Origin: a virus
DNA: 64,000 nucleotides
Strand: one strand, 5' to 3'
IMG/VR virus record: IMGVR_UViG_3300046314_000223
Span: 26,773-90,772 of that record
Shown here: positions 1-64,000 of the stretch, one piece after another
Layout of the letters: every line of letters starts with the position of its first letter
Numbering within the stretch: position 1 is the first letter of the stretch
Translations under genes and position numbers: made by a program
The notes under the pieces: generated by a model
What the model saw: only the letters and a program-made list of their open reading frames with translations
Told to the model about the DNA's origin: nothing
Databases searched by the model: none

Positions 1-1
1 C

Positions 2-571
2 ACATTCTCCCAGACGATTCGCCATGGGAATACTGGGAAATATGGATTGGGGGACGACCGAACGGAAGACCTTATGCATGGTCTGAATCAGAACCCCAAC
101 GGGGAGGCAATTCAGCATCATATCACTTCACACATGGTGCTGGACGGTGGTTATAACCCAGAGCAGCAGACTCGATTACCCATTGAGAATGAGCGCGAGA
201 TTCGACACTACGTCAAGCAGGTTTGGTCTGCCCCAACGGAGACCACGAGTGGTCGAATTGATACAATCAAAACACATACGATCCCCAGAGTCATGCACGA
301 TATGACCGCCGATGCCACCGATTCGTCTGATGATGTTGATCGCTTTGCCGATGTTGCTATGCACACCAAATTCAAATCGGTTCTGGATAAGCTGAAGAAT
401 CGCCATGATACCCAGATTCCTGCAATTCAGAATGCAGTTCGGGATAACTACCACGTTCTGCATGAGGGTGTTCATGCTAAGTCCCTGAGCGAGTTCATGC
501 TTAAAGCCAAGTATCAGAAAGAGATAACTGGTGACAAGATGCATACTTGGCCGCTCAGGAAGGGCATTTAA
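2..571 (+). CDS. Hypothetical protein, 5' end outside window
   Basis: The reading frame is open from base 2 to the TAA at 569-571, so the true start lies upstream of the window; the first internal start-like codon is a TTG at 47. The visible 189 residues are hydrophilic and rich in His, Asp and Asn, with no membrane segment and no motif I recognise. The style resembles the putative ejected head proteins elsewhere in this window (9459-11522), but that is only an impression. The gene ends directly before a bidirectional terminator. Confidence 0.6.
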   Translation, partial: TFSQTIRHGNTGKYGLGDDRTEDLMHGLNQNPNGEAIQHHITSHMVLDGGYNPEQQTRLPIENEREIRHYVKQVWSAPTETTSGRIDTIKTHTIPRVMHDMTADATDSSDDVDRFADVAMHTKFKSVLDKLKNRHDTQIPAIQNAVRDNYHVLHEGVHAKSLSEFMLKAKYQKEITGDKMHTWPLRKGI

Positions 572-597
572 AGCCCCTTGGAGACTCTGTAAACAAA

Positions 598-630
598 AAT
601 GGCTACCTTGGTAGCCATAATCGTTTTTTG
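598..630. terminator. Bidirectional rho-independent terminator
   Basis: A perfect 8-bp stem, TGGCTACC/GGTAGCCA with a TT loop at 600-617, is followed on the plus strand by a T6 run at 624-629. On the minus strand the same stem is followed by ATTTTTGTTT. It serves the plus gene ending at 571 and the minus genes ending near 603. A stem of the same sequence, in reverse-complement form, is found at 44017-44044. Confidence 0.85.
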
Positions 631-770
631 GAGGCGTGTAGAGCATTTACTCGGGAGTTGATTTGCGAACCATGACCAAGCCCATTTTCTTTTGTTCCAT
701 CTGGCGTCTGGATGTGAGGCAACCGAGGAAATGTAAATTGATTTCCGACCATTGTTTCTTGGCGAATCAT
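603..770 (-). CDS. Small hypothetical protein (55 aa)
   Basis: A 55-residue frame starts at an ATG 23 bases after the RNA ligase stop and ends inside the shared terminator stem. Its codon use looks like that of neighbouring genes, but the last few residues come from the terminator itself. There is no clear Shine-Dalgarno sequence, so translation could be coupled to the ligase gene. No motif is recognised. It could be non-coding 3' sequence. Confidence 0.4.
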   Translation of the reverse strand: MIRQETMVGNQFTFPRLPHIQTPDGTKENGLGHGSQINSRVNALHASKKRLWLPR

Positions 771-793
771 GCAACAACGTAATTAATTACTTA

Positions 794-1921
794 TCAGATA
801 CCGGTGGATGTTCCATCAAGGAACAAATCGGGATTCTTCTTGGCAAATGCCACATAGTCCGGCGTCCGTTCATCCAAGAGCAACATACAGAGGCTCATGA
901 ACTCAGGAAGGTCTTTCTTGGCCTTCAGGGCATAAGACTTCCGCAACAGTTTCTTGTTCTTCTTATGGAACGCCTCAACTGTCTTGATCATCTTGTTGTA
1001 TGCTGGCATCACAGCCGATTCCATATCATCAATCATCTTCAGAGACAATGGGTCGGTTGCAAAGATACTGCGGAGGTCATCCGTAGAGCCATCCAAGACA
1101 CACTCATACAGGCGAGACTTGATCAGGATTGAATCTTTGGCCTTGTGCAGAGTGCTGTATCGGTCATTCTTGACCTTGACCGCATACTTGGTGCCATCTG
1201 ATTGTTCCATGATCAGAACATAGCCTTCACCCTCCTGTTCAGCATAGATTGCATCAACAAAGGCTTTCTGGTCATTGCCGGATACTGAACATGGCACAAA
1301 TCCGGCACGTTGCTCAGGCAGGAATGACATCAGCAGATACATTGAGTTGACATACTGAGTCTGCCCAATCTGGCTGCGGTGATCAACCATACCCAATACC
1401 TTCAGTTCAGCAGCGTCATAACCAACAACAATTCGATTGTCTGGGGAAATCCACTCCATATTCACGGTAGAACCATGCAGAGTTGCGCTATACACAGCAT
1501 CACGGAACTTCTTATTGTCCGTCCGATTGATCCACTCGGTAGCGGCAATAGCCTGATCGGAAGCCAATGAGGCGCGGGACTTCATGCATAGAGTTCCATT
1601 GGTGTCCAAGTAGCTGGAGATCAATGACCCGTCCAACTTGACCATTTTCCCAACAATAGTTGATTGGGTATGATCAACTGTGCCTTCTGCATAGTTAAAG
1701 AACTTCTTGGGGGGCATGCATACCAGTTCCGCATCTTCACCGGACATACGGAACATGGTTCCGCGACAGAACATAGCTCCGGGTTGTTGGAAATCCGTCC
1801 ATGAGGCCAGTCGGTAGTCAAAGATGCGATATGTTGCTCCATCGGAACCCGTATGATCCTTGAAGGAGAATGCATCGTTGGATGCACAGAGAGTCATTAG
1901 TGTCTGGTATAGTTCAGTCAT
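794..1921 (-). CDS. rnlA: T4-type RNA ligase 1 (gp63/RnlA)
   Basis: ATP-dependent RNA ligase that seals 5'-phosphate and 3'-OH RNA ends; in T4 it repairs host tRNA cut by anticodon nucleases. The 375-residue length matches T4 Rnl1 (374). Seen: an N-terminus aligning with T4 (MTELYQTLMTLC), a CRGTMF segment, nucleotidyltransferase motif I VKLDGS with the adenylated lysine at about 95, then EGYV (motif IV) and KVKNDRY (motif V). The frame stays open 30 codons upstream, but the ATG at 1921 follows an AAAGGAAAC ribosome site and fits the family N-terminus. It lies downstream of the kinase-fold gene. A P-loop polynucleotide-kinase-like gene at 47963 could be its partner in RNA repair (inference). 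Confidence 0.92.
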   Translation of the reverse strand: MTELYQTLMTLCASNDAFSFKDHTGSDGATYRIFDYRLASWTDFQQPGAMFCRGTMFRMSGEDAELVCMPPKKFFNYAEGTVDHTQSTIVGKMVKLDGSLISSYLDTNGTLCMKSRASLASDQAIAATEWINRTDNKKFRDAVYSATLHGSTVNMEWISPDNRIVVGYDAAELKVLGMVDHRSQIGQTQYVNSMYLLMSFLPEQRAGFVPCSVSGNDQKAFVDAIYAEQEGEGYVLIMEQSDGTKYAVKVKNDRYSTLHKAKDSILIKSRLYECVLDGSTDDLRSIFATDPLSLKMIDDMESAVMPAYNKMIKTVEAFHKKNKKLLRKSYALKAKKDLPEFMSLCMLLLDERTPDYVAFAKKNPDLFLDGTSTGI

Positions 1922-1943
1922 GATCAAGTTTCCTTTGTTAGTT

Positions 1944-2825
1944 TCAGCGATTATAATACATCTTCCGACGCGCCCTTGAATAAAGATTGGCAATATCGGT
2001 AGAGAAGCCATAGTCCAGAATTACTGGGTGCTTGTGTCCGGTATGTGGGTGAGTCCAGATGCCCATATTTCTTGGCGACAGGTCTCCGGGATGCATACCC
2101 ATAGAATGCATGGCGTCAATCATGTTGTTTGCATGATCACTGTGAATCAGGTCTGGATGTCCAGACCCATCGTGTCTCTCCCCATGAGCAGACCGATATT
2201 CTGAAAGCATATGCTCCTGAAGTTCTGCATGGGAAATACCCTTCTTGAATCTGGCATCCTTGGTATGCTCACGCAAGTCCTTGGCATTGTATGCAGAGCA
2301 GTGCCCCATTTCCAAGTAGTGATGGTCTGGGTGTGATTCCATTACTGGAGCCAAGACGCCATTTGGGTTGGTTTCATACTGATTATGCCCAACTGGAATC
2401 AGCATCCCGTATTGACTTTGTGTATATTGATCTGCCTCCAGTTGATTCTGGTGCTCACCAAGGAGCATCGAATCTCCGGTGTATTTGTCCAGCTTACCGG
2501 GGAATGCAATCTTGACCGCCGTTGGCAGATAAGTTTCCTTACCATCAAGGATGATTTTCTTTGGCTCCTTGGGGAAGAATACGGCGCGACTGGAACCTTT
2601 CTTGGGCTTGTCATCTGCAAATCCGGTGTCCTGACCAGATGCGATCAGGTGACGTGCATGCCGCGCAACTTCATTCAGCTTGGTTGATGCTCCATGTTCT
2701 CGATCCAGAATATCCTGAAGTTCAGCATGGATTGCCTCCGACAGAATTGTCATGTCGCTCTGATAGATCAGGTCTTCATCAAGAGTCGTCTGTGAGGCAA
2801 TATTTTTGAATTGATTGAAGTTCAT
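1944..2825 (-). CDS. Kinase-fold candidate, possibly packaged with the head
   Basis: 293 residues. I see a set of spaced motifs resembling protein kinases/aminoglycoside phosphotransferases: TAVKIAF at 102-108 (candidate ATP-binding Lys105), a Glu-rich segment at 124-130 (candidate alpha-C Glu), HPGDLSPRN at 245-253 (catalytic-loop-like Asp248 and Asn253) and ILDYGFS at 269-275 (DFG-like Asp271). The C-terminal lobe after DYG is very short, unlike usual kinases. The N-terminus MNFNQFKNIAS loosely recalls the capsid-targeting starts found elsewhere in the window. Kinase activity is inferred from motifs only. It starts 19 bases after an intergenic hairpin. Confidence 0.5.
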   Translation of the reverse strand: MNFNQFKNIASQTTLDEDLIYQSDMTILSEAIHAELQDILDREHGASTKLNEVARHARHLIASGQDTGFADDKPKKGSSRAVFFPKEPKKIILDGKETYLPTAVKIAFPGKLDKYTGDSMLLGEHQNQLEADQYTQSQYGMLIPVGHNQYETNPNGVLAPVMESHPDHHYLEMGHCSAYNAKDLREHTKDARFKKGISHAELQEHMLSEYRSAHGERHDGSGHPDLIHSDHANNMIDAMHSMGMHPGDLSPRNMGIWTHPHTGHKHPVILDYGFSTDIANLYSRARRKMYYNR

Positions 2826-2843
2826 TTTTTTGTTTCTTACTGC

Positions 2844-2877
2844 GGGGTGATTCTTTACTTATCATCGGAATCACCCC
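2844..2877 (-). promoter_or_regulatory. Intergenic stem-loop between two minus-strand genes
   Basis: A perfect 10-bp inverted repeat, GGGGTGATTC/GAATCACCCC, with a 14-base loop lies between the gene ending at 2887 and the gene starting at 2825. No T-run follows it in the minus direction, only an A-rich leader up to the ATG. It could be an attenuator, a processing site or a rho-assisted terminator. Confidence 0.55.
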
Positions 2878-2886
2878 CTCCTGCGG

Positions 2887-3270
2887 TCATGCAACTGCAT
2901 AAGGTTTGTCCCAACGACCAACGGAAATGTCAAAGTAGTATGCGCAGTCAAAATAATCCGACTGAACATCCGATCGATCGTACCAGCCCTGCCCCTTGAT
3001 GGCAGAGATCATTTCTCGAATGAATGCCTTGTTCTTTTCGTCAGAGAAATTTGTCTCGAACCAGTAGGGATTGATGTCCATGTAGGTGCCGATCTGGCGG
3101 TCGGTTTTCTTCTGAGCATCGCCAATCAAGTCCAAGGAACCGCTGGACAGAGTGACGCAGAGGGTCATGTGGCTGCGAATGGAGATTGTGCCCTTCATGC
3201 CATACTTTTTCAGAACGGCCTTGATGGCTGGAGTCAGTTTTGCCTTGGTTGCTTGGTCAATGTATGCCAT
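2887..3270 (-). CDS. Conserved hypothetical protein (127 aa)
   Basis: I prefer the ATG at 3270 over the longer frame because the product then starts MAYIDQATKAKLTPAIKAVL and the promoter-like TACAAT at 3308-3313 stays upstream of the gene. The sequence, with LKKYGMKGTISIRSHMTLCV near the start and the Tyr/Asp-rich DYFDCAYYFDISVGRW near the end, recalls a soluble protein family of unknown function that I remember from phages and plasmids. No catalytic motif is visible. Confidence 0.7.
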   Translation of the reverse strand: MAYIDQATKAKLTPAIKAVLKKYGMKGTISIRSHMTLCVTLSSGSLDLIGDAQKKTDRQIGTYMDINPYWFETNFSDEKNKAFIREMISAIKGQGWYDRSDVQSDYFDCAYYFDISVGRWDKPYAVA

Positions 3271-3307
3271 GATGTAGTTCCTATCGGAGTGGTTGTTGAT
3301 GGAACGA

Positions 3308-3320
3308 ATTGTATCATGGC
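3308..3320 (-). promoter_or_regulatory. Minus-strand promoter, extended -10
   Basis: On the minus strand the sequence reads CATGATACAAT, the same ATGATACAAT/GTGATACAAT extended -10 element that recurs before many plus-strand genes between 42600 and 63500. It lies about 40 bases before the ATG at 3270, the usual spacing for this element in this genome. No good -35 hexamer is seen. Confidence 0.55.
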
Positions 3321-3322
3321 AT

Positions 3323-3646
3323 TCAGCGAATGATCTGTTCTTTTTTGATTCCGTTGTTTTCCAGCAACAAGATTCGATTTTCGATATATTCACCAATCAA
3401 GTTCAGTCTGGATTCAATCAGAGACATGCGACCATGAATCTGAGTGATCCAGATGGCAACTTCTTTTTCTGTGGCTGTTGCTGGGTCTGGTGTCGGAATC
3501 TTGTCTGGGGCAGTCAACAGTTCCTTTGGTGGCTCAATGACCATGTATGTCTGCTTGGCGACAACAACCGGAACCTCAACGATGGGGGGTTTGGTTGCAG
3601 CGCATCCAGACAACAAGGCAGTTACCAATAAAATTGCAAGTTTCAT
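3323..3646 (-). CDS. Outer-membrane lipoprotein spanin subunit (Rz1-like)
   Basis: 107 residues with a short signal peptide ending in a lipobox (LLSGC, Cys15), predicting a lipidated protein on the inner face of the outer membrane, followed by a Pro-rich stretch and a helical C-terminus. It overlaps the upstream gene for a membrane-anchored coiled-coil protein by 4 bases (ATGA). This two-gene arrangement is that of i-spanin/o-spanin pairs, which join the two membranes and disrupt the outer one at lysis. The lipobox and coupling are seen; the spanin role is inferred. It is longer than lambda Rz1. Confidence 0.75.
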   Translation of the reverse strand: MKLAILLVTALLSGCAATKPPIVEVPVVVAKQTYMVIEPPKELLTAPDKIPTPDPATATEKEVAIWITQIHGRMSLIESRLNLIGEYIENRILLLENNGIKKEQIIR

Positions 3647-4071
3647 TTTTGATTCCCTTTGATGCCGATCAGAGCCTCTTTCATGAAGTCACTGATTGGT
3701 TTATCGGTTGCTGCAACAGACTCAATCTTCTGCTGAGTTGCATCAGTCTGCGTCTCAATCTTTTTCTGATTGGTATTGTCTTTCTTGACAACAGACTGGT
3801 CAAGCCGCTTGGTCTGACGTTGGATTTCTGCTTCTTTCTTGGATGCTTCCAATGCAGCAGTCAGTTCGGTGGTTGCTTTGGTCAGCTTCTGATTCTGTTC
3901 ATCTTTTATAACAGATTGTTCTGTTAGTTGCTGAATCTGCTGGTTCAATCCAGAATACTTCCGGTAACCAAAGAATGATGTCAAGATCAGGAAAACCGCC
4001 AACAGGAGTCTCCAATCAGACAAAGCCTTGAATGCTCCCTTGAAGCCAGATAGGAATGAAAGCCAGATCAT
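3643..4071 (-). CDS. Inner-membrane spanin subunit (Rz-like)
   Basis: 142 residues: a hydrophobic segment near residues 22-36 (LLLAVFLILTSFFGY) forms a single N-terminal anchor, followed by about 90 residues of Gln/Lys/Glu/Thr-rich coiled coil. This is the architecture of i-spanins, with the body in the periplasm. It overlaps by 4 bases both the small gene upstream and the lipoprotein gene downstream, so the three are probably translated as a unit. The function rests on topology and context, not on sequence identity. Confidence 0.75.
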   Translation of the reverse strand: MIWLSFLSGFKGAFKALSDWRLLLAVFLILTSFFGYRKYSGLNQQIQQLTEQSVIKDEQNQKLTKATTELTAALEASKKEAEIQRQTKRLDQSVVKKDNTNQKKIETQTDATQQKIESVAATDKPISDFMKEALIGIKGNQK

Positions 4072-4235
4072 TTCTTGTTCCTGTTTTCAATCAGGGTTGC
4101 TGCATCAAAGAAGGCATCATCCGGGGAAAATGCATTCTCTTTACTGGATTCCTTCAGGATGTCAGCGATGCATGCAATTGGTTCTGCGGTTTCAACAAAG
4201 CCTTCTTCTGGTTCTACGATTTCGTGAAGTCTCAT
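4068..4235 (-). CDS. Small acidic hypothetical protein (55 aa)
   Basis: An ATG at 4235 preceded by a good AGGAG ribosome site opens a 55-residue acidic frame (MRLHEIVEPEEGF...). It overlaps the end of the upstream 312-residue gene and the start of the i-spanin gene by 4 bases each (ATGA), strong support that it is real despite its length. No motif recognised. Confidence 0.7.
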   Translation of the reverse strand: MRLHEIVEPEEGFVETAEPIACIADILKESSKENAFSPDDAFFDAATLIENRNKK

Positions 4236-5170
4236 TTTGTGGTCTCCTGTGGGTTTAATTTGTGATGGGATAGGATCAGAACATCCATTTTCTTGTCTTC
4301 TGATTTTCCATACGTGGCATTGAAATGATGTTCTTTATTTTCTGGCGTGACGACGTGCAGTTCCCTGCCATCATGTCGGTAAACATGAGTTCCATCGGCA
4401 TGCGCCATGTCAATCAGACGACCCCACATATTATGTCCTCGCTGATATTGCCCGGAGGAACTGACCAGAGGAAGTGGTTGCCTTTTAAAGTGGGCATATA
4501 TGAATCGAGTTGCATATCCCTTGGGCAATATGCTGGTATCGGCTACTCGGTCAACGGTGTCCTGAACAATATGTCCATCTTTGTTGTATGGCGATTTATC
4601 AACCTTATTGATGACAGAATAGTGAACGAGTTGCTTTTTGTCATGATTCACACTATTCAAAATATTCTTGGTTCCCTTCACAAGAAGATGAATATCATGG
4701 CCCTCAAAGGAGCAGATTGTTGGTAGTTCTATAGTCTGTGGATACAGATCAGTTGCGTATGTTGGTTTGTGCGCGAATATGGACATTGGTGTACCCAAAT
4801 TCCTTGCCATTTCGGACAATGCCAAATATGTCTTGAATGAAATCATTTTTTTCTCCCTGTGGAAAAGTATTCCGGTTTGATCGGCAATGATGACCGAATT
4901 TACATACCCATGTTCAACGTCAACATAAGCAGAAATGCCATAGTTGTCAATTAAGAAATCATCCCATACGATGGGATACCTTCCCAACCACATCGACTTT
5001 GAAAACAGATCAAAGATTTCCTTATTTAACTTTGGGTCATTCAGCATATCCGGCGACATATAGTCATCGAACGCCACCCAGACCATGCGATGAGTCATGT
5101 CAAACCGATAGAGACAATCCAAGAAAACATCATGCCCAAGTCCATGCACAAACCCCTGATAGTCAGCCAT
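4232..5170 (-). CDS. Two-part protein: N-terminal domain plus capsid-targeted paralogue with internal start
   Basis: 312 residues. The first 108 form an unrecognised soluble domain. At Met109 (base 4846) a strong ribosome site (AGGGAG, 7 bases upstream) precedes an ATG whose product starts MISFKTYLALSEMARN, resembling T4 capsid-targeting sequences. The last 90 residues match the gene at 48698-49299 (GHNMWGRLIDMAHADG versus GHEMWGRLVDMALNDG; VYRHDGRELH versus VYRHDGKELH). The frame may therefore make a long and a short product, or be a fusion of two once-separate genes. The short form of 204 residues matches the length of the paralogue. Biochemical function unknown. Confidence 0.7.
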   Translation of the reverse strand: MADYQGFVHGLGHDVFLDCLYRFDMTHRMVWVAFDDYMSPDMLNDPKLNKEIFDLFSKSMWLGRYPIVWDDFLIDNYGISAYVDVEHGYVNSVIIADQTGILFHREKKMISFKTYLALSEMARNLGTPMSIFAHKPTYATDLYPQTIELPTICSFEGHDIHLLVKGTKNILNSVNHDKKQLVHYSVINKVDKSPYNKDGHIVQDTVDRVADTSILPKGYATRFIYAHFKRQPLPLVSSSGQYQRGHNMWGRLIDMAHADGTHVYRHDGRELHVVTPENKEHHFNATYGKSEDKKMDVLILSHHKLNPQETTK

Positions 5171-5173
5171 TGC

Positions 5174-6454
5174 TTACGTCTCCAGCATATAGAGTTGTTC
5201 TGATGCCCTTGATGCAGCCACATACAGGCACTTGGTTCGGGTCGATGCATCCCGGTTCTTCATGATGTCAGGGGTATCAATAAAGACATGCTTGAATGTT
5301 GACCCCTGCGAACGATGGGATGTGATTGCATATGCATACTTGACCTGATGGAACCTGTCCTTGCATTCCCAGAACTTTCCCCAGATTTTCTTCTGAGCCA
5401 TCTCATTCAGATAGACTTCCAAGTCGGCAACCGAATCCTCATGTATGACCCTAAGAATTATTTTATCCCCAGTCTCCATACGAACATCAATCTTCCATAT
5501 TTTGAACTGAGGATACTTGGGGTGTCTATCAACGCTGGCACCCAATACCAAGGCTTCATCATCGGTATTTGCCAAGGACGGTTGGTTATCATAATCGGAG
5601 TTGACCGGAGCAGTCATGACCAAACGATCCCCCTTGACGAAAGGAACTTCGCTGTTGGTCATCTCAAAGGACTCCCGGATAAACTGGTTCAGGGTGTCAA
5701 CCGTGACGTTACGCCATGCAATGGCCTTGGCTGCTCCTGTATGGAAAGCCCCCTTGACCGCCAGAGCCTCAATCGTATCAGCAAAGGAATCATCATCCAT
5801 GATATGAACCTGATCCCCGGTGGACTTGATTGTAGGTCGTGGATTGGCTCTGAGTTGCTGAACCATGGTCAGAATTGAGTTGTCATGACGCTCAACCTTG
5901 GTCAACTCAAAGGAAACCGGATATGCTGACCAGATGGGGGAAACGTCATCGCCAACAGGGGGCAATTGCTCTTTGTCCCCCAGCATGATAACCTTGGTTC
6001 CAGTAAAGACTGTCTTGCGTTCCAAGTAGGTCAGAACAGTATTGTTCAGCATAGAAGCCTCATCAATCAGAACCAAGTCATATGAACCAGCATCATTCTG
6101 GTCATCCTTACCAACAAGTTCCTTGACAGCACCATTAGGTTCCAATCGAAGCCCCAACAGGGAATAGATGGTCTTGAATGTCAGTCCAGAAACGGCATCA
6201 CCAATACTCTCCTTGATAACCTTCAGGGACTTATTGGTCGGGGTAGTGACGGCAATCTTCAGGTCCATTCTAGAAATGGATTCCAAGAAATACCGAATGG
6301 ATGTTGTCTTACCAACACCAGCCTGACCAGAAAGCAGGTATACCAAGTTGGAATCCTTGGTTGATCGAGCGTTGCTCTTGACAAAGGAAGTCAAGGACTT
6401 GATCAGTTCAGATTGATCTTTGTTAAGAATGATGTCTTTTTGTTGTGGAGTCAT
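5174..6454 (-). CDS. dda: Dda-like SF1B DNA helicase
   Basis: 426 residues (T4 Dda 439). Seen: Walker A GQAGVGKTT at 43-51, TPTNKSLKVI (motif Ia), Walker B LIDEAS at 129-134, MLGDKEQLPPVG (motif III), AITSHRSQGSTF (motif V) and YVAASRASEQLYML (motif VI). In T4 this 5'-3' helicase helps start replication and strips proteins from DNA ahead of the fork. It overlaps the upstream GIY-YIG gene by 4 bases. A RecD2-like helicase is the alternative, but the length fits Dda. Confidence 0.9.
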   Translation of the reverse strand: MTPQQKDIILNKDQSELIKSLTSFVKSNARSTKDSNLVYLLSGQAGVGKTTSIRYFLESISRMDLKIAVTTPTNKSLKVIKESIGDAVSGLTFKTIYSLLGLRLEPNGAVKELVGKDDQNDAGSYDLVLIDEASMLNNTVLTYLERKTVFTGTKVIMLGDKEQLPPVGDDVSPIWSAYPVSFELTKVERHDNSILTMVQQLRANPRPTIKSTGDQVHIMDDDSFADTIEALAVKGAFHTGAAKAIAWRNVTVDTLNQFIRESFEMTNSEVPFVKGDRLVMTAPVNSDYDNQPSLANTDDEALVLGASVDRHPKYPQFKIWKIDVRMETGDKIILRVIHEDSVADLEVYLNEMAQKKIWGKFWECKDRFHQVKYAYAITSHRSQGSTFKHVFIDTPDIMKNRDASTRTKCLYVAASRASEQLYMLET

Positions 6455-7134
6455 TTTAAATGAGTCAGCTTATCGGGGTCTACCCGATACGTTTTGCTTG
6501 TCGTTGGTTTCGGTGGTTGGGCAACGATTCGTTGAGTCTTGGTTGATTTTACCAAGTCACCCGGTAGAGTATAGCATGGTTCATGTCCTGTGCGTTGGAC
6601 ATCTTCGTTCAAAATCACACAGTCTGGGTTGACCGCAATTTGAGACCCGCCGTAGGGTTGTATAGACCACTCTGCCAGAACCAGATTCTTCTTATTGCGG
6701 TAGGCTTTATTCAGAATAAATCGGTTTGTTGCTGGTTTATTATCAGCAATGATTGCCGCCTCAAGCAACTCTGCTGACTTCCGGGTTCGGCAGTAGAATG
6801 TGTGTTTCAGGGAAAATGACTGTTGACCATCAATCCGCATGATTGCTTCAACTACCTTGGATGATGTAAAGTATCTCCGAAGAACAGAGTGTGGTTCATC
6901 ATCGGTATGCACACCAATATAGAAACATCCAGTTCTGCTGTGTTCAATGATATAGACGCAGGTATATTTCCCAACTTCGTTCTTGACTGGCGTTGTTGAT
7001 GCATAGTCGTAAATCGTCTTTGCGTCCGTCAGTCTTCGTTTCTTGTCAGCCTTGGCCTTCTTTTTCTTTACCTCGTATACATGCTGTATGTTATATGTAG
7101 CCGCAATCCCTGTATGCCAATCACCTTTTGCCAT
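6451..7134 (-). CDS. GIY-YIG domain protein, possible homing endonuclease
   Basis: 227 residues. Around residues 55-130 I see a GIY-YIG-like pattern: VYIIEHSRTG then FYIGVHTDD, an Arg-Arg-Tyr segment, a lysine/valine helix and LLEAAII, which could supply the metal-binding Glu. The first 45 residues are strongly basic and the tail is Pro/Thr/Lys-rich, suiting DNA contact. It overlaps dda by ATGA, so it is an integrated member of that operon rather than an obvious intruder. Nuclease activity is inferred. Confidence 0.55.
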   Translation of the reverse strand: MAKGDWHTGIAATYNIQHVYEVKKKKAKADKKRRLTDAKTIYDYASTTPVKNEVGKYTCVYIIEHSRTGCFYIGVHTDDEPHSVLRRYFTSSKVVEAIMRIDGQQSFSLKHTFYCRTRKSAELLEAAIIADNKPATNRFILNKAYRNKKNLVLAEWSIQPYGGSQIAVNPDCVILNEDVQRTGHEPCYTLPGDLVKSTKTQRIVAQPPKPTTSKTYRVDPDKLTHLK

Positions 7135-7272
7135 TCTGTATGTTTCCTTTTCTTTCGAGCATAAACGAGCCGTGTGGTGAACTTATAGGTTTAAAAATAA
7201 GAAACCCAATAAGAATCATCCAACACTCGATCAACCCTTGTTTAAAATAAGACGATATGTATGAAATGAACA

Positions 7273-7467
7273 TCAATAAGAAAGAGATGTTCCATCAATA
7301 CCTGAGTGAGTCCAAGCCAGATTTAATTCAGAATCGGAATAGACGTTCATACAGGGAGTATACCATAAGCCAACGTAGTAATCGGTAACAGTATAAATTT
7401 CATACAGACCATTCATATAGTACAATTGAATGGGTCGAAGCTCTTGTCCCATTTCCGTATCCATCAT
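7273..7467 (-). CDS. Doubtful small Tyr-rich protein (64 aa)
   Basis: The frame starts ATGATG overlapping the stop of a short upstream fragment (ATGA), as in translationally coupled genes elsewhere here. From the third Met it reads MGQELRPIQLYY, loosely similar to the M-x-x-x-E-L-P-x-I start of the micro-gene family. The product is Tyr-rich with no known motif. It may be a remnant. Confidence 0.3.
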   Translation of the reverse strand: MMDTEMGQELRPIQLYYMNGLYEIYTVTDYYVGLWYTPCMNVYSDSELNLAWTHSGIDGTSLSY

Positions 7468-7614
7468 TGATGGCCGTACTCGGAACTCATCCGTTTTATT
7501 TCTGGCAGTTTATCGATCAGGTCTTTTGAACAATCAACCCGTTAAGGCTGATCTATGGCACCCCTGCATATGGCTTGACATTTCCATACACTTCCACCTC
7601 AAAGTTTCACCACT

Positions 7615-7812
7615 TTATGAATTGTCGTTTATCTCGGCAGTTGGAGACTGCTCGAACCGGAGGCTCGTTATTTTACCGGCTGCTCTTACTATGTTTTCAT
7701 TGCTTGTCAGGCAAGTTTTTGAATGGATACCATTGTAAGATGTAAAACCATCCATCTGTTTTGACACGAACCCAATGGGGATTCTACGGACGCAGAGAAG
7801 TGTCACTATCAT
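7615..7812 (-). CDS. Doubtful small protein (65 aa)
   Basis: An isolated 65-codon frame in the decayed stretch, starting with a hydrophobic segment (MIVTLLC). There is no clear ribosome site, overlap or motif. Kept only because it is among the longer minus-strand frames in an otherwise unexplained 860 bp. Confidence 0.2.
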   Translation of the reverse strand: MIVTLLCVRRIPIGFVSKQMDGFTSYNGIHSKTCLTSNENIVRAAGKITSLRFEQSPTAEINDNS

Positions 7813-7994
7813 ACGTCCTGACTTTTACTTAGTGTGAACCAAATCCAAGATTGGATAAATTTGTCGCAAAACACTTTTTACTTTTTGTGTGGTAATCAAG
7901 TAGCATCCCAACACAATGCCTTGTTCCCATCTGAACCAAGACACACATCAAACCATGTTGCTGATCGCATCCGATGTTTTACGTCGAGTTTCCA

Positions 7995-8729
7995 TCACCC
8001 AACAATCGTTTCCCACCTCCGGTTCAGCATCTTCGCATACTCCATGGGTCTGATGCACTTGTCATAGAGTCCGATTGCCCAGAAGTCATTGACTTCCATC
8101 AGAACTGTCTTCTTGTTATCCATGATGGCTACATCCAGAGCATACGGTTCCTGATTGGAGTATGTCTTGATCATCTGGTTGACTCTATCCATGTCCGGTG
8201 GCTCTGTGTCCCATTCATTCTGGTCATATCTGGCACAACCAATGATTTTCTTCTGGTCGATATAGAACCGCCATTCGGATTGTATTTGAATTACATCCGA
8301 CCACCAGATTGGTTCTGAATCTGATAGGGATACAAACTCACCCAAGGATTCTGGGTCTGGTTGTTGTTCTGGTGACCCATAGACAAATCCAGTAAAGAGT
8401 TTTGTCCTGACCGGTTTGATGAATATGGGCTCCTGTATCCCAATGAGCATTCCCTTGGTGGTCATTCCAAATTTTCGATCAAGGAAGCATAGAAGTTCAT
8501 TCGGATAACTGATCGGCTCTGGTTCTTGAATCGCCATGGCTTTCATGCACTCTCTGAGGAATTCCACGGAGCCGACTGGTGTATATCCTTGGCACATGGC
8601 ATCGTTGCAGTCTCCGGTAGAAACTTTTCCTATGGATGCATTCATTACTTGGATGCCATCGCCCATCATGGCGGCATGTCTGATTGTTCTGACTTCTTCG
8701 GTATTGACGTTCTGTAGTAGGAATTTCAT
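7995..8729 (-). CDS. ATP-grasp domain protein (DUF4343-like)
   Basis: I choose the ATG at 8729 (MKFLLQNVNTEEV), giving 244 residues and starting 4 bases after the upstream stop. The C-terminal half shows an ATP-grasp pattern: IFIKPVRTKLFTGFVY, SEWRFYIDQKKIIGCARY, PYALDVAI and VLMEVNDFWAIGLY, where Lys, Glu and the Asp/Glu-Asn pair match ATP and metal-binding positions. Enzymes of this fold join a carboxyl group to an amine or thiol using ATP. Its direct coupling to the Mom-like gene suggests a joint job, perhaps in making or attaching a DNA modification group; that is inference. Confidence 0.65.
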   Translation of the reverse strand: MKFLLQNVNTEEVRTIRHAAMMGDGIQVMNASIGKVSTGDCNDAMCQGYTPVGSVEFLRECMKAMAIQEPEPISYPNELLCFLDRKFGMTTKGMLIGIQEPIFIKPVRTKLFTGFVYGSPEQQPDPESLGEFVSLSDSEPIWWSDVIQIQSEWRFYIDQKKIIGCARYDQNEWDTEPPDMDRVNQMIKTYSNQEPYALDVAIMDNKKTVLMEVNDFWAIGLYDKCIRPMEYAKMLNRRWETIVG

Positions 8730-8733
8730 GGGT

Positions 8734-9405
8734 TTACTCAAACAGGTTTGATTGTTGATTGATTTGGTAGTCAATCCGTTCCCCATCATCATACCGGGAT
8801 TGATTGCATTTTGGATACTCATTCATGACTGGGTAGGTCAGCATCCCAAGCATTCGCTTCTTCTGTTTTGCTGTTCCATTCAGGTAGAAGTAGCGATGCT
8901 TGGGCATTGGAGGAATCATCTGGATTCCATTTTCCTTGGCCCATTTTGTTGGGTTGGTTATGCCTCTGTCCCTTAGAGTCATTGGATGCACTCGGTTGCC
9001 TTCAATCAGGTAAGCCTTGTCATGACTGATGGTTTTGCCTGTATAGAGCCAGTTGGTGGCCTGATAGATGATGCCGCAGTGGTTCTGTTCCATGTCGGCA
9101 TAGCTGACCACTGCTGATGGTTTTGGCAGCAAATTCAGGGCATGGGATACCAAGTAGCTGGAGGCGTTCTTTGTTTTGGACTGCACGACCAGTCTGGATA
9201 GTTCATAGAGTCGGAAGTCTCTGTCGTTGAATGAATGTTTCTGGATGGGCGGTGATGGTTGACCAAAGACACAGACCCCTTCGAGTTTCCCATCTTCTAC
9301 CAGACCATATGCGGCCCAGAAGATTGATGCTCGGTGACTGTAGTGCTTGTTCAGGACAAATAGCTCTGCTGTCCGTTTGTCGATCTGGATGATGGAAAAA
9401 TTCAT
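8734..9405 (-). CDS. Mom-like DNA-modification acyltransferase
   Basis: 223 residues. The order and spacing of YELSRLVV (67-74), KNASSYLVSHAL (79-90), VVSYADMEQNHCGIIYQATNW (about 99-119) and LYTGKT match the Mom family, GNAT-fold proteins named after phage Mu Mom, which modifies adenine to a methylcarbamoylated form and so blocks restriction. I rely on recalled family patterns. It begins 9 bp from the late-promoter motif that drives the opposite strand. With the ATP-grasp gene behind it, it may form a two-gene DNA-modification or protective unit. Confidence 0.65.
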   Translation of the reverse strand: MNFSIIQIDKRTAELFVLNKHYSHRASIFWAAYGLVEDGKLEGVCVFGQPSPPIQKHSFNDRDFRLYELSRLVVQSKTKNASSYLVSHALNLLPKPSAVVSYADMEQNHCGIIYQATNWLYTGKTISHDKAYLIEGNRVHPMTLRDRGITNPTKWAKENGIQMIPPMPKHRYFYLNGTAKQKKRMLGMLTYPVMNEYPKCNQSRYDDGERIDYQINQQSNLFE

Positions 9406-9413
9406 TGGGTGGG

Positions 9414-9420
9414 CTAAATA
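9414..9420 (+). promoter_or_regulatory. Candidate late promoter CTAAATA
   Basis: CTAAATA lies 39 bases before the start of the large head-protein gene. T4 late promoters are TATAAATA at -10 with no -35 element; the variant C/T-TAAATA recurs here before structural genes (14816, 19350, 20847, 37673). Confidence 0.5.
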
Positions 9421-9458
9421 AGGGAACCGTTACTTTTCTTTAGATTTGTGAATTCCAA

Positions 9459-11522
9459 ATGACAAAAAAATTCTCATCTTTCCTTGCCGAAGCATTGAGT
9501 CCATCCCAGAAGAAGACTGTCGATGACTGGACTGCCGATAGACCAATTGCAGCCAAGAGGCTGTCCGAGCATGTCTTTGGTGGCAAGGATGTTCTGATTC
9601 ATCCTCTGAGCAGGGATACGAATAATACACCAATTCACCCGGTTGTGCAAGAGCACCTGAGTCAGCATGGTTATACGATTCCTTCCGGCAAGGATTACCA
9701 TGCCGGGTATGCTGTTGACAAGCATAACCGAATCGTCACGATTGGTAAGGCGCTGAGTCGAACCAAAGCGTCACCTGAGATTAGTTCTGCGTTTGAGAAT
9801 GACCCCAATCGAGCATCCAAGGGTGTGGATTTGTCTGTTGCCTATACATGGCATCCCCATCATGTGGCTGCAATGTCAACGGATCGGGGATGGACTTCTT
9901 GTATTGATATGTCTGGCGGCAACAGCAAGGGCTACTTGCAGCATGATGTTGCTAATGGAACTCATGTGGCATACCTGATTCATTCGGATGACCATAAGAT
10001 TGAGCACCCACTGGCTCGAATTGCCCTGAAGCCATTTTCCTCAATTGATGGGCATGTGGCTCTGATTCCTGAGCACAAGACCTATGGAACGGCTTCTACG
10101 GCATTTTCGGATGCAGTGAATGACTTTACCGATACTCACTTCCCAATGAAGAAGAATACCCATTATCGGATACATTCCAGCCTGTATCAGGATTCTATTA
10201 CCGGAACTTCTGACTATGATGACCAGACTATTCACGGTAAGGTTCATGATGCTGTTAATGGAGGGACCGGTTCTCATTTCATTCGTCGGGAATTGACATC
10301 TCCAAAGAACATCCATACTGCAATTGACACTCTGCTGGACGTCAAGCCGGAGAATGTCAACAACCCAGACAACATTGTTGCGGACAAGACCTATGTTGCC
10401 AAAGACCTGATCCATAAATCACAAGAGACTCCAATCTCTCCCGATCATATCCATAAAGTAGTGGAAGCATCTGAAAGGGGTGATCTTGATGGAAAGCGAA
10501 TGGCGCATTCCCTGAGCGTCATAGGCAATCGGATGCAACCGCACACAGCAGCCAAGGTGGTTGATCTGGCAATTAAACACGGGGAACCTTTGGCAACGGA
10601 CGCCGGTTCTGTCATCTATAACACTGGAGTTACCGGATCACAACTGCTGAAAGCAGCAAATGCCGGTTCTGTTTCCATCCATGATCTTTCCCCGGAAAAA
10701 TATACCAAGGAAGCAATTGCCCAGATTCATGCGGATATTCCGCTGACCAAACCCAATGATGTGGCAATTAGCAACTCTCTCCAGAGCAAACATATGCCAA
10801 TGGCAGTTGTTCATGAGATTTCTGACAAAATCATGATGTCCCCAGAATCCGAATACAACATGGTTGCGATGGCAAAGAACCTTGGTGGAAATGTTTCTGG
10901 TAAGCGAAACCCCAATTACTCGATTGATGATGCTCGGGAACTTGATTCCAAGGTTCAACGAATGGATGATGGAAATCACTATGGCTTGTCTCTGATACAT
11001 CCACACGCCACAGTTGAAGATTTTGACAGACATCATGACCAGAAAACGGGGGCTATATCAACAGGAACTTTCCGGGCAATCAAGTCGGTTCCCGTCCTGA
11101 ATCATCTTTTCTCCAGTCAGAAGCACCAGACCGACCTTCTGAATTCATTGTATACCCATGGAGTCAACCCCCATACCGAACACCATCATACCATGATGGC
11201 TGCAGTTGGGCTCCCGGCTGGCCGAAAGAACGTATCCGAAATGCTGGCTAATGCCGATCCAAGATTGATATTCTCACCCAAGCATGTTGAAAATGTCAAG
11301 AAGAATATGAGTAATGCGGCATCAGTTCTGGCTAATGGCGATGATTACCATGATTCAATTCGTAAGGCTGTCAAGAATGCAGTTGATGATCATGACCCCA
11401 CATTCGCATCCAAGTTGATGGCAGTGACCCAGAATCGAGTTGCATTTCCCAAGGAACACTTGGATTATGTCCGCAAGGAACTGAATCATTCCTTTAACGA
11501 CACCCCTGTTTACAAGGAATAA
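9459..11522 (+). CDS. Large putative ejected head protein with capsid-targeting start
   Basis: 687 residues. The N-terminus MTKKFSSFLAEALSPSQ resembles T4 internal-protein capsid-targeting sequences (MKTYQEFIAE-A), which the head protease cuts after the Glu; here the cut would follow Glu11. The rest is hydrophilic with many His, Asp and Asn. A segment around residues 140-190 contains WTSCIDMSGG, VANGTHVAYLIHSDD and PLARIALKPFSS, which looks like a folded domain I cannot name. The C-terminal half is helical and repetitive. It follows a late-promoter motif and is 2 bases from a tail-type gene. Injection into the host is inferred. Confidence 0.6.
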   Translation: MTKKFSSFLAEALSPSQKKTVDDWTADRPIAAKRLSEHVFGGKDVLIHPLSRDTNNTPIHPVVQEHLSQHGYTIPSGKDYHAGYAVDKHNRIVTIGKALSRTKASPEISSAFENDPNRASKGVDLSVAYTWHPHHVAAMSTDRGWTSCIDMSGGNSKGYLQHDVANGTHVAYLIHSDDHKIEHPLARIALKPFSSIDGHVALIPEHKTYGTASTAFSDAVNDFTDTHFPMKKNTHYRIHSSLYQDSITGTSDYDDQTIHGKVHDAVNGGTGSHFIRRELTSPKNIHTAIDTLLDVKPENVNNPDNIVADKTYVAKDLIHKSQETPISPDHIHKVVEASERGDLDGKRMAHSLSVIGNRMQPHTAAKVVDLAIKHGEPLATDAGSVIYNTGVTGSQLLKAANAGSVSIHDLSPEKYTKEAIAQIHADIPLTKPNDVAISNSLQSKHMPMAVVHEISDKIMMSPESEYNMVAMAKNLGGNVSGKRNPNYSIDDARELDSKVQRMDDGNHYGLSLIHPHATVEDFDRHHDQKTGAISTGTFRAIKSVPVLNHLFSSQKHQTDLLNSLYTHGVNPHTEHHHTMMAAVGLPAGRKNVSEMLANADPRLIFSPKHVENVKKNMSNAASVLANGDDYHDSIRKAVKNAVDDHDPTFASKLMAVTQNRVAFPKEHLDYVRKELNHSFNDTPVYKE

Positions 11523-11524
11523 AA

Positions 11525-12046
11525 ATGGCAGTCAATCTTTGCGACCTCCAGACCAACTACCTCCAGACCAATGGATTTCAATTGGTCTTACCAAGGTTCC
11601 CTCTGGTTACCTACTTTGCCCAGAACTTCACATTTCCATCCCTGAGTCTACCAAATTCTCCGGTAGCCACGCCTTTCTCCAAGATGCAATTCCCCGGAGA
11701 TACCTTGGAATTTGAACCATTCACATTCAGCTTTATCGTTGATGATCGGATGCAGAACTACAAGGAAATTTACAACTGGTTGTATGCAATCGGCAATGCT
11801 GAATCTTATGACAACTTCAGAAACTTCAACAACCGAGAAAAGATTGACAAGATGCAGCGCCTTGGTGAGCAGGATGCGACAGTAAGTATTCTATCAGCCA
11901 AGAGCAATCCAACCGGGCACGTTCTTTTTCGGGATGCGTTTCCAATCTCCCTGAGTGGTGCTGAATTTAGCACACAAGGAACGTCCACGGATTATGTCAT
12001 GGCTACCGCCACTTTTGCATATACCCTATTTGAATTCACCCCATAA
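11525..12046 (+). CDS. T4-like tail/baseplate structural protein (tail-tube-like)
   Basis: 173 residues. The layout NGFQLVLPRFPLVTYFAQNF, then TPFSKMQFPGDTLEFEPFTF and FIVDDRMQNYKEIYNWLYAIG resembles a T4-group structural family sharing features with tail-tube proteins (gp19/gp54): two beta-rich halves and an acidic-aromatic helix that caps the fold. I cannot decide between tube, tube-initiator and baseplate roles. It lies in the late block directly after the putative head protein. Confidence 0.6.
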   Translation: MAVNLCDLQTNYLQTNGFQLVLPRFPLVTYFAQNFTFPSLSLPNSPVATPFSKMQFPGDTLEFEPFTFSFIVDDRMQNYKEIYNWLYAIGNAESYDNFRNFNNREKIDKMQRLGEQDATVSILSAKSNPTGHVLFRDAFPISLSGAEFSTQGTSTDYVMATATFAYTLFEFTP

Positions 12047-12049
12047 AAC

Positions 12050-13558
12050 ATGGTTTCTATTGAAAAGATCAGCGAGAGTCATCTGAAGGTAATGGGTGAG
12101 GCATCCGAGGAACTGGACATCAAGCAGTTCTTCACGTTCAAGGTTCCCGGCTATCAGTTCTCCCCCAAGTATAAATCTGGCGTGTGGGACGGAAGTATCT
12201 CCATGTATGACGCCAGAACCAAGTTGCTCCCGTTGGGGTTGTATCCTCGATTGGAGGGGTTCTTGGATGAGTCCAATGTTGAGTTCTCAATCCGGGAAAA
12301 TGACAACTATGACTTGGATGATGTTGATACTGTTGGCATTGAGGAACTGACTGAATATCTGACGGATTTGGATGTTCATCTACCAAGGGGAGCGTCTATT
12401 CGGGAATACCAGATAGATGCCATTCATAAGGCAATCACCCAGAAGAAGATTACCCTAGTCTCCCCAACTTCATCGGGTAAATCATTGGTACTTTACTGTT
12501 GCATTCGTTGGATTCTGGACAGGAACCCTCACGCCAGAATCATTCTGATTGTCCCTACGGTTCAACTTGTGACTCAGATGTATTCGGACTTTGAGGAATA
12601 CTCCGTTGATAATGGGTTTGATGTATCCAAGTGGACACAGAAGTTGTTTACTGGACAACCAAGGGAACTGGTCAAGAACATTCTGATCACCACATGGCAG
12701 TCTATGAAGAACATTGCCAATCAGCCTGCTGTTGGGATGAAAGTCATGTCCCAGTATAACGCTGTTTTCTTTGATGAATGTCATCAGGCCAAGGCAACTG
12801 AAAGCGCGGCAATCTTGGAGAAGTGTCGGAATGCTTCTTATCGAATCGGCACTACAGGAACTCTGGATAACCAGAAAATCCATCAGTTGCAGATTGAGGG
12901 TTACTTGGGGCCGGTGCATAAGGTCATCACCACCAAGGAATTGATGGATAGCGGTCAAGTATCTCAGTTGGATATTCGCTGCCTATCATTGGTATATCCA
13001 GATGACATCAAGAAGTCAATGAAAAAGACCAAGTACCCAGATGAGATTGAATTCCTGCTGGGATTGAACAAAAGAAACGAATTCATCGCCAAGATTTCGT
13101 GTGCTACTGTAGGAACAACTTTGGTATTGACCAAGCTCAGGGACAAACACGCCAAGCCTCTGTATGAGTTGATTTCATCCATGACGGACAAGCCAGTTTA
13201 CTTTGTGGCCGGGACTATCAAGGCAACAGAGCGCGAAGCCATCCGAAAGGTGGCAAACATTGATGATTGTGTCATTGTAGCAACAGCCCAGACAATGAGC
13301 ACAGGAGTCAATATCCCAAATCTGAGGAATGTTCTTTTTGCCCTACCGTCCAAGGATGTAATCACAATCACACAGTCAATTGGTCGCGGCCTGCGATTGG
13401 CTGAGGGTAAAGAAAAGATGACCCTGATTGACATTATAGATGACATCAGATATGGAAAGCGCGAAAACTATGCTTATGAACATGCCTTGGAACGAATTGC
13501 CTTGTATCGCAAAGAAAAATTCAATGTAACCGTAACCGAAATCCCATTCCAACCATGA
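12050..13558 (+). CDS. uvsW: UvsW-type SF2 helicase
   Basis: 502 residues (T4 UvsW 503). Seen: Walker A SPTSSGKS at 138-145, Walker B FFDECHQ around 241-247, GTTGTL (motif III), TAQTMSTGVNIPN (motif V) and TQSIGRGLRLAEG (motif VI). In T4 this helicase regresses forks, unwinds R-loops and switches replication from origin- to recombination-dependent. It starts 4 bases after a structural gene and overlaps the next one by ATGA, so it is expressed with late genes, as T4 uvsW is. Confidence 0.93.
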   Translation: MVSIEKISESHLKVMGEASEELDIKQFFTFKVPGYQFSPKYKSGVWDGSISMYDARTKLLPLGLYPRLEGFLDESNVEFSIRENDNYDLDDVDTVGIEELTEYLTDLDVHLPRGASIREYQIDAIHKAITQKKITLVSPTSSGKSLVLYCCIRWILDRNPHARIILIVPTVQLVTQMYSDFEEYSVDNGFDVSKWTQKLFTGQPRELVKNILITTWQSMKNIANQPAVGMKVMSQYNAVFFDECHQAKATESAAILEKCRNASYRIGTTGTLDNQKIHQLQIEGYLGPVHKVITTKELMDSGQVSQLDIRCLSLVYPDDIKKSMKKTKYPDEIEFLLGLNKRNEFIAKISCATVGTTLVLTKLRDKHAKPLYELISSMTDKPVYFVAGTIKATEREAIRKVANIDDCVIVATAQTMSTGVNIPNLRNVLFALPSKDVITITQSIGRGLRLAEGKEKMTLIDIIDDIRYGKRENYAYEHALERIALYRKEKFNVTVTEIPFQP

Positions 13559-14445
13559 AGAACAAAAAGAAAAAAGATCAGGATGTATCCACCCCGTTTG
13601 GTGATACGCAATCCCAATTGTCGGTTCTCTTGGAAGGGCTGAAGGAAACCAAGCGCCAACAGAAAGAGGAATTCTCTGCCTTGGCTGAGGAAACAATACC
13701 CAAGTTAGGTGACTTTTTCAGCCTGCTGGCTGGCAAGAAAGTCCCAACGGTCGTCAAGGAAGTTGTTGCTGAAGCCGTGGCTGAAGTGCCATTCGTTGAT
13801 GAACCAATGGCAGAGCAGATTCAGGTTGTTGAGCAGGCAATTGAAGAAGTCACTCAGGTTGTTGAACAGATTCAGGCTGTGGAGGCCACCCCAGTTCCTG
13901 TTGACCAGCAACCCGCACTAAGGCTCTTAAAACAGTCTATATCGGCCTTGGAAGCTCGGTTGGTCACTGAGGTCAACCAGCTTCGCAAGATGGTTCAGAT
14001 TGCATCTAAAGCGGCTGCAAATGCAGGTGGTGGGGGTGAGGTTCTGTTCAGGCGACTGGACGATGTTGCGGTTGGTAGTCTGGTCAATGGAGATTTCTTG
14101 GTCTGGGATGAGACAACCAAGAGATTCGTAAATAAGACAGTGTTCATTGGGGTTCCCGGTGGACTGGCTAATCAGGTTCTGATTAAGAAAAGCGATACAG
14201 ATTTTGACTACGAATGGACTGATATGGTCACCACACAACAAGAATTTACCAAGCTGATTGACGATACAAACCCATTAATCACCTATATTGGGGAAGCAAA
14301 TCCAACAACTCCACCAACAGCATCAACATGGCGCATTCGACGAATCACCTATGATGCAAACCTTAATGTGGACTCAGTTGAATTTGCCGGAACCGGAACA
14401 TTTACTCACTCTTGGGTAAATAGAGCAACACTTTCATATTCGTGA
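13555..14445 (+). CDS. Virion structural protein, fibre-like C-terminus
   Basis: 296 residues: a Lys-rich start, a long Glu/Val/Gln-rich helical region at about 55-120 (repeats of VVEQ and EVVAEAVAEV), a Gly run at 156-159 and a C-terminal beta-rich segment with GVPGGLANQVLIKKSDTDFD followed by YEWTDM, a style common in phage fibre and whisker proteins. No enzymatic motif. It overlaps uvsW by 4 bases. Confidence 0.6.
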   Translation: MKNKKKKDQDVSTPFGDTQSQLSVLLEGLKETKRQQKEEFSALAEETIPKLGDFFSLLAGKKVPTVVKEVVAEAVAEVPFVDEPMAEQIQVVEQAIEEVTQVVEQIQAVEATPVPVDQQPALRLLKQSISALEARLVTEVNQLRKMVQIASKAAANAGGGGEVLFRRLDDVAVGSLVNGDFLVWDETTKRFVNKTVFIGVPGGLANQVLIKKSDTDFDYEWTDMVTTQQEFTKLIDDTNPLITYIGEANPTTPPTASTWRIRRITYDANLNVDSVEFAGTGTFTHSWVNRATLSYS

Positions 14446-14801
14446 TTTACAACCAACTCAGTTTAGCCATGACATTTATAGACTCATCTTTTTTCCAGAT
14501 TACGGTTATGCTGACATGCATATTTGCTCTGGTAACCCTGATTCTTCAGGTGGTAGGTAGCATCAATACCGAACGTAACTACAGTAAGGTGACTTCAGTT
14601 CTGTTAAAGAATACCAGCAACATTGGGAACATTCAGATTGAAATTGACCGGCTTAAACATGAACTTGTCCTGATGAGCATTGAGAATCAGAAGTTGGATG
14701 CTGAAGTCAAGATTCTGGTTATTCGGGTTGCCAAGTTACAAGAACAGGCAACTTGTATGAAACAATGTGGAAGACCATCGGAGTTTCGAGAGCTTTCCTG
14801 A
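14442..14801 (+). CDS. Membrane-anchored coiled-coil protein (119 aa)
   Basis: A GTG start overlaps the previous stop; an ATG at 14469 (MTFIDSSFF) is an alternative start that would give 110 residues. A hydrophobic segment at about 18-40 (ITVMLTCIFALVTLILQVVG) is followed by about 70 residues of heptad-like helix. The topology is that of i-spanins or membrane-tethered coiled coils, but no partner lipoprotein is adjacent. Function unknown. Confidence 0.6.
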   Translation: MIYNQLSLAMTFIDSSFFQITVMLTCIFALVTLILQVVGSINTERNYSKVTSVLLKNTSNIGNIQIEIDRLKHELVLMSIENQKLDAEVKILVIRVAKLQEQATCMKQCGRPSEFRELS

Positions 14802-14814
14802 ATTGCCAATAACC

Positions 14815-14821
14815 CTAAATA
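14815..14821 (+). promoter_or_regulatory. Candidate late promoter CTAAATA
   Basis: CTAAATA precedes the ATG at 14834 by 12 bases, shorter than the other late-promoter candidates, so it may instead serve the next gene at 15081 or be incidental. Confidence 0.4.
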
Positions 14822-14833
14822 ATGAGGTAAAGA

Positions 14834-15040
14834 ATGTCTGAACAAGATGCTCTGGACAAGAAACTGGAATGTGCTTTTGCTGGAATAGGTGCTGAGGTTG
14901 GAAAATTGGTTCGTTGTCTGATACAGCAGGAACTTGCAACTCATGTTGCCCGTATAGAACAACTGAATGCCATCCTGACAGGTGGCGCTTGTGCGCCGAC
15001 AGCCAGCAATAGCAATGACGGGGAATCACCAGCCGCCTAA
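14834..15040 (+). CDS. Small hypothetical structural-block protein (68 aa)
   Basis: 68 residues, helical, with two Cys and an Ala/Ser-rich tail. The start ...ECAFAGIGAEVGKLV echoes ...ECLLDGIGLATGEAI at the start of the next gene, suggesting a shared N-terminal module by duplication. The ribosome site GAGGTAAAG lies before the ATG. No function assigned. Confidence 0.6.
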   Translation: MSEQDALDKKLECAFAGIGAEVGKLVRCLIQQELATHVARIEQLNAILTGGACAPTASNSNDGESPAA

Positions 15041-15080
15041 AGTGCTGGATTTTTAGCTAAAAATAGAAAGAGAAAAGTCA

Positions 15081-15908
15081 ATGACTACTTTGAATCAAAC
15101 CTTGGAATGCTTGTTGGACGGTATTGGCCTTGCCACTGGCGAAGCCATCCGTACCGAAATCAACACCCTGTTGGGCATGCCCAACGTGGATATTCAGGCT
15201 CTGAACGCCGCCGTTGCTCAGATTCAATCCATTCTGGATTCCGATCCCGCAACCGAAGGCTATCAGACCGCCCAAAACATCATCACCCAACTGGTTGCTC
15301 TGGGTAACCGCCTTGACAGCTTGGAAAACAGCACCGTTGTTGCCCAACTGCAAGTTCTGGTCAACAACATCAACGTTGCTCTGGGTGAAGAAACCGCTGC
15401 TCGTCAAGCTGCTGACCAAGCACTGCAGGATACCATTGCTGCACTGACTGCTCAGTTGGACAACTTGGCTAGTCAAGTTGACGTTATCAATCAGACTACT
15501 CCTGATTGCGATTGTGTTGCTATTGCTGCACAGATCACCGCTCTGCAGAATGATATTGGCAATCTGACCGGTACTGATGCTGCCCAAGCTGCACAGATCA
15601 CCGCTCTGCAATCCAGCATCACCGAGTTGTCCGGTGCTGTGGCTGCTGCTTCTGCCGCCGCCCAAGCTGCTGCTACTGCTGCTGCTACTGCCCAAGCCAC
15701 GGCAACCGCCGCCGCCGCTGCCGCCGCTGCAGCACAGGCTGCTGTGTCCACCTTGGATGCACGTGAAGAAGGTCGTCACAACGGCCATGGCAACCGCCTG
15801 AACGCTCTGGAGTCCTTCCAAGCTGGCGTGGAAGCCATCGACTGCGTGGCTCTGGTGGCTCGTTTCCGCACCAACGTAACCGCTGGCTTGGCCGGTTCCG
15901 GTTACTGA
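15081..15908 (+). CDS. Ala-rich coiled-coil virion protein
   Basis: 275 residues, very rich in Ala, Gln and Thr, with heptad-type spacing almost throughout; the stretch at about 193-230 is nearly pure Ala with Thr/Gln. A repeat coding for AAQITALQ occurs twice (near 15525 and 15588). The base composition is markedly more GC-rich, with a narrow codon set, than its neighbours, as expected for a very highly expressed structural protein. Likely a trimeric fibre or whisker. The large antisense Ser/Gly frame opposite it is a shadow. Confidence 0.65.
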   Translation: MTTLNQTLECLLDGIGLATGEAIRTEINTLLGMPNVDIQALNAAVAQIQSILDSDPATEGYQTAQNIITQLVALGNRLDSLENSTVVAQLQVLVNNINVALGEETAARQAADQALQDTIAALTAQLDNLASQVDVINQTTPDCDCVAIAAQITALQNDIGNLTGTDAAQAAQITALQSSITELSGAVAAASAAAQAAATAAATAQATATAAAAAAAAAQAAVSTLDAREEGRHNGHGNRLNALESFQAGVEAIDCVALVARFRTNVTAGLAGSGY

Positions 15909-15916
15909 TCTGACTG

Positions 15917-16105
15917 ATGGCTACCATCCCAGTCATTCATATGCCCAATTCCGAAGTCTATAAGACTCGGTTTTCTGTATGTGAGAATTGCGAACACAAA
16001 AAAGAACGCAATGCTCTGGGGTGGGTAGTTGTCGTCTGTGGGGTATGCAACTGCCCCATCAAGACCAAATGCATCACTGGACCATGCCCAAAAAGCAAAT
16101 GGTAA
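15917..16105 (+). CDS. Small zinc-ribbon-like protein (62 aa)
   Basis: 62 residues with seven Cys in C-x2-C, C-x2-C-x-C and C-x4-C arrangements (CENC, CGVCNC, CITGPC), a pattern typical of a structural zinc site. It recalls short conserved proteins of T4-like phages, but I cannot name a function. It lies between the Ala-rich protein and a glycosyltransferase. Confidence 0.65.
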   Translation: MATIPVIHMPNSEVYKTRFSVCENCEHKKERNALGWVVVVCGVCNCPIKTKCITGPCPKSKW

Positions 16106-16111
16106 CCGGTG

Positions 16112-16720
16112 ATGCATTCCTCGTTGCTGAGTATTCATGTCCTCCAGACAAGGGATGATATTTCAAATTGTCTGAATAGTCTAAAGTCCTCCGGTTGCTC
16201 AATCAGTGTCATTGACAACAAAGGCAAGAATATACTGACCGGCAGAGAATCCGGGTTTAAAGAGGGCGATTTGCCCTTTGTTTCTTTCTGCGATGATGAC
16301 GATGAATCTATGTTGACCACTGATTTGGTTGATTCTTTGCTCGGACATAATGCAGACGCCCTATATACCAACTCAATTGTTTCCTATTCAACTGGATACA
16401 CGCATCCACTCAGTTTCAAAGGCGTAACCGAATGGAATCTTACCAGTGAAACTCGTGGCATAACTAAGCCACACCAGACCATAATCTATCGCAGGGATTT
16501 TGCTCTGAATGCTCTTAAAGAAGCCAAGAAGATAATCCAGAAGCAAGACTGGCTTCCAAATGACTGCGATTTTGTAATGAGATTGATTGTTTCATACGGG
16601 GTTGGTTGGAAATATGTCCCCATAACCACATACAAATGGAACATACACAATTCCAATGACCATGCCAGATCGCATAGTCATTTTCAGAAAATTAGGCGAT
16701 ACTTTGCCTCCGGTAAATAA
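16112..16720 (+). CDS. GT-A glycosyltransferase-like protein
   Basis: 202 residues from the ATG at 16112 (a GTG one codon earlier is possible). The segment LPFVSFCDDDDESM (about 54-67) resembles the DxD metal-binding motif of GT-A enzymes, and HQTIIYRRDFALNALKEA followed by WLPNDCDFVMRL and YGVGWKYVPITTYKWN matches the acceptor-side half of family-2 transferases. It sits just before a very large fibre gene, so it might modify a virion protein or a host surface sugar (inference). Confidence 0.6.
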   Translation: MHSSLLSIHVLQTRDDISNCLNSLKSSGCSISVIDNKGKNILTGRESGFKEGDLPFVSFCDDDDESMLTTDLVDSLLGHNADALYTNSIVSYSTGYTHPLSFKGVTEWNLTSETRGITKPHQTIIYRRDFALNALKEAKKIIQKQDWLPNDCDFVMRLIVSYGVGWKYVPITTYKWNIHNSNDHARSHSHFQKIRRYFASGK

Positions 16721-16753
16721 CTTCTGAACATTAGATTTTAGGATTCATTCCAA

Positions 16754-19342
16754 ATGGCATCATACACAATAACGACAACAAAGTATATCACTGAATTGAC
16801 TCTGAAAACCGGCTCAGATACGTATAACGTAGATGCCGGAACTTTAATCATTGACAGCGATACTCGGTATGGCCCAAACACAACCCCCACAACTGGCCCT
16901 CTCGGAAACCTTACGGTCAGTTCAACATTGGGTGGACTATTCCAAGTCACTACCGAATTCACCAAACTGGTTTCATTCATCGGTAATGTAGGCACCATAC
17001 CTGCTGCCGGAACGGTCATCACGCAAGGTTCAGCCTCTGGTGTATTACTTTGTGTGATGTCTGACCGGACTGGTGGTACTGTATATTCTACAGGAGATGC
17101 GGTTCCCCCCAATGGTTGGATGAAACTGCGCGTTACTGCCGGTACTTTTGTTGCCGGTAGCGCAGTTTCTGGTATTGCAGTGACGGGGATAACTGATCAA
17201 GAGCAGGGGTGGATTCATCTCGTCGGGGTTAAAGATCGCGTACATAGCCATTCTCGCCTTGGTTCAATGTCAATGCGCGGCGATTGGTTTAGCGTCGGAC
17301 AGACCAACGGCATACGAGGCCAGACAATGCAACTTCCACATTTTACGGCAGCAACACGAACTGATTATCCGGGCGTTGAAATTGAAACTGCTCCCGGTTC
17401 TGGCGTATATGATTTTTGGCCAAATGCTGGTTTGTATGCAACTTCAGTAAACTGCTCAACCGATAGTCGCTCTCGATTTGTGTACATCAGCACAGCAGGC
17501 GTGGTTATGCTTGGTCTTGGGAATGATGCGTCCGTCTGCAATGATCTTCCGGTGTCTGGATGCAAAGTAAGGATTCCGTCAATCATTCTGCAAGAGTGTG
17601 ATGTTACCAATCTACAGACAAACGTGGAACCATGGAGATCAATGGGAAATCGCTATGAATCGGCGTTTACTAACGCTGGGCTTTGTGATATTCGCAAGGT
17701 GACCGGCACATGGTATTGGAACATCCTACAGGCATATTCTCTGTATATTCGGGATGTTCATGTCTGCGACAATATCCTGATTGGCGAGGTGGCAACTCAG
17801 ATTGATGTTGACAATCTACATCAGGGGCTGTCTACAGCAACGACCGAGTTTGCATCTAACGGTATCGTGTTTCAGCAATGCTACTACGGTGGTGTGATTG
17901 GAACGATGTCATGGCTCAGGGGGCGAGCATCTGCAACATCTGGGTATGCTGCAATCATTGTCAACTGCTATGGTGGTTGGAACATCAACAAACTTCGTGG
18001 CGGGCATACAGGAGCAGCGACTGCTGTTTCTGGTGCAATATACCTGAACACAAACGGACCAATGATCATTAATGAGATTTGGACATTCACCAAGCGGGTA
18101 TTGGTTCAGGCTGCCGCTGGACTAAAGATTAATACCCACTATTATGCCGACAACTGTGTGGGGACAACCCCAACAACAATTGGGGCTCGTGCGGTTGAAT
18201 CGGTTGCAATGACTCAGAACTTGGTGATTGAAAACATCAAGAATTGGCCGGGTGTTGCTAACTGCCATCCATATTTGGGGTTGTTCTTTGCAAACACTAC
18301 GCAAAATTCATCTCTGAGGTTTTGCGGAACTCCCGCTGAACCGTTCAATGCCGGAACCGTCAACTTGATGGCGTACATCTTTGATGATGGTGGCAACAAC
18401 GCCGACATCATGATTCAACGCAATTGGACAACTGCTTTGCGTCTGGGTCTGCATGGAGGGACAAACACCACCAACAGATTCACTTCGGTCAATAACTACA
18501 TGACCGATGCATCAAAGACAATTGGACCGCAGCAGCAGAACAGTGAGGTTCATGGCAACCGCTTCAACTCCGGTGGGGTTCCAACAAGCTATTCTGCTGT
18601 GTATGGCAACTGTATGTGGGACGGGTTTACTGGAGACAACACAACCCGCGCTGCATTGATTCTTGTTGAAAAGAATGCAACCAATCCAGACGCATATCAG
18701 GTTACGTATGGGCTCCCAAGATTCACAGGTGCTGGTCGATTGGCTATGTTGTTGGTTGGTGATCAGGTTGAATGGACATGGCCTTGGAAAATTCTCGGGT
18801 GGAGTGGTCTGACTTCGTTTGCTCGTCAGGGGCAAAACGTAGCCAATATGACTTATGAATATGACTTGGATAAAGGTAACGGCTGGGGTGGTTGGAAAAC
18901 TTGCTCTAATGCAAACCTGCTGGCTGAGACAGGTTTAGACCCTGTTGATGGATTCCGTCTGAGGATCAGGATTACGTGTATTGTTGCCAGCACAACAAAC
19001 CGGATTGATTCATTCAACATTGATGGCGCAACCGCCTTGGCATTGCAGAATGCTGCATTGTATCCGCTTCCCGTTTCCGGATTCAAGATTGTTGGATTCC
19101 CTGCCGGTTCTGATATTGTCATTTATGACGATCTGATTCCTGCCGACGGCACGGGAGCAAACGTGCTGGCTACTGGGGATAACGTATCCAATGAATGGAC
19201 GTTTACCTATTCGGGATTCCCGACCATCACCATTGGGGTATTCCGACCAGAATATGTCCCTGCTTATTTCCGAGGCATCACGATGACTGGCATTGACTCT
19301 GAATACAAAGTTCAATTGTTCCGGGATAGAAACTACATCTGA
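16754..19342 (+). CDS. Large tail fibre or spike protein
   Basis: 862 residues, rich in Gly, Thr, Asn and Val with short repeating beta-type segments, no hydrophobic anchor and few charges. The middle (about 280-560) has the regular spacing of a beta-helix or beta-solenoid, as in phage spikes, and the last 150 residues appear as a separate beta domain. The first 40 residues may be the attachment part. No catalytic residues for a depolymerase could be assigned. Position in the late block supports a receptor-binding role. Confidence 0.6.
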   Translation: MASYTITTTKYITELTLKTGSDTYNVDAGTLIIDSDTRYGPNTTPTTGPLGNLTVSSTLGGLFQVTTEFTKLVSFIGNVGTIPAAGTVITQGSASGVLLCVMSDRTGGTVYSTGDAVPPNGWMKLRVTAGTFVAGSAVSGIAVTGITDQEQGWIHLVGVKDRVHSHSRLGSMSMRGDWFSVGQTNGIRGQTMQLPHFTAATRTDYPGVEIETAPGSGVYDFWPNAGLYATSVNCSTDSRSRFVYISTAGVVMLGLGNDASVCNDLPVSGCKVRIPSIILQECDVTNLQTNVEPWRSMGNRYESAFTNAGLCDIRKVTGTWYWNILQAYSLYIRDVHVCDNILIGEVATQIDVDNLHQGLSTATTEFASNGIVFQQCYYGGVIGTMSWLRGRASATSGYAAIIVNCYGGWNINKLRGGHTGAATAVSGAIYLNTNGPMIINEIWTFTKRVLVQAAAGLKINTHYYADNCVGTTPTTIGARAVESVAMTQNLVIENIKNWPGVANCHPYLGLFFANTTQNSSLRFCGTPAEPFNAGTVNLMAYIFDDGGNNADIMIQRNWTTALRLGLHGGTNTTNRFTSVNNYMTDASKTIGPQQQNSEVHGNRFNSGGVPTSYSAVYGNCMWDGFTGDNTTRAALILVEKNATNPDAYQVTYGLPRFTGAGRLAMLLVGDQVEWTWPWKILGWSGLTSFARQGQNVANMTYEYDLDKGNGWGGWKTCSNANLLAETGLDPVDGFRLRIRITCIVASTTNRIDSFNIDGATALALQNAALYPLPVSGFKIVGFPAGSDIVIYDDLIPADGTGANVLATGDNVSNEWTFTYSGFPTITIGVFRPEYVPAYFRGITMTGIDSEYKVQLFRDRNYI

Positions 19343-19348
19343 TTTTCC

Positions 19349-19355
19349 CTAAATA
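19349..19355 (+). promoter_or_regulatory. Candidate late promoter CTAAATA
   Basis: CTAAATA lies 51 bases before the ATG of the 461-residue structural gene, directly after the fibre gene stop. Context and repetition of the motif are the evidence. Confidence 0.5.
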
Positions 19356-19406
19356 GTCAACGAAATTTTTTCTTTTAACAACCATAGATCATAGAAAGAT
19401 TCTATC

Positions 19407-20792
19407 ATGGCAAAACTCACCAGCCGGTCCCAGATTGTAGTCGGCACCAACATCACTATTGATGAAACCGCCAAGACGTTTACGCTGATTGCTTCGACAG
19501 ATGGCTCCACTACAGGTGGCCTGATCGCCAAGGATGGCGTGTCTCTGGCAGCATTGTATTCCAAGTTTGTTGACCTCTGGACTACTTCTGGTTATCAGGA
19601 TAGCCCATTCCCAATGTATGCAATTGACCGTAACTCGGGTCAGTATCAATTCGGTACCGATGGCGCAACCTATTCTGGCTGGAAACCAGCCGATGACACT
19701 ACTCGCCAGATGCTGCGTGATGGTGGCTGGACTGAGTTCACTTCTGCTGGTGTTGTGGCTCGTGAATACGTTGGTATCATTGGTCTGGGTACCGTTTCTG
19801 CTGGATCTCAGTTGTATTACCAGAAAACGTCAACAGATGCTGCATCTAACTTTACATTTGACGATCAGGTGAACGAGGGCATTCAGGTCTTGGGTAATTT
19901 GGCTGCAGACCCAACAACCACCAGCTTTGACAATCGCGCCTACTTCAAAGGCTTTGTCCGTGAGTATGGTAAGAAATACAAAGACTCGGTTCTGGCCGAT
20001 ACGGGTAAGACTTCTACCGGCGCTTTCATCGTCAACTTGCTGCTTTCCAACGAAGATGACCTGAAGATTCAGGCCAACGATGCAGCAATGTCTGCTGCTC
20101 CTTATTCGGGCATCACGGTCAGCTACTACACAGCCAACCAGACACGTAGCATTGGCGGCACCAACTACAACTACAAGATCATCGTTGATGGCAACGGCGC
20201 AACACTGGAGCAAATCTATACCAAGGTTCAGTATTTGCTGCGTCAGAACTCGGACATCAATACTGCCGGTACTGCCGGTGTTGTGATTGGTAAGACTGCC
20301 GAGTCTTTGATGTATTTTGTGGGCGACAACTTGGAAACTGCCACGTCTGTCTATATTGACAACGTGCTTCCTGTTGACTCTAACCGGGTTGCATTCAAGG
20401 ATGACTCCGGCGTGTTCCGCGCATTCCCCTATGAATCCGCATGGACAATCACGTTCAACACCCCATTGGTCGGGGCTGGCTCATCCTTCCGCATGATGTT
20501 TACTGCGCCTCCTGGTGCAGGTAACGACTATGGCGAATCCGGTGCTGTTACCGTGAACGATGCTCAGGGTGTTCCTATTTCTGGTGTGGTTACTGCCGGA
20601 ACACTCAGTGGTTCGTATGATTACGATGGCAACTCTCAGTCTGGATTTACGTCCGGCACTGATCGTCCCGTTACTATTGTTGGCGTTCGCCCCGGTTACG
20701 GCAAGTATGCTGTTGCTACCGGTGTCCTGACTCGCAGCAAGAACATTTCTTTCTCTCTGGTTGCCGAGCAAGATCGCGTCTATACTGCTTAA
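19407..20792 (+). CDS. Virion structural protein (461 aa)
   Basis: 461 residues, Gly/Thr/Ser/Asp-rich, beta-type, with the C-terminal 80 residues (from about GAVTVNDAQGVPISGVV) resembling an Ig-like or carboxypeptidase-regulatory-like surface domain. It has its own late-promoter motif and is followed by two hairpins including a strong terminator, so it is a single strongly expressed unit. The biased, GC-richer codon use supports high expression. Exact place in the particle is unknown. Confidence 0.6.
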   Translation: MAKLTSRSQIVVGTNITIDETAKTFTLIASTDGSTTGGLIAKDGVSLAALYSKFVDLWTTSGYQDSPFPMYAIDRNSGQYQFGTDGATYSGWKPADDTTRQMLRDGGWTEFTSAGVVAREYVGIIGLGTVSAGSQLYYQKTSTDAASNFTFDDQVNEGIQVLGNLAADPTTTSFDNRAYFKGFVREYGKKYKDSVLADTGKTSTGAFIVNLLLSNEDDLKIQANDAAMSAAPYSGITVSYYTANQTRSIGGTNYNYKIIVDGNGATLEQIYTKVQYLLRQNSDINTAGTAGVVIGKTAESLMYFVGDNLETATSVYIDNVLPVDSNRVAFKDDSGVFRAFPYESAWTITFNTPLVGAGSSFRMMFTAPPGAGNDYGESGAVTVNDAQGVPISGVVTAGTLSGSYDYDGNSQSGFTSGTDRPVTIVGVRPGYGKYAVATGVLTRSKNISFSLVAEQDRVYTA

Positions 20793-20801
20793 AGTAACGC
20801 A

Positions 20802-20825
20802 AGCCTCTTGGTAACTCTTGAGGCT
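20802..20825 (+). other. Small hairpin before the main terminator
   Basis: AGCCTC/GAGGCT, a 6-bp stem with a 12-base loop, lies directly after the structural gene stop. It may stabilise the 3' end of the transcript or add to termination with the stronger hairpin downstream. Confidence 0.4.
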
Positions 20826-20836
20826 ATCCTATGCAT

Positions 20837-20879
20837 GGGAAGGGACTAAATAATGGTAGTCCCTTCCCTTCTTTGTTTT
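20837..20879 (+). terminator. Strong terminator whose loop carries a late-promoter motif
   Basis: A 12-bp perfect stem, GGGAAGGGACTA/TAGTCCCTTCCC, is followed by TTCTTTGTTTT. The motif CTAAATA at 20846-20852 spans the top of the stem and its loop, 45 bases before the next ATG, so one element may both stop the upstream transcript and start the next. Confidence 0.85.
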
Positions 20880-20897
20880 GGTGATTGAATCCTTCCT

Positions 20898-21374
20898 ATG
20901 GCAAAAGTAACCTTTGACGGTGATACAAAAATCATATCTGTCCTACCGACAGCCGCTACGCTTGATCTGAGAACCGATCTCTATTCTGCATGGGTTGATT
21001 GGGTTGTCTTGGGAGATAATCTGAAATACCTACCAGCAATGCGAGTGACTGGTCTTGACCCTATGGGTGGTGGTAAATTCACAGGAGACATTTACTTCCT
21101 GATGAATGGATGGAAGCTGACAATTGACTTCACCTTGACTCGGGTGAATGGGGTTCTTCTGTCTGATGATTTTGATACCCCGTATTATACATCGGCACTG
21201 GTTCCTCAGTATGCTGCTAACGTATCCAACCTTGTGAACACAACCCCATCTGCCGGTTCTTTGTTCACTGTGAATGACATCTGGGACTTTCTATTGACCA
21301 ATGCAACTCCCGGAACTGCCGGTGATAAGCTGCGTCAGGCACTGACTACTGGAAACTTCTTGGCTCTTAAATGA
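20898..21374 (+). CDS. Structural-block protein (158 aa)
   Basis: 158 residues: MAKVTFDGDTKIISV..., then DLYSAWVDWVVLGDN and FLMNGWKLTIDF. This pattern recalls a family of small phage structural proteins found next to fibre genes. Beta-rich N-terminal two thirds and a helical tail. The gene follows the terminator/late-promoter element and is followed by two hairpins, closing the late block. Confidence 0.55.
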   Translation: MAKVTFDGDTKIISVLPTAATLDLRTDLYSAWVDWVVLGDNLKYLPAMRVTGLDPMGGGKFTGDIYFLMNGWKLTIDFTLTRVNGVLLSDDFDTPYYTSALVPQYAANVSNLVNTTPSAGSLFTVNDIWDFLLTNATPGTAGDKLRQALTTGNFLALK

Positions 21375-21382
21375 TCCTTTTG

Positions 21383-21417
21383 CTTGGCTACGCCAAGATG
21401 CCCTTGCGGGCATGTTT
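21383..21417 (+). terminator. Tandem small hairpins after the late block
   Basis: CTTGGC/GCCAAG (21383-21397) is followed by ATGCCC/GGGCAT (21398-21413) and GTTTCCC. The T-run is poor, so this is a weak or partial terminator. Confidence 0.45.
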
Positions 21418-21629
21418 CCCTGTAATTACTGTTATATCAGTATATAATTATATTCTTTATTTAATATATACATATTAATTATATTTTAATATTATATATA
21501 TAGTAAATTATTTACTTTTTGGCTTAAAGGGAACCGACACGGTTATTGTATCACACTTTTTTGACCTGTCAATAGGTGTTTACCCTAAGTCACCTCTGAC
21601 GTTCGTTTGTATGGTATCATTGCATCACT
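21418..21629. promoter_or_regulatory. AT-rich intergenic island before the primase gene
   Basis: About 100 bases from 21418 to 21518 are almost entirely A and T (runs such as TATATAATTATATTC and ATATATATAGTAAATTA). The rest, to 21629, is mixed and contains TTGTATCACAC, the reverse complement of the GTGATACAA promoter core, so a minus-directed promoter is possible. An easily melted origin or a promoter region for the replication block are the main options. No gene is seen. Confidence 0.4.
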
Positions 21630-22649
21630 ATGCTTTGGCTTGACGAAAAATTCATTCACATCATCTCTGGTCGCCTGTCCCTTTTCAAGAAGGTCAGACA
21701 GAACTCCTATGTGTTCCGTTGCCCACTCTGTGGTGACTCCAAGAAGAACCCATATAAGACCCGTGGTGGTCTGTATGTCCCACCGGGTGCAGACTGCTAC
21801 AACATGGGATGCTTCAACTGTGGAGCATCCATGAAGTTTTCATCGTTCCTTGAAACCCAAGATAAGTCATTGTATGATGAGTATCGCTTGGAAACATTCA
21901 AGGAAAAGTTCGGTGGTTCAACATTCATACCAACCAAGACAGCCCAACCAAAAACAGAAACTGCATCACCAAAGGTCAAGAAGTTTGATATGACATCGTT
22001 GACTCGTCTGGACATGATGGATTCATCTCACCCTGCCATGGACTACATTCGGTCAAGGATGATACCCAAGAGCCAGTGGAATCGACTTTTCTACTGTCCT
22101 CAGTATGTCAAGTGGGTATCTGCTTACAACGAAAAGAAGTTTGATCCAAAGATCGAGCATCCTCGACTGATCATTCCATTCTTTGACCGTTATGGTAATG
22201 TCACGCGAGTTGCCGCCAGAGCATTTGGTAATGAAGCTAACAGATACCTCTATACCGTCTCAGACCGCAATTCCACCCGATTGTATGGACTGGACAGTAT
22301 CGACGCCCAGAAGCCTGTTTACGTCCTTGAGGGGCCATTGGACAGCCTGTTCATCCCAAATGCAATTGCTGTTGGGATGGCATCATACACCGATCATGAA
22401 CTGACAACCATTCAGGATAAGATATTTGTCCCTGATAATGAACCAAGGAACCGGCAGGTATGCGAGGGCATCTACAAGATGGTCAGGGCTGGGGAAAAGG
22501 TCTGCATCTGGCAGAAGGATACCCCCAAGGACATCAACCAGATCATTCAGTCCGGTATGTCGGTTGATGACCTGATGCGACTGATCAATGATTCCACATA
22601 TCGGGGTCTGGAAGCAGAGTTGAAATACAAAGAATGGATACGGTTCTGA
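21630..22649 (+). CDS. 61: T4 gp61-type DNA primase
   Basis: 339 residues (T4 gp61 342). Zinc-binding N-terminus: CPLCGD at 31-36 and CFNCG at 61-65. TOPRIM-like elements follow: YVLEGPLDSLF with the catalytic Glu, and VPDNEPRNRQ with the Asp. It makes the short RNA primers for lagging-strand synthesis and works with the gp41 helicase, which is not in this window. It starts at the first ATG after the AT-rich island. Confidence 0.9.
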   Translation: MLWLDEKFIHIISGRLSLFKKVRQNSYVFRCPLCGDSKKNPYKTRGGLYVPPGADCYNMGCFNCGASMKFSSFLETQDKSLYDEYRLETFKEKFGGSTFIPTKTAQPKTETASPKVKKFDMTSLTRLDMMDSSHPAMDYIRSRMIPKSQWNRLFYCPQYVKWVSAYNEKKFDPKIEHPRLIIPFFDRYGNVTRVAARAFGNEANRYLYTVSDRNSTRLYGLDSIDAQKPVYVLEGPLDSLFIPNAIAVGMASYTDHELTTIQDKIFVPDNEPRNRQVCEGIYKMVRAGEKVCIWQKDTPKDINQIIQSGMSVDDLMRLINDSTYRGLEAELKYKEWIRF

Positions 22650-22650
22650 A

Positions 22651-23094
22651 ATGTCAGCAACAATCATCGAGCATAGTTTCACAGTTGGAAACCGACATCG
22701 CAGCGTTTTACTTCAGGGTCGGCAGGAAATCATCACATTGCTGATTCCAAAGGCCGAATATCAGGAATCTGATAGGGGTCTGATGTTCAGTCGCAGAGGG
22801 TCATCTGTTCTATGCACCTACAAGGGCATTAAAACCGTTCCAGAGCGATTCAAATCTTTGGTTGATACCTCGGTAGCCAAGTATGTTCCTGAAGGCTCCT
22901 ATCATGCGCCATTCATTCCTGAATGGTTTGCTTACGGAAAACAGGCAACATTGCTGATGTCAAAAAGGAATTGTGCTGTGGTGAGTGAGTTCAGGGGTGA
23001 CTTGTTTGATCTGTTGGGTCAAGAGAGAGCACTGAACCGCCCCAACAAGCATATCTTTGAAGTCGTTGATGGGGAGTTCTACCTTGCTAAATAA
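22651..23094 (+). CDS. Hypothetical protein (147 aa)
   Basis: 147 residues, soluble, starting one base after the primase stop and therefore likely co-translated with it. No motif is recognised; FRGDLFDLLGQ and HIFEVVDGEFYLAK suggest a compact alpha/beta fold. The TAAATA at its stop codon looks incidental. Confidence 0.6.
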   Translation: MSATIIEHSFTVGNRHRSVLLQGRQEIITLLIPKAEYQESDRGLMFSRRGSSVLCTYKGIKTVPERFKSLVDTSVAKYVPEGSYHAPFIPEWFAYGKQATLLMSKRNCAVVSEFRGDLFDLLGQERALNRPNKHIFEVVDGEFYLAK

Positions 23095-23129
23095 TCCCCC
23101 AACAGAATTTGCGTTTGCTATCATTTTTG

Positions 23130-23150
23130 CCGTTCATTATGTGGTATACT
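23130..23150 (+). promoter_or_regulatory. Promoter before the nrdA unit
   Basis: TGTGGTATACT (TATACT at about 23145) is an extended -10 element in the only sizeable gap between primase and nrdA. No good -35 is seen. Confidence 0.4.
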
Positions 23151-23173
23151 TCGGAGTATCGGAATATATCACG

Positions 23174-23296
23174 ATGATCTGGTTGTCAATGATGGACAAC
23201 AAGGATAGGTATGACAGACCACCAAAGTCCCCATGGCTGGTTGTCAATTCTGGAATCGAATCAATTTATCAAATAGAAGAAGGCCACCAAGAATGA
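23174..23296 (+). CDS. Small protein coupled to nrdA (40 aa)
   Basis: The frame MIWLSMMDNKDRYDRPPKS... ends with a TGA that overlaps the nrdA start (ATGA), the usual sign of coupled translation in this genome. Later Mets at 23189 and 23192 are possible starts. It has no recognised motif. The long frame extending back into the previous gene is not supported. Confidence 0.5.
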   Translation: MIWLSMMDNKDRYDRPPKSPWLVVNSGIESIYQIEEGHQE

Positions 23297-25491
23297 ATAA
23301 GAAGGACATTATTGTCGTTAAGCGGGATGGGTCGCGCGTTCCATACGATGTGACTAAGATTAAGGCATCAATTGCATTTGCCACAGAAGGAACCGGGGTG
23401 AGTCCACTTCAGCTTGAGTCTACATTGGATCAGGTTGTTCGCAGCGGCATGAAGACTTCTGAGATTCAGGATAACATCATCCAACATGCCCTTCAACTAT
23501 CCACAAAACAGGAACCTCGATGGATTAATGTTGCTGGTCGCGCATTGGCAATGCAGCAATGGGGAAACTACAAACTCAGAAACAAAACATTCAGCGAGAT
23601 TGTTCACTATAACTTCAAAAAGGGCGAATATCCCAAGGAACTTATTTCCACATATACATCTGAGCAGCTTGACATCTTGGGTGATGTCATTGATCATAAG
23701 CGCGACTTGGAGCATTCGCATGCATCATTGGTAACTGCTCAGAAAAAATACTTGGGTAAACATGAACTGAATCAGCATATGCACATGGTCAGTGCCATGC
23801 GGTTCGGTCAGTTGGCGCAAGAAGATTGTCGCATGAATTATGTAACATCTTTGTATAACGATCTGAGTCAGCGCAAGATTAGTTTAGCCACCCCTTTTAT
23901 GTCCAATCTCCGAAAGGGTGGTAATGTTTCATCGTGCTTTACTCTGGCTATTGAAGATGACTTGGATTCCATCTACGATAATGTGAAACGAATTGCTCAG
24001 ATTAGCAAAAATGGGGGTGGTATTGGCGTTTTCTTGGGATATATTCGCGCCCGTGGGTCTGATGTTGCTGGCAATAAGAATGCTGCTGGGCCGGTTCTGC
24101 AGTGGATTAAAGTAATTAATGATACATTGGTTGCTGTAAATCAAGGCGGCAAACGCGCAGGGGCTGGCACTGTTGCCCTTCCCATCTGGCATAATGATGT
24201 GCTTGATTTTTTTGAGATGCAATTGGAACATGGCGATCCTCGACTGAAATCGTATGATGTGTTTCCTCAATTGGTGATGCATGATTCCTTTATGATTCGT
24301 GATTTGGAGCAGCGACCTTGGGTTACATTCTGTCCATACGAGGTCAAGAATGTGCTTGGTATTGATGTTCGTGGTTTGTATGGTTCGGCCTTTGAGGATG
24401 CATATCAAAAGATTGAGGCTGCATTTGAAGCAGGTAAGTTGCGTGTTGCTAAGAAATATGACAACGCTCGCGACCTGATGAAAAAGGCAATGGTGCCTAT
24501 GTTTGAAACTGGAATGCCTTATGTTGCGTTTATTGACACGATCAATGAGGCAAACCCAAATCGGGATGACCCTGAGACATATGGCATCCTGAACGTGAAC
24601 CTTTGCGTTGAATCGTATTCCAATACGAAGCCGGATGTCTATGCTCACGTATGCAATCTCTGCTCCATTAACCTATCCAACATCAAGGATATGGATGAAT
24701 TGGCTCGTGTATCTCGTCAGGCATGTCGCATGCTTGAATATGGGATTGAATTGACCAACGACCCAACCGCAATCACCAAGGCTCATAACCAACGCTTCCG
24801 CACCATTGGAATTGGCATCATGGGACTTCATGATTACTTGGTCAAAAACAAGCTGACATACAAAGATTTGGATGTAATTTCGGAAATCGCTGAATGTATT
24901 GAGTATAATGCTGTTCTAGAGTCCATTGAATTGGCAAAACAATATGGTTCTTTCTTGGCATTTGAGCACTCTCAGTGGAAAACTGGTGAGATGACTGCTC
25001 GATTTAAGAAGGATGGTTGTGGCAAGTATGATTGGGATTATGCTCAGACTCTGATTGACCGGCATGGCATGCGACATTCTCAGTTGACATCTCCGGCCCC
25101 AACTACATCCACTTCTGTCTATCAGGATTGCTCATCCAGTTTCCTCCCTGTATTTGATACATTCTTTGTTGAAGAAAACAGCAACGGAAAACAGATTACC
25201 GCTGCTAAGTTTTTGGCAAAATATCCATTGGGATATACCAAGACCCTGCCAAAATTCAAGGCTAAGGAAATCATTGATGTCGCCAGTCGATTGCAGAAGC
25301 ATATTGATACTGGAATCAGTATGGAATTGATGTTTGATCACAATGATCCTGAGTTTACGGCCAAGACCGTATGGGATACAATTCATTATGCGCATCAGAA
25401 GAAGTGCAAGGCCATCTATTATATTCGCCACATCAAGAAAAATGAACTGGCTGTAAAGGAGGAAGCTTCCTGCGAATCCTGCGCATCCTGA
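23293..25491 (+). CDS. nrdA: Class Ia ribonucleotide reductase, large subunit
   Basis: 732 residues from the ATG at 23293; the 20 codons before it lie in intergenic sequence. It reduces ribonucleoside diphosphates to deoxy forms. Seen: an ATP-cone-like start (VVKRDGSRVPYDVTKIKASI), the disulfide Cys in SSCFTLAIED, ISKNGGGIGVFLG, the active-site NLCVES (thiyl Cys and Glu), HVCNLCSINLSN, SPAPTTSTS and a C-terminal CESCAS tail that shuttles electrons. All key residues are present and there is no intron or intein. Followed by nrdB and a glutaredoxin. Confidence 0.95.
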   Translation: MNKKDIIVVKRDGSRVPYDVTKIKASIAFATEGTGVSPLQLESTLDQVVRSGMKTSEIQDNIIQHALQLSTKQEPRWINVAGRALAMQQWGNYKLRNKTFSEIVHYNFKKGEYPKELISTYTSEQLDILGDVIDHKRDLEHSHASLVTAQKKYLGKHELNQHMHMVSAMRFGQLAQEDCRMNYVTSLYNDLSQRKISLATPFMSNLRKGGNVSSCFTLAIEDDLDSIYDNVKRIAQISKNGGGIGVFLGYIRARGSDVAGNKNAAGPVLQWIKVINDTLVAVNQGGKRAGAGTVALPIWHNDVLDFFEMQLEHGDPRLKSYDVFPQLVMHDSFMIRDLEQRPWVTFCPYEVKNVLGIDVRGLYGSAFEDAYQKIEAAFEAGKLRVAKKYDNARDLMKKAMVPMFETGMPYVAFIDTINEANPNRDDPETYGILNVNLCVESYSNTKPDVYAHVCNLCSINLSNIKDMDELARVSRQACRMLEYGIELTNDPTAITKAHNQRFRTIGIGIMGLHDYLVKNKLTYKDLDVISEIAECIEYNAVLESIELAKQYGSFLAFEHSQWKTGEMTARFKKDGCGKYDWDYAQTLIDRHGMRHSQLTSPAPTTSTSVYQDCSSSFLPVFDTFFVEENSNGKQITAAKFLAKYPLGYTKTLPKFKAKEIIDVASRLQKHIDTGISMELMFDHNDPEFTAKTVWDTIHYAHQKKCKAIYYIRHIKKNELAVKEEASCESCAS

Positions 25492-25506
25492 ACAAGATAA
25501 TTGAGT

Positions 25507-25540
25507 GAATCTGGGTGATAAGTAAATCCCCGGATTCTTT
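25507..25540 (+). terminator. Hairpin between nrdA and nrdB
   Basis: GAATCTGGG pairs with CCCGGATTC (one G-T pair, 9 bp) and TTT follows. The T-run is short, so this is probably an attenuator or mRNA-processing hairpin rather than a full stop. Confidence 0.45.
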
Positions 25541-25552
25541 GCAAGACTAAAA

Positions 25553-26563
25553 ATGAACCTACAAAAAAGAAAACTTTTCAATGCTTCTGGCGACGACTCT
25601 CTAGAGTCTCGAATGCTTATTGGCGGGAACCCAACAGGCATTGCCAACCTTAACTCAGTGAAGTATACATGGGCGTCTGACTTGTATAACATCATGTTGA
25701 ATAACCATTGGATTCCTCAGAAGGTATCATTGGTTGAGGACAAGACAACCATCAAGAATCTGACCGATGACGAGATGGAGGCATTCAAGGATACTTTGTC
25801 TTTCCTGATCGCATTGGATTCAATGCAGACTGCCAACCTACCAAACTTGGCAGATTACATCACCGCCCCTGAAATAAGTCAGATTTTTACTCTGCAAGGA
25901 TTTCAGGAGATGATCCATTCGCAGTCGTATCAGTATCTGCTACAGGAACTGTTCCCATCAACAGAACGGGATGCTATCTACAATCGCTGGCGAGACAATC
26001 CGCTTTTGTTGGAGCGAAATCAGTTCATTGCCAATCAGTATGAGAAATTCAATCAGGATGCAACTCTGGAGAATTTCAAGCATGCATTGGCCGGGGATAT
26101 GGCTCTGGAGGGCATCTATTTCTATCAGGGATTCAACTACTTCTATATGCTGGCTGCGCGTAACAAGTGTGCTCGGGTTGCGGCAATGATCAAGTATATT
26201 GAGAATGACGAATCAACTCATGTCAGTTTTATGGTCAACCTGATTCGTGAAGTATTTGATCGCAGCACAACAGACCAAGAGATTCTATTCAATTCCCTGA
26301 AGACAGCTTCTGAGCATGAGATTCGATATGGCAAGGCTGTTTATGGAAATCGCATATTAGGTATCTCTGAAGAATCGACTGAGCAGTATGTCAAATGGCT
26401 GACCAATCGGAGATGTAAGGCTCTGCGGATTGACCAATGCTATCCCGGCGTGACCAATAATCCATATGAGTATCTTAACGGAAGCGTCAAGGGCAATTTC
26501 TTTGAAACCAGCGTGACTGAGTATTCGCAATCATCTGCCGTTGGTGGATGGGATTCATTCTGA
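25553..26563 (+). CDS. nrdB: Ribonucleotide reductase, small subunit
   Basis: 336 residues. The diiron ligands are visible in order: Asp in ALDSMQTANLP, Glu and His in FQEMIHSQSYQYLL (the nearby Tyr is the candidate radical site), Glu in MALEGIYFYQGF and Glu/His in ENDESTH. It makes the tyrosyl radical used by NrdA. The C-terminus ends SSAVGGWDSF, the kind of acidic/aromatic tail that binds the large subunit. Confidence 0.95.
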   Translation: MNLQKRKLFNASGDDSLESRMLIGGNPTGIANLNSVKYTWASDLYNIMLNNHWIPQKVSLVEDKTTIKNLTDDEMEAFKDTLSFLIALDSMQTANLPNLADYITAPEISQIFTLQGFQEMIHSQSYQYLLQELFPSTERDAIYNRWRDNPLLLERNQFIANQYEKFNQDATLENFKHALAGDMALEGIYFYQGFNYFYMLAARNKCARVAAMIKYIENDESTHVSFMVNLIREVFDRSTTDQEILFNSLKTASEHEIRYGKAVYGNRILGISEESTEQYVKWLTNRRCKALRIDQCYPGVTNNPYEYLNGSVKGNFFETSVTEYSQSSAVGGWDSF

Positions 26564-26581
26564 TATAAGCAAGGAAACATA

Positions 26582-26803
26582 ATGGACGTTATTGTCTGGT
26601 CAAAAGATGCCTGCAATTATTGCACAATGGCAAAGCAATTGCTTGACTCCCGAAGCATTCCGTATGAAGAACGGAAAATTGGCTATGGATACAGCAGGGA
26701 TGACTTGCTGGCAATCATCCCAACGGCCAAGACCATGCCTCAGATCATCATCAATGGTGATCCCATTGGCGGATATACAGAACTCAAGGAAATCTTGGGC
26801 TAA
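26582..26803 (+). CDS. Glutaredoxin
   Basis: 73 residues with the redox motif CNYC at 11-14, cis-Pro TMPQIIING and GGYTELKEIL at the end: the complete minimal glutaredoxin pattern. It probably reduces the ribonucleotide reductase, as the T4 nrdC product does. It lies 18 bases after nrdB with a GCAAGGAAAC ribosome site. Confidence 0.9.
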   Translation: MDVIVWSKDACNYCTMAKQLLDSRSIPYEERKIGYGYSRDDLLAIIPTAKTMPQIIINGDPIGGYTELKEILG

Positions 26804-26824
26804 ATTACAACCAACCCATGATTT

Positions 26825-26836
26825 TTGTGGTAGAAT
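26825..26836 (+). promoter_or_regulatory. Promoter before the uvsY unit, extended -10
   Basis: TTGTGGTAGAAT with TAGAAT at 26831-26836 resembles the extended -10 elements elsewhere in this genome. It lies 40 bases before the ATG at 26876, the standard spacing. No -35 is seen. Confidence 0.45.
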
Positions 26837-26875
26837 CTGGGTTTCTTTCCAACCACCACTAACCGGAGACTTTAG

Positions 26876-27085
26876 ATGGGCAGCGCCCGTATTGATATTC
26901 AAAATGGAACTTGGTCGGCACCTCGTAACCATCAGACCCGAAACCGAAAGGCTGAAATGGATGAGCATGATGGTCGCTACCCAAGCGATACATACAATCG
27001 CAAAGACAAGTATCGATCATGGAAGAAGATTCCAACCCGAGAGGATGAGGGTTGGGATGACATTGATGATGAATACCCACGATGA
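26876..27085 (+). CDS. Small charged hypothetical protein (69 aa)
   Basis: 69 residues with many Arg, Lys, Asp and Glu and almost no hydrophobic core, so probably disordered and possibly nucleic-acid or protein binding. The ATG follows CCGGAGAC and its stop overlaps uvsY by ATGA. No family recognised. Confidence 0.6.
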   Translation: MGSARIDIQNGTWSAPRNHQTRNRKAEMDEHDGRYPSDTYNRKDKYRSWKKIPTREDEGWDDIDDEYPR

Positions 27086-27522
27086 CATCTCTGGAAGACC
27101 TACAGGCCGCATGGAAGGTCGATGCAACCATTGACCATATGCATCTGGATACGGCATCCATCAGGACCGCCAATCTGCACCAGAAGTATCTGGATATCAT
27201 GACCGAATACAAGATTCGGATCTTTTCCTTGGAAAAGAAGTTCTTGGAGATGAAGGGGGTTCGCTCCCGTTACTTCAGTGGACAGATGACCAAGGCAGAA
27301 CTTGAACAGAACGGGTGGGAACAGTATCCATATAAGACCCCATTGAAGTCCGAACTGGAAAGGCTCTTGGAGACCGATCCTATTCTGTTGGACTTAAAGG
27401 ACAAAACGTCCTACTACACATTCTGTTTTGAATATGTAGAGGATGTCTTGAAGGCGCTGCGTGACAGGAACTATCAGATTCGCGCAGCAATTGATTTTAT
27501 GAAATTTCAAGCAGGTAACTAA
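27082..27522 (+). CDS. uvsY: UvsY recombination mediator
   Basis: 146 residues (T4 UvsY 137). Aligns by eye with T4 UvsY: the start (M-x-LEDLQ), a central basic helix with YFSGQ, and a C-terminal segment LKALRDRNYQIRAAIDFMKFQAG against the T4 pattern IKSRGFAIK...FEAG. It loads the UvsX recombinase on gp32-covered single strands. uvsX and gene 32 are not in the window. Confidence 0.85.
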   Translation: MTSLEDLQAAWKVDATIDHMHLDTASIRTANLHQKYLDIMTEYKIRIFSLEKKFLEMKGVRSRYFSGQMTKAELEQNGWEQYPYKTPLKSELERLLETDPILLDLKDKTSYYTFCFEYVEDVLKALRDRNYQIRAAIDFMKFQAGN

Positions 27523-27525
27523 AGA

Positions 27526-28173
27526 ATGTTGAATAAATTGAACCGTTGTTTTGAGATGCAGGACGCATTCAATGCTGCTGTGACTCCTCAATGGAAAAAT
27601 GCTGGGTATAAGTGGCGACGAGCCATGTGGGTTGAAGCAGCCGAGGCTGCAGATTTCGTCCATTATAAATGGTGGAAGAATGTTGATGCTCCTGTTGACC
27701 GTCAGCAACTACTGATGGAACTGGTGGATATTTTCCACTTCTATATGAGTGACCTGATGGTTGGTCGGATTGCCTTCAAGGAACTCCCGGCGCATGTGGT
27801 TGCCAATTATGAGTATGCTGTTCGTCATACTCCCCAGCGTGAAAAGGCCGATGTGCTGCTGAACATTGACGAGTTTGTCAATGCAGCAACAGATCCAAAC
27901 CTCCCCAGCATCAGCCGGGAATACATGCGAGTCTTGGTATCTGCCGGATTTACTCTGGCAGATGTGGTTGACTACTACATTGGCAAGAATGCGCTGAATC
28001 TTTTTCGACTGAACAACGGCTACAAGACCGGAAGTTATGTTAAACTGTGGGGAGGCGAAGAAGATAACAAGGTATTGGAGCGCATCTTGGCAACTGGCAT
28101 CCGAGACTTTGATGCCATCTACAACCAACTCATCGCCGCTTACGAAACCACAATCACCAAAACCAACCCCTGA
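27526..28173 (+). CDS. Dimeric dUTPase/dCTPase-like NTP pyrophosphatase
   Basis: 215 residues, all-helical. Metal-binding pattern: WVEAAEAADFVHYKWWK with Glu pairs, then LLMELVDIFHFYMS (E-x2-D), and near the C-terminus NGYKTGSYVKLWGGEEDN, the substrate loop typical of dimeric dUTPases and of T4 gp56. It hydrolyses dUTP (and perhaps dCTP) to the monophosphate, feeding dTMP synthesis. It lies between uvsY and the sliding clamp gene. Confidence 0.8.
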   Translation: MLNKLNRCFEMQDAFNAAVTPQWKNAGYKWRRAMWVEAAEAADFVHYKWWKNVDAPVDRQQLLMELVDIFHFYMSDLMVGRIAFKELPAHVVANYEYAVRHTPQREKADVLLNIDEFVNAATDPNLPSISREYMRVLVSAGFTLADVVDYYIGKNALNLFRLNNGYKTGSYVKLWGGEEDNKVLERILATGIRDFDAIYNQLIAAYETTITKTNP

Positions 28174-28187
28174 AAGAAAACTTAATC

Positions 28188-28850
28188 ATGCAACTCTCCA
28201 AAGAAACTCTGGCTATCATCAAGAACTTTGCCAGCATCAACCAGAACCTCCTGATCAAACCAGGCAACATCCTCTATACCCTGTCTCCAACCAAGTGGAT
28301 TTATGCTGAGGCCAAGATTGCTGAAACTTTTGATGACACATTTGGTATCTATGACCTGAATGAACTGCTGTCTATTCATTCGATCATGAACAATCCTGAA
28401 CTGACATTTGATGGCAATACCCTCTATATCAGCGAAGACAAGTTGAAGGTTCGGTTCCAGTCGGCGGAGCACTCTGTCCTGATCTATCCAAAGAACCCCA
28501 ATCACTTTCCAGCGGATGCTGAGGTGACGTTTGATCTTTCTTCTGGCATGCTTCAACAGATCATTCGCTCTGCATCCATTCTGAAGGCTCCTTTTGTATC
28601 TATTGTTGGCGACGGAACCAAGTTTGGTATCACTGTTACCGACAAGAACAACGTGAACGCCAACCAATTGCACATCGAAATCGGTCAGACCGAGCATGTG
28701 TTCTCGGTGAATCTGAAGGCTGAATTGTTCAAGATGATGCCCGATGATTATGAGTTTGCTCTGTCCAGCACTCGCAAGGCATGCAAGATTTCTGGAAATG
28801 ACCGTCTGTATATGCTGGCATGGGAAACCGATTCCGCCTTCCAGAAGTGA
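28188..28850 (+). CDS. 45: Sliding clamp (T4 gp45)
   Basis: 220 residues (T4 gp45 228), next to gp44 and gp62 in the T4 order. Features: MQLSKETLAIIKNFASINQNLL start, beta-rich halves with FDLSSGMLQQIIRSASILKAP in the middle and FALSSTRKACKI near the end. It encircles DNA as a trimer, tethers gp43 polymerase and in T4 also activates late transcription, which fits the presence of late-promoter motifs here. Confidence 0.9.
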   Translation: MQLSKETLAIIKNFASINQNLLIKPGNILYTLSPTKWIYAEAKIAETFDDTFGIYDLNELLSIHSIMNNPELTFDGNTLYISEDKLKVRFQSAEHSVLIYPKNPNHFPADAEVTFDLSSGMLQQIIRSASILKAPFVSIVGDGTKFGITVTDKNNVNANQLHIEIGQTEHVFSVNLKAELFKMMPDDYEFALSSTRKACKISGNDRLYMLAWETDSAFQK

Positions 28851-28869
28851 TCTTCTGCGCCTGAATGGG

Positions 28870-28897
28870 TTGGATTGTGTCCTTTTTATGATACAAT
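28870..28897 (+). promoter_or_regulatory. Promoter before gene 44
   Basis: TTGGAT at 28870-28875 and ATGATACAAT with TACAAT at 28892-28897 (16-base spacer) lie 42 bases before the gp44 start. The -10 matches the GTGATACAAT family. Confidence 0.6.
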
Positions 28898-28939
28898 CCA
28901 ACTCTTCTATGTTTCCATCCCTTTATTGAATGATTTGTT

Positions 28940-29566
28940 ATGGTTGAAAATTTGCTCTTGGTTGAAAAATACCGCCCACGTTCTGTCTCCGATTGCATCC
29001 TGCCTGCACGAATCAAGGACTCCATTCAGGATGCCATTGACTCCAATAACCTTCAGCATATGATTTTTCATGGGCCTGCCGGGGCAGGTAAGACCAGCCT
29101 AGCCAAGGCAATCTGTGGGGATATCTCAGGCGACATGCTGTATATCAATGCATCCAATGAGACTGGCATTGATGTGGTGCGAAACAAGGTATCCAACTTT
29201 GCATCCACCATGTCATTCGATGGTAACATGAAGGTTGTCTTGTTGGATGAATGTCTGTCCGAAGATGAGACTGTTCGTGTTGGACATACTGACCTGTGGA
29301 AACCTGTTGCTCTGAAAGAACTTGAGCTTGGTCAAGAGTACCCGATTGTGTCATTCAATGAATCAACGCAAGAATTTGAGAATGATACTGGCTCTATAAT
29401 TTCCGATAAGGTGGATGATATGTATGAGGTGATGCTGGATAGCGGAAAAACTATCGTCTGCAACAAGAAGCACCCTTTTATGTGTCAGTCTCCAGATGGT
29501 TCAATTGTCCAGCGCACGATTGAAGAAGGTCTGGATGGTTACTTGGTGATTGTTGCCAATGATTGA
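28940..29566 (+). CDS. 44: Clamp loader gp44 N-terminal half fused to split-intein N-part
   Basis: 208 residues. Residues 1-104 are the front of the T4 gp44 clamp-loader ATPase: VEKYRPRSVSDCILP, Walker A HGPAGAGKTS at 44-53, INASNETGID, and the first part of Walker B, VVLLDE. At residue 105 the frame enters an intein: CLSEDETVRVG (block A, catalytic Cys) and SGKTIVCNKKHPFM (block B with the His), ending at residue 208. The remainder of both gp44 and the intein is encoded at 30445-31191. Protein trans-splicing would join E104 to the C of CDRLSSS. No endonuclease domain is present in this half. Confidence 0.9.
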   Translation: MVENLLLVEKYRPRSVSDCILPARIKDSIQDAIDSNNLQHMIFHGPAGAGKTSLAKAICGDISGDMLYINASNETGIDVVRNKVSNFASTMSFDGNMKVVLLDECLSEDETVRVGHTDLWKPVALKELELGQEYPIVSFNESTQEFENDTGSIISDKVDDMYEVMLDSGKTIVCNKKHPFMCQSPDGSIVQRTIEEGLDGYLVIVAND

Positions 29567-30428
29567 TGCAATTGCGGATCAATATCGACTGATTCATGCA
29601 AAGTCTCGTCAGTGGCCGAATCTGAGTAATTCGGTTCCGGTTGCTGCCATTCAGCATGAACAGACATGCGCTAAGAGTCACCTGACTGAATCCGATGGGT
29701 TGGATCAATGGGTCAGGCAGAGCGATGTTGATTATCCGATTCGCTCCAGAACCATATTCTCTATGGGGCTGGACTATCTTCTTAGCCGAGGTGTTCATAC
29801 TGATTGGATGGAGCGTCAGCATGACCATCATCTGCAGCAATCGCATGCCTCAAATCTGACCGATATTGACAAGGATCATATCCAGAAGTTGATAATTGGT
29901 GGGATGGAATATGGACATGATTCTGACTCTGCCGACCTGACCAAGTTCTTGACTGATGCCTATAAGACTCGATCTAAGCCATCTTTGTTTGTCAGGAAGC
30001 ACGTCAAGGATGTCAGTGTTCCTCCTGACCAGATTGACCTGACCAAGGTGGATTCTGCGCTGGGTAAGAATACATTTGCCGATGGATTTCATTCATTTCA
30101 TGGTATTGGATTTCATCCCGGAAAGTTGGTTGGCAATTCAGATATGTTGCATCTGCCAGCATATACTTCCGGGTCAGTCAATCGAAATATTGCCCTGAAA
30201 TATGCTAAACTATCTCCTGTTGATGGAGCGCACCATGTCATTCATATGGTGCATCCCAAGGACTCAACCGGAGTCTACATCGGAAATCAATCGTTCCATG
30301 ATAACGAAGTTCTGCTACCCAGAAACTTGACCCTGAAGATTCACCCCCATGAATCTGCCCGCTATGATGTGAATGGTAAACCAGTTCATGTCTGGGTTGC
30401 TCACCGAATCCCTTTTACCGAAATCTAA
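29559..30428 (+). CDS. ADP-ribosyltransferase-like protein between split-intein halves
   Basis: 289 residues from the ATG at 29559, overlapping the stop of the gp44N gene by 8 bases; a TTG two codons plus one upstream is less likely. The last 120 residues resemble the toxin/Alt-type ADP-ribosyltransferase fold: FHGIG at 180-184 (Y-R-G position), AYTSGSVNRNIALKYA (STS-like strand) at 201-216, VIHMVHPKDSTGVYIG, and DNEVLLPRNLTLKI at 248-261 (E-x-E position, with the catalytic-type Glu250). The N-terminal 150 residues are unassigned. It sits where fractured genes with split inteins usually carry a homing endonuclease; I see no nuclease motif. Activity is inferred. Confidence 0.6.
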   Translation: MIDAIADQYRLIHAKSRQWPNLSNSVPVAAIQHEQTCAKSHLTESDGLDQWVRQSDVDYPIRSRTIFSMGLDYLLSRGVHTDWMERQHDHHLQQSHASNLTDIDKDHIQKLIIGGMEYGHDSDSADLTKFLTDAYKTRSKPSLFVRKHVKDVSVPPDQIDLTKVDSALGKNTFADGFHSFHGIGFHPGKLVGNSDMLHLPAYTSGSVNRNIALKYAKLSPVDGAHHVIHMVHPKDSTGVYIGNQSFHDNEVLLPRNLTLKIHPHESARYDVNGKPVHVWVAHRIPFTEI

Positions 30429-30444
30429 ACTCTTGAAAGTTCTC

Positions 30445-31191
30445 ATGTCTTCTTATACATTATGCAAGGTAAAGTCAATTCTCCCTCTTGGTCGCGGCAG
30501 GGTCATTAACCTTACCGTCAACAAGAATCATACATTTGTCACTGGAAATGGCATTGTCACTCACAATTGTGACCGCCTTTCCTCGTCTGCTCAGGACTCT
30601 CTGAAGGCAACCATGGAGCAGTTTGCCGGTGCAACGACTCGGTTTATCATGACCAGCAATAACAAGCAGAAGATCATTGCTCCGATCATGTCAAGGTCTA
30701 CCATGTATGACTTCACCATGACCACGGATGAGCGAAATGCCCTGATTCCTATTGCTTTCAAGAGAATCGCCACGATTCTGAAGGCAGAAAACATCGAATA
30801 TGATCCCAAGTCGGTGGCATCTCTGGTTCAGAAGCACTATCCCGACATGCGGAAAACCTTGAATGAGATTCAACGATATTCCTCCAATGGAAAGATTGAT
30901 GCGGGTATCTTGATTCAAGAGAACACCACCACAGATGAACTGATTGGTTTCCTGAAGAACAAAAAGTTTGGGGATGTTCGCAAGTGGCTGGCTCGTAACC
31001 CGGACTTGGATCATCAGTTGCTTTTGCGACACTTCTATGACAATCTGACGGAACTATTCACCCCTCAGACAATCCCAGAAGTCATCCTGATCCTGTCTCA
31101 GTATCAGTATTATGCATCTCGTGTGGTTGACCAAGAAATCAACACGATGGCATGTCTGATCGAAATGGTCAAGGGGTCAGAATGGAAGTAA
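30445..31191 (+). CDS. 44: Split-intein C-part fused to clamp loader gp44 C-terminal half
   Basis: 248 residues from the ATG at 30445. Residues 1-41 are a typical intein C-fragment: RVINLTVNKNHTFVTGNG (block F) and IVTHN (block G, terminal Asn41). The next residue, Cys, starts the C-extein CDRLSSSAQDSLKATMEQFA, which completes Walker B and continues with the sensor-1 segment TRFIMTSNNKQKI, an arginine-finger-type SRS and the C-terminal collar domain. Joined extein length is 104 + 207 = 311, close to T4 gp44 (319). Splicing would leave Cys at the junction. The longer frame upstream overlaps the ADP-ribosyltransferase gene and is less likely. Confidence 0.9.
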   Translation: MSSYTLCKVKSILPLGRGRVINLTVNKNHTFVTGNGIVTHNCDRLSSSAQDSLKATMEQFAGATTRFIMTSNNKQKIIAPIMSRSTMYDFTMTTDERNALIPIAFKRIATILKAENIEYDPKSVASLVQKHYPDMRKTLNEIQRYSSNGKIDAGILIQENTTTDELIGFLKNKKFGDVRKWLARNPDLDHQLLLRHFYDNLTELFTPQTIPEVILILSQYQYYASRVVDQEINTMACLIEMVKGSEWK

Positions 31192-31679
31192 ACAACTTCA
31201 TCCAGACGCAGTTGGTTCCCTTGGCAATCGTCAGTTCTTTTGAAGATGAGGAACGAACCATTATCCTGAGTGAGCCTGCTCTTCTGCACTGTGGAGAATG
31301 GATGATGGCCGAGGAATCTATATTGATTCCAAATCTGATGGCGGTTGATATTGGGATTGGTATGGACTTTGCCAAAATGACCGATGAAGATGTCAAGAAC
31401 AACGTGGTAATCTCAATCATTTCCAAGATTCCCGAATCATTCTACAATTCTCAACCGACCGTGGTTCTGACCCAAGAATTGACTCGGATTATCTGCAACC
31501 AGATCACCACATTTTTTGATGATACCAACCTGAGCGTTCGTCTACACGACAAGTCATATGACATTCAGGCCACGCTGAAAGTTGCTCCATGGGACTTCAG
31601 GATTCGACATGGAATCAGCATTCGACCAATGGTTGATAATGATTACAACATGACATTTGAGGTATGTTGCGATGTTTGA
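31182..31679 (+). CDS. Hypothetical protein between gp44 and gp62 (165 aa)
   Basis: 165 residues, starting 10 bases before the gp44 stop and ending 8 bases into gp62, so all three are tightly coupled. Acidic, alpha/beta, with VPLAIVSSFEDEERTIILSE at the start. T4 has no gene at this place. No function can be read from the sequence; position suggests a replisome-linked role. Confidence 0.7.
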   Translation: MEVNNFIQTQLVPLAIVSSFEDEERTIILSEPALLHCGEWMMAEESILIPNLMAVDIGIGMDFAKMTDEDVKNNVVISIISKIPESFYNSQPTVVLTQELTRIICNQITTFFDDTNLSVRLHDKSYDIQATLKVAPWDFRIRHGISIRPMVDNDYNMTFEVCCDV

Positions 31680-32121
31680 AGATGCCAACTCAATCATCTA
31701 TGTTGAGCCTGTTGATGATCGGCTGACCAAGAAGACTGGGGAGAAAATTTCCCCATTTGATTTTGTCAAGTCCATCACCGAGACTAAAGAAGACCTATTG
31801 ACTGGCAATGAAAGCTCCTACAATCAGTTTATGATCAATAAGGCGCTTTCATTCATGCCAGATTGTGTCTTTCATGTGCATCAGCTATGCATGGCAGATG
31901 ATATGCCTGATAGTGCCCATTACAACTATCTGATAAATACGATCAGCAGGAAAAAAAGATATGGTGGCTGGGCCAAGAAAGATACTCTTCCAGCAACTGT
32001 TGACCTCCTGAAAGAAGCATTTGGCTATTCAACCAAGGATGCGTTGGCTGCATCCGAATTGCTGAGTGATAAACAACTACTCCAACTACAAGACGAACTG
32101 AGAAAAGGTGGTCGAAAATGA
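31672..32121 (+). CDS. 62: Clamp loader small subunit (T4 gp62)
   Basis: 149 residues, shorter than T4 gp62 (187). The middle aligns with T4: YNQFMINKALSFMPDC, SAHYNYLINTISRKKRYGGWAKK and a following helix. gp62 holds together four gp44 subunits in the loader. I start at the ATG at 31672, inside the previous stop, rather than at the upstream TTG. Confidence 0.82.
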   Translation: MFEDANSIIYVEPVDDRLTKKTGEKISPFDFVKSITETKEDLLTGNESSYNQFMINKALSFMPDCVFHVHQLCMADDMPDSAHYNYLINTISRKKRYGGWAKKDTLPATVDLLKEAFGYSTKDALAASELLSDKQLLQLQDELRKGGRK

Positions 32122-32552
32122 CTATGAACGGTGAAGATATACTTTATGACTGGTCCATGGAAAAGATGGTGGAGATCACCCTACCAAAACCAGATGATTT
32201 CCTGAAAATCAAGGAAACATTGACTCGAATTGGGATTGCCAGTCGCAAGGACAATATCCTGACCCAATCCTGTCATGTCCTGCACAAGCGCGGGAAATAC
32301 TATATAATTTCGTTCAAGGAAATCTTTGCCATTGAAGGCAAGGAATCCACCCTGACCTTGGAAGACGTGGCTCGCCGCAACCGAATCATTGGTCTCTTGG
32401 AAGACTGGGGGATGTGTAAGGTTGTTCGTCCTGAAATGATTGTCAACAAGGCATCCATGTCATCCATCAAGGTGGTGGCATACAAAGATCGGGAAAACTG
32501 GACACTCTGCTCGAAATATACAATTGGAAAGAAACGGGACGTTAAACCCTAA
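32118..32552 (+). CDS. regA: RegA translational repressor
   Basis: 144 residues. From residue 17 on it aligns with T4 RegA (122 aa): MVEITLPKPDDFLKIKETLT, RIGIASRKDNILTQSCHVL, KRGKYYIISFKEI, RRNRIIGLLEDWG and the final CSKYTIG. It binds the start regions of early mRNAs and shuts off their translation. The order 45-44-62-regA is the T4 order. The extra 16 N-terminal residues follow an ATGA overlap with gp62; an internal start at the second Met is possible. Confidence 0.9.
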   Translation: MTMNGEDILYDWSMEKMVEITLPKPDDFLKIKETLTRIGIASRKDNILTQSCHVLHKRGKYYIISFKEIFAIEGKESTLTLEDVARRNRIIGLLEDWGMCKVVRPEMIVNKASMSSIKVVAYKDRENWTLCSKYTIGKKRDVKP

Positions 32553-32569
32553 CCATTAACTTTTGGTTT

Positions 32570-32611
32570 GAATGCCTCCAAGGTGCCTTTTAAGGGCTTC
32601 TGGAGGCATTC
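32570..32611 (+). other. Long inverted repeat after regA
   Basis: GAATGCCTCCA/TGGAGGCATTC, 11 bp perfect, with a 20-base loop that itself can pair (AAGGTGCC against GGGCTT, partly). No T-run follows, so it is not a standard intrinsic terminator; it may protect the 3' end of the replication transcript. Confidence 0.5.
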
Positions 32612-32619
32612 CTGATTCG

Positions 32620-32788
32620 CCGCCAATTCCGGCGGGAACCGTCGAATGGCCGACAGACGGATTAAATCGTCGGCAATATTAAATAAAAGTTTAAGATTCC
32701 GTAAAATCCTGTAAAGAAACGATAAAACCTAAAAGTTCCCAATCTAAGTTTCTCGCCGATAAATACCACAACAAACAAATCCTTTCTA
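32620..32788 (+). mobile_element. Left flank of the TnpB element with hairpins
   Basis: No gene. It holds a GC-rich hairpin CCGCC/GGCGG (32620-32635) and GCCGAC/GTCGGC (32649-32674), then an A-rich leader with GATAAATA (32758-32765) before the tnpB start. IS200/IS605-type elements carry subterminal hairpins at their ends, so the left end probably lies here; the exact boundary cannot be fixed without an uninterrupted relative. Confidence 0.45.
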
Positions 32789-34018
32789 ATGCCAACAATC
32801 CTTAAAGCTTATAAGTACCGGGTTTACCCGACTCAGGTGCAGGCTGAGTTCCTTGATAGGAACTTTGGAGCAGTGCGTTTCCTCTGGAATCAGTTCGTAA
32901 GTTCTTTCAATGGGTGTGATAGAGGTCCGGTCCTACCTGAGAACGAGAAAATCCTGAAAGACAGGAATCTCTGGATGCACGACGTTATCTCCTATGCCCT
33001 CCAGCAAAAGAGGATGGACTGGTTTGAATTCAAGAAGCAATACTTTAGCAAGAAACGTAAAACGAAGTTAGGTAGACCATCCTATAAGAAACGTGGTGTT
33101 TCTAATGATTCTTTCCGGTTACCCGGAGCATGCATCGGTTTCAACGCCGGAGTCAACTTCGACAAGGGTACTTTGAAAATCCCTAAGATGGCTCCATTAA
33201 AAGTCGTTTATGATAGGGAATTTAGTGGTCAACTTCGTTCGGTAACTCTTTCAAAGAACAAATGTAATCAATATTTCGTTTCAATACTTGTTGAAACTGA
33301 AGTAGAAATAAAACAAAATACCGGTCGCTCAATCGGTATTGATCTTGGTCTAAAGCATCTTTGTATCCTGTCAAATGGGATCAAAATCGACAATCCAAGA
33401 TGGTTTCGTGAAACTCAAGCGAAACTAAAAAGAGCACAGCAGCATTTTAGTCGCAAGACTAAAGGGTCGTCAAGGTACAATCAGCAACGATTAAAGGTAG
33501 CAAAGCTACATTTGAAAGTTGCAAATCAAAGAAAAGACTTCCAACATAACTTTTCGACATGGTTAGTCAACAACTACGATACGATCCTCACCGAGGACTT
33601 GAACGTCAAAGGGATGGTTAAGAATCGTAGGTTAGCTAAGTCGATTAGTGATGCTTCATGGTCTTCATTGGTCTCCATGATCGCTTATAAGTCAAACTGG
33701 TACGGTCGAAGCTTCCATAAGATCGATCGTTGGTACCCTTCGTCGAAAACTTGTAGTTCATGTGGTCATAAAGAGACTAACATGGGATTACATGTTCGTG
33801 ACTGGAAATGCCCAAGTTGTGGAACTGAACATGATCGTGACTTGAATGCTGCTGTAAACATTTTACATAAGGGTCTTGATGATCTTTATGGATTTAAAAC
33901 ATCGGAAGAATTATCCGATTACAGGCGCGGAGAAGACATAAGACCCGAGGCAGTAACGCCGAAGGCACCTTCGTTGAACCGTCTAGTCAGTTTTATCGAT
34001 TTTGATAGAACGACGTAA
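32789..34018 (+). CDS. tnpB: TnpB-type RNA-guided nuclease (IS605 OrfB)
   Basis: 409 residues. RuvC-like catalytic residues are all present: Asp185 in GIDLGLKH, Glu269 in LTEDLNVKGM and Asp351 in HDRDLNAA. A four-Cys zinc site (CSSCG at 322-326, CPSCG at 341-345) lies between them. The N-terminus LKAYKYRVYPTQVQAEFLDR and the C-terminus EAVTPKAPSLN are typical. Known TnpBs use an RNA from the 3' end of their own gene to cut DNA. There is no tnpA in the window, so the element is non-autonomous or domesticated. It lies between regA and hsp20 and its codon use is less like the neighbouring genes. Confidence 0.9.
   Translation: MPTILKAYKYRVYPTQVQAEFLDRNFGAVRFLWNQFVSSFNGCDRGPVLPENEKILKDRNLWMHDVISYALQQKRMDWFEFKKQYFSKKRKTKLGRPSYKKRGVSNDSFRLPGACIGFNAGVNFDKGTLKIPKMAPLKVVYDREFSGQLRSVTLSKNKCNQYFVSILVETEVEIKQNTGRSIGIDLGLKHLCILSNGIKIDNPRWFRETQAKLKRAQQHFSRKTKGSSRYNQQRLKVAKLHLKVANQRKDFQHNFSTWLVNNYDTILTEDLNVKGMVKNRRLAKSISDASWSSLVSMIAYKSNWYGRSFHKIDRWYPSSKTCSSCGHKETNMGLHVRDWKCPSCGTEHDRDLNAAVNILHKGLDDLYGFKTSEELSDYRRGEDIRPEAVTPKAPSLNRLVSFIDFDRTT
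33920..34010 (+). ncRNA. Probable omega-RNA/right end of the TnpB element
   Basis: The last 100 bases of tnpB contain the hairpin CGAAGG/CCTTCG (33960-33973) and TTGAAC, the pattern found at the right end of many IS605-type elements where the guide RNA scaffold overlaps the tnpB 3' end. The guide would be the flanking sequence just after the right end, near 33990-34030, around the hsp20 start. The exact 3' boundary is not known. Confidence 0.5.
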
Positions 34019-34020
34019 TT

Positions 34021-34356
34021 ATGTTTGATCATCTTTACGCATCTCGGGGAACTTCCTTTCCTTTTTGGAATCTGTATACCTCCGATGACTCTCGATTCCT
34101 GACGCTGGCTGTTGCTGGGTACCCAAAGGAAAATCTGAGCGTTACAACCAACGGTAACATCCTGACCATCAAGGGACTGCCCAAGATTCTTTCCGAGGAA
34201 ATTAAATACATCCATCGTGGAATCTCCCAAAAGTCCTTTGAATGCGCCTATGACATCAAGGGCTATATGGTAAAGGGAACCACTTATTCGGATGGCATCC
34301 TCTCAATTGAGTTGACGTCATCTGCCCCAACCGCAACCGTCCATCAGATTGACTGA
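34021..34356 (+). CDS. Hsp20 small heat-shock protein
   Basis: 111 residues. The alpha-crystallin domain pattern is visible: LTLAVAGYPKENLSVTTNGNILTIKG, then HRGISQKSFECAYDI and DGILSIEL. Such ATP-independent chaperones occur in T4-like phages of water habitats. It starts 2 bases after tnpB, so the insertion has nearly touched its start; its own promoter or ribosome site may be supplied by the element. Confidence 0.85.
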   Translation: MFDHLYASRGTSFPFWNLYTSDDSRFLTLAVAGYPKENLSVTTNGNILTIKGLPKILSEEIKYIHRGISQKSFECAYDIKGYMVKGTTYSDGILSIELTSSAPTATVHQID

Positions 34357-34383
34357 TACGCAGTTCTGGCATTTCCCAAAAAC

Positions 34384-34413
34384 AAAAGGGCCATAATCGG
34401 CCCTTTTTCTTTC
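34384..34413 (+). terminator. Rho-independent terminator after hsp20
   Basis: AAAAGGGCC/GGCCCTTTTT with a 6-base loop and a following TTTTTCTTTCT run: a standard intrinsic terminator. TATAAT at 34415-34420 directly after it may begin the next transcript. Confidence 0.9.
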
Positions 34414-34426
34414 TATAATAAGAACA

Positions 34427-34882
34427 ATGGTAACCTATCTGAAAATTATTCTGCTATGCTTTTGTATAGCATCCCCAAATATGCTACAATCAGCAGAGAC
34501 AGAAGATTCTGAACTGTTGGCATATATTGATACCAACATTCACTGCATGGCTCAGACCATCTACTACGAGGCTCGCGGAGAGGGCGCCTTGGGTATGCTG
34601 GCTGTGGCTCATGTTGTCCTGAATCGAATGCAATCCCCCAAGTTCCCAGCTTCAGATGCCTGTGGAATTGTCAAGCAACCCGGTCAATTTTCTTGGTATA
34701 AGAAACCATCCAAGGTAGTTGACCATGCAGCCTTCGCCAGCGCATTCTCCATAGCATGGGATGTTCTGAGTGGAGAGACCAAAGACCCAACCAAAGGAGC
34801 GACCATGTTCCATGCATCCCATGTCAGTCCGGGGTGGAACAGTCGCATCAAGGCCAAGATCAACAACCAAGTATTCTACTGA
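34427..34882 (+). CDS. SleB-type cell-wall hydrolase with signal peptide
   Basis: 151 residues. A hydrophobic N-terminus of about 22 residues (MVTYLKIILLCFCIASPNML) would export it, and the rest matches the SleB/hydrolase_2 family: MAQTIYYEARGEG with the catalytic Glu, GMLAVAHVVLNRM, and GATMFHASHVSPGW. These lytic transglycosylase-like enzymes cut peptidoglycan. It may be the lysis enzyme working with the spanins at 3323-4071 (inference). It ends where the polymerase gene begins. Confidence 0.85.
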   Translation: MVTYLKIILLCFCIASPNMLQSAETEDSELLAYIDTNIHCMAQTIYYEARGEGALGMLAVAHVVLNRMQSPKFPASDACGIVKQPGQFSWYKKPSKVVDHAAFASAFSIAWDVLSGETKDPTKGATMFHASHVSPGWNSRIKAKINNQVFY

Positions 34883-37675
34883 ATGTCAGATACCTTTTAC
34901 ACCAATATTGAGCTTCGTGGCAACAACATTCTTTACCATGGGTATGAAAATGGCATCCCGGTCAGGAAGAAGATACCGTATCGACCACACCTGTTTGTCA
35001 GTGACGCTAAGGGGGAGTACAAGTCATTTTCTACCAAGCAGCCCCTGCGTCGGCAGGAGTTTGATTCCATCAAGGAACTGAAGACATTTGTGGAAACCTA
35101 TTCTGATGTATCGAACTTCAAGATTTTTGGATGTTCTGACATGATCCGTCAGTTCACAGCCAATCAGTTCTCGGGCGAGATCCAGTGGGACTACGAAAAG
35201 ACCAAGATATGGTTCTTTGACATCGAGACTCGGGTAGAGGGTCTGGACATGGATCATGATGCAATGGTTGATGCCAAGGTAAAGGACAAGGAAATCTCCT
35301 TGAGCTACAAGCGAGCAATGATGCTCTTGGATGCTGACATCCCCTATGATGTCTTGGTTGATGGTGAATGGTATCCCATTCGTCAGTCGCCATTGTATGT
35401 GGCCGGATTCCCCAAACCTGAACTGGCGCAGCAGGAAATCTTGCTGCTATCCATGATTGACCATCATTCAGGAATGATCCGACTCTGGGCAAACCGAGCA
35501 ATTGAATCCGACAACGACACATTTGCATTGGACATTCAGAATCGCCTCCTGAAAATCAAGGATACCACCCTGATGACTGGAGATAAGCCGGTCATTGAAT
35601 ATGCCATTGATGTTCGCCAGTATGACATGGACGAACCAGCTATGCTCAAGGACTTCTTGACATTCTGGAGCAGTCAGCGAATTGATGTCATCTCTGGATG
35701 GAACAGCGAGGGATTTGACGTTCCCTACTTGGTAAATCGTCTGAAGAACGTCCTTGGAGACCAACCAACATCCTTGTTGTCCCCATGGGGAGATGTTAAG
35801 GAGCGTCGCTACCGGGATGATAACGGTAATGAATGTCAGACATATGACATCTATGGAATCACACACTTGGACTACTTGGTTCTCTACAAGAAGTTCAACC
35901 CCGGAGCCAAGGAATCCTTCAAGTTGGACTTCATTGCCAACTTGGAATTAGAGCATGGTAAGTTGCCAATGAAGGGGGCGTCCTTCAGGGAGAACTACCT
36001 TTCCTACTGGAATGAGTTCATCTTGTATAACTTGGTTGACACATACCTTCTGCATCAGTTGGAGGGGGAGATGTTGCAGGTTCGTTTGGCTATGCAGGTT
36101 GCATATATGGCTAAGTGTAACTTTGGTGATGTGGTTTCATCAATGCGGGTCTGGGAATCGTTTATCTACAATCACTTCTTGGGGCTGAACATTGCTGAGG
36201 ATTGGAAGAAGCCATCAAACAAGAAAGAAAGTATTGTTGGTGCCTATGTGAAAGATGTGGTTCCCGGAAAGTATGGTTGGACATACAGTATAGATGCTAC
36301 AGCCCTCTACCCCAGCATCATCATGCAAAACAACATTTCCCCAGAGACGATTATCGGACATTCCCCGATTTTCATTGATGATGTTATGGCTGGTAAACAT
36401 ACCGAATATGTTGTTGATAATTCTATAATTTCTGCAAACGGATTGTTGACAACGAAAGATGTATGTGGATTCATCCCCACTCTGATCAACAGAACTTTTG
36501 ATATGCGAAATATGTATAAAAAAGAGATGTTGAACTTAGAGAAGCGCAAGCAGGAGATTGAGGGCACACCGGGAAGTGACTTGGAATGCAAAGACTTAAC
36601 AAGTCGTATTGCATCGATGAATATTGCCCAAGGCGCTATAAAAATTTTAAATAACTCCTTCTACGGAAACCTTGCTTTGCAATATTTCAGGTATTACGAT
36701 CCAAGGATGGCTGAAGCTGTTACCGCAACTGGTCAAGTATTCATCAAAAAGACCAATCAATTTGTCGATGAAATTTTGTCAAAAATTCTGGGAACCGCTG
36801 GAGAATATGTATATTACATGGACACTGACAGTTGCTATATAAATTGTCAACTATTGGTTGATCGGCATTGCGTCGGTAAGTCTGACCAAGAGATCGTTAC
36901 ATTCATTGAGAAGTTTGTGTTTGGGGTTATCGCCCCAGAATTAAACAAAAGACTATCCGAATTTGCCAAGACAATGGGTGTTGATGATTGCCGCATCAGC
37001 TTCAAACTTGAATGTATTGGTCCCAGCATGATCATGTCTCAAAAGAAAAAATATTTGTTTGACATTCTCTATTATGAGGGTGTCCGATATAAAGAACCCA
37101 AGATGAAAGTCATGGGAATTGACATTGTTCGCTCATCCACCCCCGGCGTCGTCAAGGATTATCTGACGGATGCAGCAACAATCTGCCTAAGAGGAACCGA
37201 ATCCGAACTGCAATCTCATGTTGAATCTGTCAAGAAGCAATTTATGTCCTTGGATTATACCCAAGCATCATTCCCTCGTGGGTGTAATGGTATGAGCGTA
37301 TATGGAGCAACTTCCGGCAATACCATATCATTGGATGGTGAATCCGTGGCAACTGTTTATGGAGCCAAGACCCCAATTCAAGTCCGTGGAGCATTGGTTT
37401 ATAATCACCACCTGAAGAAAATGGGGCTGGACAGCAAATACCCTCTGATTAATGATGGGGAGCGAGTCAAGTTCATTATGATGAACAAACGCAACCCCTT
37501 CAGGGAAGATGTTATTGCTTTCCCGGATAAGCTGCCTCCTGAGTTTGATCTGGTCAAGTATATTGACTGGAATCTACAATACAAGAAAGCATTTGTTGCT
37601 CCATTGGAGAAGATCACCAATGCCTTGGGATGGAGCATGGAGAAGCAACCAGACCCGGAGTTTTTGTTCGGTTAA
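34883..37675 (+). CDS. 43: Family B DNA polymerase (T4 gp43)
   Basis: 930 residues (T4 gp43 898). Proofreading exonuclease: FFDIET at 111-116 (Asp113, Glu115), WNSEGFDVPYL and YNLVDTYLLH. Polymerase: DATALYPSIIM (motif A), KILNNSFYG (motif B) and YMDTDS (motif C). Undivided, with no intein or intron. It acts with the gp45 clamp and gp44/62 loader. The centre of the gene, about 36190-37060, uses more A/T-ending codons than the ends. Confidence 0.96.
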   Translation: MSDTFYTNIELRGNNILYHGYENGIPVRKKIPYRPHLFVSDAKGEYKSFSTKQPLRRQEFDSIKELKTFVETYSDVSNFKIFGCSDMIRQFTANQFSGEIQWDYEKTKIWFFDIETRVEGLDMDHDAMVDAKVKDKEISLSYKRAMMLLDADIPYDVLVDGEWYPIRQSPLYVAGFPKPELAQQEILLLSMIDHHSGMIRLWANRAIESDNDTFALDIQNRLLKIKDTTLMTGDKPVIEYAIDVRQYDMDEPAMLKDFLTFWSSQRIDVISGWNSEGFDVPYLVNRLKNVLGDQPTSLLSPWGDVKERRYRDDNGNECQTYDIYGITHLDYLVLYKKFNPGAKESFKLDFIANLELEHGKLPMKGASFRENYLSYWNEFILYNLVDTYLLHQLEGEMLQVRLAMQVAYMAKCNFGDVVSSMRVWESFIYNHFLGLNIAEDWKKPSNKKESIVGAYVKDVVPGKYGWTYSIDATALYPSIIMQNNISPETIIGHSPIFIDDVMAGKHTEYVVDNSIISANGLLTTKDVCGFIPTLINRTFDMRNMYKKEMLNLEKRKQEIEGTPGSDLECKDLTSRIASMNIAQGAIKILNNSFYGNLALQYFRYYDPRMAEAVTATGQVFIKKTNQFVDEILSKILGTAGEYVYYMDTDSCYINCQLLVDRHCVGKSDQEIVTFIEKFVFGVIAPELNKRLSEFAKTMGVDDCRISFKLECIGPSMIMSQKKKYLFDILYYEGVRYKEPKMKVMGIDIVRSSTPGVVKDYLTDAATICLRGTESELQSHVESVKKQFMSLDYTQASFPRGCNGMSVYGATSGNTISLDGESVATVYGAKTPIQVRGALVYNHHLKKMGLDSKYPLINDGERVKFIMMNKRNPFREDVIAFPDKLPPEFDLVKYIDWNLQYKKAFVAPLEKITNALGWSMEKQPDPEFLFG

Positions 37676-37678
37676 ATA
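37672..37678 (+). promoter_or_regulatory. Candidate late promoter TTAAATA
   Basis: TTAAATA overlaps the polymerase stop and lies 35 bases before the next structural-block gene, a suitable place for the switch from early to late expression. Confidence 0.4.
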
Positions 37679-37713
37679 TTGAGTAGCATTTTTTAAAGAC
37701 TGGTTGAATACAG

Positions 37714-38310
37714 GTGGCACGTTTAAATCTGGATCAGATGGCAAAGCGGATTGTCCATGACAAATCCGCCGCCAGAAAGTCCCAAGCATGGTTTGCTGAA
37801 CAGGTGAAATATCTGGGGGATATGTCATCGCCAAATGCGGTGATGGCTAACTCTGGGCGCAGACGCAACTTCCTGATTCCCGGCCAGATGACCATGTTCT
37901 TCTATTCAGCCAAGTATAAGGATGAACTGCCCTACTACGACACATTCCCATTGGTGCTTCCTTTTTCTCAGGATGAGGAAACATTCACGGGAATCAACTT
38001 TCACTATCTCCCAGTCAAATTCCGCGTGGTTCTGCTGAAGAATCTGCTGGACTTTTCCACGGATAAGAAACTTGATGAAACCAGCAAGATCAAGATGCAG
38101 TGGCGGTTTGTTGCTGGCGTTGCTCGTTATCAGGGAGTTGAAGCAGCAGTCAAGAAGTATCGCTTTGATCATGTTCAGTCGCAGTTCTTGTTTGTCCCTG
38201 CTCCACAATGGTTCAATGCAGTGATGCTACCGTTTGAGCGCTTTGTTGTTGGCACCAACAACAGTCGTGTTGATAAGAAGTATGTGTGGCGCAACATCTC
38301 TGCTACATAA
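37714..38310 (+). CDS. Conserved T4-like structural-block protein (198 aa)
   Basis: 198 residues, GTG start (an ATG eight codons later is an alternative). NFLIPGQMTMFFYSAKYKDE, LPYYDTFPLVLPF and INFHYLPVKFRVVLL recall a family I remember from T4-like marine phages, annotated as virion or assembly proteins. No enzymatic motif. It leads a block of baseplate and terminase genes. Confidence 0.6.
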   Translation: MARLNLDQMAKRIVHDKSAARKSQAWFAEQVKYLGDMSSPNAVMANSGRRRNFLIPGQMTMFFYSAKYKDELPYYDTFPLVLPFSQDEETFTGINFHYLPVKFRVVLLKNLLDFSTDKKLDETSKIKMQWRFVAGVARYQGVEAAVKKYRFDHVQSQFLFVPAPQWFNAVMLPFERFVVGTNNSRVDKKYVWRNISAT

Positions 38311-38322
38311 AAGAGGAACCGA

Positions 38323-39432
38323 ATGTCTGTTCTACAAAAATTAAGCAATAGGTTCCCAACCAACGTAACCATCCCCACCAACAAGGCTGAAGTTGCCGTT
38401 GAAGTCTTGAAACAGCTTCGACGCCTGACCATTCCGCCCAAGAGGGATGGATTTACTCCAGTCATCCCTCGTGGTGGATACAGCAACAAGCAGCGCAAAG
38501 CCGAAAAACTACCTGAGAAAAAGAGTTTCAATTCTTTTGTATCTGAGGTCAAGTCTCGTGGTGTCGCCAAACAATCGGATTATTTGGTGGAGATAATGCC
38601 GCCCCCGTTCTTGGTTCCCGACCCAACCACTGCCAACCTGATTCGACTCTTCTGTGAGCAGTTTACGTTCCCGGAGTTTGCTTTGGCTACGCAGACTATA
38701 AAGGATTATGGTCTGAATCGGGAGGCTGTATATGATAAGATGTATGGTCAGGTCAATGCCACATTCCTGTGCGATCAGAATATGGTCATCAAGGACTTTT
38801 TTGATGCGTGGGCATTGGGTACTGTTAGTAGCAACAATGGAGTTTTCCAGTATCCAAACCGCTATATTTCACACCAGATTCGCATACATCAACTGAATGC
38901 AGCCAAGCAGATCGTCTATACAGTGACCTTGAATCGGGTAATGCTGAAGGTAATCAATGATATTGTCCTGTCTCATGCATCCAGAGATGTTACTCGGTTT
39001 CAGGTGATGTTTACCTACGAAAGCTGGGATTCCAAGCGAGTTCCTGCTGGCTCTGAAATACCAATCAGTAATTCTGTTGATATTGGACAGAAGACCATTC
39101 CAGATAACCGCAACACAGGTTCGTTGATCGTCATCCCCAAGCTACCAATTATTACCGACCCAACTAAATTAGATGACTGGTATGACTATGCTGGATGGTC
39201 TAATGAAGTCAAGACGATTCAGCAGACACCAACAACAGTAACCGGTGCAGTGAATGGCGTGATTGATTCTGTCTTGGGAGCAATCACCAATGTTGGTAAT
39301 GCGGTCAACAATACTGTTGGCGGAACAATAAATGCTATTGGGGGAACTGTTGTTGGTGGTTCTGTCAATGGCGTAATCCAAGGGGTGACTGGAGCAATCA
39401 CATCCGTTGGCAACATTTTTAATGGGAATTGA
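38323..39432 (+). CDS. Baseplate/tail-tube-fold protein (gp54-like candidate)
   Basis: 369 residues. Residues 90-250 show SDYLVEIMPPPFLVPD, IRLFCEQFTFPEFALATQTI, KDYGLNREAVYDKMYGQ and MVIKDFFDAW, the layout of tail-tube-like folds as in T4 gp19/gp54. The C-terminal 75 residues are a Gly/Val/Asn repeat (NGVI, GGTI, NVGN) of low complexity. It is probably the tube initiator or a hub-tube adaptor; I cannot choose between gp48 and gp54 roles. Confidence 0.6.
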   Translation: MSVLQKLSNRFPTNVTIPTNKAEVAVEVLKQLRRLTIPPKRDGFTPVIPRGGYSNKQRKAEKLPEKKSFNSFVSEVKSRGVAKQSDYLVEIMPPPFLVPDPTTANLIRLFCEQFTFPEFALATQTIKDYGLNREAVYDKMYGQVNATFLCDQNMVIKDFFDAWALGTVSSNNGVFQYPNRYISHQIRIHQLNAAKQIVYTVTLNRVMLKVINDIVLSHASRDVTRFQVMFTYESWDSKRVPAGSEIPISNSVDIGQKTIPDNRNTGSLIVIPKLPIITDPTKLDDWYDYAGWSNEVKTIQQTPTTVTGAVNGVIDSVLGAITNVGNAVNNTVGGTINAIGGTVVGGSVNGVIQGVTGAITSVGNIFNGN

Positions 39433-39935
39433 GTATGGGAAAATATGATGCTGCCATGTCCATGGCCTTGGGTGTTCCTTTGAGTGAGCCTGTAATCTTG
39501 CCAAGGAGTGAGATTGCAATTGCCGATGAAAATCCAGTCGCTGTCTTGGAACCAAAAAGTGAATCTGGTTCGTCGGAGGATAAAGAATTTGATGATGTCA
39601 AGACCAACTTAGAGGGTATCTTGGGTAAGGCCGAATACGCCTTGGCTACTCTGACCAGCTTGGCTATTTCTGAGGAATCCCCACGAGCCTTTGAGGTCTT
39701 GAATACCATGCTAAACAGTATGGTTGACATCAACATGAAGATGATTGAAATTGAGGAACGCAAGGCAAAACTGAAGAAACTTCGTGCAGCAGATAATGCG
39801 GATAAATCCCCAACTCCGGGCAGCCTTAACTTGGTTGCCGGGTCTGGGGAGACAACCGTAAATAACAATGTCGTCTTTGTGGGAACCACCAAGGAACTAC
39901 AAGAGCAACTTCGTCAACAAATGACTGGAAAGTAA
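39429..39935 (+). CDS. 16: Terminase small subunit (T4 gp16)
   Basis: 168 residues (T4 gp16 164). SPRAFEVLNTMLNSMVDINM and KMIEIEERKAKLKK match the central coiled coil of gp16, and TTVNNNVVFVGTTKELQEQL matches the T4 C-terminal NIQNATVFMGSPTEL. It stimulates the packaging ATPase gp17, which is not encoded next to it here, unlike in T4. It overlaps the previous gene by ATGA. Confidence 0.82.
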   Translation: MSMGKYDAAMSMALGVPLSEPVILPRSEIAIADENPVAVLEPKSESGSSEDKEFDDVKTNLEGILGKAEYALATLTSLAISEESPRAFEVLNTMLNSMVDINMKMIEIEERKAKLKKLRAADNADKSPTPGSLNLVAGSGETTVNNNVVFVGTTKELQEQLRQQMTGK

Positions 39936-39941
39936 TCCACT

Positions 39942-40664
39942 GTGAAAAAACCATTACCTATTGTAAGTTCCCCAAGCATTGTATGCGTTCTGCCTGTTTC
40001 TGGGCAGAAGATTTCCTATCGACCTTTCTTGGTCAAGGAACAGAAGGCTATGTTGCTGGCGCAGAAGTCCGAAGATGAGGCTACAATTGCACAGACTGTG
40101 CGGGATGTTGTCATCTCCTGCACCAACGGAACCTTGGATTACGACAACACGCCAACTGCAGACATTGCCTACTTCTTCTTGCAGATGCAGATTTCGTCGG
40201 TTGGAGCAGAACGCAAAGTGGCTATCCCCTGTGTCAGTTGCCATGAGCCTATTGGTATGAACATTGACCTGAGCAAGATTGGGATTGATACTTCCAAGGT
40301 TCAGACCAAGATCATGCTGGATGATAAAATTGGGGTCGTGTTCCGGCTCCCATCCATGACTGATGCCGCCGATACCCTTCAGATTGATGATAAGGTCGAA
40401 AGAAACAGCAGCCTGATTTGCCGCCTGATAGTCAATATTTTTGATGAGGACTCTGTATATCCTCGTTCTGAATACACCGATGAAGAATTGGATACATGGT
40501 TGAATGCCTTGTCCGATGATGCATTGTTGCGGATTCAATCTTTCGTGGATAACATCCCCGAACTTCGCCATGAATTGGTTTATTCATGCCCTAAATGTCA
40601 GACAAAACAACGCAAGCTCTTGGAGGGCTTGCATGGCTTTTTTCGCCTTGGCAATGATAAATGA
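39942..40664 (+). CDS. gp26-like baseplate hub protein
   Basis: 240 residues, GTG start. YRPFLVKEQKAMLLAQKSED, the CVSCHEPI and CPKCQTKQRKLLEG cysteine pairs (a likely zinc site) and a helical middle fit the T4 gp26/hub-assembly family, which helps build the baseplate hub and load the tape-measure protein. It is followed by an overlapping small frame and a tape-measure-like gene. Confidence 0.6.
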   Translation: MKKPLPIVSSPSIVCVLPVSGQKISYRPFLVKEQKAMLLAQKSEDEATIAQTVRDVVISCTNGTLDYDNTPTADIAYFFLQMQISSVGAERKVAIPCVSCHEPIGMNIDLSKIGIDTSKVQTKIMLDDKIGVVFRLPSMTDAADTLQIDDKVERNSSLICRLIVNIFDEDSVYPRSEYTDEELDTWLNALSDDALLRIQSFVDNIPELRHELVYSCPKCQTKQRKLLEGLHGFFRLGNDK

Positions 40665-40824
40665 TAGTATTGAGAATTACTATCGTCTGAATACCAAGTT
40701 GATGATGCGGTTTGGTATCGACTTTGATACCTTGGAAATGATGTTCCCGTTTGAGCGTGATGTTTACTATCACCTGATCATAGAAGAATTAGAAAAGAAG
40801 AAACGAGATGCCGCTGCCTCCTAA
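40633..40824 (+). CDS. Small hub/tape-measure-chaperone-like protein (63 aa)
   Basis: 63 residues from an ATG at 40633 with a strong ribosome site (GGAGGG, 5 bases upstream), overlapping the end of the gp26-like gene by 32 bases in another frame. Product: MAFFALAMINDSIENYY then a Met/Phe/Glu-rich helix. Such a second small frame between a hub protein and a tape-measure gene recalls tape-measure chaperones; the T6 run at the overlap is a possible slip site, but separate initiation explains it better. Confidence 0.65.
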   Translation: MAFFALAMINDSIENYYRLNTKLMMRFGIDFDTLEMMFPFERDVYYHLIIEELEKKKRDAAAS

Positions 40825-42628
40825 TCCATCAACACCTCCCGGTGGTCAACAACCAATCAACCCCGCACTGAATCCAGCAGCATCTCTGAGTCGGGAGGCT
40901 CAGGCTCGTTTGGATACTCAGATGAGGAAGAATGCTGAGATTCTTTCCAAGATTCAGTCCAGATTGAATGATGTAACATCTGTCGGGCAGACGATGCAGC
41001 AGGGAGCATTTAATGCATTCGGTAACAACTTTCTGACCCGAGGGGCAATGAGCGCAACTGGTCTGATTGGTGACTTGTTGAATGGCGAGAATGAGCAGAG
41101 CCAGACTCCAGAGGCTCAGATGGTATCTTTGTTCAAGGAGCAGATGCAGATTATGGATGCTGTCTTGTTGGAAAACAAGAAGCATACCGAGGTTCTGACA
41201 AATTTCACCGAGACTCTACCTTCATTGGTCTATGGTGGTAATGACAGGTCAAGATTGAATGGCGCTCCATTTGACTCCTATGACTATCCTGACCAGAAAG
41301 TCATGACCGTTGACCAGTGGGAACGGTTCATGAAGCAGATGGAGGATTCTCGTACTCATGAAAATTTCCAAGAGAACAAACCAGAACCAAATCCATTTGC
41401 ATGGATGACTGATCAGGCAATTCGTCACCCGGCATCCAGCCTCCCCCCTGAACAGATAATCAGCGTTGATGAGATAATTGAATCCCCCAACAAGAAGTCC
41501 AAGAAAAAGACTCAGGATGTTGAAGACGTGGAGATTAAGGCTCCGGTGCTTCGGATAGAATATGAGGATGTCAAGAAGTCATTCAAGGCAACTGAGGATA
41601 AATCCAAGACTCCAGATGCATTGCGAGACTCCGATGCTTCTGTCAAGGATAGCCCCAATCCATTTTCGTCAATAGCTAAGGACTTGTATGATCGATCCGA
41701 CTCCAAGATGGATTCTGAGTCTATCACCGAGGATGCTGAAGAAAAGGATAAAGACCGATTCTTCAAGTCTGTCGTTGGGTTGCTGACCAAGATTGACAAG
41801 AAACTGGAGCCAAAACTTTCCGACGCCAAGCTGTCGTCCCAAGAGGATATACTTGAGGCTGGTAAGCACAATCTGGATGCCAAGATCAAGGCGATGATTG
41901 ACTCTGTCATCAAGGAATCCACTCAGAATGTGGCCCCAATTGAAGATGCAAATAATGCCGATGATGGATTGGGGTTCCCAGACATTGACATAGACCTACT
42001 CGGACGTAAAGGTCCCCATGGTAAGAAAGGTGGCACTCTGGGTCGCTTGGGTAAAGGTGCCTTGCGAGCAGCCAGATTCATCCCCGCTGCGGGGTTGGCG
42101 GTTGGCGTCGGTATGGCTGCTTACGAAGGTATCAGCGGGTGGAATGATGCCGAACAGATTCTGGGCATTAAAGATCGAGAGGCAACGACCGGTGAGAAAG
42201 CAGCATCTGCTCTGGCCGGGATTGCAGAGGGAATTACCTTGGGTCTGATTGACAAGCAGGTTGCTGCCAAGTTCTTGACTGATGAATCCAAGATGGCTCC
42301 GGGGAAACCAGTCAATCAGGAACCTATATATGATGCAATGGGCAACTTTGTTGGAATGGAGAACGTGGATGATGTCCCTGCTTCCCCCGATAAGTTGGAG
42401 GCCGTAAACGAAAATGTTGAAATCTTGGATGATGCATCCGATGCCCTCCGGCGAGTTGAAAATCAGCAGAGGGTACTGGAGAAGGCATCTACGGATGCCT
42501 CTGGAACCAATGGACCTAGCATCAACACGGTGAATAACGTCACCAATCAGACGTTGTATGCCCCAAGACGGTACCCAAACAATACCGAAGTCTCATTTAA
42601 TCGCTATATTTCTTCTGCATTTGCTTGA
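40808..42628 (+). CDS. Tape-measure/gp29-like tail protein
   Basis: 606 residues (T4 gp29 590). Pro-rich start, long helical stretches with charged linkers, then a Gly/Ala-rich hydrophobic part at about 415-475 (LGKGALRAARFIPAAGLAVG, SALAGIAEGITLGLI) typical of tape-measure proteins, and a conserved C-terminus rich in Asn (NTVNNVTNQTLYAPRR). It probably sets tail length and enters the cell envelope. Start overlaps the preceding small gene. Confidence 0.6.
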   Translation: MPLPPNPSTPPGGQQPINPALNPAASLSREAQARLDTQMRKNAEILSKIQSRLNDVTSVGQTMQQGAFNAFGNNFLTRGAMSATGLIGDLLNGENEQSQTPEAQMVSLFKEQMQIMDAVLLENKKHTEVLTNFTETLPSLVYGGNDRSRLNGAPFDSYDYPDQKVMTVDQWERFMKQMEDSRTHENFQENKPEPNPFAWMTDQAIRHPASSLPPEQIISVDEIIESPNKKSKKKTQDVEDVEIKAPVLRIEYEDVKKSFKATEDKSKTPDALRDSDASVKDSPNPFSSIAKDLYDRSDSKMDSESITEDAEEKDKDRFFKSVVGLLTKIDKKLEPKLSDAKLSSQEDILEAGKHNLDAKIKAMIDSVIKESTQNVAPIEDANNADDGLGFPDIDIDLLGRKGPHGKKGGTLGRLGKGALRAARFIPAAGLAVGVGMAAYEGISGWNDAEQILGIKDREATTGEKAASALAGIAEGITLGLIDKQVAAKFLTDESKMAPGKPVNQEPIYDAMGNFVGMENVDDVPASPDKLEAVNENVEILDDASDALRRVENQQRVLEKASTDASGTNGPSINTVNNVTNQTLYAPRRYPNNTEVSFNRYISSAFA

Positions 42629-42641
42629 TTTTGGTCTGGAA

Positions 42642-42653
42642 CTGAGCTACAAT
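42642..42653 (+). promoter_or_regulatory. Early-type promoter and leader
   Basis: GAGCTACAAT with TACAAT at 42648-42653, 38 bases ahead of an ATG that is preceded by GAAGGATC. It belongs to the recurrent promoter-leader cassette described in the findings. Confidence 0.55.
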
Positions 42654-42690
42654 TCAGTTTCCAACCAATCTTTACTGAAGGATCTTTATC

Positions 42691-43002
42691 ATGACCGATG
42701 CTCTGTTGTTCCCCAAGCGAATCCACGTGGTTCATCACCAACCAAACTATGATCGCAAGGGAGGTGTCTGCCTGATTGCCTATCATGATCATGGCGACTC
42801 CTTCATTCGCATCTGCTCGTCGTTATGCTCTCCGCTGGATCAGTATGCCAAGAAGACCGGCTATCGAAACGCACATCAGGAGATGGCCGTCGACTCCGGA
42901 ATTCGTCTTCCTGTTCCCGCCAGTCTCCGTCGCAAGATGACTTATGGTAACCTGCGTGGTTTCCTGAATCACTTTGCCATCAATGTCAGTGAAACCTTCT
43001 AA
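42691..43002 (+). CDS. Hypothetical protein (103 aa)
   Basis: 103 residues, basic, with many His and Arg (RIHVVHHQPNYDRKGG) and a compact C-terminus. Own promoter-leader. No motif recognised. Confidence 0.65.
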   Translation: MTDALLFPKRIHVVHHQPNYDRKGGVCLIAYHDHGDSFIRICSSLCSPLDQYAKKTGYRNAHQEMAVDSGIRLPVPASLRRKMTYGNLRGFLNHFAINVSETF

Positions 43003-43035
43003 ACCACCACACATTCCATCAAAAAAGGAACCATC

Positions 43036-43458
43036 ATGAACCCATTTCTGAAAAAACTTACTGCATTCTTGGAAAAGAGTGCTGCTACCGAGGACACAAC
43101 AATCCTACCCACGGCTGGTGCGGGTGAGACCTACGTGGGGATTATTATCCCCTACGATGGCAGTGAACCATATCACCTGATGCTCATGAATAAGGTTGGT
43201 CACCCAGCAACTACATGGGAAGATGCAGTTGATTTTGCCAACAACCATCCTGCCGATATTGATCTCCCCACTATTCAGGAGGCCAAGTTGCTGCATGCAA
43301 ACACCAAGACGCTGACTGGCAAGAAATACTGGACCAGCGAACCGCATGCCGCATATCAGAATTGTGCATGGGTTCTGGATGGCACCACTGGCATTGTTGG
43401 ATATGGTCAGGCTGATCGCCCCGGCATTGCTCGCTTGGTTCGTCGCATTTCTATCTAA
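43036..43458 (+). CDS. DUF1566/Lcl-like domain protein (140 aa)
   Basis: 140 residues. After a basic start (MNPFLKKLTAFLEKS) the sequence YVGIIIPYDGSEPYHLML, TTWEDAVDFANN, LPTIQEAKLLHAN, KYWTSEP and ARLVRRIS follows the pattern of DUF1566-type C-type-lectin-like folds. These act in surface or binding roles in other proteins; here it is the whole gene and the role is unknown. Confidence 0.6.
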   Translation: MNPFLKKLTAFLEKSAATEDTTILPTAGAGETYVGIIIPYDGSEPYHLMLMNKVGHPATTWEDAVDFANNHPADIDLPTIQEAKLLHANTKTLTGKKYWTSEPHAAYQNCAWVLDGTTGIVGYGQADRPGIARLVRRISI

Positions 43459-43489
43459 CCCCATTTTCTAATACTGAAAGCTCTATATC

Positions 43490-43987
43490 ATGTTCTCAAA
43501 TATTCTTGAATTCCTGACTGCATTCTTTAAGCCGCTGATTGCAGTCGTCATGTCCATTATCGGTATGGTGAACCCCGTGCCAGATGCCCCTGTCGTTGAT
43601 GAACTGGAAAAGGTCATCATCATGCACCCTGAACAGAAGGAAGAATTGGAAGATAAGAAAGAGCAAATCTTGGCCGAGATTGGAGAGCGAATCATGGCTT
43701 CCCCTCCAGAACCTGACCCAAATCAGGCACTGAATCCTGTGACGTTTGATGCCTTCTGTGGCAAGGATCATCTTCAGATGGCTCGAATGGCAATGAGCAT
43801 CTACCAGCGCGGTTTGGGGTGGGCTTATACCAAGTCGCTGATCGAGGAAGCGACCAACCCAGATGTTATGGCGTTGATGTTGAGTATGGCTCGGGAACGT
43901 GAGCGCATGGGTGAAGATAAGCAACATGTGGCAATCATGGCATTTAGCAACGAGATCAACGACATCTGCGTCCGTGGGCACTTCTAA
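43490..43987 (+). CDS. Membrane-anchored hypothetical protein (165 aa)
   Basis: 165 residues: an N-terminal hydrophobic segment at about 6-27 (LEFLTAFFKPLIAVVMSIIG), an acidic linker, and a soluble C-terminal domain of about 90 residues rich in Met. Own terminator follows. No family recognised. Confidence 0.65.
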   Translation: MFSNILEFLTAFFKPLIAVVMSIIGMVNPVPDAPVVDELEKVIIMHPEQKEELEDKKEQILAEIGERIMASPPEPDPNQALNPVTFDAFCGKDHLQMARMAMSIYQRGLGWAYTKSLIEEATNPDVMALMLSMARERERMGEDKQHVAIMAFSNEINDICVRGHF

Positions 43988-44016
43988 ACGGGCTTAGAAG
44001 CCTCCAAAACAGATTC

Positions 44017-44044
44017 TGGCTACCAAGGTAGCCATTTTCTTTTG
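44017..44044 (+). terminator. Rho-independent terminator
   Basis: TGGCTACC/GGTAGCCA with an AA loop, then TTTTCTTTT. The stem is the same as at 600-617, in the form read there on the minus strand, so the element exists in two copies. A second inverted repeat, CTTCTAA/TTAGAAG, overlaps the stop of the previous gene (43981-44000). Confidence 0.85.
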
Positions 44045-44094
44045 AATGGCCTTGTAGCTCGTTTAAATCTGTTTTGGATATTTTAAATTGTTTT

Positions 44095-44124
44095 TTGGAA
44101 TCTGCCGGAATTCCGTGCTACAAT
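44095..44124 (+). promoter_or_regulatory. Promoter TTGGAA-18-TACAAT
   Basis: -35-like TTGGAA (44095-44100) and TACAAT (44119-44124) with an 18-base spacer and CCGTGC before the -10. It lies 31 bases from the ATG at 44155. Confidence 0.65.
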
Positions 44125-44154
44125 TCAGTCCACCAACCGAAAGGAACCTATATC

Positions 44155-44499
44155 ATGCCCACCGTTCTGACCAAACTGAATGCATTGATTGACTGGATTG
44201 AGGGCAATACCAAAGCATACGTTGAATCTGAGTTGTCGCTGACCCATGATTCCGAATTCTGCCAGCGACGCATAAATGATGGCAAACATACCATTTGTCC
44301 CGGTAAGAAGTTTTTAAAGGTGGTTTCTGGTGGGTCTGTTCGATTCTTTGTTGATTCCAATACCGGCGACATCTACAAGGCAGCATCTTTCCGCGCTCCA
44401 GCAAAGGGCATCCGTGGAAATCTATTTTCTGACAAGGGTGGGCGTGAAGCATTCCAGTATGCTGGTTTGGGCTTGACTTTTGTAAATTATGCTCGCTAA
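44155..44499 (+). CDS. Conserved phage protein (114 aa)
   Basis: 114 residues from the ATG at 44155, after AAGGAACCTATATC. It matches a family I recall from many phages, with FLKVVSGGSVRFFVDSN, then TGDIYKAASFRAPAKGIRGN and a C-terminal aromatic segment. The function is not known. The longer frame back to 44074 would run through the promoter and is rejected. Confidence 0.7.
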   Translation: MPTVLTKLNALIDWIEGNTKAYVESELSLTHDSEFCQRRINDGKHTICPGKKFLKVVSGGSVRFFVDSNTGDIYKAASFRAPAKGIRGNLFSDKGGREAFQYAGLGLTFVNYAR

Positions 44500-44504
44500 G
44501 AATT

Positions 44505-44516
44505 ATGTGATACAAT
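44505..44516 (+). promoter_or_regulatory. Extended -10 promoter TGTGATACAAT
   Basis: TATGTGATACAAT lies directly after the previous stop, only 10 bases before the ATG at 44527, so it may produce leaderless or near-leaderless mRNA, or serve the gene at 44739. Confidence 0.45.
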
Positions 44517-44526
44517 TCATTTCATC

Positions 44527-44742
44527 ATGAAACATCACATCACCCGCGTTCTTAAAGTTTACCCGACATATACTGGAATTGCTCCCCAAGAGCACTCGAT
44601 TGTGGTCACCTATGCCCGCCAGATTCGCCAGTGGGCGGGTAGCTATCATGATCAGGACGGCCACATCGTTGGGCATGCGGTTCTTGCCAAAACAAAAGAA
44701 CTGGCAGTTGATGCCATTCGCCAGCAGCACGACATCCAATGA
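44527..44742 (+). CDS. Hypothetical protein (71 aa)
   Basis: 71 residues, alpha/beta, His- and Gln-rich. Its stop overlaps the next start (ATGA). No motif recognised. Confidence 0.6.
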   Translation: MKHHITRVLKVYPTYTGIAPQEHSIVVTYARQIRQWAGSYHDQDGHIVGHAVLAKTKELAVDAIRQQHDIQ

Positions 44743-45293
44743 CCTACAAATCCCCACCTCGATCAAAACTATACTACATAGCCATTGGCGCAAAGAATTC
44801 CATTCGAGCATTCTTTGCTCGTCTAGAGTATCATTGGAATGGTGGTTACAAATGCCATTGTTGCGGTACGCTGATTCCGATTCACTATCACCATATTGAA
44901 TCTGAAGTCAACGGTGAACGTATCATCATCTCCAACAATTCCAAGCATCTTTACTGTGCATATTGTTTGGGTACAAAGATCGAGTCATATTTCCGATACT
45001 CTGAACAGTTGGCTCCACTCCATGTAAATGAATGTGATTGGGTGCATCGACCGGCAAAGACGATTCGCATCATCTGGGGCACCGATCCAATCGCAAAACA
45101 ACTCGATCTGGATGTCAGGTTTGGTGGGCGTTGGTGGAACGGACATAACGCATGTCAAGAAGCATTCGTCAGAGCATTGATTCATTCAGAAGTTTCTTAC
45201 ATGACAATCGTGTGGGTTCATGATAAAAAGTCAGGCAAAATGAAGATGATTGACCGCAATGGGATAAAGGTGGGTAGTGATGGTAGTTGGTGA
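44739..45293 (+). CDS. Zinc-finger-like hypothetical protein (184 aa)
   Basis: 184 residues with a CHCC...CAYC pair and an intervening HYHHIESE segment, a pattern of a treble-clef or HNH-like zinc site but without a complete HNH motif. The C-terminal half has WWNGHNACQEAFVRALIHSE. Its last codons contain the start of the first micro-gene. Confidence 0.55.
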   Translation: MTYKSPPRSKLYYIAIGAKNSIRAFFARLEYHWNGGYKCHCCGTLIPIHYHHIESEVNGERIIISNNSKHLYCAYCLGTKIESYFRYSEQLAPLHVNECDWVHRPAKTIRIIWGTDPIAKQLDLDVRFGGRWWNGHNACQEAFVRALIHSEVSYMTIVWVHDKKSGKMKMIDRNGIKVGSDGSW

Positions 45294-45465
45294 ACTACCA
45301 AAGATTGGCGGGTCAGCGAATTTCGCGTTTGTTGTTGTCACTACACAGAAGTCGGCCGCAATTCTATTCTATCGCAAACCGAAGATACACAATCTCATCT
45401 TTGATTTGATCGATCGACCAATCACAAGAATAATGTGGATGGTCATTGACAATGCGCGTGTCTGA
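45280..45465 (+). CDS. Micro-gene family member (61 aa)
   Basis: Starts MVVGELPKI at the ATG at 45280, 14 bases before the end of the upstream gene, whose TGA overlaps codons 4-5. It is the first of at least 16 genes in this window with an M-x-x-x-(D/E/N)-L-P-x-(I/L/V) start. The remainder is a beta-type segment with no known motif. Confidence 0.7.
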   Translation: MVVGELPKIGGSANFAFVVVTTQKSAAILFYRKPKIHNLIFDLIDRPITRIMWMVIDNARV

Positions 45466-45667
45466 ACTCCCGGTAACTAAGATGCCGTATCGTGCAAAAG
45501 AACCGATGCCAACATTTGAACATCGGTTCTTTGTTTATCGCATAGCTTCCATACCCATAAACATTGATTGGATTGGTAATTTGACTATACCAATTGACAC
45601 TGCTCTTGACATCCACATTCACGCTTTGATCGAAAGGCTATACAATGAAACCAGCATACTTCGGTGA
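45452..45667 (+). CDS. Micro-gene family member (71 aa)
   Basis: Starts MRVSELPVT with the same 14-base overlap onto the upstream micro-gene. At 71 residues it is the longest family member here. The middle contains HRFFVYRIASIPI; the tail is helical and acidic. Confidence 0.7.
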   Translation: MRVSELPVTKMPYRAKEPMPTFEHRFFVYRIASIPINIDWIGNLTIPIDTALDIHIHALIERLYNETSILR

Positions 45668-45863
45668 TTCCAAACATGATGGAATCTCAATCCAGTTCAT
45701 TCGCAATACCCAGTCAGTCCACGTTTCTGGTTGGTATGATTCATTTGTTGGTATTGAAGGTGAGTGTATCGACCTGAAAGAGTTTCTGACTCGTATTGGC
45801 ATCACCCAGAAAGATGTTCTGAAAGTTTTTGCAGAAAAATCTACTACAGTGCAGAATCCGTGA
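45645..45863 (+). CDS. Hypothetical protein (72 aa)
   Basis: 72 residues; ISIQFIRNTQSVHVSGWYDS then a helical tail recall small phage proteins with a GWYDSFVGIEG motif. It overlaps the previous gene by 23 bases. Function unknown. Confidence 0.6.
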   Translation: MKPAYFGDSKHDGISIQFIRNTQSVHVSGWYDSFVGIEGECIDLKEFLTRIGITQKDVLKVFAEKSTTVQNP

Positions 45864-45903
45864 TACAATAGAACCATCAAATCCACTACAAGGAAACTAC
45901 ATC
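45858..45903 (+). promoter_or_regulatory. Promoter-leader cassette
   Basis: CCGTGATACAAT (TACAAT 45864-45869), then AGAACCATCAA and AAGGAAACTACATC up to the ATG at 45904, 40 bases after the start of the -10. Almost the same as the cassettes at 46188, 55987 and 57638. Confidence 0.75.
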
Positions 45904-46167
45904 ATGAAATTTACAATTACCGAAGCAGCAGCCATCTTGTCAAAGCAAATGGGGTATGACGTTGAAATCGTTTCTGATTCTGAATCAGACGAATGGGATG
46001 TCAACACACAGACGATTGCAGAGTATCCGTATCCACTCAGCCATTCCGATAAAATCCACGTGATTTTTAGCGACGGGACGTCCGATACTGGCGTGGCAGA
46101 TTCTTGGTCTTATTCATGGGATACTACTGGAACGCTCCACATCGTCAAGTATCGCAAGTTGGATTGA
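45904..46167 (+). CDS. Hypothetical protein (87 aa)
   Basis: 87 residues from the ATG placed by the promoter-leader cassette: MKFTITEAAAILSKQMGY then an acidic middle and a Trp/Tyr-rich C-terminal segment (DSWSYSWDTTGTLHIVKY). The C-terminus resembles that of the 136-residue protein at 46965 (RHIAKYRKVN against HIVKYRKLD). Function unknown. Confidence 0.65.
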   Translation: MKFTITEAAAILSKQMGYDVEIVSDSESDEWDVNTQTIAEYPYPLSHSDKIHVIFSDGTSDTGVADSWSYSWDTTGTLHIVKYRKLD

Positions 46168-46227
46168 CTACAGTTGATTTTCTGTGATACAATAGAACCA
46201 TCAACTCCAAACCAAGGAAACTACATC
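46164..46227 (+). promoter_or_regulatory. Promoter TTGACT-18-TACAAT and leader
   Basis: TTGACT (46164-46169), 18-base spacer with TGTGA, TACAAT (46188-46193), AGAACCATCAACTCC and AAGGAAACTACATC before the ATG at 46228: the clearest copy of the cassette, with a good -35. Confidence 0.82.
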
Positions 46228-46782
46228 ATGAAACACCGTGGAAACGCCGCAATACTTGAAACTGTTGATGAAGTAAACGAAGTATTTTGGGGACCTACGA
46301 ACTGGGATTCTCGTCGGGGCGGTTTGAAGTGCGGTTACTATGCTGCTTATCATTGCCTTTCTTTACCCGATCATATTGCAGTAAATTTCGGAGTTGATTT
46401 TGCGACTAAGGCCCTTTCAGATTATTGGAATGCCTTGGATGGAGTCGAAGTTGGGTTCGCTCCGTTTGATTTTTATGACGGAGATGAATATACAAGGTAC
46501 GAGAAAAAGACACGCCACCAAGATGACCTCTATCTAAAAGCAGCTAAACACATCGCCAGTAAGGGAGTTGATTCGTTTGACATTCAGATTTCAAACGGGG
46601 AAAGTTATCGCGGTGTTAAATTCACGAACAGAGCTACTGGCAAGTCTTTCACGTTCAAAGATACGGTAGATTATTGTCTAACTACCGACGCAATCAATTT
46701 GTTTCGAGAGAAGGAATCGGCCACCATATCCCGCGAACTGAGTGATGATCTGTTGGACTTCACAACTGAAGAAGAGAGTTGA
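46228..46782 (+). CDS. Hypothetical protein (184 aa)
   Basis: 184 residues from the cassette ATG. Acidic, with GVEVGFAPFDFYDGDEYTRY and GKSFTFKDTVDYCL; no recognised family. The upstream part of the open frame is the leader translated by chance. Confidence 0.65.
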   Translation: MKHRGNAAILETVDEVNEVFWGPTNWDSRRGGLKCGYYAAYHCLSLPDHIAVNFGVDFATKALSDYWNALDGVEVGFAPFDFYDGDEYTRYEKKTRHQDDLYLKAAKHIASKGVDSFDIQISNGESYRGVKFTNRATGKSFTFKDTVDYCLTTDAINLFREKESATISRELSDDLLDFTTEEES

Positions 46783-46783
46783 A

Positions 46784-46870
46784 ATGAGCAAGATTAAACA
46801 CACTTGGAACGCCTGCAAACCACCAGTTGCTGACGTGTACACAACTCGCCGAGGTTCCAGCGAGTTTTAG
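46784..46870 (+). CDS. Doubtful 28-aa basic peptide
   Basis: A 28-codon frame starts one base after the previous stop (MSKIKHTWNACKPPV...). It fills the gap before the next promoter. Support is only its position. Confidence 0.3.
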   Translation: MSKIKHTWNACKPPVADVYTTRRGSSEF

Positions 46871-46920
46871 GGAGAAACTAGGTTTTTCATGGATTCTGGA
46901 ATGAATACAGATGATGATTT

Positions 46921-46964
46921 GTGTTACAATCAATCCATCGAAACAAACCAAGGAAAAATACATC
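46921..46964 (+). promoter_or_regulatory. Promoter-leader cassette, variant
   Basis: GTGTTACAAT (TACAAT 46925-46930), CAATCCATCGAAAC and AAGGAAAAATACATC to the ATG at 46965, again 40 bases. Confidence 0.65.
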
Positions 46965-47375
46965 ATGAAACAAGTTTTTCAAGCTGACGACGGTAAAGTC
47001 TTTGAGACTCAAGCTGAGTGCGAGAAATATGAGTCTAAATCTGAGTTGTTCGACTTTGTTGACAGCAACATCGAGGCATCCTACAATGATGATGCCGGAT
47101 ACCATATCATCGAGACACAAAACGTAGTTGACTTCATTGAAGCACACTACGAGAAGATCGGTGAACTTCTTGGTAAAGTTAAGGTTGAAGATGATTGTTG
47201 GATCATTAACACAAAAACAACGGATGGTCGTCCAAGTACATTGAAAGTCGACGATTGTATTGAAGTTGAGTATGCCAATGGTGAACGAGTTCGATGCCTC
47301 GCTATAGCGTGGACTGCTTTGTGGAACACCAAGAATCACATGCGACACATCGCCAAATACCGCAAGGTGAACTGA
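46965..47375 (+). CDS. Hypothetical protein (136 aa)
   Basis: 136 residues. The start MKQVFQADDGKVFETQAECE followed by KYESK is a pattern I recall in short proteins of several phages. The C-terminus resembles the 87-residue protein at 45904. Acidic; no catalytic motif. Confidence 0.65.
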   Translation: MKQVFQADDGKVFETQAECEKYESKSELFDFVDSNIEASYNDDAGYHIIETQNVVDFIEAHYEKIGELLGKVKVEDDCWIINTKTTDGRPSTLKVDDCIEVEYANGERVRCLAIAWTALWNTKNHMRHIAKYRKVN

Positions 47376-47376
47376 A

Positions 47377-47619
47377 ATGAACAAGTTTAAAGAATTCGTT
47401 GCTTGGCTGATCGAAACAACAGACAACCACCAAGCTGATACTCTTACAAGAATCCTCTGCATCATACTTGTTTTGGCTACTGGTATGCTTGTGGCAGCGG
47501 TCTCACTTGCGTTATTGATCAGGTTGATCGGGGTGTACCCAGTCATCATTCCAGTTCTGCTGTTCGTGGTTCTCCCAAGCTATCTTTGGGTCAAATTCTA
47601 CAAAGGTGAATCAAAATGA
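47377..47619 (+). CDS. Small membrane protein, two segments (80 aa)
   Basis: 80 residues; two hydrophobic helices at about 25-48 and 50-70 (ILCIILVLATGMLVAAV, VYPVIIPVLLFVVLPSYLW). Starts one base after the previous stop and overlaps the next membrane gene by ATGA. Function unknown. Confidence 0.65.
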   Translation: MNKFKEFVAWLIETTDNHQADTLTRILCIILVLATGMLVAAVSLALLIRLIGVYPVIIPVLLFVVLPSYLWVKFYKGESK

Positions 47620-47966
47620 ATTCAGTCGTCGTTAGTGTGATGTTGCTGATTGTCTGCGTTTCCGTCTTGATCGGAATGCTTGCTCATGTGGAAGACGCCC
47701 TATCAGATTCGGTCGAGATTCTGCTATCCATTGGTGTAGACATGGCATGCGTCTGGTGGTTGTGTGCAGTCATCTTTGACTGGGAACGATTGCTCCCATT
47801 GTTCTTTGTCAGTTCCCTCAGCATCTTCCTTGGCGGATTCTACCTGATCGGTCGGTTCTTCTTTGAGCGCAGTCTGTCTTTGGTACAAATTTTCAGAACC
47901 ATTGCAGCCACAACCATTGCAATTGCCGGGACAATCGGCTTGCTTGCAACAACTTACATCCAATGA
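47616..47966 (+). CDS. Membrane protein, four segments (116 aa)
   Basis: 116 residues with about four hydrophobic helices (for example VVVSVMLLIVCVSVLIGML at the start and FRTIAATTIAIAGTIGLLA at the end). ATGA overlaps on both sides tie it to the previous membrane protein and to the P-loop kinase. Holin or superinfection-exclusion roles are possible but unsupported. Confidence 0.65.
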   Translation: MNSVVVSVMLLIVCVSVLIGMLAHVEDALSDSVEILLSIGVDMACVWWLCAVIFDWERLLPLFFVSSLSIFLGGFYLIGRFFFERSLSLVQIFRTIAATTIAIAGTIGLLATTYIQ

Positions 47967-48379
47967 AACAACAACTCATCATCGTCCGTGGCATCCCCGG
48001 TTCAGGTAAATCCACATTCGCTGCTTCTTTGGGGATTCCACACTATGAAGCTGACCAATACTTTGTTGGTGAAGATGGCGTCTATCGGTTTGACTTCTCT
48101 AAACTCGGAGAAGCCCATCGCCAATGTCTTAGTTCGGTTGGTAAGGCGTTGTATTCCGGTAAGTCCGTTGTCGTCAGCAACACATTCACGACACTGAAAG
48201 AACTTCGACCATATTTTGATGGAGCCAAAGAGTATGGGATTTGCCCCACGGTGGTTACTATGAACGGTAACTTTGGGTCAATTCATGGAGTTCCCGAGGA
48301 TAAGATGCAGGCAATGCGTGACAGATTTTGCCATGACATTGCGCCACTTTTCAAGGAATTTTTCGGAGTCGGGAAATGA
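47963..48379 (+). CDS. P-loop kinase, polynucleotide-kinase-like (AAA_33)
   Basis: 138 residues. Walker A GIPGSGKST at 10-18, EADQYF with a candidate catalytic Asp, FDFSKLGEAHRQCLSSV, and VVVSNTFTTLKELRPYF. This matches small AAA_33/T4-Pnk-kinase-domain-like ATPases that phosphorylate nucleic-acid 5' ends or small substrates. No phosphatase domain follows, unlike T4 Pnk. A link with RNA ligase 1 at 794 is an inference. Confidence 0.7.
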   Translation: MKQQLIIVRGIPGSGKSTFAASLGIPHYEADQYFVGEDGVYRFDFSKLGEAHRQCLSSVGKALYSGKSVVVSNTFTTLKELRPYFDGAKEYGICPTVVTMNGNFGSIHGVPEDKMQAMRDRFCHDIAPLFKEFFGVGK

Positions 48380-48711
48380 AACCCGATGGATTTTTCCTAT
48401 GCAATGGGATATACTACAATTTTGTAGCATTTGCCGTTGCATCTTTTGATGCAATATCGCCAGATACATGGCGATTCATGAATGTTCACTACAGCGAACA
48501 TTTCTTGGATGATTGCTCTATGAATCATGACATATATTCGTTCTTTGATGACAAATACTGTGGATGGTTACTCAAGAGTGGGGTTGATATTGACAACCCG
48601 CATACGAATATGCGTTTGAAAATGTTGTCAAGTGATGATAAAATTACATTCATCCAAGTGTCATCCTTGGGTGAAGTTTTGTTTGAACGGAAAATGAATG
48701 AAGACTTATAA
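48376..48711 (+). CDS. Hypothetical protein (111 aa)
   Basis: 111 residues, acidic, Phe- and Tyr-rich (FFLCNGIYYNFVAFAVASF at the start). Overlaps the kinase gene by ATGA. Its last 14 bases carry the start of the next, frameshifted gene. Unknown. Confidence 0.6.
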   Translation: MKPDGFFLCNGIYYNFVAFAVASFDAISPDTWRFMNVHYSEHFLDDCSMNHDIYSFFDDKYCGWLLKSGVDIDNPHTNMRLKMLSSDDKITFIQVSSLGEVLFERKMNEDL

Positions 48712-49299
48712 AGAATTTTTGAATGAGATGGCTCAGAATATCGGGACTCATCATTCTCTCAACTAACCAGAAACCCCGAAACTCAAGCATCGGAATATGT
48801 TTTGAGTAGAGATTATCCAAAGATTGCTGATATTGAGTCAGGGGTATCGATACATGCCACAACAGAAGGTAACCGGACTAAAATCTATACCAATGACCAC
48901 AGACATCAGAAAACTTTACATCAAGCCACTGTTGTATCTCACCAACCAACTGCTGATTTCCCGCATGCTCACTTGGAGCAGAAATCTGTCGATACCGTAA
49001 AGGGTGCTAATCCAAGGAATCATGCAACCCAGACAATTTACAACTTTTGGAAAGCGCAGAGTCTCCCGCTTCGATCATCAAACATGCAGTTTCGCTTGGG
49101 CCACGAAATGTGGGGTCGGCTGGTTGATATGGCTTTGAATGATGGTAAGTTGGTTTATCGACATGATGGTAAGGAACTGCATAAAGTCACTCAGCAAAAT
49201 TGCAAGTATCATGTTGAGTCTTCTTTTGGAACGTCACCCGATAAACGAAAAGACCATCTAATACTGTCGCATGCGCCGCTTGATGGAGTTGGAAAATGA
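48698..49299 (+). pseudogene. Frameshifted capsid-targeted paralogue of the 4232-5170 gene
   Basis: The ATG at 48698 opens MKTYKEFLNEMAQNIGTHHS, very close to T4 internal-protein capsid-targeting sequences, but the frame stops after 22 residues at 48766. Another frame, open from 48727, continues QLTRNPETQASEYVLSRDY to the stop at 49299. Joined by a -1 shift between 48727 and 48764, the product is about 200 residues and matches the C-terminal 204 residues of the minus-strand gene at 4232-5170. Either a broken gene, a sequencing error or an unusual frameshift. The 165-codon frame with TTG start at 48802 lacks the targeting part. Confidence 0.7.
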
Positions 49300-49517
49300 C
49301 CCACATTACAATTTACTTTATCGTTTCGTTTGTTGCTCTGGCGTCATCCATCTTTGCTTCTTGGTACGAAGGCGATGACCTGACGATTGGTTTGTTGATC
49401 ATGTCTGTCTTCCTTTCGTTGCTGCCTTTTGTCAACATCATTGTCATTATTGCAAGTGTGTTTCAGATGTTGGGTTCCGTTCACGGCACCGTTGTGTTGA
49501 AAGGAAAGAAGCGATGA
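49296..49517 (+). CDS. Small membrane protein (73 aa)
   Basis: 73 residues with two hydrophobic segments (YFIVSFVALASSIFASWY and LLIMSVFLSLLPFVNIIVII) and a basic end. ATGA overlaps on both sides. Function unknown. Confidence 0.65.
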   Translation: MTHITIYFIVSFVALASSIFASWYEGDDLTIGLLIMSVFLSLLPFVNIIVIIASVFQMLGSVHGTVVLKGKKR

Positions 49518-49804
49518 CCTACGATGAACTGATACACAAGATGGCATCTGAAATGCTCGAACGCAAGGCTCATGAGAAACGAATCAACTATGACTTGATT
49601 AATGCAGCTAAGTTCTTGGAGCAATGTCGTGCTATCAGCAAACCATACTATTGGTCTGACGGTCAATTCAGCGGAGGGGTTTCAACAGAGCGTTATGCAC
49701 ATCCAATAGTCCCAGATCGAAAGATTGCATTTGAGTTTTCAGATGATGAATTGATTATGTGCTATACTTGGATTCCCTATAAGGATTTTCCTTATCCCAT
49801 CTGA
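49514..49804 (+). CDS. Hypothetical protein (96 aa)
   Basis: 96 residues: helical N-terminus (MTYDELIHKMASEML), then a beta-type C-terminus ending YTWIPYKDFPYPI. No motif recognised. It precedes the NAD+ genes. Confidence 0.6.
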   Translation: MTYDELIHKMASEMLERKAHEKRINYDLINAAKFLEQCRAISKPYYWSDGQFSGGVSTERYAHPIVPDRKIAFEFSDDELIMCYTWIPYKDFPYPI

Positions 49805-49807
49805 TGG

Positions 49808-49814
49808 GTAAATA
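49808..49814 (+). promoter_or_regulatory. TAAATA motif before nadM
   Basis: GTAAATA lies 28 bases before the ATG at 49842, next to AGAAGGAG. It may be a late promoter, but NAD+ genes are expected to act early, so it could be chance. Confidence 0.3.
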
Positions 49815-49841
49815 ATCTGACAACAAAAGAAGGAGTTTCTT

Positions 49842-50822
49842 ATGTCAAACAACAAGTTAGGTGTTTTAATCGGAAGGTTCCAGCCTTTCCACGATGGTCA
49901 CCTCTATGCAGCGAAGGTTGCTGCAAGTCAGGTAGATCGACTTCTGATTCTCGTTGGTTCAGCTAACGCATGTCGTTCAATCAAGAACCCATGGACATAT
50001 CAAGAACGAGTCGATAACATTCGCAAAATTCTTCGTCAAAATGACGTAAACAACGTCAGCTTCCAACCAATCAACGATCATCCATACAACGATCATCGTT
50101 GGATTACTGAAGTCATCGCAAGCATTGGTTATGTTGACTGCAAAGACGTTATTCTCTTCTCACCTTGGAAAGAAGGTAATGACTACCTGAAGTGGTTCCC
50201 CATGATGAAGAACAGAAGCATTCCACAAGGCGCAATGGGGATGAATGCAACTGGAATCCGCGAGGCGATGTTTCGCGCCAATGATCCATCAATCCCCAAA
50301 ACCGTTCAGGCTGACTGGGATTACTATCAGAAGGAGGCTGAAAAGTTTTCTTCCTATCCATACCCCGAAACATTGAACTTCAACTGTGCAGATGCAGTTG
50401 TCGTATGTCTTGGTCATGTTCTGTTGATTGAACGCAAGCATGCTCCCGGTATGGGGTCGTGGGCACTGCCCGGTGGATTTAAGAATCGCGCTGAAACATT
50501 CCAGCAATGTGCCATTCGTGAACTCCGAGAAGAAACAAATCTTCGTGTTCCAGAGAAGGTTCTGTTGGGTTCCATCACTGCTTCAAAAATGTTCGATAGT
50601 CCAAATCGCTCATTTGGTATCAATCGCAATACAATGGCATTCTGTTTTGAATTAAAGCCAGATTCCGATGGTTCTTTACCACGAGCAAATGGTTCAGATG
50701 ATGCAAATCAAGCGAAATGGTTTCTTCTCAGTGAAGTCATGAATGGTCTTATTTTATGGGAAGATCATAAAGCTATCATATCAGAATTAACGGGAATTCA
50801 TCCAGATTTTGCTGCACGTTAA
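49842..50822 (+). CDS. nadM: Bifunctional NMN adenylyltransferase / Nudix hydrolase
   Basis: 326 residues. N-terminal NadM-type domain: GRFQPFHDGH at 11-20 (HxGH-like nucleotidyltransferase motif) and MNATGIREAM (ISSTxxR-like) near 132, joining NMN and ATP to NAD+. C-terminal Nudix domain: GGFKNRAETFQQCAIRELRE followed by ETN, a full Nudix box, probably an ADP-ribose pyrophosphatase. Such fusions are known from bacteria and from vibriophage KVP40 (NatV). It stands directly before the NAMPT gene, making a two-step route from nicotinamide to NAD+. Confidence 0.92.
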   Translation: MSNNKLGVLIGRFQPFHDGHLYAAKVAASQVDRLLILVGSANACRSIKNPWTYQERVDNIRKILRQNDVNNVSFQPINDHPYNDHRWITEVIASIGYVDCKDVILFSPWKEGNDYLKWFPMMKNRSIPQGAMGMNATGIREAMFRANDPSIPKTVQADWDYYQKEAEKFSSYPYPETLNFNCADAVVVCLGHVLLIERKHAPGMGSWALPGGFKNRAETFQQCAIRELREETNLRVPEKVLLGSITASKMFDSPNRSFGINRNTMAFCFELKPDSDGSLPRANGSDDANQAKWFLLSEVMNGLILWEDHKAIISELTGIHPDFAAR

Positions 50823-50840
50823 CCCGATTGCACGGCGGTT

Positions 50841-50852
50841 CCGTGCTACAAT
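50841..50852 (+). promoter_or_regulatory. Promoter before the NAMPT gene
   Basis: CCGTGCTACAAT (TACAAT 50847-50852) followed by GAAGGAG, 25 bases before the ATG at 50877. Same -10 as at 44119. Confidence 0.6.
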
Positions 50853-50876
50853 GTCATAACGAAGGAGTTTCAAAAC

Positions 50877-52199
50877 ATGACTATTAACCCAAAATCAATC
50901 GTATTCAATTGTGACTCATATAAGGTTTCTATGTGGAAGCAGTATCCGCCCGGAACCGAGTATGTGTATTCCTATGTCGAGGCGCGTAAGGGCGGCCCCG
51001 TTCTGAATTTCGGTCTTCAGAAGACGATCATTGATCTGATCGACCAGAAGGTCACTACAGAAGATGTTCTTGCGGCAGAGAAGTTTTGGACCGCACATGG
51101 AGAACCGTTCAACACCGATGGCTGGCTCTATATCGCCAACGAACTTGGTGGTGTGCTGCCTCTGGAAATCCGTGGAATTGATGAGGGCATCGTTCTTCCA
51201 TCCGGAACGCCTGTTGTCACCATCGTGAATACCGACCCAAAATGCTTCTGGCTCACCACATGGGTCGAAACTGCCATTCTGCGGGATGTGTGGTATGCAT
51301 CTTCAGTTGCCACCACATCATATAACATCCGACAAATGATCATGCAGTATCTGGACTACTCCGGCGACCCATCTGGAATTGATTTCAAATTGCATGACTT
51401 TGGATTTCGTGGGTCCAATTCATATGAATCATCGGAGATCGGCGGTGCGGCACACTTGATCAGCTTCATGGGGACCGATACCGTATCTGGTATCTTTGGT
51501 GCCGCAAAATATTATGGTGCCGATATATATGCCACTGCATACTCTGTACCCGCTGCAGAACACAGCACAATTACGTCATGGGGGCGAGATAAAGAGTGTT
51601 TGGCATACGAAAACATGATCAATCAGTTCTCCAAACCCGGCGCAATCTATGCCGTGGTTTCTGATTCATATGATATTTACAATGCCGTGGATAATTTGTG
51701 GGGTAAAGAACTTCGAGACCAGATTATCTCCACTGGCGGCACTCTGGTCATCAGGCCTGATTCGGCAGACCCCGTTGTTGTGCTCCCAAAATTGATCGCC
51801 TCGCTCGAAAAATCATTCGGAGTGACCGTCAACGATAAGGGATACAAAGTGTTGAACAATGTTCGTCTGCTTTGGGGAGATGGCATCAATTTCATGTCCA
51901 TTTCTTCTATCCTGCGCATGATCGTTGATGTGCTGGGATATTCTGCAGACAATATTGCTTTCGGTATGGGCGGTGCTCTCCATATGGGGGTTAACCGGGA
52001 CACATATGGATTTGCCATGAAGGCATCTGCCGCCTATGTAAATGGGGAATGGGTTGACGTTTTCAAAGAACCTATCACCGATCCCGGAAAAAAGTCTAAG
52101 CGTGGTCGTTTTGATGACCCTCGACTTAAACTGAGGTATCGCGATGGTGCTTTAGACAATTTGCAAAAATTCGATGAAGTTCGGGCAAATGCAAAATAA
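50877..52199 (+). CDS. nadV: Nicotinamide phosphoribosyltransferase (NAMPT/NadV)
   Basis: 440 residues. It makes NMN from nicotinamide and PRPP. Family motifs are visible: NCDSYKVSMWKQYPPGTEYV at the start, HDFGFRGSNSYESSEIGG (active-site Asp and Arg), VSDSYDIYNAV, TLVIRPDSADP and LLWGDGINF. Length is typical of phage and bacterial NadV. With NadM upstream it can rebuild NAD+ after NAD-degrading defence systems act; this two-enzyme pathway is known in phages (NAD+ reconstitution, NARP2 type). Confidence 0.95.
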   Translation: MTINPKSIVFNCDSYKVSMWKQYPPGTEYVYSYVEARKGGPVLNFGLQKTIIDLIDQKVTTEDVLAAEKFWTAHGEPFNTDGWLYIANELGGVLPLEIRGIDEGIVLPSGTPVVTIVNTDPKCFWLTTWVETAILRDVWYASSVATTSYNIRQMIMQYLDYSGDPSGIDFKLHDFGFRGSNSYESSEIGGAAHLISFMGTDTVSGIFGAAKYYGADIYATAYSVPAAEHSTITSWGRDKECLAYENMINQFSKPGAIYAVVSDSYDIYNAVDNLWGKELRDQIISTGGTLVIRPDSADPVVVLPKLIASLEKSFGVTVNDKGYKVLNNVRLLWGDGINFMSISSILRMIVDVLGYSADNIAFGMGGALHMGVNRDTYGFAMKASAAYVNGEWVDVFKEPITDPGKKSKRGRFDDPRLKLRYRDGALDNLQKFDEVRANAK

Positions 52200-52257
52200 T
52201 TGACTGCAGTTCCTTGTTTGTGATACAATAGAACCACAAACAAGGAACCTATACAGC
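52200..52257 (+). promoter_or_regulatory. Promoter TTGACT-18-TACAAT and leader
   Basis: TTGACT (52200-52205), TTTGTGA, TACAAT (52224-52229), AGAACCACAAAC, AAGGAACC before the ATG at 52258: a cassette copy with good -35. Confidence 0.8.
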
Positions 52258-52521
52258 ATGAAAATCGAATCCAAAATCCAGACCCTTGGCGGCTTCGATG
52301 CCAATTGGACAGACGAGCAGATCAAGAACGAACCGATGCTGTTCAATTGCAGTCTTGATGGTGCGCTTGCGCTTGGTGGCGACATCACGAAAGAATTTAT
52401 CAAGTCTCTCTACAAAACAGAAGCTGGTAAGAAAATCTTTGATGGCGATGTTGTGATTGATTCTCGCAGTCACATGCTGATGTCCGGTTGGTATTATTCA
52501 AATTCCGCAGCGCTTCCTTGA
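52258..52521 (+). CDS. N-terminal part of a split 2OG-Fe(II) oxygenase-like gene
   Basis: 87 residues. Up to VVIDSRSHMLMSGWY (about residue 80) it reads as the front of an oxygenase; the last residues (YSNSAALP) differ and run into the antisense homing endonuclease gene, whose 3' end it overlaps by 28 bases. The missing part continues at 53332 with YPFPGYHHDSVPRSG. I conclude that the endonuclease inserted between the two. Whether the two chains still work together is unknown. Confidence 0.6.
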   Translation: MKIESKIQTLGGFDANWTDEQIKNEPMLFNCSLDGALALGGDITKEFIKSLYKTEAGKKIFDGDVVIDSRSHMLMSGWYYSNSAALP

Positions 52522-53315
52522 ATCAATTCCATTTTCTTTCTGGCTTTTGTTTCTTTCATTTTCCTAGTGGTTTCTGCGGCCCAAACAGGGTCTTTCCATC
52601 GGTCTTTATTGGATTGTATCATAGTTGCTCTGTATACTGGGTCTTTCCATCTCTCAACATTGCCATCTCGAATTGCCGTCAATATTGTTTCTTTTGATTC
52701 TTCGTCTGTCCATTGTTTGAGCGCGTTATTAGACTTTTTCTTTTTTGATTCTGGAGTGTTTGCTGCCTGTCGAATGATTGACAACCATCTTTCTTGATAT
52801 TCTTCGTCTTCATGATATTTTTTTGTCAATGTTTCACATTGCTCTCTAGCCTGTTTTAACAAACCTTCTCTGGATTCTGGGTCTTGCCATGCCATCTTTC
52901 TGGATTCTGACATTTTCTGTCTTGTCTCATCGGATGGTGATGCAGATATTCGTGTGGTTGGGTCTCCCGCACGAAAATTTGTTAGTGGACCGTCAACTAT
53001 GCCATCAATTGCGTGTCTTGTCCCTAGTGTACGGATTAGCTGGTCCTCTATGATCAGAGCTTCTTCATGCGTCACATTTTCTATTACTTTAACGATTGCA
53101 GGTAAGACTCCTTTATTCAACAGTTTTCGTATCTTATTTGTTTTCATGCTTTCATCTTGTGTGTCCGACATGGCTACTTTAAGATGATGCATATGTCGAT
53201 ATCGACAACCTTTACCAATATAAAACGGTGTCATTTGGTGTGATTTTCCGAGGATACCATGCTCTTTGACATCTGTTGGATCGAAATACACATAAACGAA
53301 AAACTTATTTGACAT
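52494..53315 (-). CDS. GIY-YIG homing endonuclease
   Basis: 273 residues. GIY-YIG domain at the start: FVYVYFDPTD, then PFYIGKGCRYRHMHH (Tyr, Arg, His) and EEALIIEDQLI (metal-binding Glu). The C-terminal half contains repeated short helices with W-KDP and SESRKMAW (NUMOD3-like DNA-binding modules: residues about 120-260). It is antisense to and inserted within an oxygenase gene. The AAGGAGATGAG ribosome site lies upstream of its ATG at 53315. Confidence 0.85.
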   Translation of the reverse strand: MSNKFFVYVYFDPTDVKEHGILGKSHQMTPFYIGKGCRYRHMHHLKVAMSDTQDESMKTNKIRKLLNKGVLPAIVKVIENVTHEEALIIEDQLIRTLGTRHAIDGIVDGPLTNFRAGDPTTRISASPSDETRQKMSESRKMAWQDPESREGLLKQAREQCETLTKKYHEDEEYQERWLSIIRQAANTPESKKKKSNNALKQWTDEESKETILTAIRDGNVERWKDPVYRATMIQSNKDRWKDPVWAAETTRKMKETKARKKMELIQGSAAEFE

Positions 53316-53331
53316 CTCATCTCCTTTAATA

Positions 53332-53772
53332 ATGTTTGCTTATATTTACCCGTTTCCCGGTTATCATCACGATTCCGTGCCTCGCTCTGGGTTCAATGGA
53401 CAACCGAACTACATCAATCCAGAATGTCGCCCCAAGCATGTCATGGGCCTGGTCAATGCTCACATCTGCCCAACACAGTTTGCATTGGGGGATATTGATC
53501 TGGAGGTTCCAACTGAGGGAGTCATTTACAAGCAATGGCATCCTGAAGTCAAGATGGCAGTTGATTATGGTTGGATGGATTCCTATTCAGCAGAGTCGGG
53601 TAAACTGATTCACTTTGATGATCGGACATTCCATCAGGGAACTACTGCTGTTGCTTCTGGATGGAGGTGGTTCATTCGTCTGAGTTACGATGATGACCGA
53701 ACCAAGAAAGTCACCAATGAAGTCCGCCATCAAGTTCAGGTTTATCTTGAGCATCCTATGGAGGGATGGTGA
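53332..53772 (+). CDS. C-terminal part of a split 2OG-Fe(II) oxygenase-like gene
   Basis: 146 residues. It contains the presumed iron-binding set of the double-stranded beta-helix: HHD at 12-14, His101 in FHQGTTAV and Arg112/Arg116 in GWRWFIRLSY for 2-oxoglutarate. The sequence from residue 6 joins naturally to the end of the 52258 gene (SGWY + PFPGYHHD). It starts 17 bases from the start of the divergent endonuclease gene and lacks a clear ribosome site. The oxygenase assignment rests on the spacing of these motifs. Confidence 0.6.
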   Translation: MFAYIYPFPGYHHDSVPRSGFNGQPNYINPECRPKHVMGLVNAHICPTQFALGDIDLEVPTEGVIYKQWHPEVKMAVDYGWMDSYSAESGKLIHFDDRTFHQGTTAVASGWRWFIRLSYDDDRTKKVTNEVRHQVQVYLEHPMEGW

Positions 53773-53776
53773 ATTT

Positions 53777-53816
53777 CTGTGATATAATAGAACCATCCAC
53801 AAACAACCCCTACATC
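53777..53816 (+). promoter_or_regulatory. Promoter-leader cassette
   Basis: CTGTGATATAAT (TATAAT 53783-53788), AGAACCATCCAC, then ACATC before the ATG at 53817. The leader lacks the usual AAGGAA ribosome site. No -35 is seen. Confidence 0.65.
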
Positions 53817-54179
53817 ATGACAGAAACATTCTTTGAAAATTCTCACGTCAAGTTTGAAGTCTTGCATCCATACAAAACCGTTGAGTTGACGATGACGATG
53901 CAGGACTATTATGTGCACTATTGCAGAATCTGGGATTACCAACTCCAGCAATTCACTGATTTTGTCAATGGTAGCTCTGACAAGTTTGAGTTCTATGAAT
54001 GCATTTATGATGCCACCAACCGTTACATTGATGTAATGTTCACGAGACAGAATGGAAATCTCATGATTGATGTCAAGCAAACAGAAGATTATGCGGAAGA
54101 TGAATTTTGGACGTTCGTGGTAGAATCTGAACACGTTCCTGCAATCTTCGACAAAATCCAATCGGCATTGAAAGTTTAA
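53817..54179 (+). CDS. Hypothetical protein (120 aa)
   Basis: 120 residues from the cassette ATG (MTETFFENSHVKFEVL). Acidic, aromatic-rich, with YYVHYCRIWDYQLQQF; no recognised family. Confidence 0.65.
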   Translation: MTETFFENSHVKFEVLHPYKTVELTMTMQDYYVHYCRIWDYQLQQFTDFVNGSSDKFEFYECIYDATNRYIDVMFTRQNGNLMIDVKQTEDYAEDEFWTFVVESEHVPAIFDKIQSALKV

Positions 54180-54181
54180 CC

Positions 54182-54550
54182 ATGATGACAACCATCGCAA
54201 ATATTATTCTGGTCTCCTCTGTCATCTTTTGTCTTTATCTCATTTTGGGATTTGACCTTGCTAGATCAACAGCAATCCCACCAAAATGGAGAATCTGGTT
54301 GAATCCAATCAGAAATTCCAAGACCGACCCTGAATGGGATCGAAAGCTAAATCAATTGTTGAATGAAAACGCACCGATTGAAATCATGGATCAATACCAA
54401 GCAATGATTGGCAATCAACAAATCTGGATTGAGAACTTCCCCTACGCAACATTCAGTGGACCCGGGCGATGGGTTAGTTCAATTCCATCAAGGAAAACTA
54501 CCGTTCGCCTGACTGAGCGATTGATGCAACATGGATGGACACCAAAATGA
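54182..54550 (+). CDS. Single-anchor membrane protein (122 aa)
   Basis: 122 residues with an N-terminal hydrophobic helix (IANIILVSSVIFCLYLILGF) and a soluble domain of about 95 residues. It overlaps the next gene by ATGA. Function unknown. Confidence 0.65.
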   Translation: MMTTIANIILVSSVIFCLYLILGFDLARSTAIPPKWRIWLNPIRNSKTDPEWDRKLNQLLNENAPIEIMDQYQAMIGNQQIWIENFPYATFSGPGRWVSSIPSRKTTVRLTERLMQHGWTPK

Positions 54551-55083
54551 ATACCTACATCATTTCAGATCTACATTTTTCACACTCTAACGCCCTCAAG
54601 TTCACACGGGAAGACGGTTCTCCATTACGCCCATTTGCTTCCGTAGATGAAATGGATGAGACCATCATTGCTAACTGGAACTCGGTTGTTGGTCATAACG
54701 ACAAGGTTCTGGTATTGGGTGACTTGGTGATCAACAAGAAGTATCTGCCAACCGTTGCTCGATTGAATGGAATCAAGTCTCTAGTCATGGGCAACCATGA
54801 CGAGGAACCCCCATCAGTGTATGAGCAGTGGTTCCGCAAGGTGAAAGCCTACCAGACATTTGATGGATGCATCCTGAGTCATGTCCCGGTTCACCCAAAT
54901 CAGTTTGGTCGGTTCAAGTACAATTTGCATGGTCACTTACATGATCGTTATGTCAAACTTCCAAACGGCGAACGAGACTATCGTTACTTCAATGTCAGTG
55001 TTGACTGTGATGATATGAACTGGTTCCCAAAGCCGTGGGATGAAATCAAAAATTCGTTGAAAGATCGAAATGAACAAGAGTAA
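54547..55083 (+). CDS. Calcineurin-type metallophosphoesterase
   Basis: 178 residues. All five metal-binding motifs are seen: DLHFSH (D-x-H), VLGDLV, MGNHDEE, ILSHVPVHP and GHLHDRY. Members of this family hydrolyse phosphate esters such as cyclic nucleotides, dinucleotides or nucleic-acid ends; the substrate cannot be read here. In a phage, breakdown of defence signal nucleotides is one possibility (inference). Confidence 0.88.
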   Translation: MNTYIISDLHFSHSNALKFTREDGSPLRPFASVDEMDETIIANWNSVVGHNDKVLVLGDLVINKKYLPTVARLNGIKSLVMGNHDEEPPSVYEQWFRKVKAYQTFDGCILSHVPVHPNQFGRFKYNLHGHLHDRYVKLPNGERDYRYFNVSVDCDDMNWFPKPWDEIKNSLKDRNEQE

Positions 55084-55372
55084 TGCTGAAATTCTTAACA
55101 TCAGCCAAGAAGAATGTGCTGAGGTTATTGTGGCGATCTCCAAGATTCGCAGGTTTGGTCTGGATAGTGTTGATCCCAGAACAGACACCGGACAGACGAA
55201 TCAAGATCATCTGGAGGAAGAAGTTGGAGACCTGATGGCAATGATTCGCCTGATGGAATTATCTGGTCTGATTCGGTTCGATAGGGTCGATACCGCAATG
55301 GAAGCCAAACTCAACAAACTGAAGCTCTGGTCATCCATTGACAGGGAATTGCTGGATTATGCGAATAGCTGA
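55070..55372 (+). CDS. MazG-like NTP pyrophosphohydrolase (100 aa)
   Basis: 100 residues, all-helical: SQEECAEVIVAISKIRRFG (E-E-x2-E) and LEEEVGDLMAMIRLM (E-x2-D) provide the usual Mg-binding acids. Enzymes of this fold hydrolyse (d)NTPs to monophosphates. Its ATG starts 14 bases before the phosphoesterase stop, the overlap also used by the micro-genes. Confidence 0.75.
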   Translation: MNKSNAEILNISQEECAEVIVAISKIRRFGLDSVDPRTDTGQTNQDHLEEEVGDLMAMIRLMELSGLIRFDRVDTAMEAKLNKLKLWSSIDRELLDYANS

Positions 55373-55511
55373 CCTGCCAAAGATAACTAAACCACGGCGA
55401 GTGTTCAGTCGAACAATATGGTATCCCGATATGCCATTCATCCAGACTTCTTTCATAATTGCTTGGCAAATCTCAGAGGTTCTTTCTGAAATCAACGATG
55501 GTTTTGAATGA
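55359..55511 (+). CDS. Micro-gene family member (50 aa)
   Basis: MRIADLPKITKPRRVFSRTI..., 50 residues, 14-base overlap with the MazG-like gene. First of four consecutive family members at 55359-55986. N-terminus basic, rest hydrophobic-aromatic. Confidence 0.7.
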   Translation: MRIADLPKITKPRRVFSRTIWYPDMPFIQTSFIIAWQISEVLSEINDGFE

Positions 55512-55662
55512 CTTACCGCGCATAAAGACTCCACACAAAAGAGTCTGGGGCGACATACTTTTTCTAACCAAAGGGTTTAGGTCTGAGTGGTACCAAGAAA
55601 CAGGTGGTATGGTTTTGGATGTTGCTGAGGTGCTTGCTGAAATTTGCTATGATGTTGTCTGA
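55498..55662 (+). CDS. Micro-gene family member (54 aa)
   Basis: MVLNDLPRIKTPHKRVWGDI..., 54 residues, 14-base overlap with the member upstream. Shares the K-P/T-P-basic segment after the signature with the previous one. Confidence 0.7.
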   Translation: MVLNDLPRIKTPHKRVWGDILFLTKGFRSEWYQETGGMVLDVAEVLAEICYDVV

Positions 55663-55801
55663 CCTACCTAAGTTGAATGATACCAAACCGTTGTCATGCT
55701 TTCTTCTGATTAGATTTGATCATGGGATTTACACGCATTTGAAGTTTGTTCGACAAGTGACATGGATGGCACGAAACATTGATGCTGCATTTGGATTATG
55801 A
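55649..55801 (+). CDS. Micro-gene family member (50 aa)
   Basis: MMLSDLPKLNDTKPLSCFLL..., 50 residues. Taking the first of two adjacent Mets gives exactly the 14-base overlap of its relatives. Confidence 0.7.
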   Translation: MMLSDLPKLNDTKPLSCFLLIRFDHGIYTHLKFVRQVTWMARNIDAAFGL

Positions 55802-55986
55802 AGACTACTCACCTACCTAAGATCGACCCTGAGCAGTTTGAGCCACTGAATAAAAGTTGGTGGTCGCATAGATGGAGTGTATCCAACCCCATCATTCGTT
55901 TTCCGAGCATACTTGGGTTCTTCCTTGAACTCGCAAGAATGCGACAAACGATCCAAGACTCTATGGCTACAGTTAGAATTCCGTGA
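55798..55986 (+). CDS. Micro-gene family member (62 aa)
   Basis: MKTTHLPKIDPEQFEPLNKS..., 62 residues, here with a 4-base ATGA overlap instead of 14. Its end overlaps the promoter of the next gene. Confidence 0.65.
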   Translation: MKTTHLPKIDPEQFEPLNKSWWSHRWSVSNPIIRFPSILGFFLELARMRQTIQDSMATVRIP

Positions 55987-56020
55987 TACAATAGAACCAT
56001 CAACACGAGGAACCTTCATC
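55981..56020 (+). promoter_or_regulatory. Promoter-leader cassette
   Basis: CCGTGATACAAT (TACAAT 55987-55992), AGAACCATCAACAC and GAGGAACC, ATG at 56021. The -10 lies at the very end of the upstream micro-gene. Confidence 0.75.
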
Positions 56021-56995
56021 ATGGGTGGAAATGCAATCAAATCAGCCAACCGAATCAACAAGCAGCAGTATGATGTTGCCGTGGATAAGTTGGAATCTAT
56101 CCTGAATGGTAATAGCATCATGAATGCTATCATCCCAGCTTACTTCAACAAGGAAACCTTTGGTGATATTGACGTGGTGATCGTTGAACCATTGACTGTC
56201 AATCAAGTCAAGGAGTTGTTCGGCGCAACAGAAATTGTCAAGAATTCCAATGTCATCTCCTTTGGTTTCAACGTCGAGGGTCTACCAACAATTCAAGTTG
56301 ACTTGATCTACCAGTCAGAACAAACCTTTGAGTTTGCGGTTGCGTATTTCAGCTTCAATGACCTTGGCAATCTCATGGGTCGAATTTTTCACAAGATGGG
56401 AATGAAGTTCGGTCATGATGGTCTTTGGCTGCCAATAAGAGATGGTACAAATCAATTCCACGAGGTTCTTCTAACTCAAGACTTTGAGGAAGCACTTACG
56501 GTCGTTGGTCTGGATTATGACCGCTGGTGTTATGGCTTTGCTGACCTGACCGACATCTTTGAGTTTGTTCGGTCATCCAAGTTCTTCAATTCTGACATCT
56601 ATCTGCTTGATAACCGGAATGCAATATCCAGAGTCCGTGACAGCAAGCGCAAGACTTACATGGAGTTCCTGAATTATAATGAGCAGAATCCATTGTCCCG
56701 ATACACATTTGTAAAGGATAAGAGTTTCTATCTGCCGCTGATTTTCTCCTACTTCCCTGAAGCTGGCATGGAATACTTCACTGCCATGGAGGAACATCGA
56801 ATGAAGATGGCCGCCAAGTTGATGTTCAACGGCGATCTGGTTCGGGACTGGACTGAACTTGAAGGTAAGTCATTGGGTGAATTTATGCGGGAACTCAAGG
56901 CAGCAAATCCCAGACTCTGTGACTACAAGCTGGTCTTGGAGATGAGTGACGAGGAAATCAAGACAATGGTAATGACAACTTTTGGAGAGAAATGA
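56021..56995 (+). CDS. Nucleotidyltransferase-fold protein (324 aa)
   Basis: 324 residues from the cassette ATG (MGGNAIKSANRINKQQYD). FGDIDVVIVEP near residue 50 has the G-D-x-D pattern of nucleotidyltransferases, with a third acid likely in QVDLIYQ near 95. The C-terminal 200 residues are helical. Phage proteins of this type are known but their substrate is not; antitoxin, tRNA or antibiotic-type nucleotidyl transfer are possibilities. Confidence 0.65.
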   Translation: MGGNAIKSANRINKQQYDVAVDKLESILNGNSIMNAIIPAYFNKETFGDIDVVIVEPLTVNQVKELFGATEIVKNSNVISFGFNVEGLPTIQVDLIYQSEQTFEFAVAYFSFNDLGNLMGRIFHKMGMKFGHDGLWLPIRDGTNQFHEVLLTQDFEEALTVVGLDYDRWCYGFADLTDIFEFVRSSKFFNSDIYLLDNRNAISRVRDSKRKTYMEFLNYNEQNPLSRYTFVKDKSFYLPLIFSYFPEAGMEYFTAMEEHRMKMAAKLMFNGDLVRDWTELEGKSLGEFMRELKAANPRLCDYKLVLEMSDEEIKTMVMTTFGEK

Positions 56996-57549
56996 TGAAC
57001 CCATCGAAGGCATTTGAATCGGCCAAGACAAACAAAGAGTATCTGGTGACTGCAGAGAAAGCGACGTGGGCATATCATTGGGATCGAAATGATCATCCGC
57101 ATGCACATACGTTCCTTACCGGAAAGATTCTTCGGAATGAATTGTTTGATCACGTCACCGGAAAACAAGAACTGTCACCAAAGCGGATGTTTGAGGAACA
57201 GTGCACTGTATGTTGGCGCACTCGTTATGAGATTAGAAACGATTCTCTCGCGGGGCATTGTATTCCAATGGAATCTTTGAAACCAATTGAAGAAGTGATT
57301 CTTGCAGAGGAAGATAAGTTCCTGTCGCTACTGAACTCCGCTGAGAACAGAATTCCGCAGTTGCTTGCAGAGAAGTTCAATGGAGTTCTTGATGCAGAGG
57401 CTCTGTTCTATCTGCAGTCAACTTCTGGGTTCCCGCCTGATGTGGTTGCGCTGCACTATGATGAGCGGGAGATTGAACGATTGATGCCTGAGTTCGACAC
57501 ACTGATGCAGTCCCATAAAGGTAAGTCGGGAAACTTCAGAAAGAAGTGA
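56992..57549 (+). CDS. Hypothetical protein, faint tRNA-synthetase resemblance (185 aa)
   Basis: 185 residues, overlapping the previous gene by ATGA. LDAEALFYLQSTSGFPPDVV near residue 135 recalls the LYDTYGFP segment of alanyl-tRNA synthetases, and CTVCWRTRYEIRN may bind a metal, but most of the catalytic domain is absent. I treat the resemblance as weak. Confidence 0.5.
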   Translation: MMNPSKAFESAKTNKEYLVTAEKATWAYHWDRNDHPHAHTFLTGKILRNELFDHVTGKQELSPKRMFEEQCTVCWRTRYEIRNDSLAGHCIPMESLKPIEEVILAEEDKFLSLLNSAENRIPQLLAEKFNGVLDAEALFYLQSTSGFPPDVVALHYDEREIERLMPEFDTLMQSHKGKSGNFRKK

Positions 57550-57552
57550 GAC

Positions 57553-57588
57553 GGCGCTTAGTTGAACCGAGTCACGGTTTGGGCGCCT
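57553..57588 (+). other. Structured intergenic repeat
   Basis: An outer GGCGC/GCGCC pair and an inner AACCG/CGGTT pair with AGTCA loop form a stem-loop after the previous stop. No T-run follows; it may be a 3'-end stabiliser. Confidence 0.4.
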
Positions 57589-57613
57589 CGACAACAGTGA
57601 TGTTTGTCTAAAA

Positions 57614-57676
57614 TTGACTACATTCCAGAATATGTGATATAATTCAACCATCAACTCCACTACAAGGAACTACATC
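57614..57676 (+). promoter_or_regulatory. Promoter TTGACT-18-TATAAT and leader
   Basis: TTGACT (57614-57619), 18 bases, TATAAT (57638-57643), CAACCATCAACTCC and AAGGAACTACATC before the ATG at 57677. Best match to consensus sigma-70 sites in the window. Confidence 0.85.
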
Positions 57677-58018
57677 ATGAAATCCGTCATCAACATCATT
57701 CACCAACAAGATGGCTCCGTCACCTCTGAAATCTGTCAGGTTCCAGATGACTACATCCAATGCTCTGTGTCCGGCACATGGGTTCCAAAATCTGAGATGT
57801 GCGATTCCGATGGGAACATGATTCGCACAAATTCACTCTGTGTATCGAGTTTGTCGTATAATGAAAAGACTCACATTCGTAAAGCAACCGATGAATATAA
57901 GGCATCACCTAAGTATCATGAACAAACAGAAAAAATTAAGGCAATGCCATCATTACAAAACAGTTCATTTCTAAGTCAAGAATTTCTAAACGGACTGTTT
58001 TTATTTATATCAATTTAA
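57677..58018 (+). CDS. Hypothetical protein (113 aa)
   Basis: 113 residues. The middle CSVSGTWVPKSEMCDSDGN has two Cys and a GTW motif as in small zinc or beta-hairpin modules; the last 15 residues are hydrophobic (FLNGLFLFISI). Unknown. Confidence 0.6.
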   Translation: MKSVINIIHQQDGSVTSEICQVPDDYIQCSVSGTWVPKSEMCDSDGNMIRTNSLCVSSLSYNEKTHIRKATDEYKASPKYHEQTEKIKAMPSLQNSSFLSQEFLNGLFLFISI

Positions 58019-58034
58019 CAAAACAAATCGGCTA

Positions 58035-58054
58035 TGTTAAATTCAACATAGTTA
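58035..58054 (+). other. Small hairpin in the 58019-58120 gap
   Basis: CTATGTT/AACATAG with a 6-base loop. It lies between the previous gene and the TTGTATAAT promoter-like element at 58109-58114 that precedes the next micro-gene by 7 bases. Confidence 0.4.
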
Positions 58055-58120
58055 GGCAAGGAATCATAATCTATCTTTAGTCGTTAAGTAGTTGACGAAT
58101 TTAAGTTGTATAATACTGTT

Positions 58121-58300
58121 ATGAAAAATACTGACTTGCCCACAATACAAGCCCACCATGGTCATGTATATTGGGATGATTTGTGGGTGGTTATTCGGAA
58201 AACCGAACGAGTTTTTGATGGTCAGTTTGGTACCACAATTGGTGCATACGTATATCAACATTTGTTTTTAAACGTCAATAATCAACTATGCGACAGCTAA
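58121..58300 (+). CDS. Micro-gene family member (59 aa)
   Basis: MKNTDLPTIQAHHGHVYWDD then LWVVIRK: 59 residues. It opens the 58121-59213 run of six members and is not overlapped upstream; TATAAT at 58109-58114 may drive it. The D-D-L-W-V-V stretch recurs in the member at 58673. Confidence 0.7.
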   Translation: MKNTDLPTIQAHHGHVYWDDLWVVIRKTERVFDGQFGTTIGAYVYQHLFLNVNNQLCDS

Positions 58301-58327
58301 ATATAGTTCGGTGTTCTTTTTCATACC

Positions 58328-58492
58328 ATGAAAACATCTGACTTCCCAAAAATCATCAAGCCGCCAACGACCCAACGACTTCTATCCGATGTGATGCAAT
58401 GTGTTTTCACTTGTCTTAATGGTAAAATGTTCGTCACGGGACAGATGATCAGAGTTCCAATCATGCGTACATTCGATAGCATCAATAAATGA
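58328..58492 (+). CDS. Micro-gene family member (54 aa)
   Basis: MKTSDFPKIIKPPTTQRLLS..., 54 residues, with Phe in place of Leu in the signature. It begins 27 bases after the previous stop. Confidence 0.65.
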   Translation: MKTSDFPKIIKPPTTQRLLSDVMQCVFTCLNGKMFVTGQMIRVPIMRTFDSINK

Positions 58493-58686
58493 AACTCAGA
58501 GACTTACCGATGGTTCCCAACACGGTGCATGATGGTCTGAATGGTTATCGAGTCAGCACAGATGTTTCTATTGGTGGTGCATGGAGAGGATATTCTTCTG
58601 CTACTATGAGTAACGACGGATGTTGTGCTTTCTTAGTTATTGATGAGACATTTGAAATGATTTTTGACGATTATGAAAACTACTGA
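58489..58686 (+). CDS. Micro-gene family member (65 aa)
   Basis: MKLRDLPMVPNTVHDGLNGY..., 65 residues, ATGA overlap with the previous gene. Ends FDDYENY, whose codons carry the next start. Confidence 0.65.
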   Translation: MKLRDLPMVPNTVHDGLNGYRVSTDVSIGGAWRGYSSATMSNDGCCAFLVIDETFEMIFDDYENY

Positions 58687-58876
58687 CCTACCATTAAACA
58701 ATCACATTGATGTGTTGAGCACCGATGATTTGTGGGTGGTTGTTGGAATTGTTAAAGGTGCCGTAGGGCTTGCCACCAAAAGGTTTGCCACCAAAAGGTT
58801 TTGGTTAGACCCGGTTTACTTCAAACTGGGATTGCCCGTTAGAAATCAAATTTTTAACTTGGCGTCAAAAGAATGA
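58673..58876 (+). CDS. Micro-gene family member with internal 15-bp duplication (67 aa)
   Basis: MKTTDLPLNNHIDVLSTDDL then WVVVGIVKG, 67 residues, 14-base overlap. A tandem 15-bp repeat near 58770-58800 encodes ATKRF twice. Its C-terminus (DPVYFKLGLPVRNQI) is clearly related to that of the next gene (EPVYLKLILPVRTQI), showing duplication. Confidence 0.7.
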   Translation: MKTTDLPLNNHIDVLSTDDLWVVVGIVKGAVGLATKRFATKRFWLDPVYFKLGLPVRNQIFNLASKE

Positions 58877-59052
58877 AGACTACTGACTTACCTTTACAAT
58901 ATCGGATTGATGTACGGATTCGGTGGGGTGTTTTTTTGCGTGTTGAATACGCCGCAGAGGATGTCACCCAAACGTCTATGTTTGAGCCGGTTTACTTAAA
59001 ACTGATATTGCCTGTTAGAACTCAAATTTTGCAGTTAGCTCCAAAAGAATGA
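58873..59052 (+). CDS. Micro-gene family member (59 aa)
   Basis: MKTTDLPLQYRIDVRIRWGV..., 59 residues, ATGA overlap. Paralogue of the preceding gene at both ends, with a different middle. Confidence 0.7.
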   Translation: MKTTDLPLQYRIDVRIRWGVFLRVEYAAEDVTQTSMFEPVYLKLILPVRTQILQLAPKE

Positions 59053-59213
59053 AGACGAGTGAGCTACCTAAAATCAACAAGTCACCACCGATCTATTATC
59101 AGATGGTTGGATTCATAGTGACTGTTGTTTCGATGAATGAAACAGGCAAACTTCCAATGATTCTTGTTGGCGTCCATGAAAACGATTGGGTGGTGGCTGT
59201 CTTGAGTTGTTAA
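59049..59213 (+). CDS. Micro-gene family member (54 aa)
   Basis: MKTSELPKINKSPPIYYQMV..., 54 residues, ATGA overlap. Its last 4 bases overlap, tail to tail, the homing-endonuclease remnant on the other strand. Confidence 0.7.
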   Translation: MKTSELPKINKSPPIYYQMVGFIVTVVSMNETGKLPMILVGVHENDWVVAVLSC

Positions 59214-59527
59214 TTTTTCTTTCTGGTGCTATAAGGAACCAAGTTTTCTGGGAGTGGACTGGAGAACCGAGATGGGTTGATTCGGTAGATGATTCCGGTC
59301 TTTGTGTCGATATACTTGTTGGCATTATGCGCCCGGATCGTGACATAACGACCTTTAATGACAGCATCCAGAGACTTCAATACGCCAATCAGGAAAACTT
59401 CATCGACGGTATCCCATATGTATTCAAAGCGATTAAAATTTCCTTGGAGAATTTCGTTGGTTATCTTAGTCTTCGCTTCTGCGAGCTTAAACCGACGCAT
59501 CTTTTCCTTGGCGGCTTCAGTTTGCAT
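59210..59527 (-). pseudogene. C-terminal remnant of a homing endonuclease
   Basis: 105 residues. KITNEILQGNFNRFEYIWDT then VDEVFLIGVLKSL and a basic tail match the last 110 residues of the 418-residue endonuclease at 62059-63315 (KITNEILRGDFGRFEYLWDT). The catalytic and repeat parts are missing. It lies on the same strand as the N-terminal piece at 60705-61271, suggesting that one endonuclease gene was broken apart by the material between them. Confidence 0.65.
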
Positions 59528-59535
59528 TGGGTGGG

Positions 59536-59652
59536 ATGATGATTCGTGCGTTGGGTAATCTGTGGTATAATGTCTTTACTTCAAAACAACGAGAGTATTT
59601 TGGGTATGACTACGAGAATTTTAGTAAATCTATTGTAGATTTCAACGCTTAA
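59536..59652 (+). CDS. Possible small protein (38 aa)
   Basis: An ATG-ATG start in a region otherwise without a gene opens 38 codons (MMIRALGNLWYNVFTSKQRE...) ending at the TAA in CTTAAATA. The composition (YFGYDYENFSKSIV) looks coding. The TGTGGTATAAT element at 59561-59571 lies inside it, so the frame and a promoter overlap. Confidence 0.35.
   Translation: MMIRALGNLWYNVFTSKQREYFGYDYENFSKSIVDFNA
59561..59571 (+). promoter_or_regulatory. Extended -10 promoter TGTGGTATAAT
   Basis: TATAAT at 59566-59571 with TGTGG before it and TTCGTG 17 bases upstream. It would drive the 59669-60531 genes. Confidence 0.45.
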
Positions 59653-59668
59653 ATATTAGGAGTAAATA

Positions 59669-59854
59669 ATGAAAGAAGTCAGTTTTGATGTAATGTGTAT
59701 TGACTCAGACGGAGTAGGATCATGGGAAGAAGTGATTTTAGACTCTGTACATGATGATCTAATGTTTGGCACTATTCGTCGCATTGGGAAACGGGTAAAA
59801 TTCTGGGATAGTTCAGATGATTCTGAAGATGACTATACTGGTCTTATAATCTAA
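59669..59854 (+). CDS. Small acidic protein (61 aa)
   Basis: 61 residues after a good TTAGGAG ribosome site: MKEVSFDVMCIDSDGVGSWE..., strongly acidic at the end (DSSDDSEDDY). Not of the micro-gene family. Unknown, possibly a DNA-mimic or inhibitor by charge only. Confidence 0.55.
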   Translation: MKEVSFDVMCIDSDGVGSWEEVILDSVHDDLMFGTIRRIGKRVKFWDSSDDSEDDYTGLII

Positions 59855-59869
59855 ATTGTTTGAGGTACT

Positions 59870-59980
59870 ATGAAAACAATCAAATTAATCTGGCATTACG
59901 TTCAATACTTACTGCTGCCTGTTGCGTTTATACAGCACTTGATTCCTTCTATGAAACAAGCGTTTAAAAATGTCAGCTAG
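59870..59980 (+). CDS. Small hydrophobic peptide (36 aa)
   Basis: 36 residues, MKTIKLIWHYVQYLLLPVAF then IQHLIPSMKQ; one probable membrane helix. Overlaps the next gene start by 11 bases. It forms, with the following two genes, a compact coupled set. Confidence 0.5.
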   Translation: MKTIKLIWHYVQYLLLPVAFIQHLIPSMKQAFKNVS

Positions 59981-60431
59981 CTATGTTCTGTATAAGCAAG
60001 CAACACCAGAGCAAGCGCAGGCGTTTACAGCAGGTCAGGGCGTGAGGCTTGGTGCTTATGGTGACCCGGCGGCGATACCTAGGGCAGTGTGGGATAACAT
60101 GCTATTGACTAAGGCATCATTCTGGACCGGTTACACGCATAACCTGAAGGTACAGCCCAGCATGGCGGATCTGTGCATGGTATCGGCAGATAGTCAACAG
60201 CAAAGCGCATCAGCCAAAGCACACGGGCGGCGAAGCTTCCGGGTTATACCCTTGACACAATGGCAAGCTAAAGGCAAAGCGTCAGTAGCATCTCACGAAA
60301 TACTGTGCCCAGCTTCAGCAGAGGCAGGGGTGAGGGTTACGTGCGATAGTTGTAAGCTATGCAACGGGACGAAATCTAAGGGGAAATCTATTGCAATAAT
60401 TGTGCATGGTCCGGGGGCAAAGTATGCATAA
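59970..60431 (+). CDS. DUF7227-like phage protein, foreign codon use (153 aa)
   Basis: 153 residues. ILCPASAEAGVRVTCDSCKL followed by CNGTK and IAIIVHGPGAKYA matches a family of phage proteins I recall under DUF7227, with a four-Cys probable metal site. It uses codons such as GCG, AGG and GGG much more than the flanking genes, a sign of recent transfer. Function unknown. Confidence 0.65.
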   Translation: MSASYVLYKQATPEQAQAFTAGQGVRLGAYGDPAAIPRAVWDNMLLTKASFWTGYTHNLKVQPSMADLCMVSADSQQQSASAKAHGRRSFRVIPLTQWQAKGKASVASHEILCPASAEAGVRVTCDSCKLCNGTKSKGKSIAIIVHGPGAKYA

Positions 60432-60531
60432 TACATTGTTGCATAAATACAACAGTATAAAGCGGTGGTTACTTGCTGCGTTTATTGTAGCAGCATGCAT
60501 GGCTTATCCGCTGGCTTTGCTGAGTGCATGA
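60424..60531 (+). CDS. Small membrane peptide (35 aa)
   Basis: 35 residues (MHNTLLHKYNSIKRWLLAAF then IVAACMAYPLALLSA): basic N-terminus and one hydrophobic helix. It overlaps the stop of the previous gene by 8 bases. Too short for a firm assignment; could be a small toxin-like or accessory membrane peptide. Confidence 0.45.
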   Translation: MHNTLLHKYNSIKRWLLAAFIVAACMAYPLALLSA

Positions 60532-60551
60532 TGCGGGTGCTGGCGTTTGTA

Positions 60552-60683
60552 TAGCAAGACCGTTTGACCTGACGGTCGCACTAGCGTGAGATGATGCAAG
60601 GGTATAAAATAGAACGATCGCGCTATTATTAGCGCTGGGAATATCTCGAATGGCTCTCTGAGGGTAACTTCAGGGGGCCTTTT
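60552..60683 (+). ncRNA. Candidate structured RNA: three hairpins and terminator
   Basis: Three stems follow in a row: GACCGT/ACGGTC (60558-60577), GCGCTA/TAGCGC (60620-60635) and GGCTCTCTGA/TCAGGGGGCC (60652-60679, with G-T pairs) ending in TTTT. It includes ATAAAAT-type promoter-like sequence near 60604. The last stem is an intrinsic terminator. A small RNA or merely a structured 3' end are both possible. Confidence 0.4.
60652..60683 (+). terminator. Rho-independent terminator of the foreign island
   Basis: A 10-bp stem with two G-T pairs and an 8-base loop, then TTTT. It closes the plus-strand genes 59669-60531. Confidence 0.65.
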
Positions 60684-60704
60684 CGCATGGACAATGTGCA
60701 TATA

Positions 60705-61271
60705 TCAACGCATAGAAACGCGCTGTGACAAGCGGTAGACCCCAATGCATACCCTAGCATCAACCAATGTTAAACGACGGCCCCTAGGGGCGTTTAAAGC
60801 GCTAGAAATGACGTCTGGGTTCTGTGTAGGATTATCATACCCAGTTTTGTTTCGGTAGTTTTCCGCTTTCTTATCAAGAAGCTCTTGGCTCTTTGATGGA
60901 TGGTCAACATCATAGACGTTGATCATTGCGGCGCGGAATGCATCCGTCCCATATGGCGTTATACTGGTATTGTTGTTCATGTTTAGCCACTCAGATGAAG
61001 TGGCGCAATCATTCTCAACTAAGAACTGGGTTTCGTAGTCATGAACATCACCAACTTCGTCTTTGGTTTTGATACTGATGACTCGGAAAGCAGCAAGACC
61101 TTCTTCCTCAATGATTTTGTGAACGACCTTGGAACTGGTCTGGTATCCACCCGGTTGCATGAACTCTGATGGGTGACAGCCTTTAGCGTAACGACAACCG
61201 GCATATCGTTTGCCAGAAGCAACATGCTGAATGATGTAAAAATAAGGGACGTAAATAGGTTTGCTGGACAT
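60705..61271 (-). CDS. GIY-YIG homing endonuclease, truncated (188 aa)
   Basis: Residues 1-150 match the start of the 418-residue gene at 62059: PYFYIIQHVASGKRYAGCRY, CHPSEFM, TSSKVVHKIIEEEG, DYETQFL (metal Glu). One repeat of the C-terminal type (TGYDNPTQNP) remains; then the sequence becomes unrelated (ALNAPRGRRLTLVD) and stops. The C-terminal DNA-binding domain survives separately at 59210-59527. The nuclease domain is intact by motif, so it might cut without proper targeting, or be dead. Confidence 0.7.
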   Translation of the reverse strand: MSSKPIYVPYFYIIQHVASGKRYAGCRYAKGCHPSEFMQPGGYQTSSKVVHKIIEEEGLAAFRVISIKTKDEVGDVHDYETQFLVENDCATSSEWLNMNNNTSITPYGTDAFRAAMINVYDVDHPSKSQELLDKKAENYRNKTGYDNPTQNPDVISSALNAPRGRRLTLVDARVCIGVYRLSQRVSMR

Positions 61272-61279
61272 GCAGACTC

Positions 61280-61350
61280 CTTGTTTGTTTTAGAAGATGT
61301 TTAGAGGTAGCAGAGACTGCGAATCTCGTGGCTACCAACTTTATTTAGGG
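61280..61350 (-). promoter_or_regulatory. Late promoter plus hairpin leader of endonuclease gene
   Basis: In the minus direction: CCCTAAATA (61342-61350), then a hairpin with GGTAGC/GCTACC and inner GAGA/TCTC (61306-61336), then CTAAACA and AAGGAG before the ATG at 61271. The same layout, with compensating base changes, stands before the 418-residue endonuclease gene. Confidence 0.65.
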
Positions 61351-61374
61351 TTTCTTGATTTTGATGATAAAAAG

Positions 61375-61405
61375 TTGCGTTGTGGCCTAAAAGTTGTGAT
61401 ACAAT
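61375..61405 (+). promoter_or_regulatory. Promoter TTGCGT-19-TACAAT
   Basis: TTGCGT (61375-61380), AGTTGTGA and TACAAT (61400-61405), 53 bases before the ATG at 61458. Another GTGATACAAT site. Confidence 0.65.
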
Positions 61406-61457
61406 ACAGGCATCGGACGTTGATTCGATTCAAACCTAACCATGAAGGACTAACCAA

Positions 61458-62084
61458 ATGTCAAATGAACTCACCCCATCGCAAGCAGCACTCATCCCAC
61501 AGTACGTTTCGGAATATGTGGCACACGGTTTCTACACCAGTTCCGGTACCCGTGAAGATGATGAACACATCGCTCGTGCAACCGAGCGCGCATACAAGAA
61601 CGCTATTTCCCGCAAGCGCCACGATTCCATCACTAAGGTTCCGATGGTCGTGGTTGGTTCCATGAAGCAAGTCGTTCACATGATGAAGCAAACCATTCAA
61701 GGTGATGCCGACGCAATCAAATCCACGATTCAATCTGCTCGTCACAATGGTCAATTCCAAGCAGCAACTGATGCTCGATTCATGTTTCACTTGGAAGTTC
61801 TTGGGGTGGGTGGGGACGCGCTTGAATGGCATTGCGTATCTCCTTTGTACCGCAAGAACGGTGGGGTGTTTTTATTTCCTGAAATTTGTTTCTGCGTTCG
61901 TCCACCGATCCGTTTTGATGATGACTCTGACGGCAATCCCGTTCCGATCTGGAATGAAGAATCTGCGCCGACTGTTTATACACCTCAGAATCCAACTGAC
62001 ATCAACGATGTCACGAAATACTCCGTTGAAGACATCGAAGACCTCCCCAACACCGTTGTCATTCAGGGAAAGAGCTTCCTTTAA
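61458..62084 (+). CDS. Hypothetical protein (208 aa)
   Basis: 208 residues: helical N-terminal half (QAALIPQYVSEYVAHGF, MMKQTIQGDADAIKSTIQSA) and beta-type C-terminal half. Codons are of the strongly expressed type (GGT, CGT, AAC). It overlaps the endonuclease on the other strand by 26 bases at its end. Unknown. Confidence 0.65.
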   Translation: MSNELTPSQAALIPQYVSEYVAHGFYTSSGTREDDEHIARATERAYKNAISRKRHDSITKVPMVVVGSMKQVVHMMKQTIQGDADAIKSTIQSARHNGQFQAATDARFMFHLEVLGVGGDALEWHCVSPLYRKNGGVFLFPEICFCVRPPIRFDDDSDGNPVPIWNEESAPTVYTPQNPTDINDVTKYSVEDIEDLPNTVVIQGKSFL

Positions 62085-63315
62085 GCACAAAGTTAACGGG
62101 AAGGGGTTTGCTAAACATTGATTGGACTACGTAATACGTTTTGTTAGTCAAAACATCAACATACCCTTCCCTGCCAAGCTTCCCACTCTTGATGCTGATG
62201 TATCTCCCTTCCCCATATGTTCGGTTAAGGGATTTCATCACGCCAATAAGGAATACTTCATCTACGGTATCCCACAGATATTCAAATCGACCAAAATCAC
62301 CTCGTAATATTTCGTTGGTGATTTTGTCTTCTGTGTTTTTATGTCTTGATGTCCGTATGCGATCAATGATGATTGGTGAGTGACTGGCGTTTTCTACGCC
62401 ATATCTTTCTCTCATCGTATCTTTGGCCTTCTCTCTAACTATCGGACACAGCAGTGCGGTTTCAACGCCACGGCTTTCCATATTGGTTTGCCTACTCTTG
62501 GCTTGAATCTCGGGAGACTTCATTTGATGATCGACCCCATATCGATCCATCAATGTTGATGTAGCTTTTGCTCTAACCACGGGACATTGTAGTACACTCC
62601 CAAATCCTCGTCGTTCCATGTTGGTCTGTTTGGTCTTTTCCCGGATTTCTTGTGCCTGCTGTGGAAATTCCGTTCCATATCTCTCAGTCATGGTCTGTCG
62701 GAATCTATCATGCGATTCTGGATTATGCATTGGATTTTCGACTCCATATCTATCATTCATGGTCTGTCGAACGGTTGCTTTAACTTCTTTGGCTTGCATT
62801 GGGTGGTCAACTCCCCATCTCTCTTGGCATGTTTTCTTAGCCATTTCCATGACTTCAGGTAACTGCAACGTGCAATCAACTCCATGACGAGCCTGATTTG
62901 TCTGTCTGATGGATTCTATAAATGCTGGATGATGGGAGACGTTTTCGACGTCATATCGGTCTCTTAGGATGTTCTTAAATTCTTCCGAACCAAATGCGGG
63001 GCGTTTGTTGTTGTGCATATTGAACCACTCTGATGAAGCAGCACAATTATTCTCAACCAAGAAATTTGTCTCGTAGTCATGGACATTGCCAATTTCATCT
63101 ATGGTCTTAATTTCGACCACGACAAATGCATCAATGCCTTCTTCCTTGATGATTTTCTTAATCTTCTTGGAACTGGTTTTGTAACCATCTTCGGTCATGA
63201 ACTCTGATGGATGACAGCCTTTGGCAAAGCGACAACCGGCATACTTCTTTCCAGAAGCAACATGCTGAATGACGTAAAAGTAAGGGACGTGCGGATAAAT
63301 AGGTTTGCTGGACAT
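62059..63315 (-). CDS. GIY-YIG homing endonuclease with RYG repeats
   Basis: 418 residues. GIY-YIG domain at 10-95: YFYVIQHVASGKKYAGCRFA, TSSKKIKKIIKEEG, HDYETNFLVEN (metal Glu). Residues 110-310 hold six or seven repeats of about 28 residues with the core RYGVEN-x-HxP-x-x-x-x-RxRQT, as in modular DNA-binding parts of large phage homing enzymes. The C-terminal domain (KITNEILRGDFGRFEYLWDT) occurs in damaged form at 59210. This is the apparently complete copy of a family present three times. Confidence 0.8.
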   Translation of the reverse strand: MSSKPIYPHVPYFYVIQHVASGKKYAGCRFAKGCHPSEFMTEDGYKTSSKKIKKIIKEEGIDAFVVVEIKTIDEIGNVHDYETNFLVENNCAASSEWFNMHNNKRPAFGSEEFKNILRDRYDVENVSHHPAFIESIRQTNQARHGVDCTLQLPEVMEMAKKTCQERWGVDHPMQAKEVKATVRQTMNDRYGVENPMHNPESHDRFRQTMTERYGTEFPQQAQEIREKTKQTNMERRGFGSVLQCPVVRAKATSTLMDRYGVDHQMKSPEIQAKSRQTNMESRGVETALLCPIVREKAKDTMRERYGVENASHSPIIIDRIRTSRHKNTEDKITNEILRGDFGRFEYLWDTVDEVFLIGVMKSLNRTYGEGRYISIKSGKLGREGYVDVLTNKTYYVVQSMFSKPLPVNFVLKGSSFPE

Positions 63316-63324
63316 GCAGACTCC

Positions 63325-63390
63325 TTGTTTGTGTTAAGAATGTTTAGAGGTAGTGGGAACGCCAATTCCGCGACTACCAACTTTATTTAG
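63325..63390 (-). promoter_or_regulatory. Late promoter plus hairpin leader of endonuclease gene
   Basis: Minus direction: CTAAATA (63384-63390), hairpin GGTAGT/ACTACC with inner GGAA/TTCC (63349-63378), then AAGGAG before the ATG at 63315. Compared with 61280-61350, the paired bases change together. Confidence 0.65.
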
Positions 63391-63414
63391 GGGTTCTGGA
63401 TTTTTGATGATAAA

Positions 63415-63426
63415 CTGTGATACAAT
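63415..63426 (+). promoter_or_regulatory. Extended -10 promoter CTGTGATACAAT
   Basis: TACAAT at 63421-63426 with TGTGA before it. It precedes a 19-codon leader frame and a run of micro-genes. Confidence 0.6.
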
Positions 63427-63432
63427 ACATAC

Positions 63433-63492
63433 ATGAACAATCAACACTCAACCAACAATACTGGCGTCATCCCCGGTAAGTCTGAACTCTGA
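63433..63492 (+). CDS. Possible leader peptide (19 aa)
   Basis: An ATG 7 bases after the -10 opens 19 codons (MNNQHSTNNTGVIPGKSEL). Its TGA shares one base with the start of the next micro-gene (TGATG), so it may serve to bring ribosomes to that gene. Confidence 0.4.
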   Translation: MNNQHSTNNTGVIPGKSEL

Positions 63493-63674
63493 TGCAAATA
63501 GAAAATCTACCCACGATCCAAGAATGCTATACATCCGTAAGTGTTGGGTTGTGGGTAGTTCTTCGAGAAACAATTTTCAGCATGTCGGACGCCAACACGG
63601 TAGACTCTTTGGATGACCCGTTGTATGTTGCGGTTGCTAGTGACGTCGATTGGGTGTTTAATGAAAACTACTGA
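63492..63674 (+). CDS. Micro-gene family member (60 aa)
   Basis: MQIENLPTIQECYTSVSVGL then WVVLRET..., 60 residues, Asn in the D/E place of the signature. Ends VFNENY, overlapped by the next start. Confidence 0.7.
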   Translation: MQIENLPTIQECYTSVSVGLWVVLRETIFSMSDANTVDSLDDPLYVAVASDVDWVFNENY

Positions 63675-63828
63675 CCTTCCTGTTTTGGCACCAATTGTCT
63701 CTGGTGTATTGAAGGCTGATGCGTGGCATCATATCATCTGGGTATCAATGACCTCTACACCATGGGATAATCTTGGGAAGAAGGTGCGCGCTTCTCTGAT
63801 TAAATTGATGCCGTATGATATCTTCTAA
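63661..63828 (+). CDS. Micro-gene family member (55 aa)
   Basis: MKTTDLPVLAPIVSGVLKAD then AWHHIIWVSM..., 55 residues, 14-base overlap with the previous member; basic end. Confidence 0.7.
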   Translation: MKTTDLPVLAPIVSGVLKADAWHHIIWVSMTSTPWDNLGKKVRASLIKLMPYDIF

Positions 63829-63997
63829 TCTTCCACAAATCAAACTGCCACACGCCATGAACTGGTATGTACATCAAATGGATGCCGCAACAAGCGTGAT
63901 GATGTTGAAATCCATCAAGATTTGGGATGCTGTATACCAACAAGTTGATTGGGCTGTCTCTGACCATTTGTGGAGATTGACCGATGAAAACATCTGA
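63815..63997 (+). CDS. Micro-gene family member (60 aa)
   Basis: MISSNLPQIKLPHAMNWYVH..., 60 residues, 14-base overlap in which the upstream stop is TAA rather than TGA (hence Asn in the signature). Confidence 0.7.
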   Translation: MISSNLPQIKLPHAMNWYVHQMDAATSVMMLKSIKIWDAVYQQVDWAVSDHLWRLTDENI

Positions 63998-64000
63998 CCT
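63984..64000 (+). CDS. Micro-gene family member, cut by window end
   Basis: Only MKTSDL is visible. Its ATG lies 14 bases before the end of the upstream gene, so the array continues beyond the window. Confidence 0.6.

Follow-up and report, generated by a model that had tools for sequence, protein, structure and literature searches.

Between positions 52258 and 53772 of the window (the whole 64,000-nucleotide stretch of viral DNA analysed here), an oxygenase N-half on the plus strand, an antisense endonuclease gene and an oxygenase C-half, again on the plus strand, follow one another (Table 1). This raises the question of whether the outer frames are parts of one interrupted gene, what interrupted it, and whether the pieces can still yield an enzyme. 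A sequence-only reading had proposed a single oxygenase gene of about 220 codons, broken just before its HxD motif, and the three frames that it listed are all present where it placed them. The locus is very probably the result of the antisense insertion of an intronless, free-standing GIY-YIG endonuclease gene of the homing type, which split a phage 2OG-Fe(II) oxygenase gene.

Table 1. Features of the interrupted oxygenase locus, in window coordinates
Feature	Position	Strand	Basis or remark
Candidate oxygenase promoter, sigma70-like, TTGACT-N18-TACAAT	52200-52235	+	Consensus match only
Phage repeat motif TGATACAATAGAACC, inside the candidate oxygenase promoter	52221-52235	+	
Oxygenase N-half, 87 aa	52258-52521	+	Native to about 52494, final ~8 codons are insert reading; alignment with intact relatives
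Left insertion junction, at the Tyr codon of ...MSGWY	52492-52497	.	DNA comparison with intact L021/L030, GGTTGGTATCC(C/T)TG
GIY-YIG endonuclease, homing type, 273 aa, 822-bp gene	52494-53315	-	Profile matches
Endonuclease Shine-Dalgarno sequence, AAAGGAG	53321-53327	-	Shine-Dalgarno scoring
Oxygenase C-half, 146 aa	53332-53772	+	First ~5 (5-6) codons (MFAYI) from the insert, native from about 53347
Right insertion junction, TACCCGTTT ahead of CCCGGT	53347-53355	.	Comparison with intact relatives
His-x-Asp motif (HHD), putatively iron-binding, retained	53365-53373	+	Family alignment
Tentative endonuclease promoter, ATGATA-N17-TATAAG	53367-53339	-	Read from sequence, weak
Promoter motif TGATATAATAGAACC of the next gene	53780-53794	+	

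One oxygenase family in two parts

In a PHROGs profile scan, the N-half matches positions 13-80 of phrog_1843 (E 2.4e-13) and the C-half positions 84-222 (E 5e-34). The 222-position profile is thus covered in two consecutive parts, far beyond chance. The family is common in phages, with 390 records returned by a C-half query and 451 by an intact-relative query. A search for uninterrupted relatives that would fix the insertion site retrieved about 80 intact members from metagenomic viral contigs, in which the sequence across the junction is almost constant, HMLM[KP]GW[YF]P[AC]IPG[WYF]HHD. The two frames are not always separate genes in relatives: 66 other relatives of the C-half are contiguous with an N-half, and none of the 66 carries the insertion. 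The exceptions are the window's own twin; L002/L103, whose contig starts after the junction and is silent on interruption, L002 being the closest relative (70%); L168, an intact relative with HLD replacing HHD; and L161. Among intact relatives, the closest share about 62% identity with the window C-half. Because intact relatives are contiguous across the junction, the gene was ancestrally whole and the insertion occurred in the window lineage. The site is defined and polymorphic: the insertion is carried by one lineage (two assemblies) and missing from at least 66 relatives. No near-identical phage with an empty site was found among the relatives, and a search of the phrog_1843 relatives for further interrupted members turned up only the frameshifted record L161. 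This record (Aeromonas phage 65, 2348-3378) contains the same oxygenase gene with one or more frameshifts in the same loop and no insert; the product is deposited as two proteins, E5DSE0 and E5DSD9, which may reflect a sequencing error or a real break.

The window derives from a metagenomic contig, in which an assembly chimera or artefact might be suspected. This is very unlikely here, given that a second, longer assembly (L001, a 129 kb contig) has the same arrangement and identical junctions, with one SNP in 8,438 bases. The twin rules out simple assembly error and adds no independent evolutionary information.

A structure model of the intact relative L021 (AlphaFold, 47 sequences; pLDDT 93.5, pTM 0.90) has the 2OG-Fe(II) oxygenases GriE, HalB and ColD and proline hydroxylase amongst its top PDB matches (Foldseek, probability about 0.99), at low TM-scores of 0.3-0.45 against PDB 2OG-Fe(II)-type enzymes. 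On this basis phrog_1843 is predicted to have the 2OG-Fe(II) double-stranded beta-helix fold. The break falls in the active-site loop of the model, between strands 64-73 and 108-114. H85 and D87 of the HxD motif (L021 numbering throughout) are invariant in 91 of 91 aligned sequences, the middle residue being H, T, N or L, and distant members carry HTD, HND and HLD. The window keeps both residues, together with the distal His, H173, and R184; their invariance suggests that these form the HxD...H triad and the 2OG-binding Arg. The consecutive profile matches, the intact relatives and the model all bear out a single gene broken just before HxD.

Two near-invariant columns are altered in the window, one with F in place of I and the other with S at D88. 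Both adjoin the junction, and D88 is Gly in distant phrog_1843 members. None of 26 conserved columns in the C-half (95% level, shared with L002) and one of 18 in the N-half (90% level) is changed. In both halves this is no greater than in many intact relatives. Such an absence of visible decay would be compatible with a recent insertion or with continued function, and fits either.

The endonuclease and its junctions

The antisense frame matches PF22945, LEM-3_GIY-YIG (Pfam, E 2.1e-13), and phrog_314, homing endonuclease (E 6.8e-5). Its catalytic domain spans residues 6-121 and is followed by a charged C-terminal region with WxDP-type repeats. The catalytic Tyr, Tyr, Arg, Glu and Asn of the GIY-YIG family are present as Y8, Y32, R40, E90 and N113, and these residues and H44 are identical in six aligned homologues. 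A structure model built from the single sequence was discarded (pLDDT 41.7). In other phages, the endonuclease has relatives encoded by free-standing genes, one of which adjoins a major capsid gene.

The minus strand of the window also carries three more GIY-YIG genes and a C-terminal remnant of one, at 6451-7134, 59210-59527, 60705-61271 and 62059-63315; around 59-63 kb they sit amid plus-strand genes. The frame at 59970-60431, which matches the end of phrog_2554, was considered as a second split gene and dropped, since similar stretches carry this domain in 147 phage records.

At the oxygenase locus, the insert of about 850 bp (~52495 to ~53346) consists of the 822-bp endonuclease gene and ~30 bp upstream of its start, so that the description of an antisense gene with hardly any flanking DNA holds. 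The intact L021 junction reads GGT TGG TAT CCC TGT ATT CCC GGT TGG CAT CAT GAC GAT. The window has GGT TGG TAT followed by TATTC... on the left, and ...TAC CCG TTT CCC GGT TAT CAT CAC GAT on the right. The endonuclease stop codon (TTA on the plus strand, 52494-52496) shares the final base of the host Tyr codon. The right junction is ~1 codon short in comparison with all intact relatives, and about one host codon has been lost or replaced. Comparison with the intact relatives thus shows an insertion just before HxD, into codons predicted to encode the active-site loop.

The sequence-only reading had the two frames joining naturally into one enzyme. They do belong to the same family and are consecutive, but at one position of the constant GW[YF]P[AC]IPG spacing a residue has been lost or substituted, which prevents a codon-exact join. 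Nor are the frame ends native: the last ~8 residues of the 87-residue frame and the first 5-6 of the 146-residue frame are insert-derived.

These junctions bear on two mechanisms by which the gene might be restored. Phage GIY-YIG genes frequently lie within group I introns, and RNA splicing of a group I or II intron with an internal endonuclease would reunite the halves. Here, however, the antisense endonuclease gene takes up all but ~30 bp of the insert, which leaves no room for an intron, and the flanks fail to join into the constant spacing. An Rfam search up to E 5 gave only chance microRNA- or snoRNA-type matches, in agreement with the earlier view that a group I intron core is absent, and this explanation is extremely improbable. 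Alternatively, a fractured gene could be paired with a split intein that ligates the halves as proteins, and such an arrangement probably exists elsewhere in the window, in the clamp-loader gene. At the oxygenase locus, the ~8 foreign residues after the N-half and ~5 before the C-half are far too short for intein parts, and on the length of these extensions a split intein was rejected as having next to no likelihood.

The clamp-loader (gp44-like) gene, at 28940-31191(+), looks fractured by a split intein in its own right. An intein-like N part (PF14890, E 1.2e-3) closes the frame at 28940-29566, and the frame at 30373-31191 opens with a C-intein-like segment ending VTGNGIVTHNC, which precedes the gp44 lid domain. 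A separate 292-aa frame between them (29550-30428) has no Pfam or PHROG match. A TnpB-like gene (OrfB_IS605, with a Cas12f1-like TNB domain) is located at 32789-34018(+).

Expression and fate of the oxygenase

The promoter-like motif TGATAYAATAGAACC repeats upstream of plus-strand genes in this region of the genome, at 45861, 46185, 52221, 53780 and 55984 (+). The motif TGATACAATAGAACC of the oxygenase promoter has six matches in the window with up to two mismatches, against 0.68 expected. A search across the window found none between 52235 and 53780, so none serves the C-half; the copy at 53780 belongs to the next gene. The one match in the window to a T4-type late promoter, TATAAATA, equals the chance expectation and is not at the oxygenase locus. 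Just upstream of the oxygenase, at 49842-52199(+), lies an NAD+ salvage gene pair, comprising a NadM/Nudix-like 326-aa frame, named from sequence alone, and a nicotinamide phosphoribosyltransferase (phrog_448 match).

Translation signals differ markedly between the C-half and the endonuclease. No start scored in the window is weaker than that of the C-half, which has no Shine-Dalgarno match (+3.4 kcal/mol), while that of the endonuclease is the strongest, at -8.7 kcal/mol. The missing Shine-Dalgarno sequence is not decisive, because many genes of this phage have weak sites. The C-half ATG may be incidental, since it is located in the endonuclease leader of the opposite strand. RNA structure at the start of the C-half or of the endonuclease is no stronger than in shuffled sequences. 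The tentative endonuclease promoter combines a -10-like TATAAG (53344-53339) with a -35-like ATGATA (53367-53362), together matching 9 of 12 consensus bases, and the -35-like element falls within the host Tyr-His codons. The promoter scan demands T at position 6 of the -10 element, so this candidate went unlisted.

It is possible, though the balance of evidence leans the other way, that the sense transcript yields both halves and that these fold together as a functional two-chain oxygenase, in the manner of NrdA-a and NrdA-b of phage Aeh1. Both reading frames remain open; the HxD motif, distal His and Arg are kept; the conserved columns show no excess of changes; and the break is placed by the model in a loop and not in a strand. 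There are also precedents in split NrdA, split gp43 and the T4 topoisomerase (PMC2988022). Against this, the C-half lacks both a Shine-Dalgarno sequence and a promoter, and its ATG is ~810 nt past the N-half stop, which makes translational coupling of the halves unlikely. To reach the C-half, the sense transcript must first cross the ~850 nt upstream of it that are antisense to the endonuclease, and sense and antisense transcripts would be in opposition. In Aeh1, mobE and nrdA are co-directional, which makes expression of both halves easier to explain there. Beside the junction, moreover, two near-invariant residues are altered and one is lost. The C-chain is without the N-terminal strands and should therefore need the N-chain for folding.

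Loss of the oxygenase, by knockout or by expression reduced to very little, is probable and is favoured over a working two-chain enzyme. A rather unlikely variant is an active two-chain oxygenase with the endonuclease promoter lying partly in the HxD codons, such that the opposing transcripts would set enzyme and endonuclease in competition.

The most probable sequence of events is as follows. An endonuclease gene of ~850 bp inserted antisense into the codons of the predicted oxygenase active-site loop. By analogy with seg and mob genes, the endonuclease would cleave oxygenase alleles free of the insert and be copied in at the cut, and its presence in an allele would destroy its own target. 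Its expression would most likely start from a short leader of its own that carries a strong ribosome-binding site. As a result of the insertion, the N-chain ends after ~79 native and 8 foreign residues. The C-half is still open, but its ATG may be incidental, and it has neither a ribosome-binding site nor a promoter of its own.

Comparison with known split genes

Genes split by free-standing endonucleases include nrdA of Aeh1 (mobE), gene 60 of T4 (mobA) and gene 43 of phage 25 (seg43) (PMC2988022). The Aeromonas phage Aeh1 case, cited as precedent by the sequence-only reading, stands as an analogy. According to the account in PMC2988022, which cites Friedrich et al. (2007), an intronless homing endonuclease gene likewise occupies a critical stretch of an enzyme gene and leaves two open frames; mobE, however, is of the HNH type and function of the split enzyme was demonstrated, whereas the window gene is GIY-YIG, antisense and in an accessory oxygenase. 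T4 mobA, at the split topoisomerase gene 39/60, and phage 25 seg43, in gene 43, are also free-standing endonuclease genes at split phage genes, but involve other endonuclease families and host genes, and none of them is said to lie antisense inside the gene that it splits (PMC2988022). The T4 endonuclease genes are all co-directional with their neighbours except segD, a GIY-YIG gene and the sole T4 homing endonuclease gene in opposite orientation (PMC2988022). Unlike the window gene, segD lies between genes 23 and 24 and splits no gene.

On the oxygenase side, phrog_1843 proteins of T4-like and other phages are 44-63% identical and have the same motifs, and some are annotated as 2OG-Fe(II) oxygenase. 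They differ in being uninterrupted in all examined, that of Aeromonas phage 65 being frameshifted without an insert.

A literature search, carried out mostly outside subscription journals, found no case of an antisense LEM-3-like GIY-YIG gene within a split accessory oxygenase gene. The locus would be a clear addition, both intronless and antisense, to the small set of genes known to be split by free-standing homing endonucleases. The insertion lands on the predicted active-site codons, where the gene is most conserved. If the halves work, they would provide a small (~220 residues), readily tested model of split-enzyme survival; if they do not, the locus would be an example of such endonucleases breaking accessory genes. 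The window case is of a known kind, but is distinguished from the systems above by an antisense position within the split gene, a LEM-3-like GIY-YIG endonuclease and an accessory oxygenase as host.
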